This document shows, one piece after another, positions 1 to 64,000 of a stretch of 64,000 nt of DNA. Position numbers and translations under genes: made by a program. Every line of letters starts with the position of its first letter. Position 1 is the stretch's first letter. The notes beneath the pieces are model-generated. The model did not search any database. It had not been told where the DNA came from and was given only the letters and a program-made list of their open reading frames with translations. Origin of the DNA: Tabrizicola sp. (GTDB taxonomy: Bacteria; Pseudomonadota; Alphaproteobacteria; Rhodobacterales; Rhodobacteraceae); contig JAEULQ010000028.1 in the NCBI GenBank assembly GCA_016792685.1, positions 1-64,000 on the forward strand, read 5' to 3'.

Positions 1-1131
1 GACCAGGATCAGCGACAGGCCGGCATAGGTCGGCCGGAACCCCGCATGTTCGGCCAGGAAGCCGATGGTCGAAGGGGCGACCAGGATGCCGCAATACCCC
101 ACCATCGTCACGATCGAGATCGCGGCGGACGAAGGCAGGCGCGGGTGGTTTCCGGCGGCCGAAAACAGGATCGGCACCATGTTCGCAATCCCCAGACCCG
201 CGATGAAGAAGCTGACGATCACCATCCAGTCCTCTGTCGCCACGGCGCCACCCATCATTCCCGCGGCCCCAAGCCAGCCCGAGATCCGCAGCGTGAGGAC
301 CGCGCCGAGCCGGTTGCGGACCGTATCCCCCAGGAAGCGCATCAGCGCCATGGCACCCGCGAAGAAGGCAAAGCCCAGGCCCGAGACAAAGACATCTGAC
401 CCCAGCTCCTTCTGCATGTAGATCGCCGCCCAATCCAAGACCGCACCCTCGGGCACCATCGAGGCCAGCGCCAGGAACCCCAGCAGCCAGACGTGGAAAT
501 CCTTCGGGAAAAGCCTTGTCTTCGCTGCGGGAACGGCATCGACCACCACGGGCTTCGGCTCTTCCGGCAACAGGAAGGGCATCGCCAGCACGACAATCGC
601 CGCCACTACCCCCGCGGTCAGCAGCGACTGCACCTCCGAGCCCCAATGCGCGATGACCCAGGCCCCGGCCGACCCGCCGATGAAACCGCCCAGGCTCCAG
701 AACCCGTGGCTTGAGGACATGATCGCCTTGCCAAGCCGCCGCTCGATCTCGACGGCCTGAGCGTTCATGGCCACATCCATGCAACCCGCCATCGCGCCGA
801 AAATGGCCATGAACAGCGCCAGAAGCCAGAGGTTCGGCGAGAAGACGACCATCGGCAGGACCGGGATCAGGAACAGCGAAAAGGCCGACAAGACCCGCCG
901 CCCGCCGTAAAGGCTGATCAGCCGCCCGGCAAACAGCATCGCCGATACCGCCCCCAGACCCAGGACCAGGATCAGCAGGCCCAGGACGGATTCCGTGACA
1001 TCGTGTCTTGGCATGAGCAGCGGAATCTGCGGGGCCCAGGCCCCCATGACGAAACCGTTCGCCAGAAACATCGCCGCCACTGCCCACCGAGCCCGCCGCG
1101 CCTGCGACAAAGCCGTTCCGTCGTCCCGCAT
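1..1131 (-). CDS. MFS transporter (3' end beyond window)
   Basis: Major facilitator superfamily permease of the inner membrane, resembling the FucP/YbjJ branch; substrate not predictable. The frame stays open for 377 codons from an ATG at 1131 to the window edge, so the C-terminus is missing. Repeated hydrophobic segments of about 20 residues are separated by short basic loops, including LYGGRR after the second helix, where MFS proteins carry their conserved cytoplasmic loop. A GxxDVAMNAQAVEIE-like stretch around residue 120 fits the YbjJ group. There is no clear Shine-Dalgarno. It is transcribed in the same direction as the DUF2330 gene but lies downstream of it, 95 bp away. Confidence 0.88.
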   Translation of the reverse strand, partial: MRDDGTALSQARRARWAVAAMFLANGFVMGAWAPQIPLLMPRHDVTESVLGLLILVLGLGAVSAMLFAGRLISLYGGRRVLSAFSLFLIPVLPMVVFSPNLWLLALFMAIFGAMAGCMDVAMNAQAVEIERRLGKAIMSSSHGFWSLGGFIGGSAGAWVIAHWGSEVQSLLTAGVVAAIVVLAMPFLLPEEPKPVVVDAVPAAKTRLFPKDFHVWLLGFLALASMVPEGAVLDWAAIYMQKELGSDVFVSGLGFAFFAGAMALMRFLGDTVRNRLGAVLTLRISGWLGAAGMMGGAVATEDWMVIVSFFIAGLGIANMVPILFSAAGNHPRLPSSAAISIVTMVGYCGILVAPSTIGFLAEHAGFRPTYAGLSLILV

Positions 1132-1226
1132 GATCCACCCTCAATTGTTAGCGCCTGTCATAGGGGCAGGCAGCGGCGGGGGAAAGGCCCGACCGATCAC
1201 CTGGTGTTGCAGGGCTGAAAGGTGGC

Positions 1227-2510
1227 CTAGCGGTATCGCCGCGACACAGTCTTCGCGATGTTCGACGCGATGTTCGCCGCACTCCACCCGGTCAGCTTGC
1301 GCAGTAGCGCTGCCTCCTCCTTGATCCGGGCGCGCGTGGCCGCGACATAGTCCTTGCCCTCGGGGCAGGTGATCTCGCCGTCAAAGGGATGGTTCAGGAT
1401 ATAGCGGCCCTGGAAATTCTCGCGCTCGTCCGTCACGGCGAATTTCAGATCCTCGAAGAAGCTGTCCTGCGAATAGCGGATATGAAGCCGGGTGACATAG
1501 ACATCGGGCACCTCGGCATCGGCCTTGCGCACCCAGTCGACCCCGAGCGCCTTGAACTCTCCGTGCGACAGGGGATCATCGGCGCAAGGGTCGCACCAGG
1601 ACATGTCCCAGGCATATTCGAGAAACGCCCCATTGCTGCCTGCAGCGGTCTTGAACATCGCCCGGTAGAACTGCGGAAAGACCTGAGCCACGAAGACCGG
1701 CACGTTCACGTCCGACGGGATCTCCTTCGTCATGTAGTTGGTCAGCCGAACCCGGCCCTCCCGGGTCAGGGCCATCACGATCAGATCCTGCGGCCCGTCG
1801 CCGTTCAGCTTGCCGAGCTGAATCGGCAGCATGAAGTCCTTCGAGCGGAAGCGGATCTGCAAGGGCTCCAGCTCCTGACTGGCCTCCGCCGAATGCCGCG
1901 CGAGGTTCACTTTCGCCACGAAGAATTTCATCCCGCCATTGATGTAGCCCGCCAGAGCCCCCTCGGCCCCCTCGGGAAGCTTGTAACCCTCGCCCCGCAG
2001 GAATTCGGCCAGCCCGTCGGATTGCCGCGCCGAGAGCATCTGGATGTCATAGGAACCCACCGCGAATTCACGTTCGATCGTGACCCCCAGCGCCTTGGCC
2101 CCGTCCCGGCGTTCCTTGCGGGTGGGGCCGCTGCCCTCTTCAACGACTTCCGGGGACATCTCGTAGACAACCTGCGGCGCGCAGGGGTCTTCGTCGAAGT
2201 ATTCCACCAACCGCGGCGCAGTGTAGCGGTCCAGATGCGCGACAGTCTCTGACGGAACGGTCGTCACCTGGTTCCGGTTCAGCACTTTCGGCGTCGGGAT
2301 GATCATCGCGAAATCCGCGGGCTCGCCCTGATAATCCGAAGACATGGTGATGACCGATGTGTCCTTGACCCTGGTGTAGACCACTGTCGAGGCGCGGTTG
2401 AACAGCTCGCCATCGGCGCGGGCGACGTAGAAGCCGCAGAAGGCCTGGGCGGCTGGGGCTGCAAGGGCAAGCGCGGCGGCAAGGAAAATTCTTGAAAGAC
2501 CAGGGTGCAT
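1227..2510 (-). CDS. DUF2330 domain-containing exported protein
   Basis: Secreted or periplasmic protein of unknown function (DUF2330 family). The start at 2510 was chosen over upstream ATGs (2522, 2645) because GGAGGT sits 4-5 nt before it and because it opens directly into a signal peptide (MHPGLSRIFLAAALALAAPA, cleavage probably after AQA, then FCGFYVARADG). This gives 427 aa. The mature N-terminus with Cys and the phrase VITMSSDYQGEPADFAMIIP are typical of DUF2330 proteins. Five or more cysteines, several clustered as CDPCAD, suggest disulfides. It lies 146 bp downstream of hrpB on the same strand. No enzymatic motif was recognised. Confidence 0.82.
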   Translation of the reverse strand: MHPGLSRIFLAAALALAAPAAQAFCGFYVARADGELFNRASTVVYTRVKDTSVITMSSDYQGEPADFAMIIPTPKVLNRNQVTTVPSETVAHLDRYTAPRLVEYFDEDPCAPQVVYEMSPEVVEEGSGPTRKERRDGAKALGVTIEREFAVGSYDIQMLSARQSDGLAEFLRGEGYKLPEGAEGALAGYINGGMKFFVAKVNLARHSAEASQELEPLQIRFRSKDFMLPIQLGKLNGDGPQDLIVMALTREGRVRLTNYMTKEIPSDVNVPVFVAQVFPQFYRAMFKTAAGSNGAFLEYAWDMSWCDPCADDPLSHGEFKALGVDWVRKADAEVPDVYVTRLHIRYSQDSFFEDLKFAVTDERENFQGRYILNHPFDGEITCPEGKDYVAATRARIKEEAALLRKLTGWSAANIASNIAKTVSRRYR

Positions 2511-2656
2511 CAATACCTCCATCGGGCGAATGACGTCAGGCTGCCCGAGGTGCCTTGTGCTAGGCAATAGCAATCCTTGTGCCGCCACCTTGTCCCGGAA
2601 ATTCCGCAGAAGATTCATGCCCTCCAGCGCCGCGCCCCGTTGCAAGGCGCTGCCGC

Positions 2657-5164
2657 TCAGGTCCCCCGGGGTTTCGCCCGCAGCGTCGGTTCGGCCTGGG
2701 TCGGATCCTCGGGCCAGGGGTGGCGGGGATAGGCCCCGCGCATGTCCTTGCGCACGTCCGCGTAGGAGGTGGCCCAGAACCGGGGCAGGTCGGTCGTCAC
2801 CTGCACCGGGCGCTGGGCGGGCGACAGAAGCGTGATGCGCACCGGCATCCGCGCCTGGCCGACCACGGGATGCTGCGTCACCCCGAACATCTCCTGCAGC
2901 CGTACTTCGATGGCCGGCACTTCGCCCTCATAGTCGATCGGGATCTTGCGGCCCAAGGGTGTCTCGAAACTCCCCGGCACCAGCCGGTCCATCTCGGCCA
3001 GCCGGTCCCAACCGATCAGCCCCTGCAGCGCCGGTACCAGGTCCAGCGCCCGGATATCCGCTTCGGTCCTTACCCCCGCCAGATGCGGCAAGAGCCAGTC
3101 TTCGGCCGAGGCCAGCAACTCGGCATCCTCCACTCCCGGCCAGCCTTCGCCCCGCGCCAGCCGCGCCCGGGCGCGCAGCCGCCGCGCTGCCGCCGACCAG
3201 GGAAGGCCCAGGGTCCGAACACCGTCCAGCGCCGCCCGCGCCACGGCTTCCGTCGGGGCCTCCCAGGCCCGGTCGTCCAGGACCAGCGCCCCCAGCCGCT
3301 CCTGCCGCCGCGCCAGCACCTTGCCGTCCCGCTTCGACCATTCGCAAAGCTCGACCCAGACAATGCGGTCGGCGTAAAGCCCCCGCACCTCGGCCTCCGA
3401 GATCGCCACCGCCTGCCGCACGACCGCCTCGCGCGCGTCGCCGTCCAGGTCCGTCGCCACGATCAGCCGCGCGCCCGACAGGGGCAAGCCCGCCGCCATC
3501 GCCGCCCCCTTTCCCCCCGACAGCACCCAGCGCGGCGCCTCCCCCTTGCGGCGCAGCCCGATGCGGTCCGGATAGGCCAGCGCCGCCATCTCGGCCAGGC
3601 TGTAGCCCCCGGAAGCCCTCCCTCTCCCCCGCCCTCCGACCTGAATGGGGACAGAGCCGCCAGACCCCGCCGACCCGCCCTCGCGGGAAGGTGAGGGGGG
3701 TGGGGGGGCGTCGGCCATGCCCATGGCTGCCGCCGCCAGCCGTTTTGCCTCAACCCGGATGCGCTCGATCACCCCCCGGTCGGCCTCTGGCCCCGGTCGG
3801 CTCACCGCCTGCATCCGCAGGGCCAGATCCGGCCCAGCCCCGCGCAGCGGGTCACGCTCGGCCATCAGCGCGGCAAGACTTGCCGCCTCCGGCCCTGCCA
3901 CGGCCAGCATGTGACCAAGCCGGGGATGCAGGGGCAAGGCCGCCAGAACCCGGCCATGCGGCGTGATGTGCCCTTTCTCATCCAGCGCCCCGAGCCCCTG
4001 CAAAAGGCTGCGCGCCTCGGCCAGGGGTCCGGGAGGGGGCGGCGTCAGGAACGGCAGCTCCGCACCACCCCAAAGCGCCAGTTCCAGCGCCAGACCCGCC
4101 AGATCGGCCACCTCGATCTCGGCAGGAGGGTAGGGGGCCAATCCGCCCTCCTCCCCCTTCGTCCAAAGCCGGTAGCACACTCCGGCAGCCACCCGCCCGG
4201 CCCGGCCCCTGCGCTGGTCCGCCTCGGCACGTGTCACCCGTTCCGTCACCAGCCGCGACATGCCCGAGTTCGGGTCGAACCGCGCGCGCCGCGCCCGGCC
4301 CGCATCCACCACGACCCGGATATCCGGCAAGGTCAGCGAGGTCTCGGCAATCGAGGTCGCCAGCACCACCTTCCGCTCCTGGGCGGGCGCCAGAGCCGCC
4401 CGCTGCGCCGCAAAATCCATTGCCCCGTAAAGCGGCCGCACCGCCACGCCATCCAGGCCCGACAGCATCCCCTCCACCCGGCGGATTTCCCCTTCGCCGG
4501 GCAGGAAGACGAGGATACCCCCCTCCGTCTCTTCCAGCGCCTGCCGCACCGCCCCTGCGACAAGCGCCTCCAGCCGCAGCGAGGCATCGGGGGGGCGTGG
4601 CAACCACCGGGTCTCCACCGGATAGGCCTGCCCCGCCGAAGTCACCACCGGCGCATCCCCCATCAGCGCGGCCACCGGCCCCGCATCCAAAGTCGCCGAC
4701 ATGACCAGAAGCTTCAGGTCCTCGCGCAGCGCCCCCCGCACTTCCAGACACAGGGCCAGCCCCAGATCGGCATTCAGCGACCGCTCATGGAATTCGTCGA
4801 AGATCACCAGCCCGACGCCCGCAAGCTCCGGGTCCGACTGGATCATCCGGGTTAGGATCCCTTCCGTCACCACCTCGATCCGCGTCGCCTCCGACACTTT
4901 CGCCTCGCCCCGGATGCGATAGCCGACCGTCTGGCCCACCCGCTCGCCCAGGGTCTCGGCCATCCGCTCGGCCGAGGACCGAGCCGCCAGCCGCCTCGGC
5001 TCCAGCATCAGGATGCGCCCAGTGACCACGCCCCGCGCCAGCAGGTCCAAGGGCACCAGCGTCGTCTTCCCGGCCCCCGGCGGCGCCTGCAGCACAGCCA
5101 TGCCCCGCGATGCCAGCGCATCGGCAAGCTCAGGCAGGACAGCGGTTACCGGCAAGACGATCAT
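2657..5164 (-). CDS. hrpB: ATP-dependent RNA helicase HrpB
   Basis: DEAH/RHA-family helicase of the HrpB type, 835 aa, close to the family length. Walker A is APPGAGKTT (residues 27-35), the Walker B/DEAH box is DEFH (123-126), motif III is MSATLD, and motif VI includes QRRGRAGR. HA2-like and HrpB C-terminal domains follow. The start at 5164 (MIVLPVTAVL) was preferred to 5206 because family members begin close to the Walker A segment. Odd feature: residues about 482-519 form a Pro/Gly/Ser/Arg low-complexity stretch encoded by a GC-rich, partly palindromic DNA segment (3606-3720) in the variable linker before the C-terminal domain. The gene is divergent from meaB. The cellular role of HrpB is poorly known. 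Confidence 0.93.
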   Translation of the reverse strand: MIVLPVTAVLPELADALASRGMAVLQAPPGAGKTTLVPLDLLARGVVTGRILMLEPRRLAARSSAERMAETLGERVGQTVGYRIRGEAKVSEATRIEVVTEGILTRMIQSDPELAGVGLVIFDEFHERSLNADLGLALCLEVRGALREDLKLLVMSATLDAGPVAALMGDAPVVTSAGQAYPVETRWLPRPPDASLRLEALVAGAVRQALEETEGGILVFLPGEGEIRRVEGMLSGLDGVAVRPLYGAMDFAAQRAALAPAQERKVVLATSIAETSLTLPDIRVVVDAGRARRARFDPNSGMSRLVTERVTRAEADQRRGRAGRVAAGVCYRLWTKGEEGGLAPYPPAEIEVADLAGLALELALWGGAELPFLTPPPPGPLAEARSLLQGLGALDEKGHITPHGRVLAALPLHPRLGHMLAVAGPEAASLAALMAERDPLRGAGPDLALRMQAVSRPGPEADRGVIERIRVEAKRLAAAAMGMADAPPPPSPSREGGSAGSGGSVPIQVGGRGRGRASGGYSLAEMAALAYPDRIGLRRKGEAPRWVLSGGKGAAMAAGLPLSGARLIVATDLDGDAREAVVRQAVAISEAEVRGLYADRIVWVELCEWSKRDGKVLARRQERLGALVLDDRAWEAPTEAVARAALDGVRTLGLPWSAAARRLRARARLARGEGWPGVEDAELLASAEDWLLPHLAGVRTEADIRALDLVPALQGLIGWDRLAEMDRLVPGSFETPLGRKIPIDYEGEVPAIEVRLQEMFGVTQHPVVGQARMPVRITLLSPAQRPVQVTTDLPRFWATSYADVRKDMRGAYPRHPWPEDPTQAEPTLRAKPRGT

Positions 5165-5260
5165 GCCCCGCTTATGGCCCGCGCCCCACGCCCTGACCAG
5201 ACCCATGCATCCCGAAACCGCCTTTCCCCCCTGTCAACACATCCGCAATCCGGGTTAGAC

Positions 5261-5350
5261 CCGAGCCGATCTGCGCGTCCTTCACGCGCAGATCGGCGAG
5301 ACAAAGGGACTTCGCGCGGCACGCGCTCCTTTTGATAACCGCCCCAACCC
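5261..5350. repeat. Hairpin repeat family, copy A
   Basis: Intergenic element between hrpB and meaB. A perfect 14-bp stem (5265-5278 with 5284-5297) closes a CCTTC loop, is preceded by CCGA and followed by GAGACAAAGG. A second short hairpin (around 5313-5326) and the tail AACCGCCCCAACCC follow. Copies B (10870-10955) and C (9004-9070) keep the flanks, the pyrimidine loop and the second hairpin but have different, still fully paired, stem sequences. Could be an extragenic palindromic repeat or a structured RNA. Confidence 0.7.
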
Positions 5351-5429
5351 GCAGGCGGCGTCCCGAATGCTCCGCTTTGCCCTCTCGCCAAGCCTGCGCC
5401 GATCCGGCAGAAAGGTCGGGAACGGAGGC

Positions 5430-6413
5430 ATGATGGACACCGAAGACCGCGCCCGACTGATCCGCGCCGGCGACCGCCGGACACTGGCCCGTGCGATCAC
5501 GCTCGTGGAAAGCGCCCGGTCCGACCACCGGGCCGAGGCACTGGCGCTCCTCGACGCGCTGCGGGATCCCGACCGGCAGGCCCTGCGGATCGGCCTTTCG
5601 GGCACGCCCGGCGTGGGCAAGTCGACCTTCATCGAAGCCTTCGGACTGATGCTGACCGCGCAAGGCCTGAAGGTCGCCGTCCTCGCCGTCGACCCGTCCT
5701 CGGCCCGCTCCGGCGGCTCGATCCTCGGCGACAAGACCCGGATGGAGCGCCTCTCCCGCGAGCCCCTCGCCTTCATCCGCCCCTCGCCCAGCCAGACCCA
5801 GCTCGGCGGCGTCGCCCGCCGCACCCGCGAGGCCGTGGCCCTTTGCGAGGCCGCCGGCTTCGACGTCGTCCTGATCGAGACTGTCGGCGTCGGCCAGTCC
5901 GAAACTGTTGTCGCGGAACTCAGCGACCTTTTCCTGCTCCTCCTTGCTCCGGCAGGGGGGGACGAGCTGCAAGGCGTCAAGCGCGGCATCATGGAAATGG
6001 CCGACCTCATCTTGGTCAACAAGGCCGATGGCGACTTGAAACCGGCAGCACTCCGCACCGTCGCCGATTATGCGGGCGCCCTCCAGCTTCTCCGCCGCCG
6101 CCCGCAAGACCCGCCCGGCTTCCCCAAGGCCCTTCCAGTCTCGGCACTGGCGCAGGACGGGCTTGCCCGGGCGTGGGAAGAGATGCAGCTGCTGGTCAAC
6201 TGGCGAAAGGCGAACGGCCACTGGGCCCGCACCCGGGCCACCCAGGCGAAACACTGGTTCGAGGAAGAACTCCGCCAGGGTCTTCTGGCCGCCCTCGCAA
6301 AAGAGCCGCAGAAAGGCCTGATGGCCCGCTTCGGTGCCCGCGTCGCCGAGGGAGAGATGACGCCCGAGGCCGCCGCCGCCGAGATGCTGCGGCTCCTGGG
6401 CCGCCCTGCGTGA
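5430..6413 (+). CDS. meaB: Methylmalonyl-CoA mutase-associated GTPase MeaB
   Basis: G3E-family GTPase (ArgK/MeaB) that protects and gates cobalamin loading of methylmalonyl-CoA mutase, used in propionyl-CoA assimilation. About 327 aa. P-loop GTPGVGKST at residues 58-66; also VDPSSARSGGSILGDKTRM, ETVGVGQSE (switch/Walker B region) and NKAD base-recognition motif. Two adjacent ATGs at 5430 and 5433 follow GGAGG (5424-5428); 5433 has the better spacing, so the first Met may not be used. Its stop codon overlaps the GTG start of the next gene (GTGA), suggesting translational coupling. The mutase itself is not in the window. Confidence 0.93.
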   Translation: MMDTEDRARLIRAGDRRTLARAITLVESARSDHRAEALALLDALRDPDRQALRIGLSGTPGVGKSTFIEAFGLMLTAQGLKVAVLAVDPSSARSGGSILGDKTRMERLSREPLAFIRPSPSQTQLGGVARRTREAVALCEAAGFDVVLIETVGVGQSETVVAELSDLFLLLLAPAGGDELQGVKRGIMEMADLILVNKADGDLKPAALRTVADYAGALQLLRRRPQDPPGFPKALPVSALAQDGLARAWEEMQLLVNWRKANGHWARTRATQAKHWFEEELRQGLLAALAKEPQKGLMARFGARVAEGEMTPEAAAAEMLRLLGRPA

Positions 6414-7225
6414 GCCCTGCGCCCGCGCCCGAGCAGATCTTTGACGGCGACCTCCTCCGCGCCCGGCTCTGGATGCCCGAAGCGCCCACAACCGCACTTT
6501 ATGTGACGTTTCGCCAATGGGTGCCCGACCCGGGCACGTTTTCCGACCGCGGCCTTGTGCACCGCGCCCTGGCCCGCGGGCTTGCGCACCTGCATGTCCA
6601 GACGCGCTGGAACGACTGGTTCCTCAACGCCGAGACAACGGCACTGGAAGCGGCACTCGCCAGTCTCCGCGACCGCTTCCGTACGGCCCGCGCGCTCGGC
6701 TTCTCGATGGGCGGCTATGCGGCCCTGCGCTTCTCCTCGGCCCTGCGGCTGAATCAGGTTCTCCTGGTCTCGCCGCAAGTCTCGCTCGATCCCGCTATTG
6801 TGCCCACGGAAGACCGCTATCCCGAGGCGGCGGGATATGACCCGGTTCTGGGCGACCTGACCCGGCACTGTCGGCGCGACCTTGCCGGCGTGATCGTGCT
6901 TGACCCTTTCTACGCGCTCGACCTGACCCATGCCCGGCTCATCGCAAGCCTCGCGCCGGGTCTTGCCATCGCCAGGCTCGGCTTCGGCGGACACCCCGGC
7001 AGCGCGGCCATCGGACATGTCGGGGGCTTTCGCCACCTGCAGCAACTCAGCTTCTCGCCCAGGACCAGGGCGGGCGATGTCGTGCAGCTGCACCGGAGGC
7101 TGCGCGGCGGCTCGATGCGGTACTGGCGCGAAAGGGCCGAATACTGCCTGCGCAAGGGGCGCCTTGCGGCGGCAGCGGAAGCCATCGATCGCGCCGAAGC
7201 CCTGGCCGGCCTCTTGCCCGAGTAG
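6410..7225 (+). CDS. Alpha/beta-hydrolase-fold protein coupled to meaB
   Basis: Hypothetical protein of 271 aa. The GTG at 6410 overlaps the meaB stop by four bases and is the only start near the gene junction in this frame. It has a nucleophile-elbow motif GFSMGG (Ser99), placed as in alpha/beta hydrolases, with LGFSMGGYAAL preceded by a hydrophobic strand; a late HVGGF could carry the catalytic His. The C-terminal 60 residues are charged and look like a short helical repeat. Function is unknown; resemblance is to uncharacterised Rhodobacterales hydrolase-like proteins. Coupling to meaB suggests co-expression but not a defined role in acyl-CoA metabolism. Confidence 0.75.
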   Translation: MSPAPAPEQIFDGDLLRARLWMPEAPTTALYVTFRQWVPDPGTFSDRGLVHRALARGLAHLHVQTRWNDWFLNAETTALEAALASLRDRFRTARALGFSMGGYAALRFSSALRLNQVLLVSPQVSLDPAIVPTEDRYPEAAGYDPVLGDLTRHCRRDLAGVIVLDPFYALDLTHARLIASLAPGLAIARLGFGGHPGSAAIGHVGGFRHLQQLSFSPRTRAGDVVQLHRRLRGGSMRYWRERAEYCLRKGRLAAAAEAIDRAEALAGLLPE

Positions 7226-7239
7226 GATGGGCGATCCGC

Positions 7240-8133
7240 CTACCGCGTGAAGATCAGCGCCAGCCCCGCCACGGCCAATGCCGCGCCCGCCCAGCTTTTC
7301 GCGCTCGGCCGCTGACCGGTCCGCAGCCACAGAAGCGGCAGGATGATCACCGGCGACGTCGCCGACAGCGTCGCGATGATCCCGGTCTGCCCGCCCTGCA
7401 AGGCAAAAAGGAACAGCGTCATTCCCAGAAGCAGGCCGATCAGCGCCGTTGCCGCCGTCAGGGCAAGCATTTTCGCGGACAGCGACCGGGGCGCGGCAGG
7501 GGCAAAGGGCAGGGTTGCGGCAATCCCCATCGCCAGGCCCGACGCGCCCACCCGGATCAGCGAGCCGACATAGGGGTCAAGCCCCTCGGCCATCCAGGGC
7601 CGCGCGATCAGCGCCCCGGTGGCCTGGCCAAGCGCCGCGCCAAGGCCAAAGAGCACACCGATCCGCAAGCCGCCGCGCAGCTCTTCCAGCCGGTGCGCGC
7701 CCTCTGCCGGACGCCCCAGGATCGCCAGCGCCACGCCGGTGACCGTCACTGCAATGCCCAGTGCGGCCTGCCAGTCCAGCCGTTCGCCCAGGACAAGCCA
7801 GCCCAGCACCGCCGCCATCGGCGCGTTCAGCGCAAAGACCGCACCGGCCCTTCGGGGCCCCAGCCGCCCCACCGCCGCGAAATTCAGCGTGTCCCCCAGC
7901 AGGATGCCGATCACCCCGGACAGCGCAAGGATCGCGACAACCTGCCAGTCCGGCAGGGCCAGAGCCCCCGAGGCCAGCACGATCCCCGCCAGGAGAAGCG
8001 TCACGAAGACCTGCCGGATCAGGTTGAAATGAAAGGCCCCGATCGCCCGGATCGCATCCGAGGCGAGGATGCCCGTCGTCGCCCAGCAGGTGGCCGTGCC
8101 CAGGGCGGCAAGTTCGTGGATTGGAAAGGCCAT
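7240..8133 (-). CDS. EamA/DMT-family transporter
   Basis: Drug/metabolite transporter superfamily permease, 297 aa, with about ten hydrophobic helices in two homologous halves (EamA repeats), inner membrane. The start at 8133 (MAFPIHELAALGT) has GGGAGA a few bases upstream; longer readings add a non-hydrophobic Cys/Gly-rich tail and were rejected. Typical EamA features are the internal duplication and the conserved Gly/Pro in LGDTLNFAAVGRLGPRRAGAV-type loops. It is divergent from an ArsR-like regulator 137 bp away, which may control it. Substrate cannot be inferred. Confidence 0.9.
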   Translation of the reverse strand: MAFPIHELAALGTATCWATTGILASDAIRAIGAFHFNLIRQVFVTLLLAGIVLASGALALPDWQVVAILALSGVIGILLGDTLNFAAVGRLGPRRAGAVFALNAPMAAVLGWLVLGERLDWQAALGIAVTVTGVALAILGRPAEGAHRLEELRGGLRIGVLFGLGAALGQATGALIARPWMAEGLDPYVGSLIRVGASGLAMGIAATLPFAPAAPRSLSAKMLALTAATALIGLLLGMTLFLFALQGGQTGIIATLSATSPVIILPLLWLRTGQRPSAKSWAGAALAVAGLALIFTR

Positions 8134-8270
8134 GCGATCTCCCTCGGGCGGCAGAGCTTGCATGCCGCCCCCGCCAGCGCAACCCTGCCTGACCTGCCCG
8201 CCACAATGGTTCGGCCATTTCCGAACCATCCGTCATGGCAGTCCGGCCGCGCGGCTGCTATCCTTGACCC

Positions 8271-8954
8271 ATGTCCGAAAGCCCGAACATCGCGACCCTC
8301 GCCGCGCCCCTTGCCGATCCCGCCCGCGCCCGGATGGTCACGCTCCTGATGGATGGCCGCGCCCGCACGGTGACCGAACTCGGGCAGGCGACCGGGCTGA
8401 CCAAGGCCAGCGCCTCGGAACATGCGGCCAAACTCCTTGCGGCCGGCTTCCTGCGGGCGGAAAGGCAGGGCCGCCACAAATACCTCGCCCTCGCCAGCCC
8501 CGAGGTCGCCCGTCTGATCGAGGCGATGATGGCGCTCGCCCAGCCCGCACCCGGCGTCACAAAGCGCTTCGGTCCCCGCGACCCCGCGCTCCGCGAAGCG
8601 CGGCTTTGCTACAACCACCTGGCGGGCGCCCTTGGCGTCCACGCCTATCAAAGCCTGTCCGCCCGAGGCTTTCTCGCCCATGCTCCCGGTGGCCTCGACC
8701 TTACGCCCAAGGGCCACGCCTTCTGCCGGGATTTCGGCCTCGATGCCCAGGACCTCGCCCCCGCCCGCACGCCGCTCTGCCGCGACTGCCTTGACTGGAG
8801 CGAGCGGCAAAGCCACCTCGGCGGCCGTCTTGGCCGCCTTCTCCTCGCGCGGATGGAAAGCCTGAACTGGCTCCACCGCCGGGCCGAAAGCCGCGCCCTC
8901 TCGATCACCCCCGAAGGCCGCCGCGCCTTCGCGCTGACCTTTCCAGCCGGGTAG
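8271..8954 (+). CDS. ArsR-family winged-helix regulator
   Basis: Transcription factor of 227 aa, about twice the size of classical ArsR. Residues 1-85 form a winged helix-turn-helix: LADPARARMVTLLMDGRARTVTELGQATGLTKASASEHAAKLLAAGFL, matching the HTH_20/ArsR signature. The C-terminal half (from about residue 105) has Cys residues (CYNHL, FCRDFG, CRDCLDW) that could sense metals or redox, but this is an inference. It is transcribed divergently from the EamA transporter, so it is a candidate regulator of that gene. A repeat-rich region follows before rpmB. Confidence 0.85.
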   Translation: MSESPNIATLAAPLADPARARMVTLLMDGRARTVTELGQATGLTKASASEHAAKLLAAGFLRAERQGRHKYLALASPEVARLIEAMMALAQPAPGVTKRFGPRDPALREARLCYNHLAGALGVHAYQSLSARGFLAHAPGGLDLTPKGHAFCRDFGLDAQDLAPARTPLCRDCLDWSERQSHLGGRLGRLLLARMESLNWLHRRAESRALSITPEGRRAFALTFPAG

Positions 8955-8961
8955 CGCCCTC

Positions 8962-8994
8962 TTGCCTTTCACCTGGCACCAAATATCCCCTGCG
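8962..8994. repeat. AAATATCC-type intergenic repeat, copy 1
   Basis: Sequence of the pattern CCTTTCAYCTKKSMCMARATATCC lies just after the regulator's stop. Related copies are at 10793-10817 and, on the opposite strand, 41367-41393. In copies 1 and 2 a member of the hairpin family follows within 100 bp. Confidence 0.6.
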
Positions 8995-9003
8995 GAGCAA
9001 GAA

Positions 9004-9070
9004 CCGAGCCTGACGCGCGCCTTTCGCGCGTCGGGCGAGAGGAAAGACTTGCGGCTGCCAAGCCGCTCAA
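9004..9070. repeat. Hairpin repeat family, copy C
   Basis: CCGA is followed by a 12-bp stem (9008-9019 with 9025-9036, one U-G pair) around a CCTTT loop, then GAGAGGAAAG. A second hairpin, GCGGC-TGCCAA-GCCGC, ends in TC as in copies A and B. The stem sequence differs from the other copies while pairing is kept. Confidence 0.65.
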
Positions 9071-9100
9071 TTTCACTACCGTTGATCCCCGCGCCGCCGC

Positions 9101-9129
9101 TTGACGTCGTCCGGGATTCCCCGTACACG
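9101..9129 (+). promoter_or_regulatory. Probable housekeeping promoter of rpmB
   Basis: TTGACG (9101-9106) and TACACG (9124-9129) are separated by 17 bp, a good sigma-70-type arrangement about 70 nt upstream of the rpmB start. Confidence 0.5.
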
Positions 9130-9200
9130 CCCCCAATCGAATTCGAGGGCTGGGGATTCCCCGCCTTCCCCCGCTTTTGACGAATCGAAGGAACACCGCA

Positions 9201-9488
9201 ATGTCGCGCGTCTGCGAACTCACCGGCAAGGGCCCGATGACGGGGAACACCGTCAGCCACGCCAACAACAAGTCCCGCCGCCGGTTCCTCCCGAACCTGA
9301 ACGAGGTCACTCTGATCTCGGACGTGCTGGGCCAGTCGTTCAAGCTGCGCGTCACCGCTGCCGCGCTGCGCTCGGTCGACCACCGTGGCGGGCTTGACGC
9401 CTATCTCGCCAAGGCCAAGGACGAAGAGCTTTCGACCGCCGCCCAGAAGATCAAGAAGGACATCGCCAAGGCGCAAGCCTCGGCCTGA
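9201..9488 (+). CDS. rpmB: 50S ribosomal protein L28
   Basis: Large-subunit ribosomal protein bL28, 95 aa. Begins [20 protein letters not shown], the standard L28 N-terminus, with SRRRFLPNL and the C-terminal helix [16 protein letters not shown] typical of alphaproteobacterial L28. The start at 9201 was chosen because GAAGGA lies about 9 nt upstream and the N-terminus matches the family; an upstream ATG at 9177 adds eight residues without support. Monocistronic: promoter upstream and strong hairpin terminator at 9509-9543. Unlike many bacteria it is not next to rpmG, which is at 50.4 kb. Confidence 0.97.
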
Positions 9489-9508
9489 TCCTGTCTGGCA
9501 CAGATGCG

Positions 9509-9543
9509 AAAGGCCCCGCCTTCGGCATGAAGGCGGGGCCTTT
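9509..9543 (+). terminator. Rho-independent-type terminator of rpmB
   Basis: A 15-bp perfect stem (9509-9523 with 9529-9543) with a five-base GGCAT loop. The 5' arm starts AAAGGCCCCGCC and the 3' arm ends GGCGGGGCCTTT; only a short T run follows. Confidence 0.85.
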
Positions 9544-9585
9544 CGCGTTTGTATCGCTTGGCGGGCGATCCGCCCGCCGCCCGGG

Positions 9586-9894
9586 TTATCCGGCGCAATA
9601 GGCCTCGGCGGTCTGGCCAAAGCTCTTGTAGCGGTCCCAGAACGCGTCGTCCGACTTCGATTGCGACACCCAGGTCGCATGCGCCGATTCCGGGTCCTTG
9701 AAGAACTTGGCCGCCCGGCGTTGGTCACCGCCCGACAGGGTCATGTCGGCCGCCTGCTGGATGCAGCCGCACAGTGACCGGTTGCCGCCACGGTCCGACG
9801 CCATGCAGGCCCGTTCGATCGGCCCGGCCATCGCCGCAGCCGTCATGACCGGAAGGGACGCCGCCAGGACGGCGGCAAACAGTTTGGTTTTCAT
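9586..9894 (-). CDS. Small secreted Cys-containing protein
   Basis: Hypothetical exported protein of 102 aa. The start at 9894 gives a clean signal peptide (MKTKLFAAVLAASLPVMTAA, cleavage near AMA-GPI); the upstream ATG at 9936 would bury it. The mature part has four Cys (ACMAS, LCGCIQQ, YCAG), probably two disulfides, and an alpha-helical look (AADMTLSGGDQRRAAKFFKDP). Proteins of this form occur in Rhodobacterales without assigned function. It is convergent with rpmB; the rpmB terminator lies between them. Confidence 0.75.
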   Translation of the reverse strand: MKTKLFAAVLAASLPVMTAAAMAGPIERACMASDRGGNRSLCGCIQQAADMTLSGGDQRRAAKFFKDPESAHATWVSQSKSDDAFWDRYKSFGQTAEAYCAG

Positions 9895-10131
9895 GCTCTT
9901 CTGCCTCGTTGCCGGGCCCGGGAATGCCTGATGCATCCTCCGTCACCGGTCATTTTCTGCCGGATATATTGCCGCTTCCAAGCGTTTTTTTCAAGCCTGG
10001 CAGTGGTTTGGCGAAAAATCGCCGGGTTTCGCAACTGCTCGCGGCGCCTTTGCGCGCAGCCCACAAGATGCAGTAGGCTCGCGGCAGGGTCACGCCAGAC
10101 CCGGCCCTGCCCCCAAGACAGATGAGACGCC

Positions 10132-10782
10132 ATGCCGCATCCTCCACCCAGCCCGCGCACGCGCGCCCGCCGCCTGGCCTACAAGGCCGCCTATGACCGC
10201 GACACGATCCACGCGATCCTCGACGCGATGCCCGTCGCCCATATCGGCCATATCGTCGACGGCTTTCCCGTGGTTACCCCCACGCTCCAGTGGCGCGAGG
10301 GGGACAGGGTCTACTGGCACGGCTCCTCGGCCAGCCGGATGCAGAAACGTGCGGCAGGGGAAGAGGTCTGCCTCACCGTCACCCTGACCGACGGCATGGT
10401 CCTGGCCCGCTCCGGCCTGGAACACTCGGTCAACTACCGGTCGGTCATGGTCTTCGGCCGCGCCGAGCTGGTCGAAGGCGCTGCCGCCAAGGAAGCCCAT
10501 CTCCGCACCATGATGGAGCAGCTCTTCCCCGGCCGCTGGGAGAGCCTCCGCCCGATCACCGCCCAGGAACTCAAGGCCACCCGCATCCTGTCGCTGCCGC
10601 TGACCGAAGCGTCCGCCAAGATCGGCGCCGGGCCGCCCACCGACCCGCCCGAAGACCGCGCCTGGCCGGTCTGGGCCGGGGTCCTGCCGATCCGGCTGAC
10701 CATGGGCCCCCCGGAACCCGCTCCGGACCTGGCCCCCGGCATTCCGACCCCTGACCATGCCCGCACCTACCGGATCGGCTGA
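10132..10782 (+). CDS. Pyridoxamine 5'-phosphate oxidase family flavin-binding protein
   Basis: 216-aa split-barrel FMN-binding protein of the PNPOx-like family (COG3467, Nim-related). Motifs: AYDRDTIHAILDAMPVAHIGHI at the N-terminus, VVTPTLQWREGDRVYWHGSSASRM (FMN phosphate region) and NYRSVMVFGRAELV. Such proteins probably bind FMN or F420-like flavins and act on unknown small molecules; this specific role is not known. Start ATG 10132 is the first in the frame and the barrel begins soon after it. Standing alone between a secreted protein and a repeat-rich gap. Confidence 0.88.
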   Translation: MPHPPPSPRTRARRLAYKAAYDRDTIHAILDAMPVAHIGHIVDGFPVVTPTLQWREGDRVYWHGSSASRMQKRAAGEEVCLTVTLTDGMVLARSGLEHSVNYRSVMVFGRAELVEGAAAKEAHLRTMMEQLFPGRWESLRPITAQELKATRILSLPLTEASAKIGAGPPTDPPEDRAWPVWAGVLPIRLTMGPPEPAPDLAPGIPTPDHARTYRIG

Positions 10783-10792
10783 CCCCGCCACG

Positions 10793-10817
10793 CCCTTTCA
10801 TCTTTGCCCAGATATCC
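10793..10817. repeat. AAATATCC-type intergenic repeat, copy 2
   Basis: CCTTTCATCTTTGCCCAGATATCC begins 12 nt after the stop of the flavin-binding protein gene. Same family as 8962-8994 and 41367-41393. Confidence 0.6.
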
Positions 10818-10869
10818 TCGCCGAAGACGCAACATTCTGGCGTCATTGGTTCGAGCCATCATGTTGCAC

Positions 10870-10955
10870 CCGAGCCGCATCGCGTTCTTCACGCGATGCG
10901 GTGAGACAAAAGGAATGCGCGGCACGCGCTCAATCTGAAAACCGCCCCAACCCGG
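10870..10955. repeat. Hairpin repeat family, copy B
   Basis: CCGA, then a 12-bp stem (10874-10885 with 10891-10902, one G-U pair) around TCTTC, then GAGACAAAAGG, the GCGC-GGCAC-GCGC mini-hairpin and AACCGCCCCAACCC. Closest to copy A in the flanks but the stem sequence is different. Confidence 0.7.
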
Positions 10956-10967
10956 CGCTGGACCTGT

Positions 10968-11960
10968 TCAGGCGCTCCGCCGCATCCGCCGCGCCTTCAT
11001 CGCCTCATGCGCCTCCGGCGTGCCGTCGTGGAACGACCCGAACCAGCGATCCAGCGGAACCATTCCATCGGAATAGTTCACCTCGAAATACTTGTGGTGC
11101 AGGTAATGCGCATAATAGCTCGCCTCGAAGGTAGAGCTTTCGCCCAGCACCACCCGGTCAAAGCCGGTATGCCCCTGCGCCGGGGATACGCCCAGTCGCG
11201 AGGCCAGGTTGATCATGTGAACCGGATGGCCAGGGATCACGAAGAACAGCAGGATCGTCGAGAAATAGATCAGATGCTCGATCGGATGCATCGACAGACC
11301 TGACCAGGGGCCAGGGTTGATGTTCCGGTGATGCAGCTTGTGCGCGATCTCGTAGAGCGGCGAGACATGCAACAGCCGGTGGCAGAAGTAGAAGCCCACC
11401 TCATGGATCAGCGGAACCAGGAAGAAGACTGCGACGAACCAGACCGGACTTTCGCCAAACGTCACCATCGGCGCCCAGCCATTGGCATAGGCCCATAGGA
11501 GAGCCACCTCATAGGCCGTCCAGATCGGCACTCCGCTGACCAGCGTGTAGAACATGTTGTCCCAGGTCTGGTGCCCGAACAGGAACCCCGGGGACTTCTC
11601 CCGCGGGAATTGCCGGTTGTACTTGAACTGCGTTCCCTGCCGTTTCCAGGAATAAAGCCACAGATGCCAGGCGCCATAGACCAGAACGGCCAGCACTAGG
11701 TTGCGGACCAGAAGATAGGCAATCCAGCCCGGCGCCAAGGTTTTCGTGGTCTCAAGTCCGGGCGAGAACCAGGTCCACAGGACCAGCGCCATCAGCGCGT
11801 AGAACAGGTTCCACGGCAGGAAATACCCCGGAAACCCGAACAGCCACTTCACCAGCCGCTTCGGATCGGGTGGCCAGTCGAAGGCCGGCCCGTAGGAAAT
11901 AGGCCGGTTCGGCGTCCAGTGCCCCCGCGCGTCCTCTGTTCCATAGTCCCGATCGTCCAT
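10968..11960 (-). CDS. Sterol desaturase/fatty acid hydroxylase family protein
   Basis: Membrane di-iron hydroxylase of the fatty acid hydroxylase superfamily, 330 aa. Three His clusters are visible: HRLLH (about residue 198), HKLHHRN (about 216) and HYLHHKYFEVNY (about 291), matching the HX3-4H, HX2-3HH and HX2HH iron-ligand pattern. Several hydrophobic helices flank them. Probably oxidises a lipid (sterol, hopanoid, carotenoid or fatty acid); the substrate is unknown. RBS AAGGGG precedes ATG 11960. The gene is 88 bp downstream of the MBL-fold gene on the same strand. Confidence 0.9.
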   Translation of the reverse strand: MDDRDYGTEDARGHWTPNRPISYGPAFDWPPDPKRLVKWLFGFPGYFLPWNLFYALMALVLWTWFSPGLETTKTLAPGWIAYLLVRNLVLAVLVYGAWHLWLYSWKRQGTQFKYNRQFPREKSPGFLFGHQTWDNMFYTLVSGVPIWTAYEVALLWAYANGWAPMVTFGESPVWFVAVFFLVPLIHEVGFYFCHRLLHVSPLYEIAHKLHHRNINPGPWSGLSMHPIEHLIYFSTILLFFVIPGHPVHMINLASRLGVSPAQGHTGFDRVVLGESSTFEASYYAHYLHHKYFEVNYSDGMVPLDRWFGSFHDGTPEAHEAMKARRMRRSA

Positions 11961-12048
11961 CGCGCCCCTTCAACTCCCTCCGGCCCCGGCGCCAGCATGC
12001 GACGCGCGGAAGCGTCGGGCAAGCGGTCTGAGCCCGGGTCTGCCCGGC

Positions 12049-13620
12049 CTAGTCCCCGGCCAGATCGACGGTGAAGTCCCCGTTCTGCGGGTCGCGGCGC
12101 ATCGTGTAGTAGAACCAGCGCTGCGTGGCGAGGCCGGCTTCCTTCCGGAACGCGATCACTGCGGTTTCGCCGTCCGTCCGCAGGTTGACCGCGCCGTAGA
12201 CGCCGACCGTCCGGTAGCGGATCTTCTTGCGGGTCTCGGCGCGTTCCTTCCGCCAATCGGCGACTTTCTGGCGGTCTGCGGTCGCGCCCAATTCCAGTTC
12301 GGTCTCGATCTTCACCTCCAGCGCCTGCAGCTTCTCGAACGGGCTCGGATCCATCCGATCCTGCGTTGACCGCAAGAGTTCGGTCGACAGCAGAAGCGGG
12401 CGGCGCCCGCGCCCATGCTTGCCAAGCAGCCCCAGCAAGTCGGGCCGGGGATGCACATGGCTTTCCTCATCGCCGGACGAGATGACGAAGGCCGCCGCCT
12501 CTGCCGCGCGCAGGAACGCCTGCGTCACGTCCGATGAACCATGATGGCACGATTTCATCAGGTCGGTCGCCAGCCGCTCGGCCGCCGCAGCGATGACTTC
12601 CGGGTCGTTCCTCGCCGCAAGCCGCGGGTCGGCATCCGGGCGCAGCGGGGGCGGGACTTCGGCATTGCCATAGTGCAACGTCAGAAAGGTCTCGGCCGCC
12701 CGGTTCAAGTCACCGCCCAGAAGCACGCGAAAGCCGTTGAACACGGCCTTCAGGATGACCGAATGCCCATTCTTGGTGATGCCCACATCAAATGATCCGG
12801 CCGCCCCCGTCCGGCCAAACTGCCGCAACCGGGCCTTCCCGGCGGTGTCTGGCTCTGCAACGGGCCCGATGATCTCGATGGTCAGCGGGCCAGAGTTGCC
12901 CGGCGCGAAGCCCGGAAGGTAGCTCCGGCCGTCCACCCGTTCGCCGCCGAGCGTGCTCAGCGCCTCGATGGGCCCGATCCTCGGGTTCTGCTTCGCAGTC
13001 CTGAGCAGGGACAGATAGGTCGTGTTCGACCCGGCATGCTCGGCGATCAGCGCCTCCAGCTCGGCATCGGTCTGGCGGATGTCGGTCAGGTATCCGTTGC
13101 TGGCCGGCCCAAGACGGTCGTCACCGGGTCGCTCGACGATCCCGTTGTGCCAGACATGCCCGATGCCGACCTGCGGGTTACGGAAGATCTCGCGGAAGCC
13201 AAGGTAATGGTCGTTGTCCGGATGGGTCATGACGCAGCCGTGGATCTCTGCTGCCTCGGGGAAGTCCTGGAACCGCCATTTCAGGAACCGCGCCATGTTG
13301 TCGCCCTTGCCGGCATCCACGATCAGGATGCGCGGATTGGCATGGCTGCCGGGCTCGGTCAGGATCGCCCCGTCGCCCTGGCCCACATCCAGGAAGATGA
13401 TCTCCAGGACCCGGCTCTCGCTCAGGTCGGCCGACTGCATCAGATAGGTTTTCCGACCGAAACTGACGGTCGTCCAGCCATCGCCTGCATCCGCACCGGT
13501 GACGCGGATCCAGTCGCCCCAGAGAAGCTGCTTGACCTTTGTCCGCTTGACCCGTCCGGTTTCCGTCGACGTCACGTCGCGCCAAAGATAGGAAACCGGG
13601 CCCTTCGCATAACGGATCAT
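12049..13620 (-). CDS. ComEC/Rec2-type MBL-fold hydrolase with N-terminal SH3-like region
   Basis: Soluble 523-aa metallo-beta-lactamase-fold protein resembling the DNA-uptake nuclease domain of ComEC but without membrane helices. Residues 1-68 look like a bacterial SH3 barrel (WIRVTGADAGDGWTTVSFG). The MBL core starts at FLDVGQGDGAIL (about 76), with metal motif THPDNDH (132-138), GGDL, CHHGSSD and a late SSGDEESHVHP. The C-terminal 90 residues are charged and unassigned. Start 13620 has AGAGG 5-6 nt upstream; the next ATG upstream (13638) lacks one. Divergent from lepA. Similar stand-alone ComEC-like hydrolases are found in defence islands, which is a possibility here rather than a demonstrated role. 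Confidence 0.82.
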   Translation of the reverse strand: MIRYAKGPVSYLWRDVTSTETGRVKRTKVKQLLWGDWIRVTGADAGDGWTTVSFGRKTYLMQSADLSESRVLEIIFLDVGQGDGAILTEPGSHANPRILIVDAGKGDNMARFLKWRFQDFPEAAEIHGCVMTHPDNDHYLGFREIFRNPQVGIGHVWHNGIVERPGDDRLGPASNGYLTDIRQTDAELEALIAEHAGSNTTYLSLLRTAKQNPRIGPIEALSTLGGERVDGRSYLPGFAPGNSGPLTIEIIGPVAEPDTAGKARLRQFGRTGAAGSFDVGITKNGHSVILKAVFNGFRVLLGGDLNRAAETFLTLHYGNAEVPPPLRPDADPRLAARNDPEVIAAAAERLATDLMKSCHHGSSDVTQAFLRAAEAAAFVISSGDEESHVHPRPDLLGLLGKHGRGRRPLLLSTELLRSTQDRMDPSPFEKLQALEVKIETELELGATADRQKVADWRKERAETRKKIRYRTVGVYGAVNLRTDGETAVIAFRKEAGLATQRWFYYTMRRDPQNGDFTVDLAGD

Positions 13621-13698
13621 GACTACCTCTTGTCGCAAAGCTTCATCAAATGAAGCGATCCTACAGCAGAATCGCTTGTCTGTGCAGGGTTCATGCGC

Positions 13699-13727
13699 TT
13701 GACCGCTCCCCTGTTCCCCTGCATATC
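13699..13727 (+). promoter_or_regulatory. Candidate promoter of lepA giving a leaderless mRNA
   Basis: TTGACC (13699-13704), 17-bp spacer, CATATC (13722-13727). Transcription would start at or next to the lepA ATG (13734), which has no Shine-Dalgarno upstream. Confidence 0.4.
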
Positions 13728-13733
13728 CCGCCC

Positions 13734-15533
13734 ATGATCACGCTCGACCGCATCCGCAATTTTTCCATCGTGGCGCATATCGACCACGGCAAATCCACCC
13801 TGGCCGACCGGCTGATCCAGTCGACGGGCACTGTCGCCGACCGTGACATGAAGGCCCAGCTTCTGGACTCGATGGATATCGAGCGGGAACGCGGCATCAC
13901 CATCAAGGCCAACACCGTCCGGATCGACTATGTCGCCAAGGACGGCAAGGCCTATGTCCTCAACCTGATCGACACCCCCGGCCACGTCGACTTTGCCTAT
14001 GAGGTCTCCCGCTCGATGCGCGCCGTCGAGGGCTCGCTCCTCGTGGTCGACGCCTCCCAGGGGGTCGAGGCCCAGACCCTCGCCAACGTCTATCAGGCGC
14101 TGGATGCGGGGCACGAGATCGTCCCGGTCCTGAACAAGATCGACCTGCCCGCCGCCGAACCCGAACGGGTGAAGCAGAACATCGAGGACGTGATCGGCCT
14201 CGACGCTTCCGACGCCATCCCGATCAGCGCCAAGACCGGCCTCGGCATCCCCGACGTCTTGGAGGCCATCGTCCACCGCCTCCCCGCCCCCAAGGGCGAC
14301 CGCAACGCGCCCTTGAAGGCCATGCTGGTCGACAGCTGGTATGACGCCTATCTCGGCGTCGTCGTCATGATCCGCGTCGTCGACGGCGTGGTGAAAAAGG
14401 GTGACCGCATCCGCATGATGCAGACTGGCGCGCTCTACGGCATCGACAAGCTTGCCGTCCTGAAACCCCAGATGGTCGATATCGAGGAACTGGGCCCCGG
14501 CGAGATCGGCGTCTTCACCGCCTCGATCAAGCAGGTCCGCGACACCCGCGTCGGCGACACGATCACCCACGAACGCAAACCCTGCGCCGAAGCCCTTCCC
14601 GGCTTCAAACCCTCGGTCCCCGTCGTCTTCTGCGGCCTCTTCCCCGTCGACGCCAACGACTTCGAGGCGCTCCGCGACGCCATCGAAAAACTTGCCCTCA
14701 ACGACGCCTCCTTCACCTACGAGATGGAGACCAGCGCGGCCTTGGGCTTCGGCTTCCGCATGGGCTTCCTCGGCCTCCTCCACCTCGAAGTCGTCCGCGA
14801 CCGGCTCGAACGCGAATATGACCTCGACCTGATCACAACCGCGCCCTCCGTGGTCTTCAAGCTCTTCATGAAGGACGGCGAGGTCCGCGACCTCCACAAC
14901 CCCGCCGACATGCCCGACCTCACCTACGTCGACCATATCGAGGAGCCGCGGATCAAGGCCACGATCATGGTCCCCGACGAATACCTCGGCGACATCCTCA
15001 AGCTCTGCCAGGACCGCCGCGGCATCCAGCTGAACCTCACCTACGCCGGCCAGCGCGCCATGGTCGAATACGACCTGCCCCTCGCCGAAGTGGTCTTCGA
15101 CTTCTACGACCGCCTGAAATCGGTGACCAAAGGCTACGCGAGCTTCGACTACCAGATCAGCGAATACCGCGAGGACAACCTCGTGAAGATGTCGATCCTG
15201 GTGAACGACGAACCCGTCGACGCTTTGTCGATGATGGTCCACCGTGATAGAGCGGAGGCCCGCGGCCGCTCGATGGTCGAAAAGCTCAAGGACCTGATCC
15301 CCCGCCACATGTTCAAGATCCCCGTCCAGGCGGCCATCGGCGGCCGGGTGATCGCCCGCGAGACGATCTCAGCCATGCGCAAGGACGTGACGGCCAAGTG
15401 CTACGGCGGCGACGCAACCCGGAAGAAGAAGCTGCTGGAGAAGCAGAAAGCCGGCAAGAAGAAGATGCGCCAGTTCGGGAAGGTCGAGATCCCGCAGGAG
15501 GCGTTTATTTCGGCTCTGAAGATGGATGGGTGA
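13734..15533 (+). CDS. lepA: Elongation factor 4 (LepA), back-translocating GTPase
   Basis: Ribosome-associated translational GTPase, 599 aa, normal length. N-terminus [22 protein letters not shown] gives the G1 box (AHIDHGKST); RGITIK (G2), DTPGH (G3), NKIDLP (G4) and SAKTG (G5) follow. LepA-specific C-terminus with [28 protein letters not shown] is present. ATG 13734 was chosen from this N-terminus; upstream residues to 13650 are not LepA-like. No SD precedes it (CCCGCCC). The stop overlaps the ATG of the following AT-rich SieB-like gene. Confidence 0.98.
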
Positions 15534-16113
15534 GGGCTTGGACCCACGCTGGCTAGAAATACTAAAGGCAAGCGGCTGGCAACTCTTTGCCATAGCATTC
15601 GCATTATCTTCGTTTTGGTTTTTGCTGTATCTTGAGTATCTTCCTCCCATCGATAGTCCTTGGGTTGTCTACGGCCTGCCATTGGCAATACTTGTTTCAG
15701 TTGGATTGTCTTTAGTGTCTTTGCTGGAGTTTGTCTCACGTAAGGTTGGAGCCCAGATAGCTGAGAATACAAAGAAGAAACGTGTACTTAAGGATATCGA
15801 AAATAAGCGTCAGCGCTTTCAATCCTATTTACCACATTTGACCGAAACCGAACTCCGAATACTTCGATACCTTTTCCAACAGAACCAAAAGACCTTTGTT
15901 GCTGATGTTACGGCTGATTTGGCGTCAACACTCTACAATCAAGGGTTTGTGACGTTGGCGGTACTGCCTGGTCAGCAGGTGAGCGTTCTTTCGTCCACGT
16001 TCACGGTGCCAGATTACGTTTGGGATGTGATGGTTGAAAACCGGAAGATGTTCGACAAACCGAAAATTGAACTAGGCTATCGAAATAAGCGCCCTTGGCA
16101 TTCAGGATTCTAG
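15526..16113 (+). CDS. SieB-like superinfection-exclusion family protein
   Basis: 195-aa membrane protein, tentatively of the SieB family known from P22/lambdoid prophages, where SieB aborts superinfecting phage. Two N-terminal hydrophobic segments (about 20-38 and 47-66: [34 protein letters not shown]) are followed by a basic helix ([15 protein letters not shown]) and a C-terminal domain starting [15 protein letters not shown], which resembles the LTPEEKALLR segment of SieB proteins. G+C is far below neighbours: three sampled 60-base lines have 24, 23 and 30 G/C. The ATG at 15526 overlaps the lepA stop; TTG 15538 is an alternative. Likely horizontally acquired. Family assignment is from memory of the pattern only. 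Confidence 0.6.
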
Positions 16114-16161
16114 CATCCAGCGAGCGTAGGATCCATGCTCGCAAGCGCCATCTCTTCCCCC

Positions 16162-16638
16162 TCACCTCACCCACGGCCTTAGCGCCTCCGGCTCCGGCGC
16201 GACCTCCTCGGCATAGCGCCGTTGCAGCACCTCCTGCATCAACACCCGCTCTGCCTGCACCGGCTTCCCCTCCTCCCCCTCGAACCCCGGCTTCGGCCCC
16301 TCATAGGCCCCCCGGTTCCGATAATGGGAAATCGTCTCCGCCCCCCGGATCACCCCCGCCAGCCGGGCGTGCATGTAGCTGCGCAGGACGTCATTGATCC
16401 GCGGCCCATAGTCCGGCCCCATCGACCGGAAGAACTTCAGCACATCCGTCTCCAGCCGCAGCGTCACCTTCTCCTTCCCGCTGGCCGGTCGCCGCTGTGC
16501 GATCTCATGCCACTCTTCAGGGATGCGCCCGGTCATCTCGATGCTGTTGTGCAGGTCCCATTCCAGGCGCCGCATCACATCCATCATGTAACTCATCTGC
16601 GCCCGCTGCCGGGGCGTCTGCTTCTTCAGATCAGGCAT
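16162..16638 (-). CDS. Orphan BrnA-like antitoxin/DNA-binding protein
   Basis: 158-aa protein whose C-terminal part (KEKVTLRLETDVLKFFRSMGPDYGPRINDVLRSYM written in pieces: KEKVTLRLETDVLKFF, then GPRINDVLRSYM) resembles the ribbon-helix-helix of BrnA antitoxins (formerly DUF4415). BrnA is normally about 90 aa and encoded directly after the toxin BrnT; no BrnT-like frame lies within 300 bp, so this is an orphan regulator or solitary antitoxin. Start 16638 is supported by AAAGGAG 8 nt upstream; longer readings add an Arg-rich tail. It converges on the SieB-like gene. Confidence 0.7.
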   Translation of the reverse strand: MPDLKKQTPRQRAQMSYMMDVMRRLEWDLHNSIEMTGRIPEEWHEIAQRRPASGKEKVTLRLETDVLKFFRSMGPDYGPRINDVLRSYMHARLAGVIRGAETISHYRNRGAYEGPKPGFEGEEGKPVQAERVLMQEVLQRRYAEEVAPEPEALRPWVR

Positions 16639-16783
16639 GGCCAAGGCTCCTTTGCCCCCAGCAAACCACCCAAAGGTTAACGCCCGCCGACGCCACCGCC
16701 TCGCCCGACGCAAAGCCGACGGATGCCAGACAGATGCCAGACGCTTAACCCCCCGTTAACCAAACCCTGCCATCCTTGCGGCC

Positions 16784-17092
16784 ATGAAACAGCGCATCCC
16801 TCTGATCCTGCTTGCCTTTCTTGCGGCCTGCGGGGCCTCTCCGGCCCCCGAATTCATGGGCGCGACCCGCACTGACATTAACCTTAACGGGCGGGACTAT
16901 ACCGTCTTTCAAAAGGGTGAACGGGTCGAGGTCATCCGCCTCGGCTACGCCCGCCGGGGCGAGCATCAGGAGATCCGCGCCACGATGATCGAACTCATCC
17001 CCCGCGTGACCGGCTGCAAGCTTCGCGAAAGCACCCTCACGGGCGACAGCGGCGAGATGCGGGGAAGCCTCGACTGCCCAAAGCAGCCTTGA
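16784..17092 (+). CDS. Small putative lipoprotein
   Basis: Hypothetical 102-aa lipoprotein. Signal [16 protein letters not shown] ends in a lipobox (LAAC, Cys16), so it is probably anchored in the outer or inner membrane facing the periplasm. The mature part has two further Cys (GCKLRES, DCPKQP), probably a disulfide, and no known enzymatic motif. The gene stands 49 bp upstream of purC and may be co-transcribed with it. Function unknown. Confidence 0.75.
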
Positions 17093-17141
17093 CGGCACGC
17101 GAAAAACCCCCAAGAAGCAGGCACCAGACCGGGGGCCCGCC

Positions 17142-18107
17142 ATGCCGAAACTCGACCTCTCGCGAACCCTGCCGCACGCCCGGATCGCCGAGCTTCCGAA
17201 CCCCTATTTCGGCAAGGTCCGCGACTGCTACGACCTGCCGGACGGCACGCGGCTTCTGATCTCCTCCGACCGGATTTCCGCCTTCGATCAGATACTTGCG
17301 GTGATCCCCTGGAAGGGCCAGGTCCTGACCCAGCTTGCCCGCTACTGGTTCGACCACACGGGCGACATCGCCGCGAACCATGTCCTCGGCTACCCCGATC
17401 CGAACGTTGTCCACTGCAAGCGGGTGACGATCCTGCCGGTCGAGATCGTGGTTCGCGGCTATCTGGCGGGCACCACCTCGACCTCGATCCTGACCCAGTA
17501 CAAGACCGGCGCGCGTCAGATGTACGGCCACACGCTCCCCGATGGCCTGAGGGACAACGAGGCCCTGCCGCAGCCGATCATTACCCCGACCTCGAAAGCC
17601 TTCGACGGGGGCCACGATGAGCCCCTGACGGCCGCCGAAATCGTTAAGACCGGGCTCTTAACCCCGGCCCAATGGGACGAAGTCAGCGCGAAAGCCCTGG
17701 CCCTTTTTGCCAGAGGGCGGAAAATGGCCGCAAAACAAGGACTTATCCTTGTTGATACGAAATATGAGTTCGGGACGGACGAGGCCGGAAACATCCTCCT
17801 GGCCGACGAAATCCACACCCCCGATTCCAGCCGCTACTGGATCGCGGAAGGCTATGAAAACGCTCTGGAAAATGGCACACGGCCGCCGAGTTTCGACAAG
17901 GACGTCATCCGCTCCTGGGTCGTCGCGCGCTGCGATCCCTACAAGGACAAGATCCCCGATATCCCCTTGGAAATGATTGAGAAAACCGCCCAGGTCTATA
18001 TTGAGGCCTTCGAGGCGATCACCGGTCAGCCCTTCCTTCCCGATGCGAGCGGGGAAACCCCGCTCGCCCGGATCCGGACCAACCTCGCCGGGTTTTTCAC
18101 GCCTTAG
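17142..18107 (+). CDS. purC: Phosphoribosylaminoimidazole-succinocarboxamide synthase
   Basis: SAICAR synthetase of purine biosynthesis: joins CAIR and aspartate with ATP. 321 aa, the longer form also seen in yeast and many alphaproteobacteria. Recognisable motifs: [47 protein letters not shown] and [12 protein letters not shown]. Begins [19 protein letters not shown] after a GGGGGCCCGCC stretch, without a strong SD. Its 3' end overlaps the convergent hsp20 gene by 11 bp. Confidence 0.97.
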
Positions 18108-18510
18108 AAATCGGCACCCGCGCCGCCGCCTTCTGCGCGGGCTTCTTCGGCACGATAACGGTTAACACCCCGTCCTTCATCTCCGCCTTCACCCCGCCCG
18201 AATCGGCGTCGTTGGGCAGGCGGAAACTGCGGCTGAAGCTCCCGAACTGGCGTTCCGAGAAGTACCAGGTATCCCCCTTCTCCTCCCGCTCGCTCTTCTT
18301 CTCTCCCCGCACCTGCACCACGCCGTCCTCGACCGTCACGTCGATGTCGGCCTCGGCCACGCCGGGCAGTTCCACCGCGATCCGGTAGGCGTCACCGTTC
18401 TGGCTCGCCTCCGCCGCGGGAGAGAGCCAGTCGGCCAGCCTGGTGCCCATCATCCGGAAGGGCTCATAAAGCGAGGGCCAGAAGTTGCCCGGCGATGATT
18501 TCTCAACCAT
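18097..18510 (-). CDS. Small heat-shock protein, Hsp20/alpha-crystallin family
   Basis: ATP-independent holdase, 137 aa. The alpha-crystallin domain spans about residues 40-130: [31 protein letters not shown], written here as its known landmarks VELPGV and RGEKK, then SFSRSFRLP and the [10 protein letters not shown] signature. Start 18510 has an ideal AGGAGG 6-7 nt upstream. A 22-bp palindrome lies about 60-80 nt upstream. Convergent overlap with purC. Confidence 0.95.
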
Positions 18511-18566
18511 TCTTTCCTCCTTTCCGTTTAGGAAACGTGACAACTTTGCACCCCGCCATAGCGGTC

Positions 18567-18588
18567 CGCCATGATCCGGATCATGGCG
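18567..18588. promoter_or_regulatory. 22-bp perfect palindrome upstream of hsp20, FNR/Crp-like core
   Basis: A perfect 11+11 palindrome centred between 18577 and 18578. Its core TGAT-CCGG-ATCA matches the inner bases of the FnrL/Dnr box TTGAT-N4-ATCAA, with A/T replaced at both outermost positions. It lies 57-78 bp upstream of the hsp20 start. Confidence 0.5.
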
Positions 18589-18697
18589 AAACGGCACTGG
18601 CGCGATAGAATAAAGGGGGGTATCTGCATCGCAGGAAAGCTGCCCGTTTGCGCTAACAGAAGCCCGGTCTAACCTCGGGCGGACAAGGGAGGAGCCG

Positions 18698-19621
18698 ATG
18701 ATTCTCAGCTGTGGCGAAGCGTTGATCGATATGCTGCCAAGGACTTCGACCGAAGGGGAGGCCTGCTTTGCCCCCTATGCCGGAGGGGCGGTGTTCAACA
18801 CGGCGATAGCCCTTGGCCGACTTGGCGCGCCGTCGGCGTTTTTCTCGGGTGTTTCCAATGACATGCTGGGGGAGATCCTGGCGGACACGTTGGTCGCTTC
18901 CAAAGTCGATACCCGCTTTCTCGCGCGGTCGGGCCGACCGACGACCGTGGCCTTCGTCAAGCTCGTGAATGGCCAGGCGACCTATGCCTTCTACGATGAA
19001 GCCACGGCGGGCCGGATGCTTTCCACAGCGGATCTGCCCAGCCTTCCAGCCGAAGTCAGTACACTCTTCCTGGGCGGGATCAGTCTGGTCAACGACCCCG
19101 CAGCCTCGACCTATGAGGCCCTGCAGGCCCGCGAAAGCGGTACCCGGGTCACGATGGTCGATCCCAATATCCGTCCCGGCTTCATTGCCGGAAAAGAAGC
19201 CGAATACCGTGCCCGGATCGAGCGGATGCTCGCCCGGGCCGATATCGTGAAGCTCTCGGACGAAGACCTGCACTGGCTGGAAGGGCAGGGTGACTTGACT
19301 GCGCTCGCCCGGGGGATTCTGGCTAAGGGGCCGAAGGTCGTTTTCATCACCGAAGGCGCCAAAGGCGCGCGGGCGGTGACAGCGACGCAGGACCGGTTTG
19401 TCGTGGCGCAGAAGGTCACGGTCGTCGATACCGTGGGCGCCGGCGACACGTTCAACGCGGGCGTCCTTGCGGCGCTGCATCAGGCTGGGGCGCTGACCAA
19501 GGCCGGGGTCGCAGTCCTATCGGACGCCACGCTCGACGCGGCCCTCAGCCTCGGGACCCGGGCCGCTGCGGTAACTGTCAGCCGGGCCGGGGCCAATCCG
19601 CCCTGGGCCAACGAGCTTTGA
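18698..19621 (+). CDS. PfkB-family carbohydrate kinase (fructokinase-like)
   Basis: Ribokinase-superfamily sugar kinase, 307 aa. N-terminal [14 protein letters not shown] and [16 protein letters not shown] match PfkB signature 1; signature 2 is [12 protein letters not shown] with the catalytic Asp (about 250). Fructose is the most likely substrate by resemblance, but other sugars are possible. RBS GGAGG precedes ATG 18698. The TGA overlaps the TTG start of dtd (TTGA), so the two form a pair. Confidence 0.9.
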
Positions 19622-20061
19622 GGGCGGTCCTGCAACGCGTCACCCGGGCCGAAGTGCGGGTGGACGGAGAGTTGATCGGCGAGACGGGGAAGGGCTTTCT
19701 GATCCTCGTTTGCGCCATGGCCGGCGACAGTGAGGCCGAGGCCGCAAGGCTGGCCGCCAAGGTCGCCAAACTGCGGGTTTTCAAGGACGCAGTGGGCAAG
19801 ATGAACCTCTCGGTCCGCGATATCGGCGGCGGGGCGCTGGTCGTCAGCCAGTTCACCCTTGCGGCGGACTTGCGCGGTAACCGGCCGGGTTTCTCCACCG
19901 CCGCACCGCCAGCCGAGGGCGAAAGGCTCTACCTCCATTTCAGCACATGCCTGGCAGCCGAGGGCGTTCCGGTCGCGAATGGCAGCTTCGGGGCCGACAT
20001 GGCGGTCAGCCTGGTGAATGACGGCCCGGTCACCATCTGGATGGACACCGACACACTCTGA
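19618..20061 (+). CDS. dtd: D-aminoacyl-tRNA deacylase
   Basis: Hydrolyses D-aminoacyl-tRNAs and glycyl-tRNA-Ala in proofreading. 147 aa, full length. Motifs: [13 protein letters not shown] start, SQFTL (residues 77-81) with the catalytic environment, and NDGPVTI near the C-terminus (GPVT cis-Pro region). The start is TTG at 19618, overlapping the kinase stop by four bases; no ATG is available upstream of the conserved MRAVLQRV segment. Followed by three tandem hairpins. Confidence 0.96.
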
Positions 20062-20064
20062 GCC

Positions 20065-20132
20065 CCGGACTTTTCGAAAAGTCCGGACCGGAGCCTGTAA
20101 AGGCTCCGGCACGATTTCTTAAAAGAAATCGT
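20065..20132. terminator. Three tandem hairpins at a convergent junction
   Basis: Three perfect hairpins in a row: 20065-20086 (22-bp palindrome centred on TTCGAA), 20088-20109 (9-bp stem, GTAA loop) and 20111-20132 (10-bp stem, AA loop). They separate dtd from a convergent gene and probably terminate both. A related pair is at 61793-61836. Confidence 0.7.
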
Positions 20133-20142
20133 ATCCTTGAGG

Positions 20143-20661
20143 TCAGTTGAACGGGTTGCCCGGTGCCTGGATGGCTTCGCCGCATTCGATGAGTGCGCCG
20201 ATCGAGGCGCTGGACCCCGCCAGAGAATAGTTCTGGACGTCCGATCCATCTGCCGATCGCAGGTAGAGCCGGTTGCCGCGTGCCACCTCGTTGATGAAGT
20301 TCACCCCAGCCTGGCTGTCGGGCAGGTAGAACAGCACCGAATTCTGGTAAAGCTCGGCGCCCGTCAGGCTCCAGGGCGCGCGCCGGTCGATCTGAACTTC
20401 CAGATCCGCCGTGTCGCCTTCGCCGAATTGCCAGGCGGTCGAGTAGAACTGCAGCTGCACCGCCCCATCCGGGAAGGTCCAGATCGAGAAACTCTCGCCC
20501 GGAGCCGATACCTGCGCGACACAGCCGACCGAGCCATCGTCCCAGCCGACGACTTCGACCTGCCAATGCTTGTGCGAAAACAAGACCTCCGACTGCTGCG
20601 CGCCAGCCGAACCTGTCATTGCCACGACCAATGCCGCGGCCAAACCAAAGCGAAAGCCCAT
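20143..20661 (-). CDS. Hypothetical secreted protein
   Basis: 172-aa exported protein of unknown function. Signal peptide MGFRFGLAAALVVAMTGSAG with cleavage probably after AGA-QQ. The mature part looks beta-rich (HWQVEVVGWDDGSVGCVAQV, FSIWTFPDGAVQLQFYS) with two Cys that could pair. Invasion-associated-locus-B-like proteins have a similar layout, but I cannot confirm that. It lies 109 bp downstream of the acyl-CoA synthetase gene on the same strand. Confidence 0.7.
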   Translation of the reverse strand: MGFRFGLAAALVVAMTGSAGAQQSEVLFSHKHWQVEVVGWDDGSVGCVAQVSAPGESFSIWTFPDGAVQLQFYSTAWQFGEGDTADLEVQIDRRAPWSLTGAELYQNSVLFYLPDSQAGVNFINEVARGNRLYLRSADGSDVQNYSLAGSSASIGALIECGEAIQAPGNPFN

Positions 20662-20770
20662 CCTTTAATTCCCAGAAATGCGTCCCGTACCCACTTTTTC
20701 GCGCTTGGGCTCGCGTTTGGCAAATGAAAGTTTCTGTCACGTCTGGGACAATCTGTTCCCGGTCACAGGA

Positions 20771-22663
20771 TCAGGCCGTCCACTCCCACTGGTTCGAGAA
20801 CTGGCCCAGAATGCTCGCGACGGCCGCATCCTCGACCGGGGCGGATTTCTGCAACTGGGCCACCAGCCCGCGCTTCTTGTCTTCGATGACCGAAACCACC
20901 CGGGCAGGGATGCCGGCCTCTGCCAGAGCAGCGTCGTAGGTCCGGGTGATCGCCATGCGCCGAAGGTCCGGCTTGAACACCTTGCCGACCGCGGTCTTCG
21001 GCAGTTCCGGCAACACCTCGAGATACTTGGGCACCGCGGCGCGTTCGTGGATGTGTTGCGAGGCATAGGCCATCAGCTCGTCAACCGTGGCGGACGAACC
21101 CTTTACCAGCTCGACATAGGCGCAGGGAAGCTCACCCGCATGGGCATCGGGCTGGCCGATGGCGCCGACAAAGCCGACCGCCGCGTGACCCATCAGCGCC
21201 TCTTCGATGATCGCCGGGTCGATGTTGTGCCCGCCGCGGATGATCAGGTCCTTGGCCCGGCCGGTGATGAACAGATAGCCCTCTGCATCGACCCGACCCA
21301 GGTCGCCAGTCCGCAAGAAGCGGCCCTCGGCAAAAAGCTCCTTGTTCTTGTCGGCCTCGGTATAGGTCGAGCCCTCATAGACCCCGGGGTTCGAGATGCA
21401 GATCTCGCCCACTTCGTCGACGCCGCATTCCCGGAACTCGGTCGCGCCCTGCTTGGTCAGGATGCGGACCTGGGTATAGGGGAACATCAGGCCGACCGAG
21501 CCGATCTTCTTCACCCCATCCGGCGGGTTGATCGACACGAGACAAGTGGCTTCGGTCAGCCCATAGCCTTCGATGATCTCGATGCCCGTCTCCTTCTTGA
21601 ACCGGTTGTAAAGCTCGATCGGAAGGGGGGAGGAGCCCGAGAAGGCGTTCTTCAGGCTGGAGATATCCGCATTGACCGGCCGCTGCATCAGCGCTGCAAG
21701 CGCGGTCGGCACGGTGATCATGTAGGTCACCCGGTAGCGCTCGATCAGCTTCCAGAAGTTGTCGAAGACGCCCTCACCCCGATAGCCCTGCGGGGTCGGG
21801 AAGACGACATGCGCGCCCGACCCGATCATCGACATCAGGATTGGATAACAGGCGAAGACGTGGAAGAGGGGCAGGGGGCACATCACCACATCGGTCGGCT
21901 TGAACAGAAGCGTCGAGCCGAGCCAGCCGTTGTAGATCATGCCGCTGATCTTGTGCTGGGCGACCTTTGGCATGCCCGTGGTGCCGCCGGTGTGGAAATA
22001 GGCGGCGACATGGTCCTCGGTCCGGTCGGCGAAGGTCAGCTTGTCGGCCGGCATCCGTGCCATCTCGGCGCGGAAGTCCTTGACGTTCGCGGTGTGCTGC
22101 ACCGGGTTCTTCGGCCGCACCCAGGGCACGATGATCTTCTTCAACCCCGAGAGATAGGGGACGAGGTCGACCTCAAGCACCGTCTTCACGTTCGGCGCGA
22201 ACTGGATGGCTTCGCTTACTTTCTGCGGCAGGTCGGTCTTCGGAAAGGCCTTGAGGGTGACCACCACCTTGGCCTTGGTCTCGCGCAGGATGGCGGCGAT
22301 CTTTTCCGGCTCGAGGAGCGGGTTGATCGGGTTGACGATCCCGGCAACAGCCCCGCCCAGCAGCGTCACCGCGGTCTCCATCGCATTCGGCATGACAAAG
22401 GCGACCACGTCCTTTTCGCCCACGCCCAGCGACCGGAAGAGATTTGCGGCCTGTGTGACCTGGGCGTGAAGCTCGGCCCAACTCAGGGTGATCTTCTTCG
22501 TCTCCGGCCCCGACAGAAGCTGGTAACTGATCGCCGGGCGGCTTCCATGCGCTGCCTTGGCGCGCGAAAGATATTCGTACATTGACCGGGCTTGGCCCCG
22601 GTCGCTCCAGGGCATTTCAGCCTCGATGGCGCGCAAGTCGGCACTGGTCGCGAAAGTCGTCAT
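20771..22663 (-). CDS. AMP-forming acyl-CoA synthetase
   Basis: ANL-superfamily ligase, 630 aa, activating a carboxylic acid to its CoA thioester in the cytoplasm. AMP-binding motif YFHTGGTTGMPKVAQHK (P-loop, about residue 210), then EGYGLTE, GDLGRVDAEGYLFITGR (hinge) and the C-terminal lysine region KTAVGKVFKP. Substrate length is not predictable; the family includes medium/long-chain and aromatic ligases. Start 22663 has GGGAGGA 6-7 nt upstream. It is 112 bp downstream of the ABC exporter. Confidence 0.92.
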   Translation of the reverse strand: MTTFATSADLRAIEAEMPWSDRGQARSMYEYLSRAKAAHGSRPAISYQLLSGPETKKITLSWAELHAQVTQAANLFRSLGVGEKDVVAFVMPNAMETAVTLLGGAVAGIVNPINPLLEPEKIAAILRETKAKVVVTLKAFPKTDLPQKVSEAIQFAPNVKTVLEVDLVPYLSGLKKIIVPWVRPKNPVQHTANVKDFRAEMARMPADKLTFADRTEDHVAAYFHTGGTTGMPKVAQHKISGMIYNGWLGSTLLFKPTDVVMCPLPLFHVFACYPILMSMIGSGAHVVFPTPQGYRGEGVFDNFWKLIERYRVTYMITVPTALAALMQRPVNADISSLKNAFSGSSPLPIELYNRFKKETGIEIIEGYGLTEATCLVSINPPDGVKKIGSVGLMFPYTQVRILTKQGATEFRECGVDEVGEICISNPGVYEGSTYTEADKNKELFAEGRFLRTGDLGRVDAEGYLFITGRAKDLIIRGGHNIDPAIIEEALMGHAAVGFVGAIGQPDAHAGELPCAYVELVKGSSATVDELMAYASQHIHERAAVPKYLEVLPELPKTAVGKVFKPDLRRMAITRTYDAALAEAGIPARVVSVIEDKKRGLVAQLQKSAPVEDAAVASILGQFSNQWEWTA

Positions 22664-22775
22664 GTCATTCCTCCCCTGGCGTGCCGGCTGTTTCCGCAGG
22701 CTTTGGCTCAAGATGGGGATGGATCAGACGTTTGTGAAGTCGGATTGTCTTGACCCTGTAAGGTCGGACGCGACG

Positions 22776-24557
22776 TCAGACCGCGCCTTCGGTGAATTGA
22801 AGCCGCGCGAGCCGCGCATAAAGCCCTTCGCCCGCGACCAGTTCCTCATGCGTGCCCTGGGCCACGATCCGCCCCTCGTCGAAGACGACGATCCGGTCGG
22901 CCCGCTTCACCGTGGCCAGCCGGTGCGCCACGACCAGCGTCGTCCGCCCTTCCGAAAGCTTTTCCACCGCCGCCTGTACCAGCCGTTCGCTCTCGGCATC
23001 AAGCGCCGAGGTCGCCTCGTCCAGAAGCAGGATCGGCGCGTCGCGCAGGATCGCCCGCGCAATCGCCACCCGCTGCTTCTGCCCGCCCGAGAGCATCACC
23101 CCGCGCTCGCCCAGATAGCTGTCATAGCCTTGCGGCAGGGCCGCCAGGAATTCATGCGCCGCCGCCGCCTTTGCGGCCGCCTCGACCTCGGCATCGGTCG
23201 CGTCCAGGCGGCCAAAGCGGATGTTTTCGCGGGCCGAGGTGGCAAAGATCACCGGGTCCTGCGGCACCAGCGCAATCGCCTGCCGGAAATCCCCGCGGGC
23301 GAGATCGCTCAACGGAAGCCCATCCAGCGTGATCCGGCCCCCCTGGGGGTCATAGAACCGCATCAGAAGCTGCAGGATCGTGGTCTTGCCCGCGCCGGAG
23401 GGCCCGACCAGCGCCACCGTCTCGCCGGGCTTCACGTGCAAGGAGACCCCGTTCAGCGCCGAAGCCTCGGGCCGCGCCGGATAGCGGAAGGTTACGTCCT
23501 CAAAGGCGATCTCGCCCCGCACCGGCCGGGGCAGGGCCTTTGGCCGCACGGGGTCCTGCACCGAATCCTCGGCGCCCAGGAGCTCCACCAGCCGCTCGGT
23601 CGCCCCGGCGGCGCGCTGAATTTCGCCCCAGATCTCTGACAGCGCCCCCACGGCCCCCGCCACCATCACAGCATAGATGACGAACTGGATGAGCGCACCG
23701 ACCGACATCTCGCCCGACCGCACGTCCCGCGCCCCGACCCAAAGGACGCCCACCACACCGGCGAATACCAGAAAGATCACGATCATCGTCATCACGGCCC
23801 GCGTCTTGATCCGCGCCTTGGCCGAGAGGAACGACTTTTCCGTGACCTCAGCGAACTGGCCCCGCGTTTCGGCCTCATGGGTAAAGGCCTGCACGGTCTG
23901 AACCGAAGACAGCGCTTCCGAGGCTGCGCCGGACGATGAGGCGATCCAGTCCTGATTTTCCCGCGACAGGGTCCGCAGCTTTCGCCCCAGAACCACGATC
24001 GGCACGATGATCGCGGGCACGATCAGCAGCACCAGTCCCGTCAGCTTGGCCGAGGTCAGGAACAGAAGCACCAACCCGCCCAGCAGGATCAGAACGTTGC
24101 GCAATGCGACCGAGACCGAGGATCCGATGACCGACAGGATCAGCGTCGTGTCGGTCGTGATCCGGCTCAGGACCTCACCGGTCAGGATGCGTTCGAAAAA
24201 CGCAGGCGACATGCCCAGAACCCGGTCAAACAGGGCGCGCCGGATATCGGCCACCACCCGTTCACCCAGCCTGGTCACCAGGTAGTAGCGCGCGCCTGTC
24301 CCCAGAGCCAAAAGCGCGGCAATCGCCAGCGCTGCGCCGAAATACTTGTCCAGAAGCTCGACGTGGGCCGAGTTGAACCCATCCACCACCCGCCGCACGG
24401 CAAGGGGCAGGACCAGGCTGATCCCGGCCGTCAGGATCAGCGCCAAGAGCGCCAGCCCGGCCAGCCCGCGGTAGGGCCAGAGGAACGGCACGAGCCCGCG
24501 CAGCGCGCCCACCCGTTTCGACTTCGGCCGATCCTCGACCACTGAGCTGTCCGACAT
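22776..24557 (-). CDS. ABC exporter, fused membrane and ATPase domains
   Basis: Half-transporter of the MsbA/type IV exporter class, 593 aa. The N-terminal half has six hydrophobic helices; the C-terminal nucleotide-binding domain shows Walker A GPSGAGKTT, ABC signature MLSGGQKQR, Walker B LLLDEATSALD and the switch VAHRLATV. Probably functions as a homodimer exporting a lipid or hydrophobic compound. Same strand and upstream of the acyl-CoA synthetase; divergent from the hydrolase at 24771. Confidence 0.93.
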   Translation of the reverse strand: MSDSSVVEDRPKSKRVGALRGLVPFLWPYRGLAGLALLALILTAGISLVLPLAVRRVVDGFNSAHVELLDKYFGAALAIAALLALGTGARYYLVTRLGERVVADIRRALFDRVLGMSPAFFERILTGEVLSRITTDTTLILSVIGSSVSVALRNVLILLGGLVLLFLTSAKLTGLVLLIVPAIIVPIVVLGRKLRTLSRENQDWIASSSGAASEALSSVQTVQAFTHEAETRGQFAEVTEKSFLSAKARIKTRAVMTMIVIFLVFAGVVGVLWVGARDVRSGEMSVGALIQFVIYAVMVAGAVGALSEIWGEIQRAAGATERLVELLGAEDSVQDPVRPKALPRPVRGEIAFEDVTFRYPARPEASALNGVSLHVKPGETVALVGPSGAGKTTILQLLMRFYDPQGGRITLDGLPLSDLARGDFRQAIALVPQDPVIFATSARENIRFGRLDATDAEVEAAAKAAAAHEFLAALPQGYDSYLGERGVMLSGGQKQRVAIARAILRDAPILLLDEATSALDAESERLVQAAVEKLSEGRTTLVVAHRLATVKRADRIVVFDEGRIVAQGTHEELVAGEGLYARLARLQFTEGAV

Positions 24558-24770
24558 CCGCGCTTTGCCTCACTCTGTCCGCCCAAGGGTTTAGTCTGCG
24601 AAGCCCCTGCCCACAAGCACCGGTCGCCGCGACCGAAGGCACCGGCCATCTGATCTGGCAGCACCAGCCACAGTTCCACACGGTCAAAAGGTTTCCGCGC
24701 AGCCCGTCTTGCTCCCCCTTTCCCCTGCCCGCGCCCCATGCCACCTTCGCGGCGGAAAGGACCCGGACCA

Positions 24771-25595
24771 ATGACCCCCAGCCGCTTCCGCGCCCCAGAT
24801 GGCGCCATGCTCGCCTATAGCGATGAGGGCCAAGGCCTGCCGCTTCTTTGCCTCGCGGGCCTGACCCGGACGATGGCGGATTTCGACTATCTCGCCCCGC
24901 ATCTGCCACCCCTGCGTCTGATCCGGATGGACTACCGGGGCAGGGGGGCCAGCGACTGGACCGGCCCCGAGACCTATACGATCGAGCAGGAAGGCCGCGA
25001 TGCCCTGGCCCTTCTCGATCATTTGGGCATCGAAAGGGCGGCCGTTCTTGGCACCTCCCGCGGCGGTCTGATCGGCATGGTCCTCGGCGCTGTGGCCCGC
25101 GCACGGCTCCTTGGCCTTTGCCTCAACGATGTTGGCCCCGAGATCGCCCGCGACGGCCTGACCCGCATCTTCGACTATGTCGGCCGCAACCCGGCGGGCA
25201 AGACCTATGCGGGCTATGCCGAGCGCCTGTCCCGCAGCCCCGGCTTCGAGGGCGTCCCGATGTCGCGCTGGCTGGAGGAAGCCCGGAAACTTTCCATCGA
25301 GACCCCCGAGGGCCTTCGCCTGCGCTACGACCCCGCCCTGCGCGAGCCCTTCCTCAAGGCCTTCGACGGCCCGCCCGTCGACCTCTGGCCGCTCTTCGAC
25401 GCCCTCGCAGGCCTGCCGCTCGCCCTGATCCGCGGCGCGAATTCCGACCTCCTGACCGCCGCGACCGCAGCCGAGATGCGCCGCCGCCGCCCCGACATGC
25501 TTTTCGCCGATGTTGCGGGCCGCGCGCATATCCCCTTTCTCGACGAACCCGAAAGCCTCGCCTTGATCCACAGCTTCCTTGGAGGCCTGCAATGA
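24771..25595 (+). CDS. Alpha/beta-fold hydrolase
   Basis: 274-aa serine hydrolase. Nucleophile elbow LGTSRGG places Ser96; the oxyanion region LCLAGLTRTM comes after the first strand; a late AGRAHIPFLDEPE contains the candidate catalytic His. Start 24771 (MTPSRFRAPDGAMLAY) has GGAAAGGA upstream. Its stop overlaps the ATG of the dehydratase (ATGA), and that gene in turn overlaps another hydrolase-fold gene, so the three form a tight unit. Substrate unknown. Confidence 0.88.
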   Translation: MTPSRFRAPDGAMLAYSDEGQGLPLLCLAGLTRTMADFDYLAPHLPPLRLIRMDYRGRGASDWTGPETYTIEQEGRDALALLDHLGIERAAVLGTSRGGLIGMVLGAVARARLLGLCLNDVGPEIARDGLTRIFDYVGRNPAGKTYAGYAERLSRSPGFEGVPMSRWLEEARKLSIETPEGLRLRYDPALREPFLKAFDGPPVDLWPLFDALAGLPLALIRGANSDLLTAATAAEMRRRRPDMLFADVAGRAHIPFLDEPESLALIHSFLGGLQ

Positions 25596-26560
25596 CCGAT
25601 ATCGCCCGGATCGAGGCTGCCGCCCGCCGAATGCAGGGCCAGGTCCGTCAGACTCCCCTGCTCAACGCCCCGCTTCTCGACCGCCTCGCCGGTCGCCGGA
25701 TCTTCGTCAAAGCCGAATGCCTGCAACTGACCGGCAGCTTCAAGGCGCGCGGCGGCTGGTCCGCCGTCTCGGCCCTCTCGCCCGAGGCCCGGGCCCGGGG
25801 CGTCATCGCCTATTCCTCTGGCAACCATGCCCAAGGGGTCGCCTATGCAGCCGCCCGCCACGGTAGCCCATGCGTCATCCTGATGCCCTCCGACGCGCCG
25901 CAGGTGAAGATCGACAACACCCGCAGCTACGGCGCCGAGGTTGTGCTCTACGACCGCGCCACTGCCGACCGCGACGCGATCGGGGCCCAGCTCTCCAGCG
26001 AGCGCGGTCTGACGCTGATCAAGCCCTATGACGACCCAGAGGTCATCGCCGGTCAGGGCACCGTGGGCCTCGAACTCGCCGCCCAAGCCACCGAAGCCGG
26101 GGTCACTGAGGCGCAGGTCCTCGTCTGCTGCGGTGGCGGCGGCCTCTCCTCCGGCATCGCCCTGGCGCTTGAAGCCCGCGCCCCCGGCCTCAAGGTCCGC
26201 ACCGCCGAGCCTGAAGGCTTCGACGACATGGCCCGCTCGCTAAACAGCGGAAAGCGCGAGAAGAACCCCGCCGCTGCAGGCTCGATCTGCGACGCGATCC
26301 TCACCCCCAGTCCGGGCGAGATCACCTTCCCGATCCTCTCCCGCCTCGCCGGTCCCGGCACCGTGATCAGCGACGATCAGGCCCTTCGAGCCGTGGCTCT
26401 GGCCTTCACCCATCTCAGGATCGTTCTCGAACCCGGCGGTGCCGCCGCCCTTGCGGCCGCCCTTTTCACCCCCGACCTCCCCGACACCGTCATCGCTGTC
26501 GCCACCGGCGGCAATGTCGACCCCAGGACCTTCGCCCGGGCGCTGGAGCTTTATGCCTGA
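25592..26560 (+). CDS. Threonine/serine dehydratase (PLP-dependent)
   Basis: Fold-type II PLP enzyme of the threonine ammonia-lyase/serine racemase group, 322 aa, lacking the regulatory ACT domain of long biosynthetic IlvA, so more like catabolic TdcB. PLP lysine is K51 in GSFKARGG; SSGNHAQG (75-82) binds substrate and CCGGGGLSSG holds the PLP phosphate. It overlaps the upstream hydrolase by four bases and the downstream one by one base. Whether the substrate is threonine or a modified hydroxy amino acid cannot be told from sequence. Confidence 0.9.
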   Translation: MTDIARIEAAARRMQGQVRQTPLLNAPLLDRLAGRRIFVKAECLQLTGSFKARGGWSAVSALSPEARARGVIAYSSGNHAQGVAYAAARHGSPCVILMPSDAPQVKIDNTRSYGAEVVLYDRATADRDAIGAQLSSERGLTLIKPYDDPEVIAGQGTVGLELAAQATEAGVTEAQVLVCCGGGGLSSGIALALEARAPGLKVRTAEPEGFDDMARSLNSGKREKNPAAAGSICDAILTPSPGEITFPILSRLAGPGTVISDDQALRAVALAFTHLRIVLEPGGAAALAAALFTPDLPDTVIAVATGGNVDPRTFARALELYA

Positions 26561-27336
26561 TGCTGGTCTGGCTCGACGACCTGCGCCTGAATGCCGAGCT
26601 CACCGGCCCCACCGATGCCCCGCCGCTCGTGCTGATCCACGGTCTCGGCCTTGACCTACGCTTTTGGGACGCGCTTCTCCCCCACCTCGCCCGCCAACGC
26701 ACCCTGCGGCTGGACCTGCGCGGCCATGGGCTCTCCGACACGCCACCCGCCCCCTACGCTATGGGCGCGCTCATCCGCGACGTCGAACGTCTGATGAGCC
26801 ACTTCGCCCTGAAAGACGCCGTCATCCTCGGCGCCGGCGAAGGCGGCCTGATCGCCCAAGGCCTTGCGGTGAAACGCCTCGACCTCATCCGCGCGATGAT
26901 CCTGACCGGCGCTGCCACCCGCTTTGCCAATCCCGCCATATGGGAGGCCCGCCTCGCCCGCCTCCGCGCCGAGGGCCCCGACTACGACGCCGAATGCGCT
27001 GCCCGCCTCGGCCCCCGTTGGCAAAGCCACCCAGCCAGGGAAGCTACTCTCGCCATGCTGCGCCAGACCCGCCCCGAGGGTTGGGAGGGCTTTGCCACCG
27101 CTATTGCCACTGCCGATTTCTACCAGACTACCGCGACCCTGACGCTTCCGACCCTGACCCTCGCCGGAGCTGACGACCGTAAATGCCCGCCCGACCTGCA
27201 ACGCGAGACAGCCGACCTCATCGCAGGCGCCGATTTCCAGCTTGTGCGCGGCGCGGGCCACCTGGCGATGCTGACCCACCCGGAGCCCTTCGCCGAGGCA
27301 GTCTTGTCCTTTCTCACCCGGATCGGGCACCGCTAG
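26560..27336 (+). CDS. Alpha/beta-hydrolase homologue lacking the catalytic serine
   Basis: 258 aa, overall closest to 3-oxoadipate enol-lactonase (PcaD)-like proteins: VLIHGLGLDLRFWD oxyanion region, LDLRGHGLSD, AGADDRK (acid, D205 or D206) and GAGHLAML (His234). The nucleophile elbow, normally GxSxGG, reads GAGEGG at 91-96, so the nucleophile position 93 is Gly. It is probably not a serine hydrolase; it may be a binding protein, use other chemistry, or be decaying. Its ATG overlaps the dehydratase stop by one base. Confidence 0.85.
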   Translation: MLVWLDDLRLNAELTGPTDAPPLVLIHGLGLDLRFWDALLPHLARQRTLRLDLRGHGLSDTPPAPYAMGALIRDVERLMSHFALKDAVILGAGEGGLIAQGLAVKRLDLIRAMILTGAATRFANPAIWEARLARLRAEGPDYDAECAARLGPRWQSHPAREATLAMLRQTRPEGWEGFATAIATADFYQTTATLTLPTLTLAGADDRKCPPDLQRETADLIAGADFQLVRGAGHLAMLTHPEPFAEAVLSFLTRIGHR

Positions 27337-27589
27337 GTCTACAATCTTGCACCAAGCTCACATTTCACGGGCATTCTGTCCGCAGATTTCGGCAGAATAT
27401 GGCATTTTTCGAACACCTTGCTGCCTGCCCCGGCCGTAACACATCTGCCCAAGCGGTCATTCCATTTGCGTCACTTTTGCGTCGCTTTTCTGGGGCCGAA
27501 CAGCTTGCCCGCGCCGTACCTTTCCCAGCGAAGACATTCCACGCGGGACGGGAAAGACCCGGCTCCTCCGCCAAACGAAGGGCGCACCG

Positions 27590-28828
27590 ATGAAACTCAA
27601 GGACCTGGAACTCTTCGTCGTTGCACCGCCATTCCCCGGTTGGGGCGGGCGCTACTGGATCTTCCCGAAACTCACCACCGACAACGGCATCGTGGGCTAT
27701 GGCGAATGCTATGCCTCGACTGTCGGCCCCAAGGCGATGAAAGCCGTCATCGAAGACGTCTTTGAACGCCACATGCAGGGCGAAAACCCGGAAAACATCG
27801 AACTGATGTTCCGCCGCGTCTATTCCTCGGGCTTCACCCAGCGCCCCGACCCCACCGTCATGGGCGCCTTCGCGGGGCTGGAGATCGCCTGCTGGGACAT
27901 TCTCGGCAAGGCCCGCAACCGTCCGGTCTGGGCACTCCTCGGCGGCAAGATGAACGAGCGGATCCGCTCCTACACCTATCTCTACCCCGAGCCCGGCAAG
28001 GAATCGGCCGAATTCTGGGTCGACCCCGATGCCGCCGCCGAAGCCGCGGTCCGCTTCATGAACATGGGCTTCACCGCGGTCAAATTCGACCCCGCCGGCC
28101 CCTACACCATCCGCGGCGGCCACGAGCCGGCCATGTCCGACATCACCCGCTCCATCGCCTTCTGCAAGGCGATCCGCGACGCGGTGGGCGACCGGGTTGA
28201 CCTCCTCTTCGGGACTCACGGCCAGTTCACCACCCCCGGCGCGATCCGCATGGGCCGCGAGCTCGAACCCTACAACCCGCTCTGGTACGAAGAGCCGATC
28301 CCGCCCGACAATCTCCTGGAATTCGCCGAGGTGGCAAAGTCCGTCCGTGTCCCGCTGGCCACCGGCGAACGCATGACCACCAAGGCCGAATTCGGAACCC
28401 TCCTCCGCGCGGGCGGGGTCAAGATCCTGCAACCCGCGCTGGGTCGCGTTGGCGGCATCTGGGAAGCAAAGAAGATCGCCGCCATGGCCGAAATCTTCAA
28501 CGCCGAAATGGCACCGCACCTCTATGCGGGCCCCGTCGAATGGGCCGCCAACGTCCATTTCGCGGCCTCGATCCCGAACCTCCTGATCGCCGAGACGATC
28601 GAGACCGGCGGCGCCTTCCACCAGAAACTGATCAGGAACTCGATCAAGTGGGAGGACGGCTATATCCTGCCGCCGGACGCACCGGGTCTTGGCATCGACT
28701 TCGACGAAGACGTCGCCCGCGCCCATCCTTTCACCGGCACCGGCCTTCATCTGCAGATGCAAGAGGCCCCCTGTGACTACCGCCACGGCAACCGTTTCGA
28801 AGGCGGTGCCCCCAGCACGAAGACCTGA
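27590..28828 (+). CDS. Mandelate racemase/muconate lactonizing enzyme family protein
   Basis: Enolase-superfamily (alpha/beta)7-barrel enzyme, 412 aa, likely a sugar-acid dehydratase or cycloisomerase. Capping domain at the N-terminus, then AVKFDPAG, LLFGTHGQ, PLWYEEPIPPDN (a metal-binding Glu) and ATGERM (second Glu), with HLYAGPVEWAANVH near the C-terminal strands. Galactonate- or galactarate-type substrates are plausible but unproven. It starts 253 bp after the hydrolase trio, so it is probably a separate unit. A solitary gene without an adjacent transporter or regulator. Confidence 0.88.
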   Translation: MKLKDLELFVVAPPFPGWGGRYWIFPKLTTDNGIVGYGECYASTVGPKAMKAVIEDVFERHMQGENPENIELMFRRVYSSGFTQRPDPTVMGAFAGLEIACWDILGKARNRPVWALLGGKMNERIRSYTYLYPEPGKESAEFWVDPDAAAEAAVRFMNMGFTAVKFDPAGPYTIRGGHEPAMSDITRSIAFCKAIRDAVGDRVDLLFGTHGQFTTPGAIRMGRELEPYNPLWYEEPIPPDNLLEFAEVAKSVRVPLATGERMTTKAEFGTLLRAGGVKILQPALGRVGGIWEAKKIAAMAEIFNAEMAPHLYAGPVEWAANVHFAASIPNLLIAETIETGGAFHQKLIRNSIKWEDGYILPPDAPGLGIDFDEDVARAHPFTGTGLHLQMQEAPCDYRHGNRFEGGAPSTKT

Positions 28829-28897
28829 GACCCATCCCGCGGATGCGCCGTCCGAGTGGCTCGATGCCACGAGGACGGCTCCCCTTTTCGAAAAGAG

Positions 28898-28974
28898 TGG
28901 CGGGCCCAGAAGGACTCGAACCCTCAACCTCGGACTTAGAAGGTCCTTGCTCTATCCAGTTGAGCTATGAGCCC
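28898..28974 (-). tRNA. tRNA-Arg (anticodon TCT)
   Basis: 77 nt on the minus strand with encoded CCA. Acceptor GGGCTCA pairs with TGGGCCC; D-stem GCTC/GAGC; anticodon loop CTTCTAA gives TCT, reading AGA; T-arm GAGGG-TTCGAGT-CCTTC. The 27-43 pair is A-G, the only mismatch seen. A palindrome CTTTTCGAAAAG lies downstream at about 28883-28894 and may be a terminator. Confidence 0.95.
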
Positions 28975-29006
28975 GCACGGGCGCCCTTTTGCGGCAATGG
29001 CGCGGT

Positions 29007-29477
29007 TCAGGCAAGCACCTTCGTCATGAAGACGGAATTCGGGTCCAGCACATAGCCCTCGAACGGCGCACATTCGACGAAGCCGGCGCGCAGATAAAGC
29101 TGACGGGCAGGCTCGAAAGCGGGTTGTGAACCGGTCTCCAGGCTCAGCCGTGAAAAGCCGGCCGCCCGTGCCTCGGCCATAAGATGGTGCAGCATCGCCT
29201 TGGACAGGCCTCGACCGCGCAACTCGTGCAGGACATGCATCGACTTGATCTCGGCATGGGTCGCATCGATGCGCTTGAACGCCCCCATGCCGACAGCGAC
29301 GCCATTTTCGCGCATCACGTAAAAGGCGATATGGGGCTGATCCAATGCCGAGGCATCCATCATGTGAATGCTTTCCGGTGGCGTATCGGCATGCATGTCG
29401 GCAGTGTGCCGTTCCATCAGCAACCGAAGGTCCGGCGCGGTCGGCCGTTCCCGTGCGATGGTAGGTGCGGCGGACAT
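29007..29477 (-). CDS. GNAT-family N-acetyltransferase
   Basis: Acetyl-CoA-dependent acetyltransferase, 156 aa, with the GNAT core: GVAVGMGAFKRID, AEIKSMHVLHELRGRGLSKAML (motif A, containing R-G-R-G-L acetyl-CoA loop) and LYLRAGFVECAPF (motif B). Resembles small-molecule GNATs such as those acting on polyamines or phosphinothricin; the substrate is unknown. The ATG overlaps the stop of the NDUFS4-like gene (ATGA), so it is translationally coupled to it. The tRNA-Arg gene follows 32 bp downstream. Confidence 0.9.
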   Translation of the reverse strand: MSAAPTIARERPTAPDLRLLMERHTADMHADTPPESIHMMDASALDQPHIAFYVMRENGVAVGMGAFKRIDATHAEIKSMHVLHELRGRGLSKAMLHHLMAEARAAGFSRLSLETGSQPAFEPARQLYLRAGFVECAPFEGYVLDPNSVFMTKVLA

Positions 29478-29788
29478 CAGTGGGTCCAGGCGCCCTTGCG
29501 GTCGGTGGCGAAGTTCTCGCCATAGCCGCGGGGCCGGATCACCGCCTTGCGCGGCTTCGGCTCGATCAGGTCGAACTCCAGCCCCTTTTCGGTGGCATAA
29601 GCCTCGGCCGCCGCACGGCTCTCGAACCGCAGCCGGACTTGCGACTGGGTGTCGGAGGACGAGGTCCAGCCCATCAGCGGATCGACCTCGCGCTCGGAGG
29701 CCGGGGCGAACTCCAGGACCCATTGGTGGGTCTTGGCGGTTCCCGACTGCATCGCGGTCTTGGCGGGCTGGTAGATGCGGGCGCGCAT
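29477..29788 (-). CDS. NADH:ubiquinone oxidoreductase accessory subunit, NDUFS4-like
   Basis: ETC complex I subunit conserved region (NDUFS4/18-kDa family), 103 aa. Begins [16 protein letters not shown], the usual start of the family, with [36 protein letters not shown] and [10 protein letters not shown]-like C-terminus ([10 protein letters not shown]). It is an accessory subunit near the NADH-module junction, characteristic of alphaproteobacteria and mitochondria. GGAGG lies 8 nt upstream of ATG 29788. It overlaps the GNAT gene by four bases. The main nuo operon is elsewhere. Confidence 0.93.
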
Positions 29789-29843
29789 GGGACAAATCCT
29801 CCGAACGTGACCCGTGTTATTCCGAAGCTTTCGGGAAAGCGCA

Positions 29844-29932
29844 AGCGTCACTTGCTGGGAAAAGGCTGTCGGTCGGCGCCTGGGAGTGTGGGGTGGGGTA
29901 CGGTCGGCGCCGACCGACAGCGTCAGTTGCTG
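29844..29932. repeat. Inverted repeat flanked by short direct repeats
   Basis: 16-bp perfect inverted repeats (29865-29880 and 29906-29921) around a 25-nt G-rich spacer. The right arm is part of a 16-bp palindrome (29901-29916). Near-identical 14-base direct repeats lie outside (29844-29857 and 29919-29932, 13/14 identical), the right one overlapping the arm by three bases. Resembles a miniature element or a leader hairpin of the minus-strand NDUFS4-like gene. No transposase. Confidence 0.55.
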
Positions 29933-30017
29933 CTTGCCCCGCCACTTTGGCGCAGCGCCAATCGAAAATCAACCTAAAGTTGTGCTTCTTGCGTCGGATT
30001 CCGCGATCGGCTGTGCC

Positions 30018-30878
30018 CTAGGCCTCGCGCCGCTGCAGCCGAAGGATCAGATAGCGATTGTAGGTCCGGAACGCTTCCGAGGTTCGTGTGGTCCCCGTCA
30101 GCCGCTGCATCAGGTTGTCGCGGCGTCTGCGCGACAGAAAGAGCCCGATCAGTCGAGCAAGCGCCCAATGCGCCAGGGGTTTCTTCGCCCGGATTTCACC
30201 GGACACCCGGGTCACCCCGTGGCCAAGCACATTGAACAGCTGCTGTTCCAGGTCGATCGACGGCGCGACCGCATCGGTGATGTCCTCTTCGGCCGCGACA
30301 GCAAAGGCCGATCCGCTCAGGGCTGCGCGGAACTCGGCAAGCGCATGACCGCCCCCCGGTTGCCGCGACGCGGGTTGACGGAGCCTGTAGGCCTCGGTGC
30401 GGAAGCAGTCGCCGATCAGCACCTGCCCTCCCGGCGCCAGAAGCCGCGCGCATTTCGGCAGGCTTTCCGCCAGCGGAATGTACTGAAAACTTTCAGAGAA
30501 GAGGCAAAGGTCATAGGGTCCGGTGCCCGCGAAGGTCTCGAAGGTGCACTCATGCACTACGGCTCCCTTTGCCGTCTCACGACAGCGCGCGGCCAGAAAG
30601 GGCGAAGGCACAACGATCTCGACCGAATGCCCAAGCGCCAGCAGTTTCTTGGCCGTCTCGCCCGCACCGCCGCCGATGTCCAGAATGCGCAAACGGCCTT
30701 CCGGCAGATACCCGAAAAGCTTCACCGTATAGGCATCCTGAGCCTGGCGCAGGTTCCCCGCCGTGACCTCAAGCCCGGACCAAAGCCCGTAATGCAGGTT
30801 CTCGGCCCCGGTCAGCCAGTGGATGAAGGCAAGCCCCACATCCAGCCCCACCGCCTGCGTGTCGATCTTCTGTCCCAT
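30018..30878 (-). CDS. SAM-dependent methyltransferase
   Basis: Class I methyltransferase, 286 aa. Motif I is [14 protein letters not shown] (about residue 65); [11 protein letters not shown]-like motif II region ([13 protein letters not shown]) and [12 protein letters not shown] follow. N-terminal [22 protein letters not shown] resembles lipid or small-molecule methyltransferases of the Methyltransf_11/25 type. Substrate unknown. It is separated by 229 bp, including the inverted repeat, from the NDUFS4-like gene and is divergent from uvrB. Confidence 0.87.
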
Positions 30879-30960
30879 GTCCGCACCTCTGCCGATGCCT
30901 TAGCCGCTTCGGGCCGCATCGGCAACGGTTTCGCCAGATCGCGCATCAGCGCTTGCATGG

Positions 30961-30975
30961 GAACAAAAACAGATC
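30961..30975 (+). promoter_or_regulatory. Possible LexA (SOS) box of uvrB
   Basis: GAAC-AAAAACA-GATC, one base off the alphaproteobacterial SOS pattern GAAC-N7-GAAC, 39 nt upstream of the uvrB start. uvrB is a common LexA target. Confidence 0.4.
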
Positions 30976-31013
30976 AAATCTGCTCTATTCCGACTCTCCC
31001 GATGAGGCGCCGC

Positions 31014-33197
31014 ATGCCGCACAACAATTCCAACGCCGTGACCGAGCGCCCCGAGGTCCTGACCCGGCCCAAGCTGGAAGGCGGGCGGCGCTTTGTCCTC
31101 TCCACCCCGTTCCAGCCGGCCGGTGACCAGCCCACTGCCATCGCCGAACTGACCGCCGGGATCAACGCGGGTGAACGGGACCAGGTGCTTCTTGGTGCGA
31201 CCGGGACCGGCAAGACCTTCACCATGGCCAAGGTGATCGAAGAAACCCAGCGTCCCGCCATCATCCTGGCACCGAACAAGACGCTCGCCGCGCAATTGTA
31301 CGGCGAATTCAAGGGCTTCTTCCCTGAAAACGCCGTCGAATACTTCGTTTCCTACTACGACTACTACCAGCCCGAGGCCTATGTCGCCCGCACCGACACC
31401 TACATCGAGAAGGAATCCCAGATCAACGAACAGATCGACCGGATGCGCCATTCGGCCACCCGCGCACTTCTGGAACGCGACGACGTGATCATCGTCGCAT
31501 CGGTCTCCTGCATCTACGGCATCGGCTCGGTCGAGACCTATTCGGCCATGACGCAAGACCTGGTCGTGGGCCAGCTTTACGACCAGCGCAAAGTGATGGC
31601 CGAGCTGGTTGCCCAGCAATACCGGCGCCTGGAAACCGCCTTCCAGCGCGGCGCTTTCCGGGTGCGGGGCGATTCCCTGGAAGTCTGGCCCGCCCACCTT
31701 GAAGACCGCGCCTGGCGCTTCTCCTTTTTCGGCGAAGAGCTTGAGTCGATTACCGAATTCGACCCCCTGACCGGGTCGAAAACGGACAGCTTCAAGCAGA
31801 TCCGCATCTATGCGAACAGCCACTACGTCACCCCGCGCCCGACGCTGCAGCAGGCAATCAAGGGCATCAAGGAGGAGCTCTTCCACCGGCTGAAACAGCT
31901 CACCTCCGAAGGCAAGCTCCTCGAAGCGCAACGCCTGGAACAGCGCACCAACTTCGACCTCGAAATGCTGGAAGCCACCGGCTCCTGCGCCGGGATCGAA
32001 AACTACTCCCGCTACCTCACGGGCCGTGCGCCGGGCGAACCGCCGCCAACGCTCTTCGAATTCATCCCCGACAACGCCATCGTCTTCGCCGACGAAAGCC
32101 ATGTCTCGGTCCCCCAGATCGGCGGCATGTACCGCGGCGACTTCCGCCGCAAGTTCACTCTGGCCGAACACGGCTTCCGGCTCCCGTCCTGCATGGACAA
32201 CCGCCCGCTCAAGTTCGAGGAATGGGATGCGATGCGCCCGCAAAGCATCTTCGTCTCCGCCACCCCTGCGGCCTGGGAGATGGAGCAGACCGGCGGCGTC
32301 TTCACCGAACAGGTGATCCGCCCGACCGGCCTCATCGACCCGCAGGTGGAAATCCGCCCGGTCGAGATGCAGGTCGACGACCTACTGGACGAAATCCGCA
32401 AAGTGGCCGCGAAAGGCCTGCGCACGCTGGCAACCGTCCTGACCAAGCGCATGGCCGAGGACCTGACGGACTATCTCCACGAACAGGGCATAAGGGTGCG
32501 CTACATGCACTCGGACATCGACACGATCGAACGCATTGAAATCCTGCGGGATTTGCGGCTGGGGGCCTTTGATGTGCTGGTCGGCATCAACCTTCTGCGC
32601 GAAGGCCTGGACATCCCGGAATGCGGGCTGGTGGCGATCCTCGACGCCGACAAGGAAGGGTTCCTGCGGTCCGAGACCAGCCTCATCCAGACCATCGGCC
32701 GCGCCGCGCGGAACTCCGAAGGCCGGGTGATCATGTATGCCGACCGGATGACCGGCAGCATGGAACGCGCGATCGGCGAAACCAACCGCCGCCGTGAAAA
32801 GCAGGTGGCCTACAACATCAAGCACGGCATCACGCCCGAGACGGTGAAGAAGAACGTCGAGGACGTCCTTTCCGGCCTCTGGCAAGGCGACACCGACCAG
32901 GCGCGGATCACGACCAAGGTCGACAAGGCCATGGTCGGCCAGAACCTCGCCGCCCATCTCGACGCGCTGCGCCTGCAGATGCGCAAGGCCGCCGAGAACC
33001 TGGAATTCGAGGAAGCCGCCCGCCTACGCGACGAGGTGCGCCGTCTGGAGGCCGTGGAACTCGCCGTCGCCGACGACCCCTTCGCCCGGCAAGAGGTGAT
33101 CGAGGAAGCCGTGGAAGAGGCCGTGAAGATGTCGGGGCGGAGCACGGGGGGCCGGGCCGGGCAGCGGGGCGGGAAGCGGTCGAGGGGGCGCAGGTAG
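31014..33197 (+). CDS. uvrB: Excinuclease ABC subunit B
   Basis: DNA-damage recognition helicase of nucleotide excision repair, working with UvrA and UvrC. 727 aa. Walker A GATGTGKT (61-68), beta-hairpin segment [19 protein letters not shown] box ([10 protein letters not shown]), motif [11 protein letters not shown] and the C-terminal UVR motif ([19 protein letters not shown]) that binds UvrC. The extreme C-terminus is Gly/Arg-rich. ATG 31014 has GAGG six bases upstream; ATG 31002 in frame is less well placed. The frame is open far upstream of 31014 but without coding signal. Possible LexA site upstream. Confidence 0.97.
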
Positions 33198-33208
33198 GAG
33201 TCCGCGCA

Positions 33209-33390
33209 GTGTGCTTTGCGCAGGATTGCGACCCCAACTGCGGTGACGTTTGCGTCCCAGTAGCACCGGATGTCGACTGTGGGGTCGGTTCGGGTGACGG
33301 TCCGGCCTATGTCCAGGGCCCCGCCTACGTTATTGTTGGTAATCCATTTTGTCTTGATCGGGACGGCGAAGGTGTGGCTTGCGCGCTGTC
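33209..33390 (+). pseudogene. Fragment of an Excalibur/Cys-rich calcium-binding domain
   Basis: From a GTG at 33209 the translation reads CDPNCGDVCVPVAPDVDC, then GNPFCLDRDGEGVACA, which is the C-terminal domain found after nucleases and in Excalibur proteins (paired Cys and DxDxDG-like Ca site). After about residue 60 the frame continues into sequence antisense to the NYN gene and loses similarity. It starts 12 bp after uvrB with no SD. Most likely a degraded remnant; a truly short secreted protein is excluded by the lack of a signal peptide. Confidence 0.45.
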
Positions 33391-33420
33391 AGCGATGTTG
33401 CAAGTTGGGCCGTCCCCTCG

Positions 33421-33984
33421 TCAGCCTTGCCCCCCGGTGACGGCTTTGATGGTCGCATCCATCCCCCTCAGCCACACCTTCCCGTCTCGCAGACTGCCAC
33501 GGATCAGGAAACCTGGCTCCAGCACTTTGGGATGTGCCTCCGCCCAGTCGCGGTAGCGGTCGTTGGTCACGATCCGGGCATCGAAGTCTTTTGCGGTTTC
33601 CAGCAAGAAGGGATCGGCCTGCGTGCCCTTGGGCACGACCAGAACCTGCCGTTTCTCCAGACCCAGAAGCAGCGCGAAGTCGCCGTCGTGCAGGTAGCGT
33701 CCCATCAACTTCCAGCCAGCATTGGCATCGAAGACCACGCCGGGCACATAGCCAAGCGACTTCAGCTCCTTAACTACAAGGTGGACTGGCGCAAGCTGGG
33801 GGGAATTGTCCTGCCAGTGCATGACATTGGAACCGTCGACCAGAATCCAGTTCTCTGGTGTGTGATCCGCCCTGGTCCGTCGGGGCCGTTGCAACAGCCG
33901 AAGCAGTAGAAAGACCGCGACCAGCGCCAACGTCATCAAGGCGAGGGTCCCAAAAACCGGATCGGAAAAGAACGTCATCAACAT
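33421..33984 (-). CDS. Membrane-anchored NYN-domain ribonuclease (Zc3h12a-like)
   Basis: 187 aa. One N-terminal helix (GTLALMTLALVAVFLLLRLL, residues 12-31) and a PIN-like NYN domain: WILVDGSNVMHW (D50, N53), VVFDAN (D86), a central D124 and ARIVTNDRYRDW (D142), which supply the acidic metal-binding residues of Zc3h12a-type RNases. Probably cleaves RNA near the inner membrane; targets unknown. Start 33984 or 33978 (both Met). Monocistronic. Confidence 0.87.
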   Translation of the reverse strand: MLMTFFSDPVFGTLALMTLALVAVFLLLRLLQRPRRTRADHTPENWILVDGSNVMHWQDNSPQLAPVHLVVKELKSLGYVPGVVFDANAGWKLMGRYLHDGDFALLLGLEKRQVLVVPKGTQADPFLLETAKDFDARIVTNDRYRDWAEAHPKVLEPGFLIRGSLRDGKVWLRGMDATIKAVTGGQG

Positions 33985-34174
33985 GTGGCGAAGCTAGCGT
34001 GGGCCGCGATGATTTGCCAAGCCCGTCCGTCCACCCCTTCGATTCGCCCGGCTTGGTTAATGCCTTTTCGTCGCCACGCGCGTAGAGACGGAAGGAAGAC
34101 GCTAGGAAGACAGAAAGCAGATCGAAGAACTGGGCCTAACCCCTTGAATTAACGGCCCGCCCGACCCCCGGATC

Positions 34175-34492
34175 TCAGAACACCCCCACGACCTCATACA
34201 TCACCGGCTCGAACCCCTTGCAGAGCTCGTTGATCTTGCGGTTCCGCTCCCGCATCTCGGGCGTGCGCAGCATTGCCTGGTAATCCTCGCGCCGCTGCCA
34301 TTGCGAATAGTTGCAGATCCGCGTCCGGGCGTCGTTCATGTGCAGCCCCGCCGCAATGAACCCTGGCTGGTGGCGGATGCAGTCCTGATAGGCGGCCTCC
34401 AGTGCCTCGACCAGGTCGAAGGCCATTGCGGGGGTCGTCTCAAATGTGGTGATGACGGTTTGTCCTTGGAAATCCTTGACAATCTTGGGCAT
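34175..34492 (-). CDS. Antibiotic biosynthesis monooxygenase (ABM) domain protein
   Basis: 105-aa ferredoxin-fold protein of the ABM family: VITTFETTPAMAFDLVEALEAAYQDC, HQPGFIAAGLHMNDARTRICNYSQWQRREDYQAML. These form small dimers that may be cofactor-free oxygenases or stress proteins. AGGGAGGA precedes ATG 34492. It is divergent from the 62-aa membrane protein gene, 50 bp away. A specific substrate is not predictable. Confidence 0.85.
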   Translation of the reverse strand: MPKIVKDFQGQTVITTFETTPAMAFDLVEALEAAYQDCIRHQPGFIAAGLHMNDARTRICNYSQWQRREDYQAMLRTPEMRERNRKINELCKGFEPVMYEVVGVF

Positions 34493-34542
34493 GTCGTCCT
34501 CCCTCTCTGACCAGAGGATGCCACGAACAGGGGCGATGGGCC

Positions 34543-34731
34543 ATGAAGTTTCTCGATCCGAATGATCCGTTCTTCGCCAAGGCCTGGGTGCGCTGGGTGA
34601 CCGTGCTCTTGCCGCTTGGCTGGGCGGTGGTCGAGTTCTTCTGGCAGGGGTCGCCCTTCTGGGGCATCCTGTTCCTCGCGGCCGGGGTCTATGCGGGCTG
34701 GATGCTGTTCTTCAAACGCAACGCCGACTAA
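34543..34731 (+). CDS. Small two-helix membrane protein
   Basis: 62-aa hypothetical protein with two hydrophobic segments (about 18-34, WVTVLLPLGWAVVEFFW, and 38-56, SPFWGILFLAAGVYAGWML) and a basic C-terminus (FFKRNAD), predicted to span the inner membrane twice. Proteins of this form recur in Rhodobacterales near unrelated genes. Its stop lies three bases before the end of the convergent zinc-ribbon gene. Function unknown. Confidence 0.75.
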   Translation: MKFLDPNDPFFAKAWVRWVTVLLPLGWAVVEFFWQGSPFWGILFLAAGVYAGWMLFFKRNAD

Positions 34732-34734
34732 AGG

Positions 34735-35871
34735 TCAGTCCATCCAGTCGGGCTGGGCAAGGCCAAGCGCCTCGGGGTCCGAAAGATAGACAGCGCCAAG
34801 TACAAGCGTCACAACGAAAATCACCGCAAAGCCGATCTTCCAGATCGACCAGGGCCGTTCGCCCTGAACCTCGCCGGTCTGGCCGTTGACCAGGAAGCGG
34901 TAGCTTTTGCCGTTGTACTTGTAGGCCGCCATCCAGACCGGCAGGAGGATATGCTTGAAGGTCTCGTCCGACCAATCGGTGTCGACGTCATGGATGCGTT
35001 GTTCATCGCCGCCGATGTCGCGGCGCACGTCTTCGCGGATCACCCCGGACATGCGCTCCCGCGCCTCCTGATGGCCGGCGTCAAGCCCCACGGTGTAGCC
35101 CTCGGCCTGAAAGCCGGCAAGGAATTCAGGGGTATAGGCGGTCAGAGCGCCAAGGTCCCAGGGCGTGAGTTCGTTGCCAAGCCGCGAGGGCAGGCTGCGC
35201 GAGGCCATGACAAGGACGTCATCGAAAGCGCGCGTGACATGGCCGGACGCCGGATACCAGCGCGTATGGCGGACCCGTTCCTCGCGGGTCTCCATCCGGC
35301 CGTTGACCCGAACCCGGACGGTGCGGGTCTCATAATAGTACTCTCCCCGCTCGCCGGAATAGCGGCTGGCCGTGTCGGCGTCGAAGGTCCAGAACGGCAC
35401 ATAGACCCCGTTCATCGCCCGGCCTTTGCGGGCATACTCCAGAAGCGTTCCGGGCGCGAACCACAGGCTGCCCAGCCAGGCAATCATCGCCTTCCGCGCC
35501 TCAGCCTCGGTCAGGACGAAGGGCACCAGCGCCTGCGGCTTGATGTGGCGCTGCGTGCCCGTATCCAGCACAACCGGCGTCGCGCAGAAGGGGCACTCCG
35601 TGGCATGCGTCGCACCCGAGATCTCAACCTGTGCGCCGCAGTTCGGGCACGAGGTTGTCCGGACCTCGACCATGTCGCCAGCCGCCAGATCGTCCCGCAA
35701 TCCGCGTGCAAGATCAAACTCTTGCAAGGCCCTGGACTGGGTTCGCCGATCTTTCGTGCCGATCTCCTGCACATGCCCGCAATGCTCGCAGGTCAGATGA
35801 GTCTGACCAGGTGCATAACGCAGTTGTGCGCCACATTGCGCACAGGGCCAGCGGTATTCGTCCTGTGGCAT
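34735..35871 (-). CDS. Double zinc-ribbon membrane protein (YdjG-like)
   Basis: 378 aa. Two zinc ribbons: C10-x2-C13...C28-x2-C31 and C75-x2-C78...C93-x2-C96, followed by a domain with FVLTEAEARKAMIAWLGSLW and AMNGVYVPFWTFDADT, and a single C-terminal helix (about 346-362, IGFAVIFVVTLVLGAVY). The layout recalls YdjG of the Bacillus ydjFGHI operon, where YdjG works with SPFH protein YdjI in recruiting PspA. It is the last gene of the minus-strand operon, 11 bp after the SPFH gene. Confidence 0.82.
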   Translation of the reverse strand: MPQDEYRWPCAQCGAQLRYAPGQTHLTCEHCGHVQEIGTKDRRTQSRALQEFDLARGLRDDLAAGDMVEVRTTSCPNCGAQVEISGATHATECPFCATPVVLDTGTQRHIKPQALVPFVLTEAEARKAMIAWLGSLWFAPGTLLEYARKGRAMNGVYVPFWTFDADTASRYSGERGEYYYETRTVRVRVNGRMETREERVRHTRWYPASGHVTRAFDDVLVMASRSLPSRLGNELTPWDLGALTAYTPEFLAGFQAEGYTVGLDAGHQEARERMSGVIREDVRRDIGGDEQRIHDVDTDWSDETFKHILLPVWMAAYKYNGKSYRFLVNGQTGEVQGERPWSIWKIGFAVIFVVTLVLGAVYLSDPEALGLAQPDWMD

Positions 35872-35882
35872 GGCGCGCGCGG

Positions 35883-36986
35883 TCAGGGCTTTGGCGGCGG
35901 GGGCGGGACTTGGTCCAGAAGGCCCGCAAGCTCGGTCTCGGCGGCCATTTTCCAGCCGTCCTGACCGGGGGTCCAGACCATGGTCGCACGGGTCAGGCGG
36001 CCTTCGGCAATCGCCTTGGCTATTTCAGCCGCACCAAAGGGCCCCGAGGTCGAACCATCGACAGCCAGATGCCAAAGCTTGGCTGCCGGGGCCGAAGGTG
36101 GCGGCGGCGGAGGGGGAGGCGTGGCGGTGCCCTGTGCAGCACCCCAGGGCCCCATGTTCTGCGCCATGCCCATCCCCATCCCGGCACCCATCCCGGCCCC
36201 CATAGCGGCGCCCATGGCGCTGCCCGGTTGTCCCATGCCTTCGGCAGCGTTGAACTGCATGTACCGGTTCAGATCGCCCACCACGCCCATCGAAGTGCGC
36301 TTGTCGAGCGCCTTCTCGACCTCTTCCGGCAAGCTGATGTTCTCTATGTAGAATTCCGGGATCGACAGCCCGTATTCCCCCACCTGCGGCGCGATCGCAT
36401 TGGCGATGATCTTGCCCAGATCAGCCACGTTCGCGGCCATATCCAGAACCGGGATCCCCGATTTTGCCAGCACCTGGGACGCCTGCTGCACGATCACGTT
36501 GCGGATCTGGAAGCTGATCTCGTCCGCAGTGAACTCGCCGTCGGTGCCGACGATTTCGGTAATGAACTTGCCGGGATCTGTTACGCGCAGCGAATAGGTG
36601 CCAAAGGCGCGGAGGCGGACCGGTCCGAATTCCGGATCCCGCGCCATGATCGGGTTCTTGGTACCCCATTTTTGGTCGTTGAAGCGGGTGGTGTTGACGA
36701 AATAGACCTCGGATTTGAAGGGCGACTGAAAGCCGTGGTCCCAGTGCTGCAGCGTCGTCAGGATCGGCATGTTGTTGGTCTCAAGCATGTAGAGACCGGG
36801 GCCGAAGACATCCGCAAGCTGGCCTTCGTGAATGAAAACAGCGGCTTGGCCTTCGCGCACTGTCAGCTTGGCGCCGTACTTGATCGCCTGCCCGCGGCGG
36901 TCGAACCGCCAGACCATGGTGTCGCGCGTGTCATCAAGCCACGAGATGACATCAATGAATTCGCCTTTGAGGAAATCGAAAACCAT
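35883..36986 (-). CDS. SPFH-domain protein with C-terminal GYF_2 domain (YdjI-like)
   Basis: 367 aa. SPFH/virion-core-like domain at about 30-230 (MVWRFDRRGQAIKYGAKLTVREGQAAVF, FGTYSLRVTDPGKF). A Gly/Met-rich linker (about 252-282) and an eight-proline run lead into a GYF_2 domain (KLWHLAVDGSTSGPFGAAEI, about 300-345), which usually binds Pro-rich partners. SPFH proteins scaffold membrane microdomains. Operon position: between the DUF2927 lipoprotein (23 bp upstream) and the zinc-ribbon protein. The GYF fusion is typical of bacterial SPFH relatives linked to stress operons. Confidence 0.88.
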   Translation of the reverse strand: MVFDFLKGEFIDVISWLDDTRDTMVWRFDRRGQAIKYGAKLTVREGQAAVFIHEGQLADVFGPGLYMLETNNMPILTTLQHWDHGFQSPFKSEVYFVNTTRFNDQKWGTKNPIMARDPEFGPVRLRAFGTYSLRVTDPGKFITEIVGTDGEFTADEISFQIRNVIVQQASQVLAKSGIPVLDMAANVADLGKIIANAIAPQVGEYGLSIPEFYIENISLPEEVEKALDKRTSMGVVGDLNRYMQFNAAEGMGQPGSAMGAAMGAGMGAGMGMGMAQNMGPWGAAQGTATPPPPPPPPSAPAAKLWHLAVDGSTSGPFGAAEIAKAIAEGRLTRATMVWTPGQDGWKMAAETELAGLLDQVPPPPPKP

Positions 36987-37009
36987 GGCTACCTCCGTAA
37001 GGGTTTCAG

Positions 37010-37951
37010 TCAGCTGTCGCCGCCGGTCAGCCGACGGGCAAGTGCATCAACAATGGGTCGGGCTTCGGTCGGGGTCATCCCGGTGCGCAGCTCGCGGCTG
37101 TAAAGCATCCGCAAGAGCATCTCGTCGTGGTCGGTCAGGAACGCGAATTCTTCGTCATCGTTGAAGATGGATGGCCGCGCCCTGGGGCTGTCGTTCGGCA
37201 GTCCAAGACCTTGGGTCAGTTCCTCATGCAGGCAGGAAAGCCGCAAAAGGTCAGGATGTTCCGACCGGATGACCGCGAAGGCCCGGGAATAGGCGCCGGT
37301 CGTACCTTCGGACAGGGCATAGACGAGGCAGTAAGTCGATCTGGGCATCTGCGTGACCCCGGCTACGTCGCCGGGGGAAAGGCCAGGCAGGATGGCGTGG
37401 ATCATCGGACCTAGCGCTTCGCGTTCGTCCTCTGACACGACCTGGATGAAGAAGTTCGGGTTGCGGTCGTCCAGGGCGATCGGGTGGCCGGTAACCCGGG
37501 CGAGCCGGGCGACAAAGCTTGCGATCCGCGCGCGGTCTGTTGCCTGTCGGTCGGCGGGGACGCTCGGTCCGAATTGCAGGGCAATGCGAACCGGTGTTTC
37601 CCAGCGGCGCAGGCGGCTTTCGATCTCTTCGCGGACGAACCCGCCCGAGCTGCGTCGATATTCGTCATGCAAGGCGATACGCATGAAGTTGTCAGCCAGC
37701 ATCCGATCGGTCACTGGAATCTCGCTTCCCCCGTCGGTGCGCAACATGCCCTGACCCAGCAAGGCCTGCTGGATCTGGGCATAATAGGCCATGGCTGCAG
37801 CACTTTTCGCTGTGGGCGCGGCATTCGGGGCCGGCGTGTTCGGGATCGCCGCAACCGATGCCGGCCCATTGAGCCCGACCAGATCACACCCGGCCACGAC
37901 AAGGCAGGTGGCAAGGGCCGCCAAGGCCTTGATGGGAAGACTCTTCAGCAT
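37010..37951 (-). CDS. DUF2927 domain lipoprotein
   Basis: 313 aa. Lipobox VVAGC at the end of the signal sequence (MLKSLPIKALAALATCLVVAGC), so periplasmic and membrane anchored. DUF2927 features: ARLARVTGHPIALDDRNPNFFIQVV and a conserved CLHEELTQGLGLPNDS segment with an HEE motif that resembles a zinc-protease active-site strand, although protease activity has not been shown for the family as far as I know. Sits 17 bp downstream of the TelA gene. Confidence 0.87.
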   Translation of the reverse strand: MLKSLPIKALAALATCLVVAGCDLVGLNGPASVAAIPNTPAPNAAPTAKSAAAMAYYAQIQQALLGQGMLRTDGGSEIPVTDRMLADNFMRIALHDEYRRSSGGFVREEIESRLRRWETPVRIALQFGPSVPADRQATDRARIASFVARLARVTGHPIALDDRNPNFFIQVVSEDEREALGPMIHAILPGLSPGDVAGVTQMPRSTYCLVYALSEGTTGAYSRAFAVIRSEHPDLLRLSCLHEELTQGLGLPNDSPRARPSIFNDDEEFAFLTDHDEMLLRMLYSRELRTGMTPTEARPIVDALARRLTGGDS

Positions 37952-37968
37952 ACCGCGCCGCCGCCGCC

Positions 37969-39141
37969 TCAGGCCGAAGCCGGGGTTGGCATCTGGCGTG
38001 CCTTCGCGGCAGCCAGCGTGTCGCGCAATTCGGCCTCCATCTTCACAAGCTCGGCTTCGGCGGTTGCGCGGCGGGCCTTGCCTTCATCGGCAATCGCCAG
38101 GCTTTCGTTGATCGTGGCGATCAGCGTGGCGTTGGCGTGCTTGACCGTCTCGATGTCGAAGACCCCTCTCTCCATCTCTTCGCGCACGACCTTGTTCGCG
38201 GCCTGAAGGTTCTCGGCATTGGCCTTCAGAAGTTCGTTGGTCAGATCATTGGCATCCCGCACCGCCTCGGCCGCTTCCTTTGAGCGCTGGATCGTCACGG
38301 CCTGAGCAAGCTGAGTTTCCCAAAGCGGCACGGTGTTGACGAGGGTGGAGTTGATCTTGGTGACCAGGCTCTTGTCGTTCTCCTGCACCAGACGGATCGA
38401 GGGCAGCGACTGCATGGTCACCTGCCGCGTCAGCCGCAGGTCATGCACCCGGCGCTCCAGATCGTCGCGGGCGGCACGAAGGTCACGGAGCTCCTGCGCC
38501 TTCATCACCTGATCGGCCTCCGGCGCCTTGGCGACCTCGGCCTCCTTGGCCGGGATGGCGGTCTGGTCGGTCTCGGCCAGCTTCGCCTCACCGGCCGCAA
38601 TGTAAAGCGCCAGCTCGTTGTAGAATGTCAGGGTCTTTTCGTAAAGCACATCCAGGCTTTTGATATCCTTGAGCAATGTGTGCTCGTGCGTCAGAAGCTC
38701 ACCGGTGATCTTGTCGATCTGGCCTTGCACGTCCTCATACTGTGCGACGAATTCGGCAAAGGGGGCGGCACGGCCCAGAAGGCGTTCCCACCAGCTGGCC
38801 TCGCGCCGCAGGTCCAACTCGTCGACCGCAAAGCCCCGAATGGTGGTGACAATCTTGCGAAGCGAGTCCCCAGCGGGGCCCACGTCCTTGTTCTTCACGT
38901 CCTGCAACATGGCCTGGCTGATCACCTGCAGTTCGGCCTGCGCCGAAGAGCCGAAGGCGATGATCGATTGCGTGTTCGACAGGTCCACTTCGGACATCCG
39001 CTTGCGGATCGCCTCGGCCTGATCGCCGGTCGCGGTTTCCAGGGGCACGACCTCGGCCATGGGTTCGGGCAGGATGACGGCAGTGACTTTCTCGACTTCG
39101 GTCAGAAAGGCGGCGGCGCTGGCTTGGACGGTCTCGGACAT
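37969..39141 (-). CDS. TelA family protein (toxic anion resistance)
   Basis: 390 aa, TelA/KlaA family (PF05816), named from plasmid tellurite resistance but widespread in chromosomes, often in membrane-stress operons. Mostly helical and charged: VDLSNTQSIIAFGSSAQAELQ near the start, ERLLGRAAPFAEFVAQYEDVQGQIDKI, DLERRVHDLRLTRQVTMQSLPSIRLVQ and VNTVPLWETQLAQAV, the best-conserved TelA region. RBS GGGGGA before ATG 39141. Lies 21 bp after the XpaC gene; the two are a classic pair. Confidence 0.92.
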   Translation of the reverse strand: MSETVQASAAAFLTEVEKVTAVILPEPMAEVVPLETATGDQAEAIRKRMSEVDLSNTQSIIAFGSSAQAELQVISQAMLQDVKNKDVGPAGDSLRKIVTTIRGFAVDELDLRREASWWERLLGRAAPFAEFVAQYEDVQGQIDKITGELLTHEHTLLKDIKSLDVLYEKTLTFYNELALYIAAGEAKLAETDQTAIPAKEAEVAKAPEADQVMKAQELRDLRAARDDLERRVHDLRLTRQVTMQSLPSIRLVQENDKSLVTKINSTLVNTVPLWETQLAQAVTIQRSKEAAEAVRDANDLTNELLKANAENLQAANKVVREEMERGVFDIETVKHANATLIATINESLAIADEGKARRATAEAELVKMEAELRDTLAAAKARQMPTPASA

Positions 39142-39162
39142 GCAATCCCCCTTGGGTCTGGG

Positions 39163-40026
39163 TCAATGGTCAAGCTTAAGCCGGTCGCGCAACACGGCGA
39201 TCTCGACATCCAGATCGCTGCGGTTGTTCGACAGGAACGCGGTGGTCTTCTGGGCAAAGGTGGTCTCAAGATCGGCGAGAAGGGCTTCGTAATCGGCACG
39301 GGCGGCCGAGTCGCGGGTCTGGGCATAGTGGTCGGCAAACTTGACCGTCGCATCGCGCGCGCCCATCAGGTAGACCGACATGTACTTGCGCGCGGCCGTA
39401 AGGTCGCCCGGATCGGCCTCGATCGTGCGGAAAAGCGTGCGAGCCGCAGCTGCAAACTGCGCGATGCGGCGTTCCAGCGCCCGGTCCCCGGCACGCAGGA
39501 TCGCATCCTGCATTCCGGCCAGATATTTCTCGCCCTCTTCGACCGCAGTGGCCACGCGGCCGGTCTGGAATGTATCGATTCCCTCCATCCCCTTGTCGGC
39601 CAAGGGATCGGGCCCGAACGAAAGCAAGTGAAGACCCGCCCCGACCAGGGCGAAAAGCACAGGATAGATCACCCCAGTGTCAGTCATGATGCCGCCAAGG
39701 CCAAGGGCGGCTCCCGTCAGGACGGCCCCGGCGATCTTGCGTGGAAAGGCCGGGCGACGGGCCAGCTTGCGGGTGTTGAAGGCCGCCTCGGCCCGCAGAC
39801 CCTCCCGGGTAAGCCAGGCGGACAGGACCAGAAGGCCACCGGCGGCGAGGCCCAGGAGCATTTCGCGCGGTCCGTCACCAAAGGCGGGAAACAGAAACAG
39901 GAACGCCGAAAGGAACAGAAGCGTCGTTCGCCATTGGCCGGTTCCGCGCGGCTCGGCGCCGGAGGTCGGGCCGGTCACCGACTGGCTGCCCGTGGGCGAG
40001 TATTTCCCCCCGAAGCGTTCTGCCAT
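39163..40026 (-). CDS. XpaC-like protein (5-bromo-4-chloroindolyl phosphate hydrolysis family)
   Basis: 287 aa. Two or more hydrophobic segments in the N-terminal half (WRTTLLFLSAFLFLFPAFG, MLLGLAAGGLLVLSAWL, IYPVLFALVGAGLHLL) and a helical C-terminal part with AGDRALERRIAQFAAAARTLF and RKYMSVYLMGARDATVKFADHY, as in XpaC proteins, which accompany TelA. ATG 40026 overlaps the stop of the 27-aa gene by one base (TGATG); a GTG at 40029 would be the alternative. Role probably in envelope stress. Confidence 0.85.
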   Translation of the reverse strand: MAERFGGKYSPTGSQSVTGPTSGAEPRGTGQWRTTLLFLSAFLFLFPAFGDGPREMLLGLAAGGLLVLSAWLTREGLRAEAAFNTRKLARRPAFPRKIAGAVLTGAALGLGGIMTDTGVIYPVLFALVGAGLHLLSFGPDPLADKGMEGIDTFQTGRVATAVEEGEKYLAGMQDAILRAGDRALERRIAQFAAAARTLFRTIEADPGDLTAARKYMSVYLMGARDATVKFADHYAQTRDSAARADYEALLADLETTFAQKTTAFLSNNRSDLDVEIAVLRDRLKLDH

Positions 40027-40109
40027 CACACGCCCCCAGACCAGGCCACATAGGCGATCAGACCAATCAGAAGCGCAAACGCCAGGGTCCGAATTCCGCC
40101 ACCCGACAT
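40026..40109 (-). CDS. 27-aa single-helix membrane peptide, first gene of the XpaC-TelA operon
   Basis: Unrecognised small gene. ATG 40109 is preceded by GGAGGGG with good spacing, and the 27-codon frame (MSGGGIRTLAFALLIGLIAY..., hydrophobic residues 9-24) ends in TGA that overlaps the XpaC start by one base. The start signal and coupling argue it is translated. A single hydrophobic helix predicts an inner-membrane peptide that may bind XpaC or act as a leader. No similarity is claimed. Confidence 0.65.
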   Translation of the reverse strand: MSGGGIRTLAFALLIGLIAYVAWSGGV

Positions 40110-40218
40110 CGCGACCCCTCCGTTTTTCTGCTTGTCTCCGACCTTAGCTTAAGCCCATGGACCATGCCAGTGAGGGCAGAGGGAAATCGGCGGCAAACTT
40201 CCCCCCCCGAACTGGGCA

Positions 40219-41304
40219 TCAACCCTTGCGGGGGGCTCCGGGGCGGGCGGGGGCGCGGGCGGGGCGAGCTGACCTTGCTGGCCGTCCGGCGTCCGGTCCA
40301 TCGGTGCCGTGTCCTTCGGTCTTGCGCGAAGGTCCGCGGGTGGCCTTCTGCCAGGTCTCAGACAGCTGTTTCAAGCCGTCGCCGGGTTTCAACTTCGACC
40401 CCTGAGCCTTGGCGCTTCGATCCTGTGCGGCACTGGCCCTGGGCTTCTCGCCTGCCCGAGCCCCGGGATTGGCGGCGGGCTTCGGATCGGGCTTGCGGCC
40501 GGTCCGGGGCGCGGAAGGGACATCACCTTCGCTCAAGCCCAACTGTTCGCGCAGGACCTTTGGCCGCACTTCCTCGACCTCGCCCGGTTGCAGCTCGTTC
40601 AGCCGGAACGGCCCGTAGGAGGTCCGGATCAGCCGGTTCACCGTCAGGCCGATATGCGACATGGCGCGGCGGATCTCGCGGTTCTTGCCCTCGCGGATGC
40701 CCACCGTCAGCCAGGCATTGGCGCCCTGGTGGCGGTCAAGCTTCACCTCCATCGGCTGGAACCGCTCGCCCTCGATGATCACGCCCTTGCGCAGCGGTTC
40801 GATCTCGGGCTCGGTCGGGTTGCCCTTGACTCGCACCCGGTACTTTCGCAGCCAACCGGTCGAGGGCAGCTCGAGCCGACGCTTGAGCTCGCCGTCGTTG
40901 GTCAAGAGAAGAAGACCTTCGGAATTGAGGTCGAGCCGCCCGACTGACATGACCCGAGGCATGTCCTCGGGCAGATGGTCGAAGACCGTGTCGCGGCCCT
41001 TTTCGTCCGAAGCCGAGGTCACCAGCCCCTCGGGCTTGTAGTAGAGCCAGAGGCGCGGCGGCTCGGGGGCGCCGACAGGCTCGCCCCTGACGGTGATCTT
41101 GTCCTTCGCCGTCACGTTCAGCGCCGGAGAGGTGATGACCGCGCCGTTGACCTTGACTTCGCCAAGCTCGATCAGCCGCTCGGCTTCGCGGCGCGAGGCG
41201 ATGCCGGCGCGGGACAGGACCTTGGCGATGCGCTCGCCTTCGGTGGTCTTCTCGAGCTTTGCGGGCGGTTTCGGTGGGGCTTTGGGCTTTTCTTTTCCGG
41301 CCAT
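40219..41304 (-). CDS. rRNA pseudouridine synthase, RluB-like
   Basis: 361 aa. An S4 RNA-binding domain (GERIAKVLSRAGIASRREAERLIELGEVKVNG, about 20-60) is followed by the RsuA/RluB/E catalytic core: SVGRLDLNSEGLLLLTNDGEL with catalytic Asp in GRLD, REGKNREIRRAMSHIGL. Isomerises uridine in 23S (or 16S) rRNA. The C-terminal 100 residues are a Lys/Pro/Ala/Arg-rich tail, a disordered extension common in alphaproteobacteria. AAGGA stands 8 nt from ATG 41304; an in-frame ATG at 41313 is less well spaced. Confidence 0.93.
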   Translation of the reverse strand: MAGKEKPKAPPKPPAKLEKTTEGERIAKVLSRAGIASRREAERLIELGEVKVNGAVITSPALNVTAKDKITVRGEPVGAPEPPRLWLYYKPEGLVTSASDEKGRDTVFDHLPEDMPRVMSVGRLDLNSEGLLLLTNDGELKRRLELPSTGWLRKYRVRVKGNPTEPEIEPLRKGVIIEGERFQPMEVKLDRHQGANAWLTVGIREGKNREIRRAMSHIGLTVNRLIRTSYGPFRLNELQPGEVEEVRPKVLREQLGLSEGDVPSAPRTGRKPDPKPAANPGARAGEKPRASAAQDRSAKAQGSKLKPGDGLKQLSETWQKATRGPSRKTEGHGTDGPDAGRPARSARPARAPARPGAPRKG

Positions 41305-41366
41305 GGACTTCATCCTTCGGCGCGGGGTGGCCAGCCCCGGGGGTTTTCCACCCCCGGACCCCCGAG

Positions 41367-41393
41367 GATATTTGAGCAAAGATGAAAGAGCAA
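41367..41393. repeat. AAATATCC-type intergenic repeat, copy 3 (minus orientation)
   Basis: GAGGATATTTGAGCAAAGATGAAAGA, the complement of the motif at 10793-10817, with a GGGGGT...ACCCCC stem just left of it (41337-41366). The tadA ATG is part of the repeat. Confidence 0.6.
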
Positions 41394-41843
41394 CGCGAAG
41401 GCTTCCGGTCGTTCATGGCGGCTGCGCTGGACGAGGCGCGGGCGGCTTCGGCGCGGGGCGAGGTGCCGGTTGGCGCTGTGGTCGTGCGGGCGGGCGAGGT
41501 TGTCGCGCGCGCGGGCAACCGGACGCGTGAGCTTGCCGATCCCACCGCCCATGCCGAGATGCTCGCGATCCGCGAGGCTTGCCGCCTGGCGGGGTCCGAG
41601 CGGTTGGGCGGCCACGACCTTTATGTGACACTGGAACCATGTCCCATGTGCGCGGCGGCAATCTCGGCGGCGCGCGTCGCACGGCTTTACTATGGAGCGG
41701 CCGATCCGAAGTCGGGCGGTGTTGCTGTGGGCGCACGGGTGTTCAGTCATCCCCAGTGCCACCATGTGCCCGAGGTCTATGACGGGATCGGGGCGGGGGA
41801 GGCAGAAGCCCTGCTGAAGGACTTCTTCGCCACGCGGCGCTAG
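41382..41843 (+). CDS. tadA: tRNA-specific adenosine deaminase
   Basis: Deaminates A34 of tRNA-Arg(ACG) to inosine; essential in most bacteria. 153 aa with the zinc motifs HAE (in DPTAHAEMLAIREA) and PCPMCAAAI. EVPVGAVVV and GHDLYVTLEPC are typical TadA sequences. The ATG at 41382 lies inside the AAATATCC-type repeat and has only GAGCAAAG upstream, so ATG 41415 (MAAALDEARAA) is an alternative. Convergent with the UPF0173 gene, overlapping its end by four bases. Confidence 0.95.
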   Translation: MKEQREGFRSFMAAALDEARAASARGEVPVGAVVVRAGEVVARAGNRTRELADPTAHAEMLAIREACRLAGSERLGGHDLYVTLEPCPMCAAAISAARVARLYYGAADPKSGGVAVGARVFSHPQCHHVPEVYDGIGAGEAEALLKDFFATRR

Positions 41844-42538
41844 ATCCGGATCGGTTCCAGCACCTCGGGTTCTATCACCTCGATACCCGGTGGCAGCCCT
41901 GCCTTCAGGACGCTGGCATCCTGGGCCAGAATCGGAAAGGTCTTGTAGTGGCAGGGGATCACCCAGCGAAAATTGAACCACTTCCGCGCGGCCCAGGCGG
42001 CGCGTTCCATGTCCATCGTGTAATGCCCGCCGCAAGAGAGTATGCCGATGTCGGGCTGATGGAATTCCGCCATCCAGGCCATGTCGGCCATGATGTCGGT
42101 GTCGCCCGAAAGATAGATCGTGTGGCCTTCGCCTGCGATCATGAAGCCTGCCGCCGAGCCTGCGGGAAGAAGCGCGCCTCCGCGATAGTCGATGCTTGAG
42201 GAATGGCTGGCATTGACCATCGTCACTTTCGCCCCGCCCAGCGTCAGGGTGCCGCCCTTGCCGAAGCCCACGGTTTCGGCCAGCCCTTCGGCGGACATCC
42301 ATTCCGCGATCTCATGGATGCAATGGACCTTGATCCCAAGCTTTTTTGCCAGCCGCGCGGCGTCGGCGGCGTGATCGCCATGGGCATGGGTCAAGAGCAC
42401 ATGCGTCACCCCCTTCACGGCCTGATCCTCGCGTTCGGCGGGCAGCATCGGATTGCCGGTGATCCAGGGATCGACCAGAAGCACGGCCGCTTCGATTTCG
42501 ATACGAAAGCCGGAATGGCCCAGCCAAGTGATCTGCAT
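41840..42538 (-). CDS. UPF0173 metal-dependent hydrolase (MBL fold)
   Basis: 232 aa metallo-beta-lactamase-fold protein of the YtkL/UPF0173 group. Begins MQITWLGHSGFRIE, then LLTHAHGDHAADA (HxHxDH), NASHSSS, LSGDTDIMADM and the late PCHYKTFPI, giving the metal ligands. Substrate and role unknown. The gene is convergent with tadA (four-base overlap) and divergent from the glycosyltransferase. Confidence 0.92.
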   Translation of the reverse strand: MQITWLGHSGFRIEIEAAVLLVDPWITGNPMLPAEREDQAVKGVTHVLLTHAHGDHAADAARLAKKLGIKVHCIHEIAEWMSAEGLAETVGFGKGGTLTLGGAKVTMVNASHSSSIDYRGGALLPAGSAAGFMIAGEGHTIYLSGDTDIMADMAWMAEFHQPDIGILSCGGHYTMDMERAAWAARKWFNFRWVIPCHYKTFPILAQDASVLKAGLPPGIEVIEPEVLEPIRI

Positions 42539-42770
42539 GACGCGTCTCCATTCTGCGCTGAGGGGCGCACTCCAACCTCTCCAAGCTCATGCGGCAAGTG
42601 ATTTTGGGACGGGCTTGGGACGATCGGCGGAAATTTGTTTTGTTCGTCGCAAAACGATCTGGAACGAAACGTCGGACGCGGAGTTTGGGCGGAAAACCAG
42701 CAATCGGAACAATGCCTTGTCGCCTACTGCGGCGGCAAGTATAGTTGGCTTGATTACAGCGGAGGTCTTG

Positions 42771-43964
42771 ATGACCGCTCTTGGTTACTTAGTGCCCGAA
42801 TTTCCCAATCAGACGCATGCCTTTTTCTGGCGCGAAGTCCAGGCGATGCGGGCAGAAGGGGTCAAGGTGGTTCTCCTGTCGACGCGCACCCCCGCACCCG
42901 AGGCGTGCCTGCACGACTTCGCAGCCGCGGCACGAGCTGAGACACGCTACCTGTTTCCACCCAGCGCTTCGGCCCTTGGATTTCTCGCTGCGCGGCCGCT
43001 GCGCACTGCCGCAGCCCTGCGCTATATTGCGGGTCTCACGCAAAGCAGCCTGAAAGATCGCGCGCGCATCGCCGCCATGCTGCCAAGCGCGGCGACTCTT
43101 TGCTTGCAAGCGCGGGCCAATGGCGTGCGGCATCTGCACGTCCATTCCTGTGCCAATTCCGCCCATCTGGCGGTACTGGCAAACATCCTCGATGATCTTC
43201 CCTATTCCTTGACCCTTCACGGCGACCTGGAGGTCTATGGCACGGATTTCGTTTCGAAGTTTTCCAGAGCGGTTCTGGTCCAGGCGGTGACGCGGCCGCT
43301 CCGGTCGCAGATTCTGGAGGTTGCGCCCGAGGTACATGTACCGGTGATCACCATGGGGGTGGACACTGACCGTTTCCGCCCCGGACCTACTGCGTCTCAT
43401 GCAATCCCGCGTTTCTTGTCGGTCGCGCGGCTCAACCTGACCAAGGGCCATGTCTTTTTTTTGCGAGCCATGCGGCAGATTCTGAATGAGGGACATGCCC
43501 TGCACTATGCGGTGGCTGGCGAAGGCCCTGCCCGAGAGATGATAGAGGCCGAGATCGCCGCGCTTGGCCTGGAGGGGCAGGTGACGATGTTGGGCTCGCT
43601 GTCGCAGGATCAGGTGCTGGAGGAACTCCAGGGCGCAGACGGCTTTGTCCTGACTAGTTTCGGTCTGGGCGAGGCTGCGCCGGTTGCGGTCATGGAGGCG
43701 ATGGCGGTGGGTCTGCCGGTGATCTGCTCCCGTATCGGCGGCACCGGTGACATGATCACCGATGATGTCGATGGGCTTCTGGTTGGACAGCAGGATGTCA
43801 CCGCGATTGCCGATGCGCTGCGGCGCCTGGTCTCGGATGCCGGGCTTCGAAACCGGATCGGCAGTGCGGCGCGTGAACGGGCGCTGGTGCAGTTCGATGC
43901 AAGAGTGATGGCGCGGGCGTTGCTGGGCGAACTAGGTATTCTTCCGACCGGCCAAGGTACCTGA
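42771..43964 (+). CDS. GT4-family glycosyltransferase
   Basis: 397-aa GT-B retaining glycosyltransferase. N-terminal YLVPEFPNQTHAFFWREVQAM resembles exopolysaccharide glycosyltransferases; the C-terminal domain has PRFLSVARLNLTKGH, AVAGEGPAREMIEAE, and the donor-binding EX7E-like GLGEAAPVAVMEAMAVGLPVI. Probably adds a sugar to an extracellular polysaccharide or lipid. GGAGG sits 5-6 nt before ATG 42771; upstream sequence back to 42602 is less GC-rich. No other polysaccharide genes flank it, and a gene-poor 770-bp stretch follows. Confidence 0.9.
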   Translation: MTALGYLVPEFPNQTHAFFWREVQAMRAEGVKVVLLSTRTPAPEACLHDFAAAARAETRYLFPPSASALGFLAARPLRTAAALRYIAGLTQSSLKDRARIAAMLPSAATLCLQARANGVRHLHVHSCANSAHLAVLANILDDLPYSLTLHGDLEVYGTDFVSKFSRAVLVQAVTRPLRSQILEVAPEVHVPVITMGVDTDRFRPGPTASHAIPRFLSVARLNLTKGHVFFLRAMRQILNEGHALHYAVAGEGPAREMIEAEIAALGLEGQVTMLGSLSQDQVLEELQGADGFVLTSFGLGEAAPVAVMEAMAVGLPVICSRIGGTGDMITDDVDGLLVGQQDVTAIADALRRLVSDAGLRNRIGSAARERALVQFDARVMARALLGELGILPTGQGT

Positions 43965-44078
43965 GGGTATGTCTCTGTTTGGCAAGCGGATTCTCGGGAT
44001 CGGCTCTGCCATTCGACGCAACGCATCGGCCCGATTTGCCCAAAGCCGCATTTGGTCTGATCTCGGAGGCTTTGGCAG

Positions 44079-44100
44079 GACCGGCACAGTCGTGCCGGTC
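44079..44100 (+). terminator. Possible terminator after the glycosyltransferase
   Basis: Perfect 9-bp stem GACCGGCAC/GTGCCGGTC with loop AGTC, followed by TATTACC; no T run, so termination is uncertain. Confidence 0.45.
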
Positions 44101-44182
44101 TATTACCCTCTGTGAGAGGCTCCTTCGTTCTTGAACCTTGTGTGAGCAGCAGCCCTGCAAACGCTCGACCAAGGGAGGCGAC

Positions 44183-44281
44183 ATGTTCATTGAAAATGCA
44201 GGCCAGAGCATTGCCTTTGGAATCGCCGCCTGTGCAACGGCGCTTCGTATTGGCTTCAACCCTGTGCTGATACAAGCTTGA
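44183..44281 (+). CDS. Candidate 32-aa hydrophobic small protein
   Basis: ATG 44183 is preceded by AAGGGAGG at a spacing of four bases. The 32-aa product (begins MFIENAGQSIAFGIAACATA) is mildly hydrophobic in the middle and ends at TGA 44281. It stands alone in a gene-poor stretch and has no recognised relative. It could be a real small gene, a remnant, or chance. Confidence 0.3.
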   Translation: MFIENAGQSIAFGIAACATALRIGFNPVLIQA

Positions 44282-44734
44282 ACCGACGTCGCTGACGCTC
44301 GTAATCCAACCTTTCCTCAATCGCCGCCTCTTACCCCACAAGGGCACGATTCTGTCCGCCGTATCCGGGTCGGCCCCATTTCACGACACGATACGGACCT
44401 GACGCCCGAAAAGCGCCGGCACGCAATATGAAACCAACTTCCTTTCCCGCCAAACCGGCGCCAAGCGTCGCCTTGGACGAGATCATCAACGCCTGAGGCT
44501 TGTGGCCAGAGCTGAGATCCCTCATGGCGTGGAGCTTCCGCCGATCGCCGGCGCCGTTTCCGACGTCTCGCCCCGCCATCATCTGCGCCTCTATGTCGGG
44601 TTGACACCGGTCTCAAGCCGCGACCGGCATTCCTTTGCCCGCTGGCAAGCCGGTTCCCCGGCCCTACCGGGAAGCCATGTGCTTGCGAGGCGGGGCCGGG
44701 GCGGCTAAACGGGGCCAAAGCACTGGAGGGCCCC

Positions 44735-45022
44735 ATGGCCATTGACATCGACACCGCGCGCAAGGTGGCAAAACTTGCCCGGATCCGGGTTGAAGAGGCT
44801 GACCTGCCGAAACTGGCAGGCCAGCTTTCCGGCATCCTTGGCTTCATGGAGCAGTTGAACGAAGTCGATGTGACGGGCGTCGAGCCGATGACCTCGGTCA
44901 CGCCGATGCGGCTCAAGCGGCGGGCGGATGTAGTGACGGATGGCGACATCCAGGCGCAGGTGCTGAAGAACGCGCCCGACGCGCGCGAGGGGTTCTTTGC
45001 CGTGCCGAAGGTGGTGGAATGA
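44735..45022 (+). CDS. gatC: Asp-tRNA(Asn)/Glu-tRNA(Gln) amidotransferase subunit C
   Basis: 95-aa small subunit that wraps and stabilises GatA-GatB in transamidation of misacylated tRNAs. Motifs: [47 protein letters not shown] and RADVVTDGD, the standard GatC set. GGAGG precedes ATG 44735. Its TGA overlaps the gatA ATG (ATGA). gatB is not in the window. Confidence 0.96.
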
Positions 45023-46518
45023 GCGCGCCCATGACCAGTGCCAACGCCTGGACAATTGCCGCTGCACGCGACGCGCTGCGCAAGGGCGAGATCACGGCTG
45101 TCGATCTGACCATGTCTTGTCTGACAGCAATCGACGCGGGCGATGACCTGAACGCCTTTGTTCACAAGACCCCTGAAATCGCGCTGGAGCAGGCGCGGGC
45201 CGCCGATGCGCGGCTGAAGGCGGGCGATGCCCCGGCTATGTGCGGAATTCCCCTGGGGATCAAGGATCTGTTCTGCACCAAGGGGGTGCCGTCGCAGGCC
45301 GCGTCGAAAATCCTGAAGGGCTTCAAGCCGGAATACGAATCGACCGTGACCTCCAAGCTGTTCGGCGCAGGCGCGGTCATGCTTGGCAAGCTCAACATGG
45401 ACGAGTTCGCCATGGGCTCGTCGAACGAGACCTCGGCCTATGGCAATGCAGTCAGCCCTTGGCGGCGCGAGGGTTCGAATGTCCAGTTGACCCCGGGCGG
45501 GTCGTCGGGCGGCTCGGCGGCGGCGGTGGCGGCGGACCTGTGTCTAGCGGCGACCGGCACGGATACCGGCGGCTCGATCCGCCAGCCTGCTGCCTTCACC
45601 GGGATCGTCGGGATCAAGCCGACCTATGGGCGTGTGAGCCGCTGGGGGATCGTGGCTTTTGCCTCCTCTCTGGATCAGGCCGGGCCGATGACGAAATCAG
45701 TCCGCGATGCGGCGATCATGCTTCAGGCGATGGCCGGGCATGACCCGATGGATTCTACCAGCGCCGATATCCCGGTGCCGGATTTCGAGGCCGCGCTGAC
45801 CGGCGACATTCGCGGCAAGGTCATCGGTATCCCCAAGGAATACCGGATGGACGGAATGCCCGCCGAAATCGAGGCACTTTGGGCGCGCGGGATCGAGATG
45901 CTGAAGGACGCGGGCGCCGAGGTTCGCGACATCAGCCTGCCGCATACGAAATATGCGCTGCCGGCCTATTACGTCATCGCACCTGCCGAAGCCTCGTCGA
46001 ACCTCGCGCGCTATGATGGCGTCCGCTACGGACACCGCGCCAAGCTGACCGCTGGCGATGGCGTGACCGAGATGTATGAGAAGACCCGGGCCGAAGGCTT
46101 CGGGCCGGAAGTCCAGCGCCGGATCATGGTCGGGACCTATGTGCTGAGCGCCGGGTTCTACGACGCCTATTACAACCGCGCCCGCAAGGTTCGGGCGCTG
46201 ATCAAGCGCGACTTCGAGACGGTCTTTGCCGATGGCGTCGATGCGATCCTGACGCCTGCCACGCCCTCGGCTGCCTTTGGCCTGGGCGAGATGTCGGATG
46301 CTGACCCGATCCAGATGTACCTCAACGACGTCTTCACCGTGACAGTGAACCTGGCCGGTCTTCCGGGGATCTCGGTGCCCGTGGGGCTGGACGCGCAAGG
46401 CCTGCCGCTTGGCCTCCAGCTGATCGGGCGGCCGTGGGATGAGGCGCAGTTGCTGAATTACGCACATGTGCTTGAAAGCCGCGCCGGCTTTGTGGCCAAA
46501 GCGAAAAAATGGTGGTAA
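45019..46518 (+). CDS. gatA: Asp-tRNA(Asn)/Glu-tRNA(Gln) amidotransferase subunit A
   Basis: 499-aa amidase-signature enzyme that makes ammonia from glutamine for transamidation. The catalytic Ser-cisSer-Lys triad region is clear: [14 protein letters not shown] (Lys), [15 protein letters not shown] and [12 protein letters not shown] (Ser). C-terminal [15 protein letters not shown] is normal for GatA. Translationally coupled to gatC by a four-base overlap. Confidence 0.98.
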
Positions 46519-46549
46519 GGGGCGCCAAACGACCCCTTTCGAGGCAGTG

Positions 46550-47287
46550 ATGAGCCGTATGAACCTTGGTCCCGCCACCGGCGCAGTTCTTGCTGTGCTT
46601 CTGATGGCCGCCTGTACGCCGACGACGACCGACTCTGGTGCGGGTGTCGGATTCCAGGACTACAACAGCTATATCCGCGGTGCCGCACCCGCGCCTGCCG
46701 GGGCTCCGGTGACCATCCCGCCGCCGGGCGGCAGCTTTGATCCGGCAGCCGCCGCAGCTGCGATCGACCGGGCCCAGGGCACGTTGCCGCCCGCGACGGC
46801 CGATGTCGCGGCCCTTCCGCCAACCGATACGGCCGTGCGTCCGCGTGGCGGTGCTCCGGCGGGGATCAAGGAAGAATCCGGCGAAGTGGCGCACAACAAC
46901 ACCGGAATCTCGGACGAGCAGGACTTCGATGCCGTCGCCGCCCGCGAGACCATCGAAAGCGACGCCGAACGGATCGCACGCAACCGCGCCGAATATGTTG
47001 TCGTCCAGCCCAAGGACCTGCCGCAGCGGCCGGGCGACACCGGACCGAACATCGTCGAATTTGCCCTGGCAACGAAACACGCTCCGGGCGTCCAGATGTA
47101 CAAGCGCAGCGGCATCGGTCTGCGGGATGTGAACTCGGCCTGCGCCAAGTTTGCGTCACCCGACCAGGCCCAGCAGGAATTCCTGGCCAAGGGCGGGCCT
47201 GAGCGTGACCGGATGGGAGTCGACCCGGATGGCGACGGTTTCGCCTGTGCCTGGGATCCGCGTCCGTTCCGCACCGCGCTGCAGTGA
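46550..47287 (+). CDS. Lipoprotein with C-terminal Excalibur-like calcium-binding domain
   Basis: 245 aa. Lipobox LMAAC ends the signal sequence (MSRMNLGPATGAVLAVLLMAAC). A long Pro/Ala/Gly linker is followed by a C-terminal domain with NSACAKFASPDQAQQEFLAKGG and the DxDxDGxxCA-type motif DPDGDGFACAWD, an Excalibur-like Ca2+ site. The start at 46550 has GAGG five bases upstream. Its TGA overlaps the amidase GTG (GTGA). Perhaps an envelope protein; function unknown. Confidence 0.82.
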   Translation: MSRMNLGPATGAVLAVLLMAACTPTTTDSGAGVGFQDYNSYIRGAAPAPAGAPVTIPPPGGSFDPAAAAAAIDRAQGTLPPATADVAALPPTDTAVRPRGGAPAGIKEESGEVAHNNTGISDEQDFDAVAARETIESDAERIARNRAEYVVVQPKDLPQRPGDTGPNIVEFALATKHAPGVQMYKRSGIGLRDVNSACAKFASPDQAQQEFLAKGGPERDRMGVDPDGDGFACAWDPRPFRTALQ

Positions 47288-47952
47288 GCCTGACCCACCC
47301 CTCGCCGAACTTCGGAGAACGGCGGGGCAGGGGGCGGGTGGAGCTTGTGGTGCTGCACTACACCGCTATGCCAAGCTGCACTGAGGCGCTTGGTCGGCTA
47401 CGTGATCCGGCGGTCGAGGTGTCCGCGCATTACCTTATCGACAGGGATGGCACCCTGCTGAGCCTCGTCGACGAGGCGGCCCGCGCCTGGCATGCGGGGG
47501 CCGGGACCTGGGCAGGCGAGGGCGATGTGAATTCGCGCTCGATCGGGATCGAACTTGCCAACACGGGCTTCGAACCCTTTGCCGAAGGCCAGGTCGCGGC
47601 ATTGGAGCGCCTGCTAGCGGAAATCCTGCGCCGCCACGATTTGTCCCCTGCAGCGGTGATTGCGCATTCCGACATGGCCCCTGACCGCAAGGCCGACCCC
47701 GGCCCCCGTTTTGACTGGCGGCGGCTGGCACTGCAGGGCCTGTCGGTCTGGCCCGAGCTGGCGAAGCCAGGCGACTTCGTGGCTGATCTTCGCGCTTTCG
47801 GCTATCCTGATGCGCCGGAGAGTACCCTGCTTTCGGCTTTCCGCCTGCGCTTCCGGCCATGGGCCACCGGACCGCTTGACGACACCGACCGCGCGCTTGC
47901 GGCCGACCTCGCCCGCCGCTTTGCCATTGACGGCGGGGCCTTGGGCGCCTAA
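47284..47952 (+). CDS. N-acetylmuramoyl-L-alanine amidase (AmpD/AmiD type)
   Basis: 222-aa Zn amidase_2 fold enzyme cleaving the stem peptide from muramic acid. Zn ligands: VVLHYTAM (His), VIAHSDMAPDRKADPGPRFDW (His/Asp, a hallmark AmpD motif). AHYLIDRDGTLLSLVDE is typical. A GTG start at 47284 overlaps the upstream stop. No signal peptide is seen, so a cytoplasmic anhydromuropeptide-recycling role is plausible. rnpB follows 8 bp later. Confidence 0.93.
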   Translation: MSLTHPSPNFGERRGRGRVELVVLHYTAMPSCTEALGRLRDPAVEVSAHYLIDRDGTLLSLVDEAARAWHAGAGTWAGEGDVNSRSIGIELANTGFEPFAEGQVAALERLLAEILRRHDLSPAAVIAHSDMAPDRKADPGPRFDWRRLALQGLSVWPELAKPGDFVADLRAFGYPDAPESTLLSAFRLRFRPWATGPLDDTDRALAADLARRFAIDGGALGA

Positions 47953-47960
47953 CTCCCTAG

Positions 47961-48376
47961 CCGCGCGGAGGGCTGGATGGCCGCGGGGCAAGCCCCGAGG
48001 AAAGTCCGGACTCCCGTTGGCAAGGGTGCCGGGTAACGCCCGGCGGGGGCAACCCCAGGGAAAGCGCCACAGAGAAGAGACTGCCCTGCTGTTTGAGAAG
48101 GTTCGCCTTCGGCTTGGCAGGGCGATGGTGAAACGGTGGGGTAAGAGCCCACCGCGGGACTGGCAACAGGACCGGCACGGCAAGCCCCACCCGGAGCAAT
48201 GCCAAATAGGGGCCTCGCGCGGGGGTCGGTCGGGAAACCGATACCGCCCGCAGGGACGCCAACGCCCGAGAGGCCCGGGTTGGCAGCTTGACCGCCGTGG
48301 CAACACGGTTGGCAGAGGAATGGTCATCCAGAGGCGAAAGCCTTGGACAGAATCCGGCTTACAGGCTCTCCGCGCA
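47961..48376 (+). ncRNA. rnpB: RNase P RNA, type A
   Basis: Catalytic RNA of tRNA 5' maturation. Universal elements: GAGGAAAGTCCGGACTC (P4 5' strand and CR-I) near the 5' end and ACAGAATCCGGCTTACA (P4 3' strand) near the 3' end; the 5' GCGCGGAG pairs with 3' CTCCGCGC to form P1. ACAGAGA-like and GGTAAGAGCCCACCG (P10/11) segments are present. About 416 nt, normal for alphaproteobacteria. Ends are approximate. Confidence 0.97.
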
Positions 48377-48426
48377 TCCATTTTCTCGCTGGTTCCCTTC
48401 GGACCCTCGATCACGTTCGCGTGCTA

Positions 48427-48440
48427 TTGATCCGCGTCAA
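48427..48440. promoter_or_regulatory. FnrL/FNR-type box upstream of the EF-hand gene
   Basis: TTGATCCGCGTCAA matches the Rhodobacter FnrL pattern TTGAT-N4-(A/G)TCAA. Centre is about 89 nt before the ATG at 48523; suggests oxygen-dependent control. Confidence 0.6.
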
Positions 48441-48522
48441 TGCCGGCCGTGGCTGGCTGGTCTTCTGATGCCCGCGGAAACGCAGGATGCGCTTCCTATT
48501 GGGATCTGAGGAGGATCGGGTC

Positions 48523-49125
48523 ATGAGAGCTTTCACCATCGTCATGGTGCTGGGAATCGGGGCTGCGTCGGGTGCATTGGCACAGGGACAGCCCGGCTGG
48601 GGCGGGGGACCGGGGCAGGGCTGGTGGCAAGGCTGGGGCTGGGACATGGGTCCGAGCTATGGGATGGGCCCGGGCTATGGCATGGGACCAGGCTACGGAA
48701 TGGGTCCTGGCCAGGGTTATGGCATGGGGCCAGGGGTCGGTCAGGGCTGGGGAATGCCTCCGGGCGGCATGGGGCGCGGGATGATGATGGCCGGGCTTGA
48801 TGCCGACCAGAATGGCGAGATCTCGGCCGAGGAAGCGGCAAGCCATGCTGAAGCGATGTTCGCCCTCATGGACAACAATGCCGACGGCACTCTGGAGGCC
48901 GGAGAGTTTGGGGCCGGCCGCATGGGCATGATGAGCCCCTGGGGCATGATGCCCGCAATGCAGGAACGCCATGCAGCGCGATTTGCCGCCAAGGATGGCG
49001 ACGGCGACGGCAAGGTCACGATGGCCGAATTCCTGGCTGCCGAGAAGGCCCAGTATGAGGCCGCCGATTCCGACAAGGACGGCAAGGTCACGCCATGGGA
49101 GCTCCGCGCCGTCATGTGGCAATGA
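48523..49125 (+). CDS. Secreted EF-hand protein with Gly/Met repeats
   Basis: 200 aa. Signal peptide MRAFTIVMVLGIGAASGALA. A low-complexity region (about 22-86) with GYGMGPG repeats, a possible metal or protein contact region, precedes four EF-hand loops at 93-104 (DADQNGEISAEE), 117-128, 158-169 and 182-193 (DSDKDGKVTPWE). Start 48523 has GAGGAGG upstream; the longer reading from 48487 hides the signal. Periplasmic or secreted Ca2+ binding is likely. FnrL-type box upstream. The gene ends next to a decayed rpmG copy. Confidence 0.85.
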   Translation: MRAFTIVMVLGIGAASGALAQGQPGWGGGPGQGWWQGWGWDMGPSYGMGPGYGMGPGYGMGPGQGYGMGPGVGQGWGMPPGGMGRGMMMAGLDADQNGEISAEEAASHAEAMFALMDNNADGTLEAGEFGAGRMGMMSPWGMMPAMQERHAARFAAKDGDGDGKVTMAEFLAAEKAQYEAADSDKDGKVTPWELRAVMWQ

Positions 49126-49200
49126 GGCCGCCGATAGCGGTTGGTTCTGCCGGGAAGCCGACTGGATGGCGGAATTCGAGGATCCAAACTGGGTCCGAGG

Positions 49201-49345
49201 CCCGCCACTATCTCTGAACTTGGCCGTGGGCACCGGCCCCTTCCAAGGGCTCAAGAAAGACCGTCTGCACAATGACCGAAAGGATGGTCATCAAGGGATC
49301 GGACCCCGTCACGCGCGAGCAAGGCTAGTACTTGGTGGGTACGAT
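49201..49345 (+). pseudogene. Decayed partial copy of rpmG
   Basis: Aligns with intact rpmG (50354-50521). 49272-49331 matches 50441-50500 at 49 of 60 positions, and the preceding stretch CCCGCCACTATC / GAACTTGGCCGTGGGCACCGGCC also aligns, with a small deletion, a one-base insertion near 49270 and an in-frame stop (TAG at 49326). It cannot encode L33. Position 1.1 kb upstream of the functional gene suggests a local duplication. Confidence 0.75.
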
Positions 49346-49514
49346 CACCCAGGATCGGGCCATTCCGCGCGATCCAGGGCCGTGCCGCAGGGCGCTGCCC
49401 GATGCAATTCGCGGTGGTCAGGTTGCGATAAGCGGGGGCTCATGAGTGCCGGTCGCGGAAGCCTTGACGATAACCGCGGTATCGCCGTTGCTGCATTGGG
49501 AACAAGAGGGCACC

Positions 49515-50207
49515 ATGGAACGCAATCACCGGGAAGAACACTATGTCGCGCGGGTTGGCTGGCTGCGCGCTGCGGTGCTGGGGGCCAATGACGGGATCGT
49601 GTCGACGGCCTCGCTGATCGTTGGTGTGGCTGCGGCTTCTGGCCGGGCCGAAGTCATCGTGGCCGGGGCCGCGGGGCTGGCTGCGGGGGCCCTGTCGATG
49701 GCGGCGGGCGAATATGTCTCGGTCTCGTCTCAGTCGGATACCGAGGGCGCCGACATTGCCCGCGAGAAGCAGGAGCTCCTCGCTGACCCGGAGGAGGAAC
49801 TGCGCGCCCTGGCGACCATCTACGAAAACCGGGGCGTACCACCCGAGCTTGCCCGAGAGGTGGCCGAGGCGCTGCACGCCAAGGACGCGCTGTCAGCGCA
49901 TGTCCGGGACGAACTCGGCATCATGGAGCACACCGAGGCGCAGCCCTTGGTCGCCGCCGGGGCCTCGGCCCTGACCTTTTCGGTCGGCGCGGCCTTGCCC
50001 TTGGCTGCGGCGGCCTTGGCACCTGAGCCGCAGATCGCGCTATGGGTCACCGGCCTGTCGCTGGTCTTCCTGGCGTTGCTCGGGGCTGTTGGCGCGCGGG
50101 CGGGAGGGGCAAAGGTCTCGCGCGCCGTCCTGCGTGTGACGTTCTGGGGCGCAGTTGCCATGGCCGTCACCTGGGCAGTTGGCCATTTCTTCGGCGCGGT
50201 GGTCTGA
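49515..50207 (+). CDS. VIT1/CCC1-family transporter
   Basis: 230-aa inner-membrane protein of the iron/manganese (VIT1/CCC1) family. [27 protein letters not shown] (helix 1, with the conserved Asp-Gly), [24 protein letters not shown] (helix 2) and the cytoplasmic metal-binding region with [15 protein letters not shown] and HTEAQPLV, then three more helices. Probably exports Fe2+/Mn2+. Start 49515 has a weak SD (AAGAGGGCACC). It sits between the rpmG pseudogene and rpmG. Confidence 0.93.
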
Positions 50208-50353
50208 CTCTTGCTGCTTTTCGATCCGTACCGGGTGGAGGTGTTGCACAGCAGGCCGGTTTCGCTGTTGACTCTGCCGGTTGGCCGGATAAAAGGCGGG
50301 CTTCAAGGATTTCACCGGGGGACTTCGGATTCCCCGATGCAGGAGAGACGACC

Positions 50354-50521
50354 ATGGCAAAGCCCGCCACCATCAAGATCCGCCTGAACTCGACCGCGGG
50401 CACCGGCCACTTCTATGTGACCAAGAAGAACGCCCGTACGATGACCGAAAAGATGGTCATCAAGAAGTACGACCCCGTCAAGCGGGAGCATGTCGAGTAC
50501 AAGGAAGGCAAGATCAAGTAA
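50354..50521 (+). CDS. rpmG: 50S ribosomal protein L33
   Basis: 55-aa bL33 of the large subunit. [20 protein letters not shown] and [14 protein letters not shown] lead to [19 protein letters not shown], the standard alphaproteobacterial form without the Cys zinc ligands of the C+ type. AGGAGA lies a few bases upstream of ATG 50354. A hairpin terminator follows directly. An inactive copy is at 49201-49345. Confidence 0.98.
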
Positions 50522-50542
50522 GCTTTTGATCTTGCGACGAAC

Positions 50543-50570
50543 GGGCCGCACCTTCGGGCGCGGCCTTTTT
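50543..50570 (+). terminator. Rho-independent terminator of rpmG
   Basis: Stem GGCCGC (50544-50549) with GCGGCC (50560-50565), inner CC-TTCG-GG tetraloop, then TTTTT. Confidence 0.8.
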
Positions 50571-50582
50571 CATGGGACGGCA

Positions 50583-51101
50583 GTGCGAAAGATCGAGATC
50601 ATTGGCGGCCCCGGTGCAGGCAAGACGACGCTTGCTACGGCAATGGGCGAAGTCCTCGGGTTGGCCGTTGTCCATCTGGACGACTTGTTCTGGATATCCC
50701 AAGACCAGGTCACGGCACGAAGCGAATGCCAGGCCCGTCTTGATGCGGTGCTTCAACGCGAAGCTTACATCATCGAGGGCGGGCATGATTGGTCCTTTCA
50801 GCAGCGCGCCGCCGCTTGCGACACGTTGATCTGGCTGGACATCCCTCCACACATTCGCGCCATGAACATCGTCCGGCGTCGACTGGGCAAGTACACCGCC
50901 AGACATAAGCATGCCACCGGGATCGCCGCGTTTCAGGCCGCGAAGCCGGTTTTTGGGCACTGGCACTACTTTGCGCTGGACTGGGCCGAGACTTATTCGG
51001 GCCGGGCTTTTCAGCGTGCCTCGACGCTGCAGAACGTCCAGCTGATACGACTGCGATCACGGGCTGAGGTCGCCGGGTTCCTTACAAGCCTGCGCAAATA
51101 G
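50583..51101 (+). CDS. P-loop nucleotide kinase-like protein (FlaR/topology modulation type)
   Basis: 172 aa. P-loop IIGGPGAGKTTLA at residues 6-18; DDLFWIS and the lid-like RHKHATGIAAFQAAKP region resemble adenylate-kinase-like 'DNA topology modulation' proteins. Substrate is unknown. The GTG start at 50583 is the closest codon before the conserved KIEIIGGPG; no ATG exists in frame downstream before the P-loop. SD weak (GGGACGG). It ends just before a terminator shared with the convergent Bax-inhibitor gene. Confidence 0.8.
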   Translation: MRKIEIIGGPGAGKTTLATAMGEVLGLAVVHLDDLFWISQDQVTARSECQARLDAVLQREAYIIEGGHDWSFQQRAAACDTLIWLDIPPHIRAMNIVRRRLGKYTARHKHATGIAAFQAAKPVFGHWHYFALDWAETYSGRAFQRASTLQNVQLIRLRSRAEVAGFLTSLRK

Positions 51102-51103
51102 AA

Positions 51104-51127
51104 AGGGCCGGTCCCAAGACCGGCCCT
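51104..51127. terminator. Bidirectional terminator
   Basis: 10-bp stem AGGGCCGGTC/GACCGGCCCT with loop CCAA, between convergent genes. Confidence 0.75.
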
Positions 51128-51149
51128 GTTGGTTCTGTCTGCCGAAGCC

Positions 51150-51887
51150 TTATTCCCGGTTGCCCAGGAACTGCAGCAGGAACATGAACAGGTTGATGAA
51201 GTCCATGTAGAGGTTCAGCGCGCCCATGATGGCGGCCTTGCCCAGCCATTCGCTGTCCATCGCCTGCGCATGCTGGATGTAGTTGTTCTTGATGTTCTGG
51301 GTGTCGTAGGCGGTCAGGCCCGCGAAGATCAGCACGCCGATCACCGAGATGGCGAAGGCCAGCGCCGAGGACGCGAGGAAGATGTTCACCACCGTCGCAA
51401 CCAGAAGGCCGATCAGACCCATCATCAGGAACGTGCCCATGCCGCTCAGGTCACGCTTGGTGACATAGCCGTAGAGCGACAGTCCCGCGAAAGCGATCGC
51501 GGTGATGAGGAAGGTCTGAGCGATCGAGACGCCGGTGAAGACCTTGAAGATCCATGCCAGCGACAGGCCCATCACGGCCGCGAAGGCGTAGAAGAACAGC
51601 TGCGCCGCCGCCGCCGACATCCGGTTGATCAGTGCGCCGAACGCGAAGACCATGGCCAGAGGCGCGAACATCACCACCCAGCCCAGGATATTCGGGCGCA
51701 GCGTCATCGGGTCCCGGAAGACCGAGAGAAGTGCGTCCGAGGTGCCGACCGACCAGGCAACGCCGGCGGTGACCAGCATCGCCACGGACATCAGCCCGTA
51801 AACCTTGTTCATGTGGGCGCGAAGCCCTTCGTCGATCTGCGCGCGGGCGCCGACGCCTACGCTGCGGATCGTGTCATATTCAGCCAT
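51150..51887 (-). CDS. Bax inhibitor-1/YccA-family membrane protein
   Basis: 245 aa with seven hydrophobic helices. Features: MNKVYGLMSVAMLVTAGVAWSVG at the first helix, and the C-terminal IFAGLTAYDTQNIK with the conserved Asp pair region of BI-1 calcium-leak channels. Likely a membrane stability/FtsH-associated or ion-leak protein. Start 51887 follows GGAGG; the longer frame from 51947 has a Pro-rich extension with no family support. Confidence 0.92.
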   Translation of the reverse strand: MAEYDTIRSVGVGARAQIDEGLRAHMNKVYGLMSVAMLVTAGVAWSVGTSDALLSVFRDPMTLRPNILGWVVMFAPLAMVFAFGALINRMSAAAAQLFFYAFAAVMGLSLAWIFKVFTGVSIAQTFLITAIAFAGLSLYGYVTKRDLSGMGTFLMMGLIGLLVATVVNIFLASSALAFAISVIGVLIFAGLTAYDTQNIKNNYIQHAQAMDSEWLGKAAIMGALNLYMDFINLFMFLLQFLGNRE

Positions 51888-52018
51888 TGAAGCCTCCGAT
51901 GTTGTCCCTAAGGGCAACGCCGGGGGGACCGGCGCGACCTCGTGCACGGAATATTGGGGTCAAGTCTCAGGATTTCAAGCTTCTTGACCGCTTCATTCAA
52001 TCCGGAACGATCGCTTTT

Positions 52019-52234
52019 TCACTGATGCCAGTGGGTCGGCGCATCCCAGTCCGGCCGCGACGCTTCGGCCAGAGCTTGCTCGCGGGTGACGCCAATATCC
52101 CGCAAGAGACGGTCGTCCAGTCTGCCGAGGCGGTTGCGTTCGCGGCGGAGCGCGCTTCGGGCAAGAAATGCGCGCAGAGCGCCGGAAAACGGCATCCTGC
52201 GGATACCGATGTGGAGCATGTGCAGCGTGTTCAT
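52019..52234 (-). CDS. DUF1127 domain small protein
   Basis: 71 aa. The C-terminal LGRLDDRLLRDIGVTREQALAEASRPDWDAPTHW is the DUF1127 core, an Arg-rich helix found in small alphaproteobacterial proteins, some of which affect phosphate/carbon and stress responses through RNA binding. Start 52234 was chosen over 52249. Divergent from a LysR gene, a pairing frequent in this group; the LysR protein probably controls it. Confidence 0.85.
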   Translation of the reverse strand: MNTLHMLHIGIRRMPFSGALRAFLARSALRRERNRLGRLDDRLLRDIGVTREQALAEASRPDWDAPTHWHQ

Positions 52235-52358
52235 GGCGGGTCCAATCATTCCTAAGTGTGATGGAACGAGCGTGCCCCATCATCATTGTTGAAAGATGCC
52301 CTCGAATCGTCCATAATGAAAACGAATGATTGTGACCGAATGAATCAGGATCCGTGAT

Positions 52359-53210
52359 ATGCCGCGCAACCTTGACCTTGCTGCTCTCCGGTCGTTCGTG
52401 ACTGTCGCCGATGTTGGCGGCGTGACCCGCGCGGCTGGTTTTCTGAACCTCACGCAGTCGGCGGTCTCGATGCAGATCAAGCGGCTGGAGGAGTCCCTGG
52501 GCATTGCCCTGTTCCTGCGCGCAGCCCGGAAGCTGGCCTTGTCGCCCGAGGGAGAGCAACTTCTGTCCTATGGCCGCCGCATGCTGGCCCTGAATGACGA
52601 GGCCTTGTCGCTGCTGTCGTCGACCGCCTGCGAAGGCGAAATCCGGTTGGGTGTACCACATGACGTGGTCTACCCGTCGATCCCGGGCATCCTGCGGCGC
52701 ATGTCGCAGGCCTACCCTCGGGTGCGCATCAATCTGGTGTCGTCCTTCACCCTGCTGATGAAGCAGGATTTTGCCCGGGGCGGGTTCGACGTGATGCTGA
52801 CCACCGAAGAGACGCCCGACGCGGGTGCCGAGGTCCTGTCCTCACGGGCATTGGCCTGGGTCGGGGCGCCCGACGGCAGTGCCTGGCAGCGCAGGCCGCT
52901 GCGGCTGGGTTTCAAGGACACCTGCATCTTCCGGGCGCGCGCTCAGTCTTCCCTGGAAGCGGCGGGTATTCCCTGGGAAATCGCCACCGGAGGCGAAAGC
53001 GAGCAGGCGGTTGAGGCGACGGTGGCTGCCGACCTGGCGGTTTCGGTGCGCATGGTCGGCAGCATTCCGGAGGGTATGGCTCCGATTACGGGCGACAACC
53101 AGCTTCCCCCGGTCGGCGAGATGAAGCTGGCGCTTTACCGCAATACGCGTCGCAGCGATGAGGCTGTCGACCATCTCGTATCGGAATTGCGGTGCGCCTA
53201 CGGCTGCTAG
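52359..53210 (+). CDS. LysR-family transcriptional regulator
   Basis: 283 aa. Winged HTH at residues 1-60 (LDLAALRSFVTVADVGGVTRAAGFLNLTQSAVSMQIKRLEESLG, LSPEGEQLL) and a periplasmic-binding-like effector domain from about 90 (RLGVPHDVVYPSIPGILRRM). Divergent to the DUF1127 gene and convergent with the quinone oxidoreductase. Ligand unknown. Confidence 0.92.
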   Translation: MPRNLDLAALRSFVTVADVGGVTRAAGFLNLTQSAVSMQIKRLEESLGIALFLRAARKLALSPEGEQLLSYGRRMLALNDEALSLLSSTACEGEIRLGVPHDVVYPSIPGILRRMSQAYPRVRINLVSSFTLLMKQDFARGGFDVMLTTEETPDAGAEVLSSRALAWVGAPDGSAWQRRPLRLGFKDTCIFRARAQSSLEAAGIPWEIATGGESEQAVEATVAADLAVSVRMVGSIPEGMAPITGDNQLPPVGEMKLALYRNTRRSDEAVDHLVSELRCAYGC

Positions 53211-54169
53211 GCGACCCGGATCACCACCTTGCCCGTTGCCTTGCGATCGCGCAGCAGCTGAAGCCCGTCTGGCAGGTCTTCAAAAGGCAGGACATGGCTG
53301 ACATGCGGGCGGATCAGCCCCTCCGCCCGCCACTGCAGAAGCTTTGACAGACTGGCGGTGACGAGGTCCGGCGCAAAACTCTCATAGCCGCCATACCAGA
53401 AGCCCGACACGGTCAGGTTCTTGACCAAGAGCAGGTTGGCCGGCACCTGAGGGACCTGACCCGAGGCAAAACCGATGGCAAGAAGCCGACCGTCCGGACG
53501 GGTCGCGCGCAAGGCCTCGTCAAAGGCGGGACCGCCCACGGCGTCATAGACCACGTCGACGCCCCCTTCCGCGCGCAGCGCCTCCTTCAGTCCGGGCGCG
53601 TCACTGTCGATCAGGACATCCGCACCGGCCGCCCTGGCGACTTCGAGACGCGCCGCACCGCGGGCTGAGGCGATCACCCGCGCGCCAAGCCGCTTGCCAA
53701 TCTCGACAGCCGTAAGCCCGACGCCCCCGGCTGCGCCTGTGACGAACAACGTCTCTCCCGGCTGCAGCCGTGCCTTGTGCGTCAGCGCCAGATGCGATGT
53801 CCCATAGGCGATGGGAAATCCTGCCGCTTCGATCATCTCCATAGTGTCCGGAAGGCGGCTGATCCGCGCCGCGGGGACCGAAATCCGCTCGGCCAGCGCA
53901 CCGCAGGGACAGGTCGAGAGGACCCGGTCCCCGACCGAGATCCCCCTTATGGTCGGCCCGAGCTGCTCGACGACGCCCGAGAATTCCATGCCGGGGATAT
54001 AGGGAAGGGGGTGGCGGACCTGGTACTTACCTTGAATCGCGAGAGTATCCGCAAAGTTGAGGCCGACTGCTTCCACACGGACAACGACCTCGCCTTCCGC
54101 GGGTATTGGCTCTACAACGTCCGCGAGTCTTGGTTCCTGGTTCGATTCAACGACCTGCCACGCCCGCAT
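53207..54169 (-). CDS. Zinc-free NADPH:quinone oxidoreductase
   Basis: 320-aa MDR-superfamily enzyme. EVVVRVEAVGLNFADTLAIQGKY is the QOR N-terminal signature; GAAGGVGLTAVEIGKRLGA is the Rossmann loop (AAGGVG, about 148-153). The zinc-binding Cys/His of alcohol dehydrogenases are lacking, so it should reduce quinones or other enones with NADPH. Ends overlapping the LysR gene by four bases (convergent). Confidence 0.92.
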   Translation of the reverse strand: MRAWQVVESNQEPRLADVVEPIPAEGEVVVRVEAVGLNFADTLAIQGKYQVRHPLPYIPGMEFSGVVEQLGPTIRGISVGDRVLSTCPCGALAERISVPAARISRLPDTMEMIEAAGFPIAYGTSHLALTHKARLQPGETLFVTGAAGGVGLTAVEIGKRLGARVIASARGAARLEVARAAGADVLIDSDAPGLKEALRAEGGVDVVYDAVGGPAFDEALRATRPDGRLLAIGFASGQVPQVPANLLLVKNLTVSGFWYGGYESFAPDLVTASLSKLLQWRAEGLIRPHVSHVLPFEDLPDGLQLLRDRKATGKVVIRVA

Positions 54170-54261
54170 TTTTCGCTCCCAAAACGGCTTTGTTTCTTAC
54201 TACCAGAGGTATAACGTTTTTCACCTATGTACAGTTTCTTGCAACGCATAGGGTTGTTACT

Positions 54262-54316
54262 TCGCAAAACGCAAAGAATCCGGGGGCTATGCTCAAAATG
54301 CATCGCAAAATGCAAA
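54262..54316 (+). promoter_or_regulatory. Direct repeats, candidate operator of the XRE gene
   Basis: TCGCAAAACGCAAA (54262-54275) and TCGCAAAATGCAAA (54303-54316), 13/14 identical, 41 bp apart (about four helical turns), so they face the same side of the DNA. They lie 160-215 bp before the sigma-54 promoter, where an enhancer-binding protein would act. Confidence 0.5.
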
Positions 54317-54476
54317 TCACCCATAGGGCGAGTAGCGATTCGTCCAGACTCGCTTGGCATGCAGATGGGGACAACTCATCCGTGTGTTATCCGATTGTGT
54401 AATTCGACATATCCAAAAGGACAGGTTTTCGCACCGCAGATTTTTTTTCTTGAGGTTGCCCGGTTCAGTGCAACTT

Positions 54477-54493
54477 TGGCACGGTTCTTGCTT
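54477..54493 (+). promoter_or_regulatory. Sigma-54 (-24/-12) promoter
   Basis: TGGCACGGTTCTTGCTT: GG at 54478-54479 and GC at 54490-54491 are exactly 12 apart, the sigma-54 requirement, and the surrounding bases fit the YTGGCACG-N4-TTGCW consensus. It is 40-60 nt before the XRE start. Confidence 0.75.
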
Positions 54494-54534
54494 ATAAACA
54501 TCCGAGGGGAACGGACACTTGTTTGGAGTTAAGA

Positions 54535-54894
54535 ATGAAGCATCCCGTTGACGCACATGTAGGCAAGCGTATCCGCCACCGCCGCTGGATGGTCGGAATG
54601 ACGCAACAGCAGCTTGCCGACAAGGTGGGCATCAAGTTCCAGCAGATCCAGAAGTACGAGACCGGCATGAACCGGGTCAGCGCATCGCGTCTTTGGGACA
54701 TCGCGGATGCGCTTGGCGTGGCGATCTCCTTCTTCTTCGAGGGTCTCGCAGAAGGACAAGTCGGCGCCTACGCACCTGGCGACATGATGTCGGACAAGGA
54801 AGCACTGGAGCTCGTCCGGTCGTATTATGCGATCCCGGAAGCACAGCGCCGCCGTCTGTTCGATCTCGCTCGTGTTCTGTCCGAAGCTGCCTGA
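54535..54894 (+). CDS. XRE-family HTH regulator (PraR/SinR-like)
   Basis: 119 aa. Helix-turn-helix at about 22-61: MTQQQLADKVGIKFQQIQKYETGMNRV in landmarks TQQQLA, GIKFQQIQKYE, then SASRLWDIADALGV. N-terminal VDAHVGKRIRHRR resembles PraR-type biofilm and attachment regulators of rhizobia. The C-terminal tail is helical. ATG 54535 follows GGAG. A sigma-54 promoter and repeats precede it. hisN follows 85 bp later. Confidence 0.92.
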   Translation: MKHPVDAHVGKRIRHRRWMVGMTQQQLADKVGIKFQQIQKYETGMNRVSASRLWDIADALGVAISFFFEGLAEGQVGAYAPGDMMSDKEALELVRSYYAIPEAQRRRLFDLARVLSEAA

Positions 54895-54979
54895 ACTCAC
54901 CCTTGACCTCGCCTCCCTGAGCGTTTAGCGCCCGGGGGGGCGTGGACCCCTGCGGTCCCGATGGTCACGGGAGGTCGGC

Positions 54980-55777
54980 ATGCGCGTCTCTGAGGCTCTG
55001 GCAGCAGATCTGATCGCGACTGCCCATGAACTGGCCGATGTCGCCCGCGTTGCGACCCTCAGCCACTTTCGCACCCGTGATCTTGCGGCGGAAACCAAAG
55101 AAACGACGCGCTTCGACCCGGTGACTGCGGCGGACCGCCTGTCCGAAGAGCGCATGCGCGAAGTCCTGTCGCGCCGTCGCCCGGATGACGCCATCCTGGG
55201 TGAGGAATTCGGAAAATCCTCGGGAACTTCGGGCCTGACCTGGGTGCTTGATCCGATTGATGGCACCCGCAGTTATCTGTCCGGAACACCGACTTGGGGC
55301 GTGCTCATCTCGGTTCGCGACCAGGATGGCCCTTTGTTCGGCATCATCGACCAACCCTACATCGGCGAACGGTTCGAAGGCGGCTTGGGCCGCGCCATGG
55401 TCCGTGGCCCGATGGGGGACGCGACGCTTCAGGTGCGCACGCCCCGGGCCCTTTCACAGTCCATCCTGTTCACCACCTTCCCCGAGGTCGGAACGGCCGA
55501 CGAGGGGGCAGCCTTCAGACGGGTGGCCTCGAAAGCGAAACTCGTTCGTTACGGCACCGACTGCTACGCCTATGCCCTGATTGCAGCCGGCCAGATCGAC
55601 CTGGTGATCGAAGCGGGTCTGCAGGCCTATGATGTCCAGGCGCCGATCGCCGTGATCGAGGCCGCGGGCGGTCTGGTCACCGACTGGCAAGGCCGCCCGG
55701 CCCTTGAAGGCGGTCAGATTCTTGCGGCGGCCAGCCGCGAGTTGCATGCCGAGGCTATGGCGCTGCTGAACGGCTGA
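54980..55777 (+). CDS. hisN: Inositol-monophosphatase-family phosphatase, histidinol-phosphatase type
   Basis: 265 aa, Mg2+-dependent IMPase fold. Motifs: GEEFG (Glu), LDPIDGTRSY (Asp-Pro-Ile-Asp-Gly-Thr), and C-terminal AYDVQAPIAVIEAAGG, the HisN-type final Asp site. Likely dephosphorylates histidinol phosphate in actinobacterial/alphaproteobacterial histidine synthesis; inositol phosphate is the alternative. Start follows GGAGGTCGGC. Confidence 0.88.
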   Translation: MRVSEALAADLIATAHELADVARVATLSHFRTRDLAAETKETTRFDPVTAADRLSEERMREVLSRRRPDDAILGEEFGKSSGTSGLTWVLDPIDGTRSYLSGTPTWGVLISVRDQDGPLFGIIDQPYIGERFEGGLGRAMVRGPMGDATLQVRTPRALSQSILFTTFPEVGTADEGAAFRRVASKAKLVRYGTDCYAYALIAAGQIDLVIEAGLQAYDVQAPIAVIEAAGGLVTDWQGRPALEGGQILAAASRELHAEAMALLNG

Positions 55778-55919
55778 ACCGGCCAGCGCAAATCGCACCG
55801 ATTCTGCCCTTGAAAACGAAGGGCGCGCAGGTATTCTTTTCGCACCTGTCGTGTCCTTCTCCCTTCTGACGGCAGGCAGAGGTTTCCCGTTGAAACCGAA
55901 GGGTGTCGAAAGGACACCC

Positions 55920-57260
55920 ATGCCAGATATCATGATCCGTAACGCCGATGTCGTCGTCACCATGAACGCCGCGCGGCAGGAGTTGCGTACGGCCGACGTC
56001 CACATCGGGGGCGGAGTGATCCGCGCCATTGGCCAGGGGCTAAACGTTCCGGGCGCCGAGGTGATTGAGGCGCGGGGCTCAATCGTCACCCCGGGGCTCG
56101 TAAACACGCACCACCATCTCTATCAGACCCTGACCCGAGCCGTGCCGGGCGGTCAGGATGCGCTTCTCTTCGGTTGGCTGAAGACACTCTACCCGATTTG
56201 GTCCCGCTTTGGCCCGGACGAAATGTTCACCTCGGCCCAGTTGGGTTTGGCCGAGCTTGCGCTTTCGGGATGCACGATGACGTCGGATCATCTGTACCTC
56301 TATCCGAACGGGTCGCGCCTCGATGACACGATCGCGGCCGCCGCGCAGACCGGGCTTCGGTTTCACCCCACGCGCGGTGCCATGTCGATCGGCGAGTCTG
56401 CGGGCGGACTGCCGCCAGACAGCCTGGTCGAAAAGGAAGCTGCGATCCTTGAAGACATGATCCGTGTCGTCGACCGCTTCCATGATCCAAATCCCGGGGC
56501 GATGGTGCGGGTCGGCCTTGCGCCCTGTTCCCCGTTTTCGGTCAGCCGCGACCTGATGCGGGATGCCGCCCTTCTGGCTCGCGACAAGCGCGTGATGTTG
56601 CACACCCATCTGGCCGAGAACGACGAGGATATCGCCTATTCGCTGGCCCAGTTCGGCTGCCGCCCCGGGCAATATGCCGAGGACCTGGGCTGGACCGGCC
56701 CTGACGTTTGGCATGCCCATTGCGTGAAGCTGGATTGTTCGGAAATTGAACTTTTTTCGCGCAGTTTGACAGGCATAGCCCATTGTCCGTGTTCGAATTG
56801 TAGACTCGGCTCGGGGATTGCCCCGGTCCGTGCAATGCGGGATGCCAAGGTCAAGGTTGGTCTTGGCGTGGATGGGTCTGCCTCGAACGATGCCGGGAAC
56901 CTGATTGCCGAGGCGCGGATGACCATGCTTCTGCAGCGTGTGGCACGTGGGGCCGACGCGATGTCGGCGCGGGAAGCGCTGGAGATCGCGACCCTTGGCG
57001 GTGCGCAGGTTCTGGGGCGCGACGACCTGGGCACGATCGAGCCGGGAAAGCGGGCGGACCTGGCCATATGGGACATGTCGGGTGTCGAGGCGGCTGGAAG
57101 CTGGGACCCTGTGGCCGCCCTGGTCCTTTGCGGGCCGACACGGGTAAAGGGCCTGATTGTCGAGGGACGCGAGATTGTTCGGGACGGGCAGATGATGACA
57201 CTCGACCTGCCCCGCGTGCTGGAACGGCAGCGGGACCTGGCTGCCCGGCTGGCTGGGTAA
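55920..57260 (+). CDS. 8-oxoguanine deaminase
   Basis: 446-aa amidohydrolase-superfamily enzyme. Metal ligands: TPGLVNTHHHLYQT, HTHLAEND and VDGSASND; CPCSNCRLGSGIAP matches 8-oxoguanine deaminases of the PA0142 type. Converts 8-oxoguanine to urate. Start 55920 has AAAGGA upstream. About 1.1 kb from the guanine deaminase gene, on the opposite strand. Confidence 0.88.
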   Translation: MPDIMIRNADVVVTMNAARQELRTADVHIGGGVIRAIGQGLNVPGAEVIEARGSIVTPGLVNTHHHLYQTLTRAVPGGQDALLFGWLKTLYPIWSRFGPDEMFTSAQLGLAELALSGCTMTSDHLYLYPNGSRLDDTIAAAAQTGLRFHPTRGAMSIGESAGGLPPDSLVEKEAAILEDMIRVVDRFHDPNPGAMVRVGLAPCSPFSVSRDLMRDAALLARDKRVMLHTHLAENDEDIAYSLAQFGCRPGQYAEDLGWTGPDVWHAHCVKLDCSEIELFSRSLTGIAHCPCSNCRLGSGIAPVRAMRDAKVKVGLGVDGSASNDAGNLIAEARMTMLLQRVARGADAMSAREALEIATLGGAQVLGRDDLGTIEPGKRADLAIWDMSGVEAAGSWDPVAALVLCGPTRVKGLIVEGREIVRDGQMMTLDLPRVLERQRDLAARLAG

Positions 57261-57302
57261 CGTCAGGTATTCCGGCCCTTTTCCGTCCCAAGCCCAGGAG
57301 GC

Positions 57303-57914
57303 ATGGTCGGCGTCGAAATCGACCGGAGTCCCGCCTTGCGCAGCCTTGCCGCCCTTTCCTTGTCCTTGTGTCTCGCCCTGCCCGCTGCGGCTCAGATGGT
57401 CCTCTCGGAAGCCAGTGGCAACTGGGCCGGCGCGTCCAATCAGGGGTTCTATTTCACGGCCCAACTGGTGCAGGAACAGGACCGAGTGGGCCTTCTGATC
57501 TGGAATGGCAATGAAAGCGTGCCTACTGCAGCGGGAACCCCGGAATTCGAGAACCGAGAGATCGACCTTGCCGCTTTTGCCACCCGTCAGGCGTTGGAAG
57601 TGGTCGAGAGCGCAAATGGCAGCATCCTGCAGGTCGTGGTCGAGTTTGCCGACGAGGACGCCGAGGGGCGGTCGGTCACCCAGATCCAGCGGATCGACGG
57701 GCAGTACACGGTTACCGGCTACTATCACCTCTCAAGGTTCTACAACCCCGGCGGCGAACCCTATTCCTACGAATGTGACGTGGACCTGTGGAACATGATT
57801 GCGATCGACAACGGCCGGCAGCGCCAGCTTGAGCCGGTCGGGTTCGAGGCGCTGAACGCCAGCGATTGGACCTGGGGTGCGGCCTTCGACCGGGGCTTCT
57901 GCACCCGGAGCTAG
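57303..57914 (+). CDS. Hypothetical exported protein
   Basis: 203 aa if ATG 57303 is used; a TTG at 57336 gives a better signal peptide (MRSLAALSLSLCLALPAAAQ) with GGAG seven bases upstream, while AGGAGG is only one base from ATG 57303. The mature region looks beta-rich (GFYFTAQLVQEQDRVGLLIWNGN, DGQYTVTGYYHLSRF), with two Cys near the end (ECDVDLW, FCTRS). No family recognised. Confidence 0.65.
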   Translation: MVGVEIDRSPALRSLAALSLSLCLALPAAAQMVLSEASGNWAGASNQGFYFTAQLVQEQDRVGLLIWNGNESVPTAAGTPEFENREIDLAAFATRQALEVVESANGSILQVVVEFADEDAEGRSVTQIQRIDGQYTVTGYYHLSRFYNPGGEPYSYECDVDLWNMIAIDNGRQRQLEPVGFEALNASDWTWGAAFDRGFCTRS

Positions 57915-57946
57915 CGGGGCGGACAGGCTTGCGCTAGAAGACCGGG

Positions 57947-58276
57947 ATGGAAAAGCCGATCTCTCACAACTACGAAGCCCAGCGGCGCGAAACCTATCAG
58001 ACCTTCAAGCTGTCGAAGGGCGTCAGCCTGCCGAAGACGGCGGTGGTCGAATATGCCTTCTTCATCGAGGAGCTGGATGCCTCATGGCCGGCGCTGGAGC
58101 GTGCCCTTCGGCTGGAGGGGTTCCGGACCCGGCGGCTGAAGGATGGAGAGACTCTGGTGGCCTCGATCGGGCCGATCCCGGTCACGCCCGAGGATATCTG
58201 GCACTACGAAAGGATCGCGACCGCGATCGCGCTGAAGCATGACTTCTATCCGGATGGATGGGAACTGGCAGACTAG
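57947..58276 (+). CDS. RraB-family ribonuclease E inhibitor
   Basis: 109 aa. Sequence pattern TAVVEYAFFIEELDASWPALERALRLEGFRTRRLKDGE fits the RraB ferredoxin-like fold, with PVTPEDIWHYERIATAIALKHDFYPDGW towards the end. RraB binds the RNase E C-terminal region in enterobacteria; in alphaproteobacteria the role is only inferred. No strong SD; ATG 57947 is the first in frame. Confidence 0.75.
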   Translation: MEKPISHNYEAQRRETYQTFKLSKGVSLPKTAVVEYAFFIEELDASWPALERALRLEGFRTRRLKDGETLVASIGPIPVTPEDIWHYERIATAIALKHDFYPDGWELAD

Positions 58277-58291
58277 TGTCCACGTTGGACA

Positions 58292-58331
58292 GGCGGCCCT
58301 GATCATTTGAAATCAAGGGTTTGCGGCCGCC
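58292..58331. terminator. Bidirectional hairpin
   Basis: GGCGGCC (58292-58298) pairs with GGCCGCC (58325-58331), with an inner CCTGAT/ATCAAGG helix, between convergent rraB-like and guanine deaminase genes. Confidence 0.55.
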
Positions 58332-58394
58332 GATTCATGCGGACTTAACCAAGCCGGGCGGGGCAAATTCAGATCGGCGGGACGGCAGAACGGG

Positions 58395-59675
58395 TCAGGC
58401 GCTGCGGCGTTTGCCGCCGACCCAGACTTCGGCCACCGCGCGGTCGTCGCCCATCATGATCGTGGGGAAAAGCTGCTGCCAGAGATCTTCGGCCCGCCGC
58501 GTCGCCTGTTCGATGGCAGGCGTCGAAGCAAGGTCGATCACCACCAGATCGGCCTCCATGCCCGGAGCGATGTTGCCGATCCGGTCCTCGCACCGAAGCG
58601 CCCGGGCCGAGCCTTGCGTCGCGAGCCACCAGAGCTGCGCTGGATGCAGGGACTGGCCGCGCAGTTGGCCGATTTCATAAGCGGCCGCCATCGTGTGCAG
58701 CATCGAAAAGTTCGAGCCGCCGCCCGTGTCGGTCGCAAGCCCCACGCGCAGGCTTTGCGCCAGGCCCATGTCGAAGAGCCCAGAGCCGATGAACGTATTC
58801 GAGGTTGGGCAATGGACCAGACTTGCGCCGGCCTCGACCAGCCGGGCCTTTTCGCGTCCGGTGAGATGAATGGCATGGCCATAGACCGCACCTTCGCGCA
58901 GCAGACCCTGCGCTTCGTAGGTGTCCAGGTAGTCGCGCGACTGGGGGAAAAGCTCCTTCACCCAGGCGATTTCATCGGTCTGTTCCGACAGATGCGTCTG
59001 CATCAGGCAATCGGGATATTCCCGCCAGAGCGCCCCCATCGCAGCCAGCTGCTCAGGCGTGGAGGTGGGCGAGAAGCGGGGAGTGATCACATAGGAAAGC
59101 CGGTCAACCCCATGCCACTTCTGCAGGAGACGCATTGAATCGTCATAGGCCGATTGGGCGGTGTCGCGCAGGCCTTCAGGTGCATTGCGATCCATGCAGG
59201 TCTTGCCCGCAAAGACCCGCATCCCGCGCGACTGGGCTGCGGAAAAGATCGCGTCGACGCTTTCCGGGTGGATCGTGGCAAAGGAGCAGACCGTCGTCGT
59301 GCCGCGATCGAGCACGAGGTCGAGATAGCGCGCGGCGACCTCATCGGCATAGGCGCGGTCGTGGAACCGCATCTCCTCGGGGAAGGTATAGGTGTTCAGC
59401 CAGTCGATCAGTCGCTTGCCCCAGCTCGCGATGATTGCGGTCTGGGGGTAGTGCACATGGGCGTCGATGAAGCCGGCCGAGATCAGCCTTGAGCCATGGT
59501 CGTGCAGCCGCGCCTCGGGATAGCGGTCGCGCAGGACAGTCGCCTCGCCCACGGCCAGGATGCGGCCCGCCTCAACCGCGACCGCGCCCTGCCGGATCAC
59601 CTTGGCCGCGGACAGGCCCTGGAGGAAGGGGTCGCCGTCATAACAAAGCACTTGGCCCAGCAGAAGATCGGTCAT
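58395..59675 (-). CDS. guaD: Guanine deaminase
   Basis: 426-aa amidohydrolase converting guanine to xanthine. Metal-binding HVHYPQT, QTHLSEQTDEI, and ATDTGGGSNFSML (Asp), the guanine-deaminase form. N-terminal DLLLGQVLCYDGDPF starts at ATG 59675, preceded by AGAGGCG. With the 8-oxoguanine deaminase nearby, it suggests purine salvage or degradation in this region; no xanthine dehydrogenase is present in the window. Confidence 0.95.
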   Translation of the reverse strand: MTDLLLGQVLCYDGDPFLQGLSAAKVIRQGAVAVEAGRILAVGEATVLRDRYPEARLHDHGSRLISAGFIDAHVHYPQTAIIASWGKRLIDWLNTYTFPEEMRFHDRAYADEVAARYLDLVLDRGTTTVCSFATIHPESVDAIFSAAQSRGMRVFAGKTCMDRNAPEGLRDTAQSAYDDSMRLLQKWHGVDRLSYVITPRFSPTSTPEQLAAMGALWREYPDCLMQTHLSEQTDEIAWVKELFPQSRDYLDTYEAQGLLREGAVYGHAIHLTGREKARLVEAGASLVHCPTSNTFIGSGLFDMGLAQSLRVGLATDTGGGSNFSMLHTMAAAYEIGQLRGQSLHPAQLWWLATQGSARALRCEDRIGNIAPGMEADLVVIDLASTPAIEQATRRAEDLWQQLFPTIMMGDDRAVAEVWVGGKRRSA

Positions 59676-59861
59676 GTCACGCCTCTTGATCCGGGCCAGA
59701 GTAGGAGCTTTCAGGGTCCGGGTAAATTTTTCCAACATGCGCTGGGCCTTGAAACTGTTTCGCATAAGAGCGAAGTGCGGCAATCAGGGATTGGTGGCCG
59801 GACGCGGGCTTTGAACTCGGCGCCAAAGCGCACTAAGGTCGGGCCAATCGACGGGGGAAGC

Positions 59862-61244
59862 ATGGCGGAAACGACGGTCAGGACCACACCGGACGCGCTG
59901 GACGCCGAGCTTCTGGAGGCGACCCTTGACGCAGCATTGGATGCCGCGCGTGCAGGCGATGCGGCCCGCGTCGAAGCCCTGCTTGAGCCAGTCCACCCCG
60001 CTGACGTTGCCGACCTTCTTGAACAGGTCTCGCAGGATGACCGTGAGGCGCTGCTTGCCATGGGTTCGGCGGTCATCGACGGCGATGTGCTGTCGGAAAT
60101 CTCGGACGCGATCCGAGAGGAGGTGCTGGACGCGCTGCCCGATGACGTGGTGGCCGAGGCACTGCGCGACCTCGACTCGGATGACCTGGTCGACATCGTC
60201 GAAGACCTTGAGGCCGAGGACCAGGGCCGGATCCTGGGGGCGATGGATGCGGCCGACCGGGTCGCGGTGGAGCAGGCGCTTGCCTGGCCGGAACATTCCG
60301 CAGGTCGCCTCATGCAGCGTGAGCTTGTCGTGGCGCCCGAACACTGGACCGTGGGCGAAACGATTGATTTCCTGCGGAAAGCTGATCATCTGCCCGACCA
60401 GTTCTACCATGTGATCCTGGTCGACCCGCGGCTCATGCCGGTGGGGTATGTAACCCTTGGTCGGGTTCTGTCCTCGGGCCGGGACGCAAAGTTGCGCGAT
60501 ATCAGCGAGGAAAGCTTTCGCACGGTTACGGCCTCGGATGAAGAGGCCGATGTGGCCTATATCTTCAACCAGTACCACCTGATTTCCTGCCCGGTCGTCG
60601 ATGGTGCAGGGCGGCTTGTGGGCGTGATCACCATCGATGACGCGATGAACGTGCTGGACGAGGAGCATGAGGAAGACATGCTGCGTCTGGCGGGCGTGGG
60701 CGAGGAAAGCTCGATCTCGGACGGAATCTGGGACACGGTGAAGTCGCGCCTGCCCTGGCTCGCCATCTCGCTGGTGACGGCGAACATCGGGGCGCTGGTG
60801 ATCTCGCAGTTCGAAGCGGTCATCGCCCGGATCGTGGTGCTAGCGGCCTTGATGCCGGTGGTCGCGGCCATGGGGGGCAATGCGGCGACCCAGTCGTTGA
60901 CCGTGGCGGTGCGGGCCCTTGCAACTCGAGACCTGACGGGCGCGAATGCCTGGCGGGTCGTACGACGGGAACTGGTGGTCGGGCTGATCAACGGGCTTTG
61001 CTTTGCCGCAGTGATGGGGTTGGCGGCCTGGCTCTTGTTCGGAGCGCCGATGGTCGGCTCGGTGATCGGCCTCGCGCTGATCATCACCCTGATCGTCGCG
61101 GCGCTGTCGGGAGTTCTTGTGCCGCTTTTGCTTAACCGTCTGGGGTTCGATCCGGCATTATCCTCGGGCACATTTGTCATAACGATGACGGATGTGATCG
61201 GTTTCTTTGCCTTTCTGGGCCTTGCGTCGGTGATGCTGATATGA
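59862..61244 (+). CDS. mgtE: Magnesium transporter MgtE
   Basis: 460-aa Mg2+ channel. N-terminal MgtE_N superhelix (HPADVADLLEQVSQDDREALL), two CBS domains (from about 150 to 270; LISCPVVDGAGRLVGVITIDDAM) and five transmembrane helices from about 290, with ALMPVVAAMGGNAATQSLTVAVRALA as the pore helix signature. Start 59862 has GGGGGAAG upstream. Overlaps the next gene by four bases (ATGA). Confidence 0.95.
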   Translation: MAETTVRTTPDALDAELLEATLDAALDAARAGDAARVEALLEPVHPADVADLLEQVSQDDREALLAMGSAVIDGDVLSEISDAIREEVLDALPDDVVAEALRDLDSDDLVDIVEDLEAEDQGRILGAMDAADRVAVEQALAWPEHSAGRLMQRELVVAPEHWTVGETIDFLRKADHLPDQFYHVILVDPRLMPVGYVTLGRVLSSGRDAKLRDISEESFRTVTASDEEADVAYIFNQYHLISCPVVDGAGRLVGVITIDDAMNVLDEEHEEDMLRLAGVGEESSISDGIWDTVKSRLPWLAISLVTANIGALVISQFEAVIARIVVLAALMPVVAAMGGNAATQSLTVAVRALATRDLTGANAWRVVRRELVVGLINGLCFAAVMGLAAWLLFGAPMVGSVIGLALIITLIVAALSGVLVPLLLNRLGFDPALSSGTFVITMTDVIGFFAFLGLASVMLI

Positions 61245-61786
61245 GCGATATCAAGGCTTTGGCCCGATCCGAGGCTTTTGCACGTCGGGCCGCGGCCTTT
61301 GCGGCGGGGCAGGGGCAGGCGGCGGAGATCCTGGCGGATTTCCTGGCGCCCCATGCTGGAAAGGTCTTGTCGGGCTACATGCCGATGCGGTCCGAGATTG
61401 ACCCATTGCCGGCAATGGCAGCGCATCAGGGGTTGGTCGGAGTGCCGGTGATCCTGGCCAAGGCCAGCCCGCTTCGTTTCCGCGAATGGTCGCCGGGGTG
61501 CCGGCTGGTGGAAGGCGCGTTCAAGGCGATGATCCCCGAGGAAGGGGCCTGGGTCGAGCCGGAAGTGCTGATCGTGCCGCTTCTGGCCTGGGACGCGCGG
61601 GGCTATCGGCTGGGCTATGGCGGCGGGTTCTACGACCGGACGCTGGAGGGGCTGCGGGCGAAGGGGCCGGTGCTGGCGGTGGGTTTTGCCTTTGCGGCGC
61701 AGGAGGTGGCGGAAGTCCCGATCGACGCAACCGACCAGCGGCTGGACGCGATGGTGACGGAAAAGGGCGTCACGGTTTTCGCGTGA
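61241..61786 (+). CDS. 5-formyltetrahydrofolate cyclo-ligase
   Basis: 181-aa ATP-dependent enzyme converting 5-formyl-THF to methenyl-THF. The C-terminal signature PLLAWDARGYRLGYGGGFYDRTL and GFAFAAQEV match the family; an LAWRREAL-like N-terminus is replaced by a variable region. Coupled to mgtE by a four-base overlap. A stable hairpin (61765-61791) covers its own stop codon. Confidence 0.93.
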   Translation: MSDIKALARSEAFARRAAAFAAGQGQAAEILADFLAPHAGKVLSGYMPMRSEIDPLPAMAAHQGLVGVPVILAKASPLRFREWSPGCRLVEGAFKAMIPEEGAWVEPEVLIVPLLAWDARGYRLGYGGGFYDRTLEGLRAKGPVLAVGFAFAAQEVAEVPIDATDQRLDAMVTEKGVTVFA

Positions 61787-61836
61787 CGCCCCAAAATCCT
61801 TCGAAGGATTTTGCAAAAGTCTTCGAAAACTTTTGC
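61765..61836 (+). terminator. Hairpin cluster ending the mgtE operon
   Basis: Three hairpins: 61765-61791 (10-bp stem overlapping the stop codon), 61793-61812 (20-bp palindrome centred on TTCGAA) and 61813-61836 (8-bp stem, TTCGAA centre). Similar to the cluster at 20065-20132. Confidence 0.7.
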
Positions 61837-61844
61837 GCCCTTCC

Positions 61845-63161
61845 TCAGTGCGCGATGTCTTCCTGGCGGACGAACATGTTGCCCCAGGCGCGGTCGATCA
61901 GCTCTGGCGTCATCTGGTAGGGGATGTTCTCGAACTCGCAGACAGCGATCATCTGGTCGATCAGGAAGACCGGCTGGTAGTTCGCATAGTTGTTCTGGAT
62001 GGTCGGGAACTTGACCTTCATCAGATGCATCAGCGCGTCTTCGTCCAGCGGCATCTTCTTCTTGCGGGCGACCATGGCGAAGATCTTCAGGAAGTTTTCC
62101 TGGCTTGGCCCGTCGATCTTGATCTTGAAGAAGATACGACGCAAGGCCGCGCCGTCGAAGATCTGGTTCGGGTGGAAGTTGGTCGAGAAGATCACCAGCG
62201 TGTCGAAGGGCACGGTGAACTTTTCGCCCGACTGCAGCGCCAGGATGTCGCGGCTTTCTTCCAGCGGCACGATCCAGCGGTTGACGATCTTCTGCGGCGG
62301 CTCCTGCTGGCGGCCAAGGTCGTCGATGATGAAGATGCCACCGGTCGCCTTAAGCTGCAGCGGCGCCTGATAGGTCCGCGCCGTGGGGTTGTAGTTCAGG
62401 TCGAGCATGTCGAGGCTGAGTTCACCGCCGGTGATCACCGAGGGACGCTCGCAGAAGACATAGCGGTTGTCGAACTTGTTGGACGTCCGGCGCAGCGAGT
62501 TCGGATCGTCGACCGCTGCCTCGGCGGCGGAATGCACGATCGGGTCATAGACGCTGATGATCTGGCCGGAATATTCGATGGCGCGGGGGACATAGACCTT
62601 GTCGCCAAGGGCCGCGCGGATGCCGTGCGAGATCGAGGACTTACCGTTGCCGGGCGGGCCATAGAGCAGGATCGAGCGGCCCGAGGTCACGGCGGGGCCG
62701 AGGTTGTCGATCAGGTCCGGCGGAAGGATCAGATGCCCCATGCCCGACAAGAGCTGCTCGCGGTTCAGGCGGATGTCGCGCACCGACTGGCGCTTGATCT
62801 GCACCGAATACTGGTCCAGCGGCACCGGCATCGCGCCGTAGTATTCCGACTGCGACAGCGCATCCAGTGCGCGGGCCTTGCCGGCATCGGTCAGCTCGTA
62901 GCCCATTTCGTTGCCGGCAGTGGCATGCATCGTGCCGGTCGCGGTGATCAGCTTCTGCGTCCGCGCAAGGTCGACCAGTTCCTGCGTCAGCGGCACTGGC
63001 AGGCAAATGATCTTCGACAGCACCGAGACCTGATCCTGGTTGGTGCGGAACATCGACTTCAGCAGGATGTCGCGCATCATCACGGTGGACAGGCCCGTAT
63101 CGTTCAACGAGCGGGGCGAAGGCGGTGGTGTGACGTTCGACACCGGGGCTTCAGCGTTCAT
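61845..63161 (-). CDS. AAA ATPase of the Tad/Flp pilus region
   Basis: 438 aa. Walker A GPPGNGKSS, Walker B GIFIIDDLGRQ with QEPPQKIVNRWIVPLEE. N-terminal part (about 1-150) is helical and unassigned. Such AAA proteins are commonly found next to Tad (Flp) pilus genes in Rhodobacterales, which suits the neighbouring prepilin peptidase. Function is not known. It is separated by 63 bp from the peptidase gene. Confidence 0.82.
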   Translation of the reverse strand: MNAEAPVSNVTPPPSPRSLNDTGLSTVMMRDILLKSMFRTNQDQVSVLSKIICLPVPLTQELVDLARTQKLITATGTMHATAGNEMGYELTDAGKARALDALSQSEYYGAMPVPLDQYSVQIKRQSVRDIRLNREQLLSGMGHLILPPDLIDNLGPAVTSGRSILLYGPPGNGKSSISHGIRAALGDKVYVPRAIEYSGQIISVYDPIVHSAAEAAVDDPNSLRRTSNKFDNRYVFCERPSVITGGELSLDMLDLNYNPTARTYQAPLQLKATGGIFIIDDLGRQQEPPQKIVNRWIVPLEESRDILALQSGEKFTVPFDTLVIFSTNFHPNQIFDGAALRRIFFKIKIDGPSQENFLKIFAMVARKKKMPLDEDALMHLMKVKFPTIQNNYANYQPVFLIDQMIAVCEFENIPYQMTPELIDRAWGNMFVRQEDIAH

Positions 63162-63224
63162 TCGACAAGCTCCGTGGACAATCGAGGCAGAGGGCTTCGA
63201 TTTGAGTCGTAAACGTGACTTGTG

Positions 63225-63719
63225 TCAGACCTGTGGCCAGATGGCGGCAACAAGGTAGAAGATCAGGATTCCCGACAGCGCGAGGCCGAAGGGGAAGTAC
63301 CGGCGCTTGGTCCAGCTTTCCCAATCCGGCGTTGCGCGGGTGACAGCCGGGATGCTGCGCAAGAGCCGGTGAACAACCAGCGACGAAATCATGCAGACAA
63401 AGATGATCAACAGGATCTCGCCGATGTTTCCGCCTACGAAGAAGCCCGCCATGGCAGCCGAATACTTGGCATCACCAGCACCGAACGTTCCGGTCAGATA
63501 CAGAAGGAAACCGGCCACGAAGACGATGGCCATGAGGGCCAGGCCCCAGAACCACGCCGTCCACGGCACAAGTAGCCATCCGGCAAGGGGCCAGATCGCG
63601 GCCATTGCCAGAACAGCCCGGTTCGGGATCTTCATCCGCTTCATGTCTGCAACCGCAGCCCAGACAGCGATGGGCAGGACCGGAACCAGAAGGATCAGCG
63701 CGTCGTTTGGTTCCAGCAT
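63225..63719 (-). CDS. Prepilin peptidase, CpaA/TadV type
   Basis: 164-aa membrane aspartyl protease that processes Flp prepilins. The catalytic Asps are in AAVADMKRMKIPN (D25) and GAGDAKYSAAM (GxGD). About six hydrophobic segments. ATG 63719 overlaps the previous stop by one base (TGATG); a GTG at 63722 is possible. Probably the first gene downstream of the TPR gene in a Tad operon. Confidence 0.9.
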   Translation of the reverse strand: MLEPNDALILLVPVLPIAVWAAVADMKRMKIPNRAVLAMAAIWPLAGWLLVPWTAWFWGLALMAIVFVAGFLLYLTGTFGAGDAKYSAAMAGFFVGGNIGEILLIIFVCMISSLVVHRLLRSIPAVTRATPDWESWTKRRYFPFGLALSGILIFYLVAAIWPQV

Positions 63720-64000
63720 CACATCTTCACGTTGGCATCAAGTGCTTCAAGGCTGCGGGCTGCGGCCTCGAAATGCTGAGGATGGGTCTCGATCGCCTGG
63801 TTCAGAAGGCCTTTGCCGACCGAAACGTCACCCTGTTTGATGGCGGCTAGCGCCATGGAATAAAGCAGTTCGGCGCGTTCCGTCTGAGTCATTCGCACGA
63901 CCGGCAGATCATATTTGCGCTGTGCCGCGCGCGCGAGAACCAGGTTGTTCTTGGCAGTAAAAAGCGACGGATCGTAGGTCAGCGCTTCCATGAACAGCTT
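63719..64000 (-). CDS. TPR-containing Tad pilus protein (5' end beyond window)
   Basis: The C-terminal 94 codons are visible and the frame remains open at the window edge. Two tetratricopeptide-like helices (AELLYSMALAAIKQGDVSVGKGLLNQAIETHPQHFEAAAR) match TadD-type proteins. Next to the prepilin peptidase, so a Tad secretion component is likely. The N-terminus, including any lipobox, is not visible. Confidence 0.75.
   Translation of the reverse strand, partial: KLFMEALTYDPSLFTAKNNLVLARAAQRKYDLPVVRMTQTERAELLYSMALAAIKQGDVSVGKGLLNQAIETHPQHFEAAARSLEALDANVKM

What the first reader, a model, noticed from the sequence alone, without database searches (positions are those of the whole stretch)
5261..10955. 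Three intergenic hairpins with different but still perfectly paired stems
Copies at 5261-5350, 9004-9070 and 10870-10955 share CCGA before the stem, a closing GCC/GGY, a five-base pyrimidine loop (CCTTC, TCTTC, CCTTT), GAGA after it and a second small hairpin. The stems (14, 12 and 12 bp) have unrelated sequences yet pair throughout. This covariation in three copies within 6 kb argues for selection on structure, either an RNA element or a mobile palindromic repeat.
Basis: seen in the sequence. Interest (0 to 1): 0.7.

Follow-up and report, generated by a model that had tools for sequence, protein, structure and literature searches.

The report
Dispersed two-hairpin repeats at gene ends
The three hairpins belong to an old family of roughly 45 scattered copies in this bacterium's genome, whose stems change sequence between copies and between species yet stay paired, which suggests that the folded shape does something useful near the ends of genes.

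Summary
The three hairpins are 3 of about 45 copies in this genome of an ~86-nt unit with two hairpins (47 model hits at E<=1). All 32 genomes searched in the genus (Tabrizicola in the GTDB sense) have 20-58 hits. Relatives at E<=1e-8 occur in 22 other genera of the family; none of the sampled genomes outside the family reaches that. Arms of one copy pair at 9.6 of 10 positions, swapped arms at 5.4. At one orthologous site, upstream of meaB, five stem pairs changed on both sides in place. In long stems G.U outnumbers A.C 14:1, so one strand seems to be the folded one; hairpin 2 does not show this. Copies are rare between divergent genes, often abut stop codons, and 12 of 12 close pairs are head to head. 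The layout is REP/BIME-like, but no REP-type transposase passed its cut-off and no two copies in two genomes exceed 87% identity. Best reading: an old REP/BIME-like repeat kept for its structure, probably acting in RNA near gene ends. Transcription, function and mode of spread are untested.

The parts
5221..5258 (+). worn remnant of the 5' module (CCTTTC... but no ATATCC left)
   Evidence: read against the orthologous meaB sites, 8 of 9 of which keep a CAAATATCC-like module here
5259..5347 (+). copy 1 of the repeat unit, between hrpB (2657-5206, -) and meaB (5433-6413, +)
   Evidence: model R1, 85.0 bits; Pfam HrpB_C and MeaB
5265..5297 (+). hairpin 1 of copy 1, 14 bp, flanked by tandem G.A (5263-5264 with 5298-5299)
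5314..5326 (+). hairpin 2 of copy 1, 5 bp
8965..8988 (+). 5' module of copy 2, CCTTTCACCTGGCACCAAATATCC
8991..8999 (+). small hairpin 0 of copy 2, TGC-GGA-GCA
   Evidence: read from sequence; its stem varies between copies; three pairs only, not tested
9002..9087 (+). copy 2 of the repeat unit, between an HTH-protein gene (8271-8954, +) and a ribosomal protein L28 gene (9201-9488, +)
   Evidence: model R1, 78.0 bits; Pfam
9008..9036 (+). hairpin 1 of copy 2, 12 bp with one T.G
9051..9066 (+). hairpin 2 of copy 2, 6 bp
10794..10817 (+). 5' module of copy 3, CCTTTCATCTTTGCCCAGATATCC
10829..10867 (+). extra hairpin of copy 3 with a TTGGTTCGA loop
   Evidence: read from sequence; 2 further copies with such a loop among 233
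10868..10950 (+). copy 3 of the repeat unit, between convergent genes (10132-10782, +, Pyridox_ox_2; 10968-11960, -, FA_hydroxylase); its 3' end is 17 nt from the stop codon of the latter
   Evidence: model R1, 82.6 bits; Pfam; distance
10874..10902 (+). hairpin 1 of copy 3, 12 bp with one G.T
10917..10929 (+). hairpin 2 of copy 3, 5 bp

Best explanation
The three hairpins are copies of one old, dispersed, REP/BIME-like repeat family of Rhodobacteraceae that is kept for its structure. Shown by computation: each copy is a unit of about 86 nt (CCGAG, hairpin 1, GAGACAAAAGGCTTG, hairpin 2, CTCAATTTGAAAACCGCCC), most often behind a module ending in CAAATATCC; stems stay paired through compensatory change; copies sit between genes, are rare between divergent genes, and end at stop codons of opposing genes; close pairs are head to head. 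Fairly supported: the strand given here is the folded one. Inferred: the unit works mainly as an RNA structure near transcript 3' ends and between operon genes (termination or insulation against read-through, protection of mRNA ends, ribosome clearance near stop codons), spread long ago by an unknown route, and is now mostly inherited vertically.
For: 68 copies of two genomes: 95.7% of cells paired, 13 of 16 pairs with changes on both sides, covariation 0.261 against 0.083 shuffled. meaB site: 5 pairs and 12 cells changed on both sides. cobN-cobG site: copy in 22 of 25 loci in the genus, with looped and fully paired stems replacing each other. Layout in 69 placed copies of two genomes: 21 convergent, 41 tandem, 7 divergent; 36 of 41 with an opposing downstream gene end within 25 nt of its stop; background gaps 17, 83, 55. 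12 of 12 neighbours within 400 nt head to head; a terminator-like palindrome in the middle of 3 of the 5 pairs printed in full. Best identity between copies 87% in each of two genomes.
Against: No expression data. Orientation among tandem genes is balanced (own 12 to 11, G005 9 to 9), so many copies would be transcribed, if at all, as the reverse complement. At meaB the copy seems to lie between two divergent promoters (conserved blocks read by eye) and may be in no mRNA. Hairpin 2 gave 5 G.T to 15 A.C, against a + strand reading of that hairpin. Further standard pair types at meaB were no more than in shuffles (9 against 10.4). No clear U tract follows hairpin 1 on either strand, by eye.
Confidence: 0.5

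Rival explanations
1. A family of small-RNA genes: each copy is its own short transcript from the + strand, acting in trans.
For: One-strand signs: G.U 14 to A.C 1 in stems of 8 or more pairs and purine-rich loops. Loose orientation to neighbouring genes. At meaB the copy seems to lie outside both gene transcripts (by eye). Linker and tail are conserved outside the stems.
Against: No sigma-70-like promoter was found in window 5000-11200 (0 found, 0.4 expected by chance; a strict consensus that fits this group poorly). The conserved upstream module is one arm of a terminator-like palindrome in other genera, and in the window's copy 1 it is worn while hairpin 1 is perfect. No Rfam match.
Confidence: 0.2
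2. A non-autonomous mobile element whose folded single-stranded DNA is recognised by an unidentified transposase or recombinase; the structure is what that enzyme reads.
For: Dispersed copies, head-to-head pairs, one-strand structure, presence in 9 of 30 meaB loci needing at least 5 gains or losses on the MeaB tree.
Against: No Y1 transposase over the cut-off in 32 genomes, two weak hits below it. No near-identical copies. Compensatory change goes on at single orthologous sites after insertion.
Confidence: 0.2
3. No function: quasi-palindrome correction by template switching during replication keeps the stems perfect, so matching arms arise without selection.
For: Several perfect stems look like the common GGTT/AGA form with the 5' arm rewritten as the complement of the 3' arm (GCGCAGA kept; by eye).
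Against: Wobble and mismatch intermediates are present, and G.U exceeds A.C in hairpin 1, which correction does not predict. Looped non-Watson-Crick arms persist in other genera. Linker and tail are conserved too.
Confidence: 0.1

Closest known systems
REP elements and BIMEs of enterobacteria and pseudomonads, with RAYT transposases (passages of PMC2817692; passages of PMC12306157)
   Same: Dispersed intergenic palindromes, doublets in inverted orientation, many close to stop codons.
   Different: Longer unit with two hairpins, foot CCGAG instead of GTAG/GTGG, no Y1 transposase over the cut-off in the genus, 20-58 hits per genome, copies much diverged, stems replaced wholesale.
REP elements of Sinorhizobium meliloti (passages of PMC2873474)
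   Same: Alphaproteobacterial dispersed palindromes; 26 REP elements there are reported with transcriptional activity.
   Different: Sequences were not compared here.
Rhodobacterales structured-RNA candidates HRC-8-4 and uORFC-8-2 (PMC8632094: abstract, outline, section 22 and passages)
   Same: Structured intergenic motifs restricted to the order.
   Different: Each is tied mainly to one gene context (cco operons, cysS); this family is dispersed over many contexts. Their sequences were not compared here.
Intrinsic terminators
   Same: GC-rich hairpins after stop codons; the central palindrome and hairpin 2 are terminator-like in places.
   Different: Hairpin 1 is not followed by a U tract on either strand (by eye), and copies also lie inside the cob cluster between genes of one direction.

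Membership tests
RAYT-type REP element | Y1 (IS200/IS605-type) REP transposase in the genome | tested here: not met
   PF01797: 0 in the own genome, about 89% complete; 0 of 32 genus genomes over the cut-off, 2 weak hits below it; 5 of 14 control genomes ring
RAYT-type REP element | GTAG/GTGG head next to the palindrome | tested here: not met
   The foot is CCGAG in the copies aligned; head sequences of REPs from passages of PMC2817692
RAYT-type REP element | Many identical or nearly identical copies | tested here: not met
   Best pair 87% in 43 own and in 29 G005 copies, medians 65% and 72%
BIME-like compound repeat | Units paired in inverted orientation around a spacer | tested here: met
   12 of 12 neighbours within 400 nt head to head; most copies are single
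BIME-like compound repeat | Intergenic, near gene 3' ends, rare between divergent genes | tested here: met
   21 convergent, 41 tandem, 7 divergent of 69 placed; background 17, 83, 55
Structured RNA with conserved secondary structure | Covariation beyond shuffled and slid controls | tested here: met
   related sequences can beat such shuffles, the slid controls are lower too
Structured RNA with conserved secondary structure | Transcribed | not testable with these tools
   no RNA-seq
Known Rfam family | Score above a gathering threshold | tested here: not met
   whole window: only RNase P and tRNA; copy 1 region: no family near its threshold
Intrinsic terminator | GC hairpin followed at once by a U tract | tested here: inconclusive
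   9 sites against 4.2 (sd 2.1) expected in 5000-11200, hairpin 2 among them on both strands

The most novel reading that the evidence does not exclude
A genome-wide family of dozens of structured RNA modules, each kept folded at its own site by compensatory evolution over the age of a genus and dispersed without a recognised transposase: an RNA-level counterpart of BIMEs in which Watson-Crick arms, a GGUU/AGA internal loop and tandem G.A helices are interchangeable ways to build one required shape, read by an unknown factor.
Probability: 0.3. Interest if true: 0.75.

Novelty: new variant of a known kind. Interest (0 to 1): 0.55.

Why it matters
Bacterial intergenic repeats are often seen as leftovers of mobile elements. 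Here is a family in which compensatory change at single sites and interchangeable non-Watson-Crick helices can be read from sequence alone. That makes the old question whether REP-like repeats are selected for a function directly testable in culturable, non-pathogenic bacteria, and it gives a covariance model for dozens of elements per genome that Rfam does not hold.

Tried and rejected
rRNA operon: a +/- pair of copies 5.7 kb apart in several congeners looked like an rRNA operon. Rfam found no RNA in the eight stretches fetched, and the genes between are a cobalamin cluster (Pfam CobN, CbiC, CbiJ, CbiG_C, TP_methylase).

B12 element: copies near meaB and in the cob cluster suggested a cobalamin link. 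Rejected because the other two window copies lie near unrelated genes and no riboswitch family matched the window or the eight stretches. I did not test gene functions genome-wide.

5' module as promoter: its layout does not fit sigma-70 (by eye), and in other genera it is one arm of a longer palindrome.

Replication-strand bias: GC skew of 20 sampled stretches of G005 gave no clear replichores, so it was not tested.

Strand test: plain folding was confounded by the conserved internal loop and gave lower energies for the reverse strand (-35.2 against -32.7 kcal/mol). A first rule-based count gave 18 G.T to 9 A.C, p=0.12, with spurious hairpins in it. The count restricted to hairpins centred in the unit gave 14 to 1 at 8 or more pairs and 18 to 4 at 6 or more. 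The restriction was made. Hairpin 2 gave 5 to 15; I think flanking constant letters cause that, but did not show it.

Other empty results: plasmids and phages. My paper searches listed no paper that, from titles and abstract starts, describes this family.

Rows dropped: the four weakest own hits (C68, C76:21669, C27:63363, C101) from all counts. L106 from the pair count, because the alignment shifted it by a column. In one search my bracket string put two of the five hairpin-2 pairs off register, so its 81.8% overall is too low. Three copies called 'inside a gene' were left out. The two cob copies of G005 are not in its 29, being counted with other sets.
Full report
WHAT IS THERE. The three hairpins exist as described. 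Two carry one G.T pair each, and the pairs next to the loop are CGCG-like in all three, so the stems are not wholly unrelated. A pattern search of the own genome gave 16 matches, of which I judged 11 to be true copies by their downstream sequence. They align as one unit of about 86 nt: CCGAG, hairpin 1, GAGACAAAAGGCTTG, hairpin 2, CTCAATTTGAAAACCGCCC. A covariance model from these 11 (R1) finds 47 hits at E<=1 in the own genome, of which I used the best 43. The window copies score 85.0, 78.0 and 82.6 bits; they were among the 11 used to build the model.

THREE KINDS OF ARM. Hairpin 1 comes as (a) a paired stem of variable sequence, as in the window; (b) GCCGGTT-stem-AGAGGC, a recurrent internal loop with a variable upper stem; (c) CGAGGAGGAGG..CCGACGACGAG, which pairs only if tandem G.A pairs are counted. 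The outer CCGAG/CGAGA reads as a tandem G.A too. At that place 41 of 53 long stems have GA opposite GA, and a few have Watson-Crick partners instead (TC/GA 3, TT/AA 1; examples L116, L106, L040). That the G.A pairs form is inference from general knowledge. A crude classing of 161 copies gave 85 of type b, 16 of type c and 60 others, many of type a.

HOW WIDE. The genus is Tabrizicola in the GTDB sense, by inference from names: an exact 20-mer of the unit falls in 99 stretches, and 67 of the 80 listed are titled Tabrizicola, Rhodobacter or Rhodobacteraceae; the others include Gemmobacter, Fuscovulum, unnamed bins and one 'Dadabacteria' bin. All 32 genomes of the genus, own included, have 20-58 hits at E<=0.01 (140 candidates scored each). 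In the family, 134 of 295 genomes have a hit at E<=0.01, mostly single and weak. By my count of the table, 24 reach 1e-8: two of the own genus and 22 of other genera (15 candidates scored each, so a lower bound). Of 190 genomes drawn from the class, 10 outside the family reach 1e-4 and none of them 1e-8. No Rfam family; no match in plasmids or phages.

SELECTION ON STRUCTURE. Over 68 copies of two genomes, 95.7% of cells pair, 13 of 16 pairs have changes on both sides, and the covariation score is 0.261 against 0.083 shuffled and at most 0.030 slid. That alignment is fitted to the model and leans towards it. In 54 distinct stems, chosen for at least 8 Watson-Crick pairs, the arms pair at 9.61 of 10 positions with their own partner and at 5.42 with another copy's arm; for hairpin 2 it is 4.45 against 2.00 of 5 in 64 distinct arm pairs. 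The own values are high partly by that choice; the swap shows that the sequences differ. The clearest case is one site. Upstream of meaB a copy occurs in 9 of 30 loci of the genus. In 8 of the 9, five pairs changed on both sides (8 of 500 shuffles as high) in 12 cells (0 of 500), with a covariation score of 0.227 against 0.122 (0 of 500) and at most 0.071 when slid. The number of further pair types was not raised (465 of 500 shuffles as high). Related sequences can exceed such shuffles without structure. The nine share the hairpin 2 core, so I read the changes as having happened in place. On a MeaB tree of 28 genomes the presence of the copy needs at least 5 changes (7.7 in shuffles), so gains or losses have occurred. 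At a second site, cobN-cobG, a copy is found in 22 of 25 loci; in two of the three misses (L087, L099) the contig ends inside the gene. There the GGTT/AGA form and fully or nearly fully paired forms replace each other (L082, L086, L089).

WHICH STRAND. Single non-Watson-Crick pairs inside stems with at least 8 Watson-Crick pairs are G.T or T.G 14 times and A.C or C.A once, in 72 distinct stems (p=0.001; 18 to 4 at 6 or more pairs). Against this: an earlier, less restricted count gave 18 to 9 (p=0.12), and hairpin 2 gave 5 to 15. Four of the 14 come from the meaB lineage and two from one stem, so they are not independent. Split by gene context, 8 of the 14 lie between genes of the same direction as the unit and 2 between genes of the opposite direction. 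With the purine-rich loops of hairpin 1, I take the + strand of the unit to be the folded one, as RNA or single-stranded DNA, with moderate confidence.

WHERE IT SITS. Genes were called with a codon-usage script of my own. Of 69 placed copies in two genomes (41 of 43 own; 28 of 29 of G005, from the best 30 of 52 hits), 21 lie between convergent, 41 between tandem and 7 between divergent genes. Background gaps of 100-600 nt in the fetched loci are 17, 83 and 55. Where the downstream gene opposes the unit, the unit ends within 25 nt of its stop codon in 36 of 41 cases. Among tandem genes orientation is balanced: own 12 to 11, G005 9 to 9. In 233 distinct copies, 12 of 12 neighbours within 400 nt are head to head. 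Of the five pairs printed in full, three keep a central palindrome such as GGGATATATGGGCAAAGATGAA..TTCATCTTTGCCCAAATATCCC, of which the usual 5' module CCTTTCAYCTTTGCCCAAATATCC looks like one arm; in several copies of other genera both arms are present. A loose pattern finds the module's end in 194 of 233 copies and both arms in 35.

MECHANISM. This is the anatomy of a REP/BIME-like compound repeat: inverted pairs at gene ends, some with a terminator-like centre. The most likely role is as an RNA structure near 3' ends and between operon genes, limiting read-through and shaping mRNA ends or ribosome clearance. E. coli REPs within 15 nt of a stop codon are reported to stall ribosomes (passages of PMC12306157). 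Shown here: family, covariation, layout. Supported but contested: the strand. Inferred: any RNA-level role and the old spread. Against it: at meaB the copy seems to lie between two divergent promoters (conserved blocks by eye), and balanced orientation means that many copies are transcribed, if at all, as the reverse complement. That is why small-RNA and single-stranded-DNA readings keep 0.2 each.

MEMBERSHIP. I do not file it as a RAYT-type REP: no Y1 transposase over the cut-off in 32 genomes (two weak hits below it), no GTAG foot, and no near-identical copies (best pair 87% in both genomes), whereas passages of PMC2817692 list REPs with many identical or one-mismatch copies in most genomes of its table. 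REPs of S. meliloti are partly transcribed (passages of PMC2873474), so such transcripts are possible. The Rhodobacterales motifs of PMC8632094 (abstract, outline, section 22 and passages) are each tied mainly to one gene context; their sequences were not compared. My searches listed no paper that describes this family, judged from titles and abstract starts; the library holds open-access papers only. PMC2267715 and PMC1590033, on stem-loop families in bacteria, were seen as listings only.

VERDICT. Real, much larger than reported, and kept for its structure as far as sequence can show. New variant of a known kind (REP/BIME-like); function, transcription and mode of spread open.

Noticed in passing
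10829-10867; also upstream of the copies in L084 and L171: A further hairpin with a tRNA T-loop-like TGGTTCGAG loop and different stems sits just before the repeat unit in 3 of 233 copies.
   Followed up: partly
meaB upstream region in L111, L125, L126: Species without the repeat unit there carry another long palindrome with an AAAATTTTTCG..CGAAAAATTTT core in the same gap.
   Followed up: no
meaB upstream region in L106, L112, L119 against L100, L118: The gene to the left of the copy differs between species (by eye), while the copy stays linked to meaB.
   Followed up: no
41387 (- strand): A CTTTCATCTTTGCTCAAATATCC module followed by a G-rich hairpin but no repeat unit.
   Followed up: no
57302-57397 (- strand): Weak model hit (14.9 bits, E 0.005), probably chance.
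   Followed up: no
9505-9547: Strong 20-pair terminator-like hairpin with T tail just after the L28 gene.
   Followed up: no
47965-48377; 28898-28974 (- strand): RNase P RNA class A (265.6 bits) and tRNA-Arg (tct).
   Followed up: no
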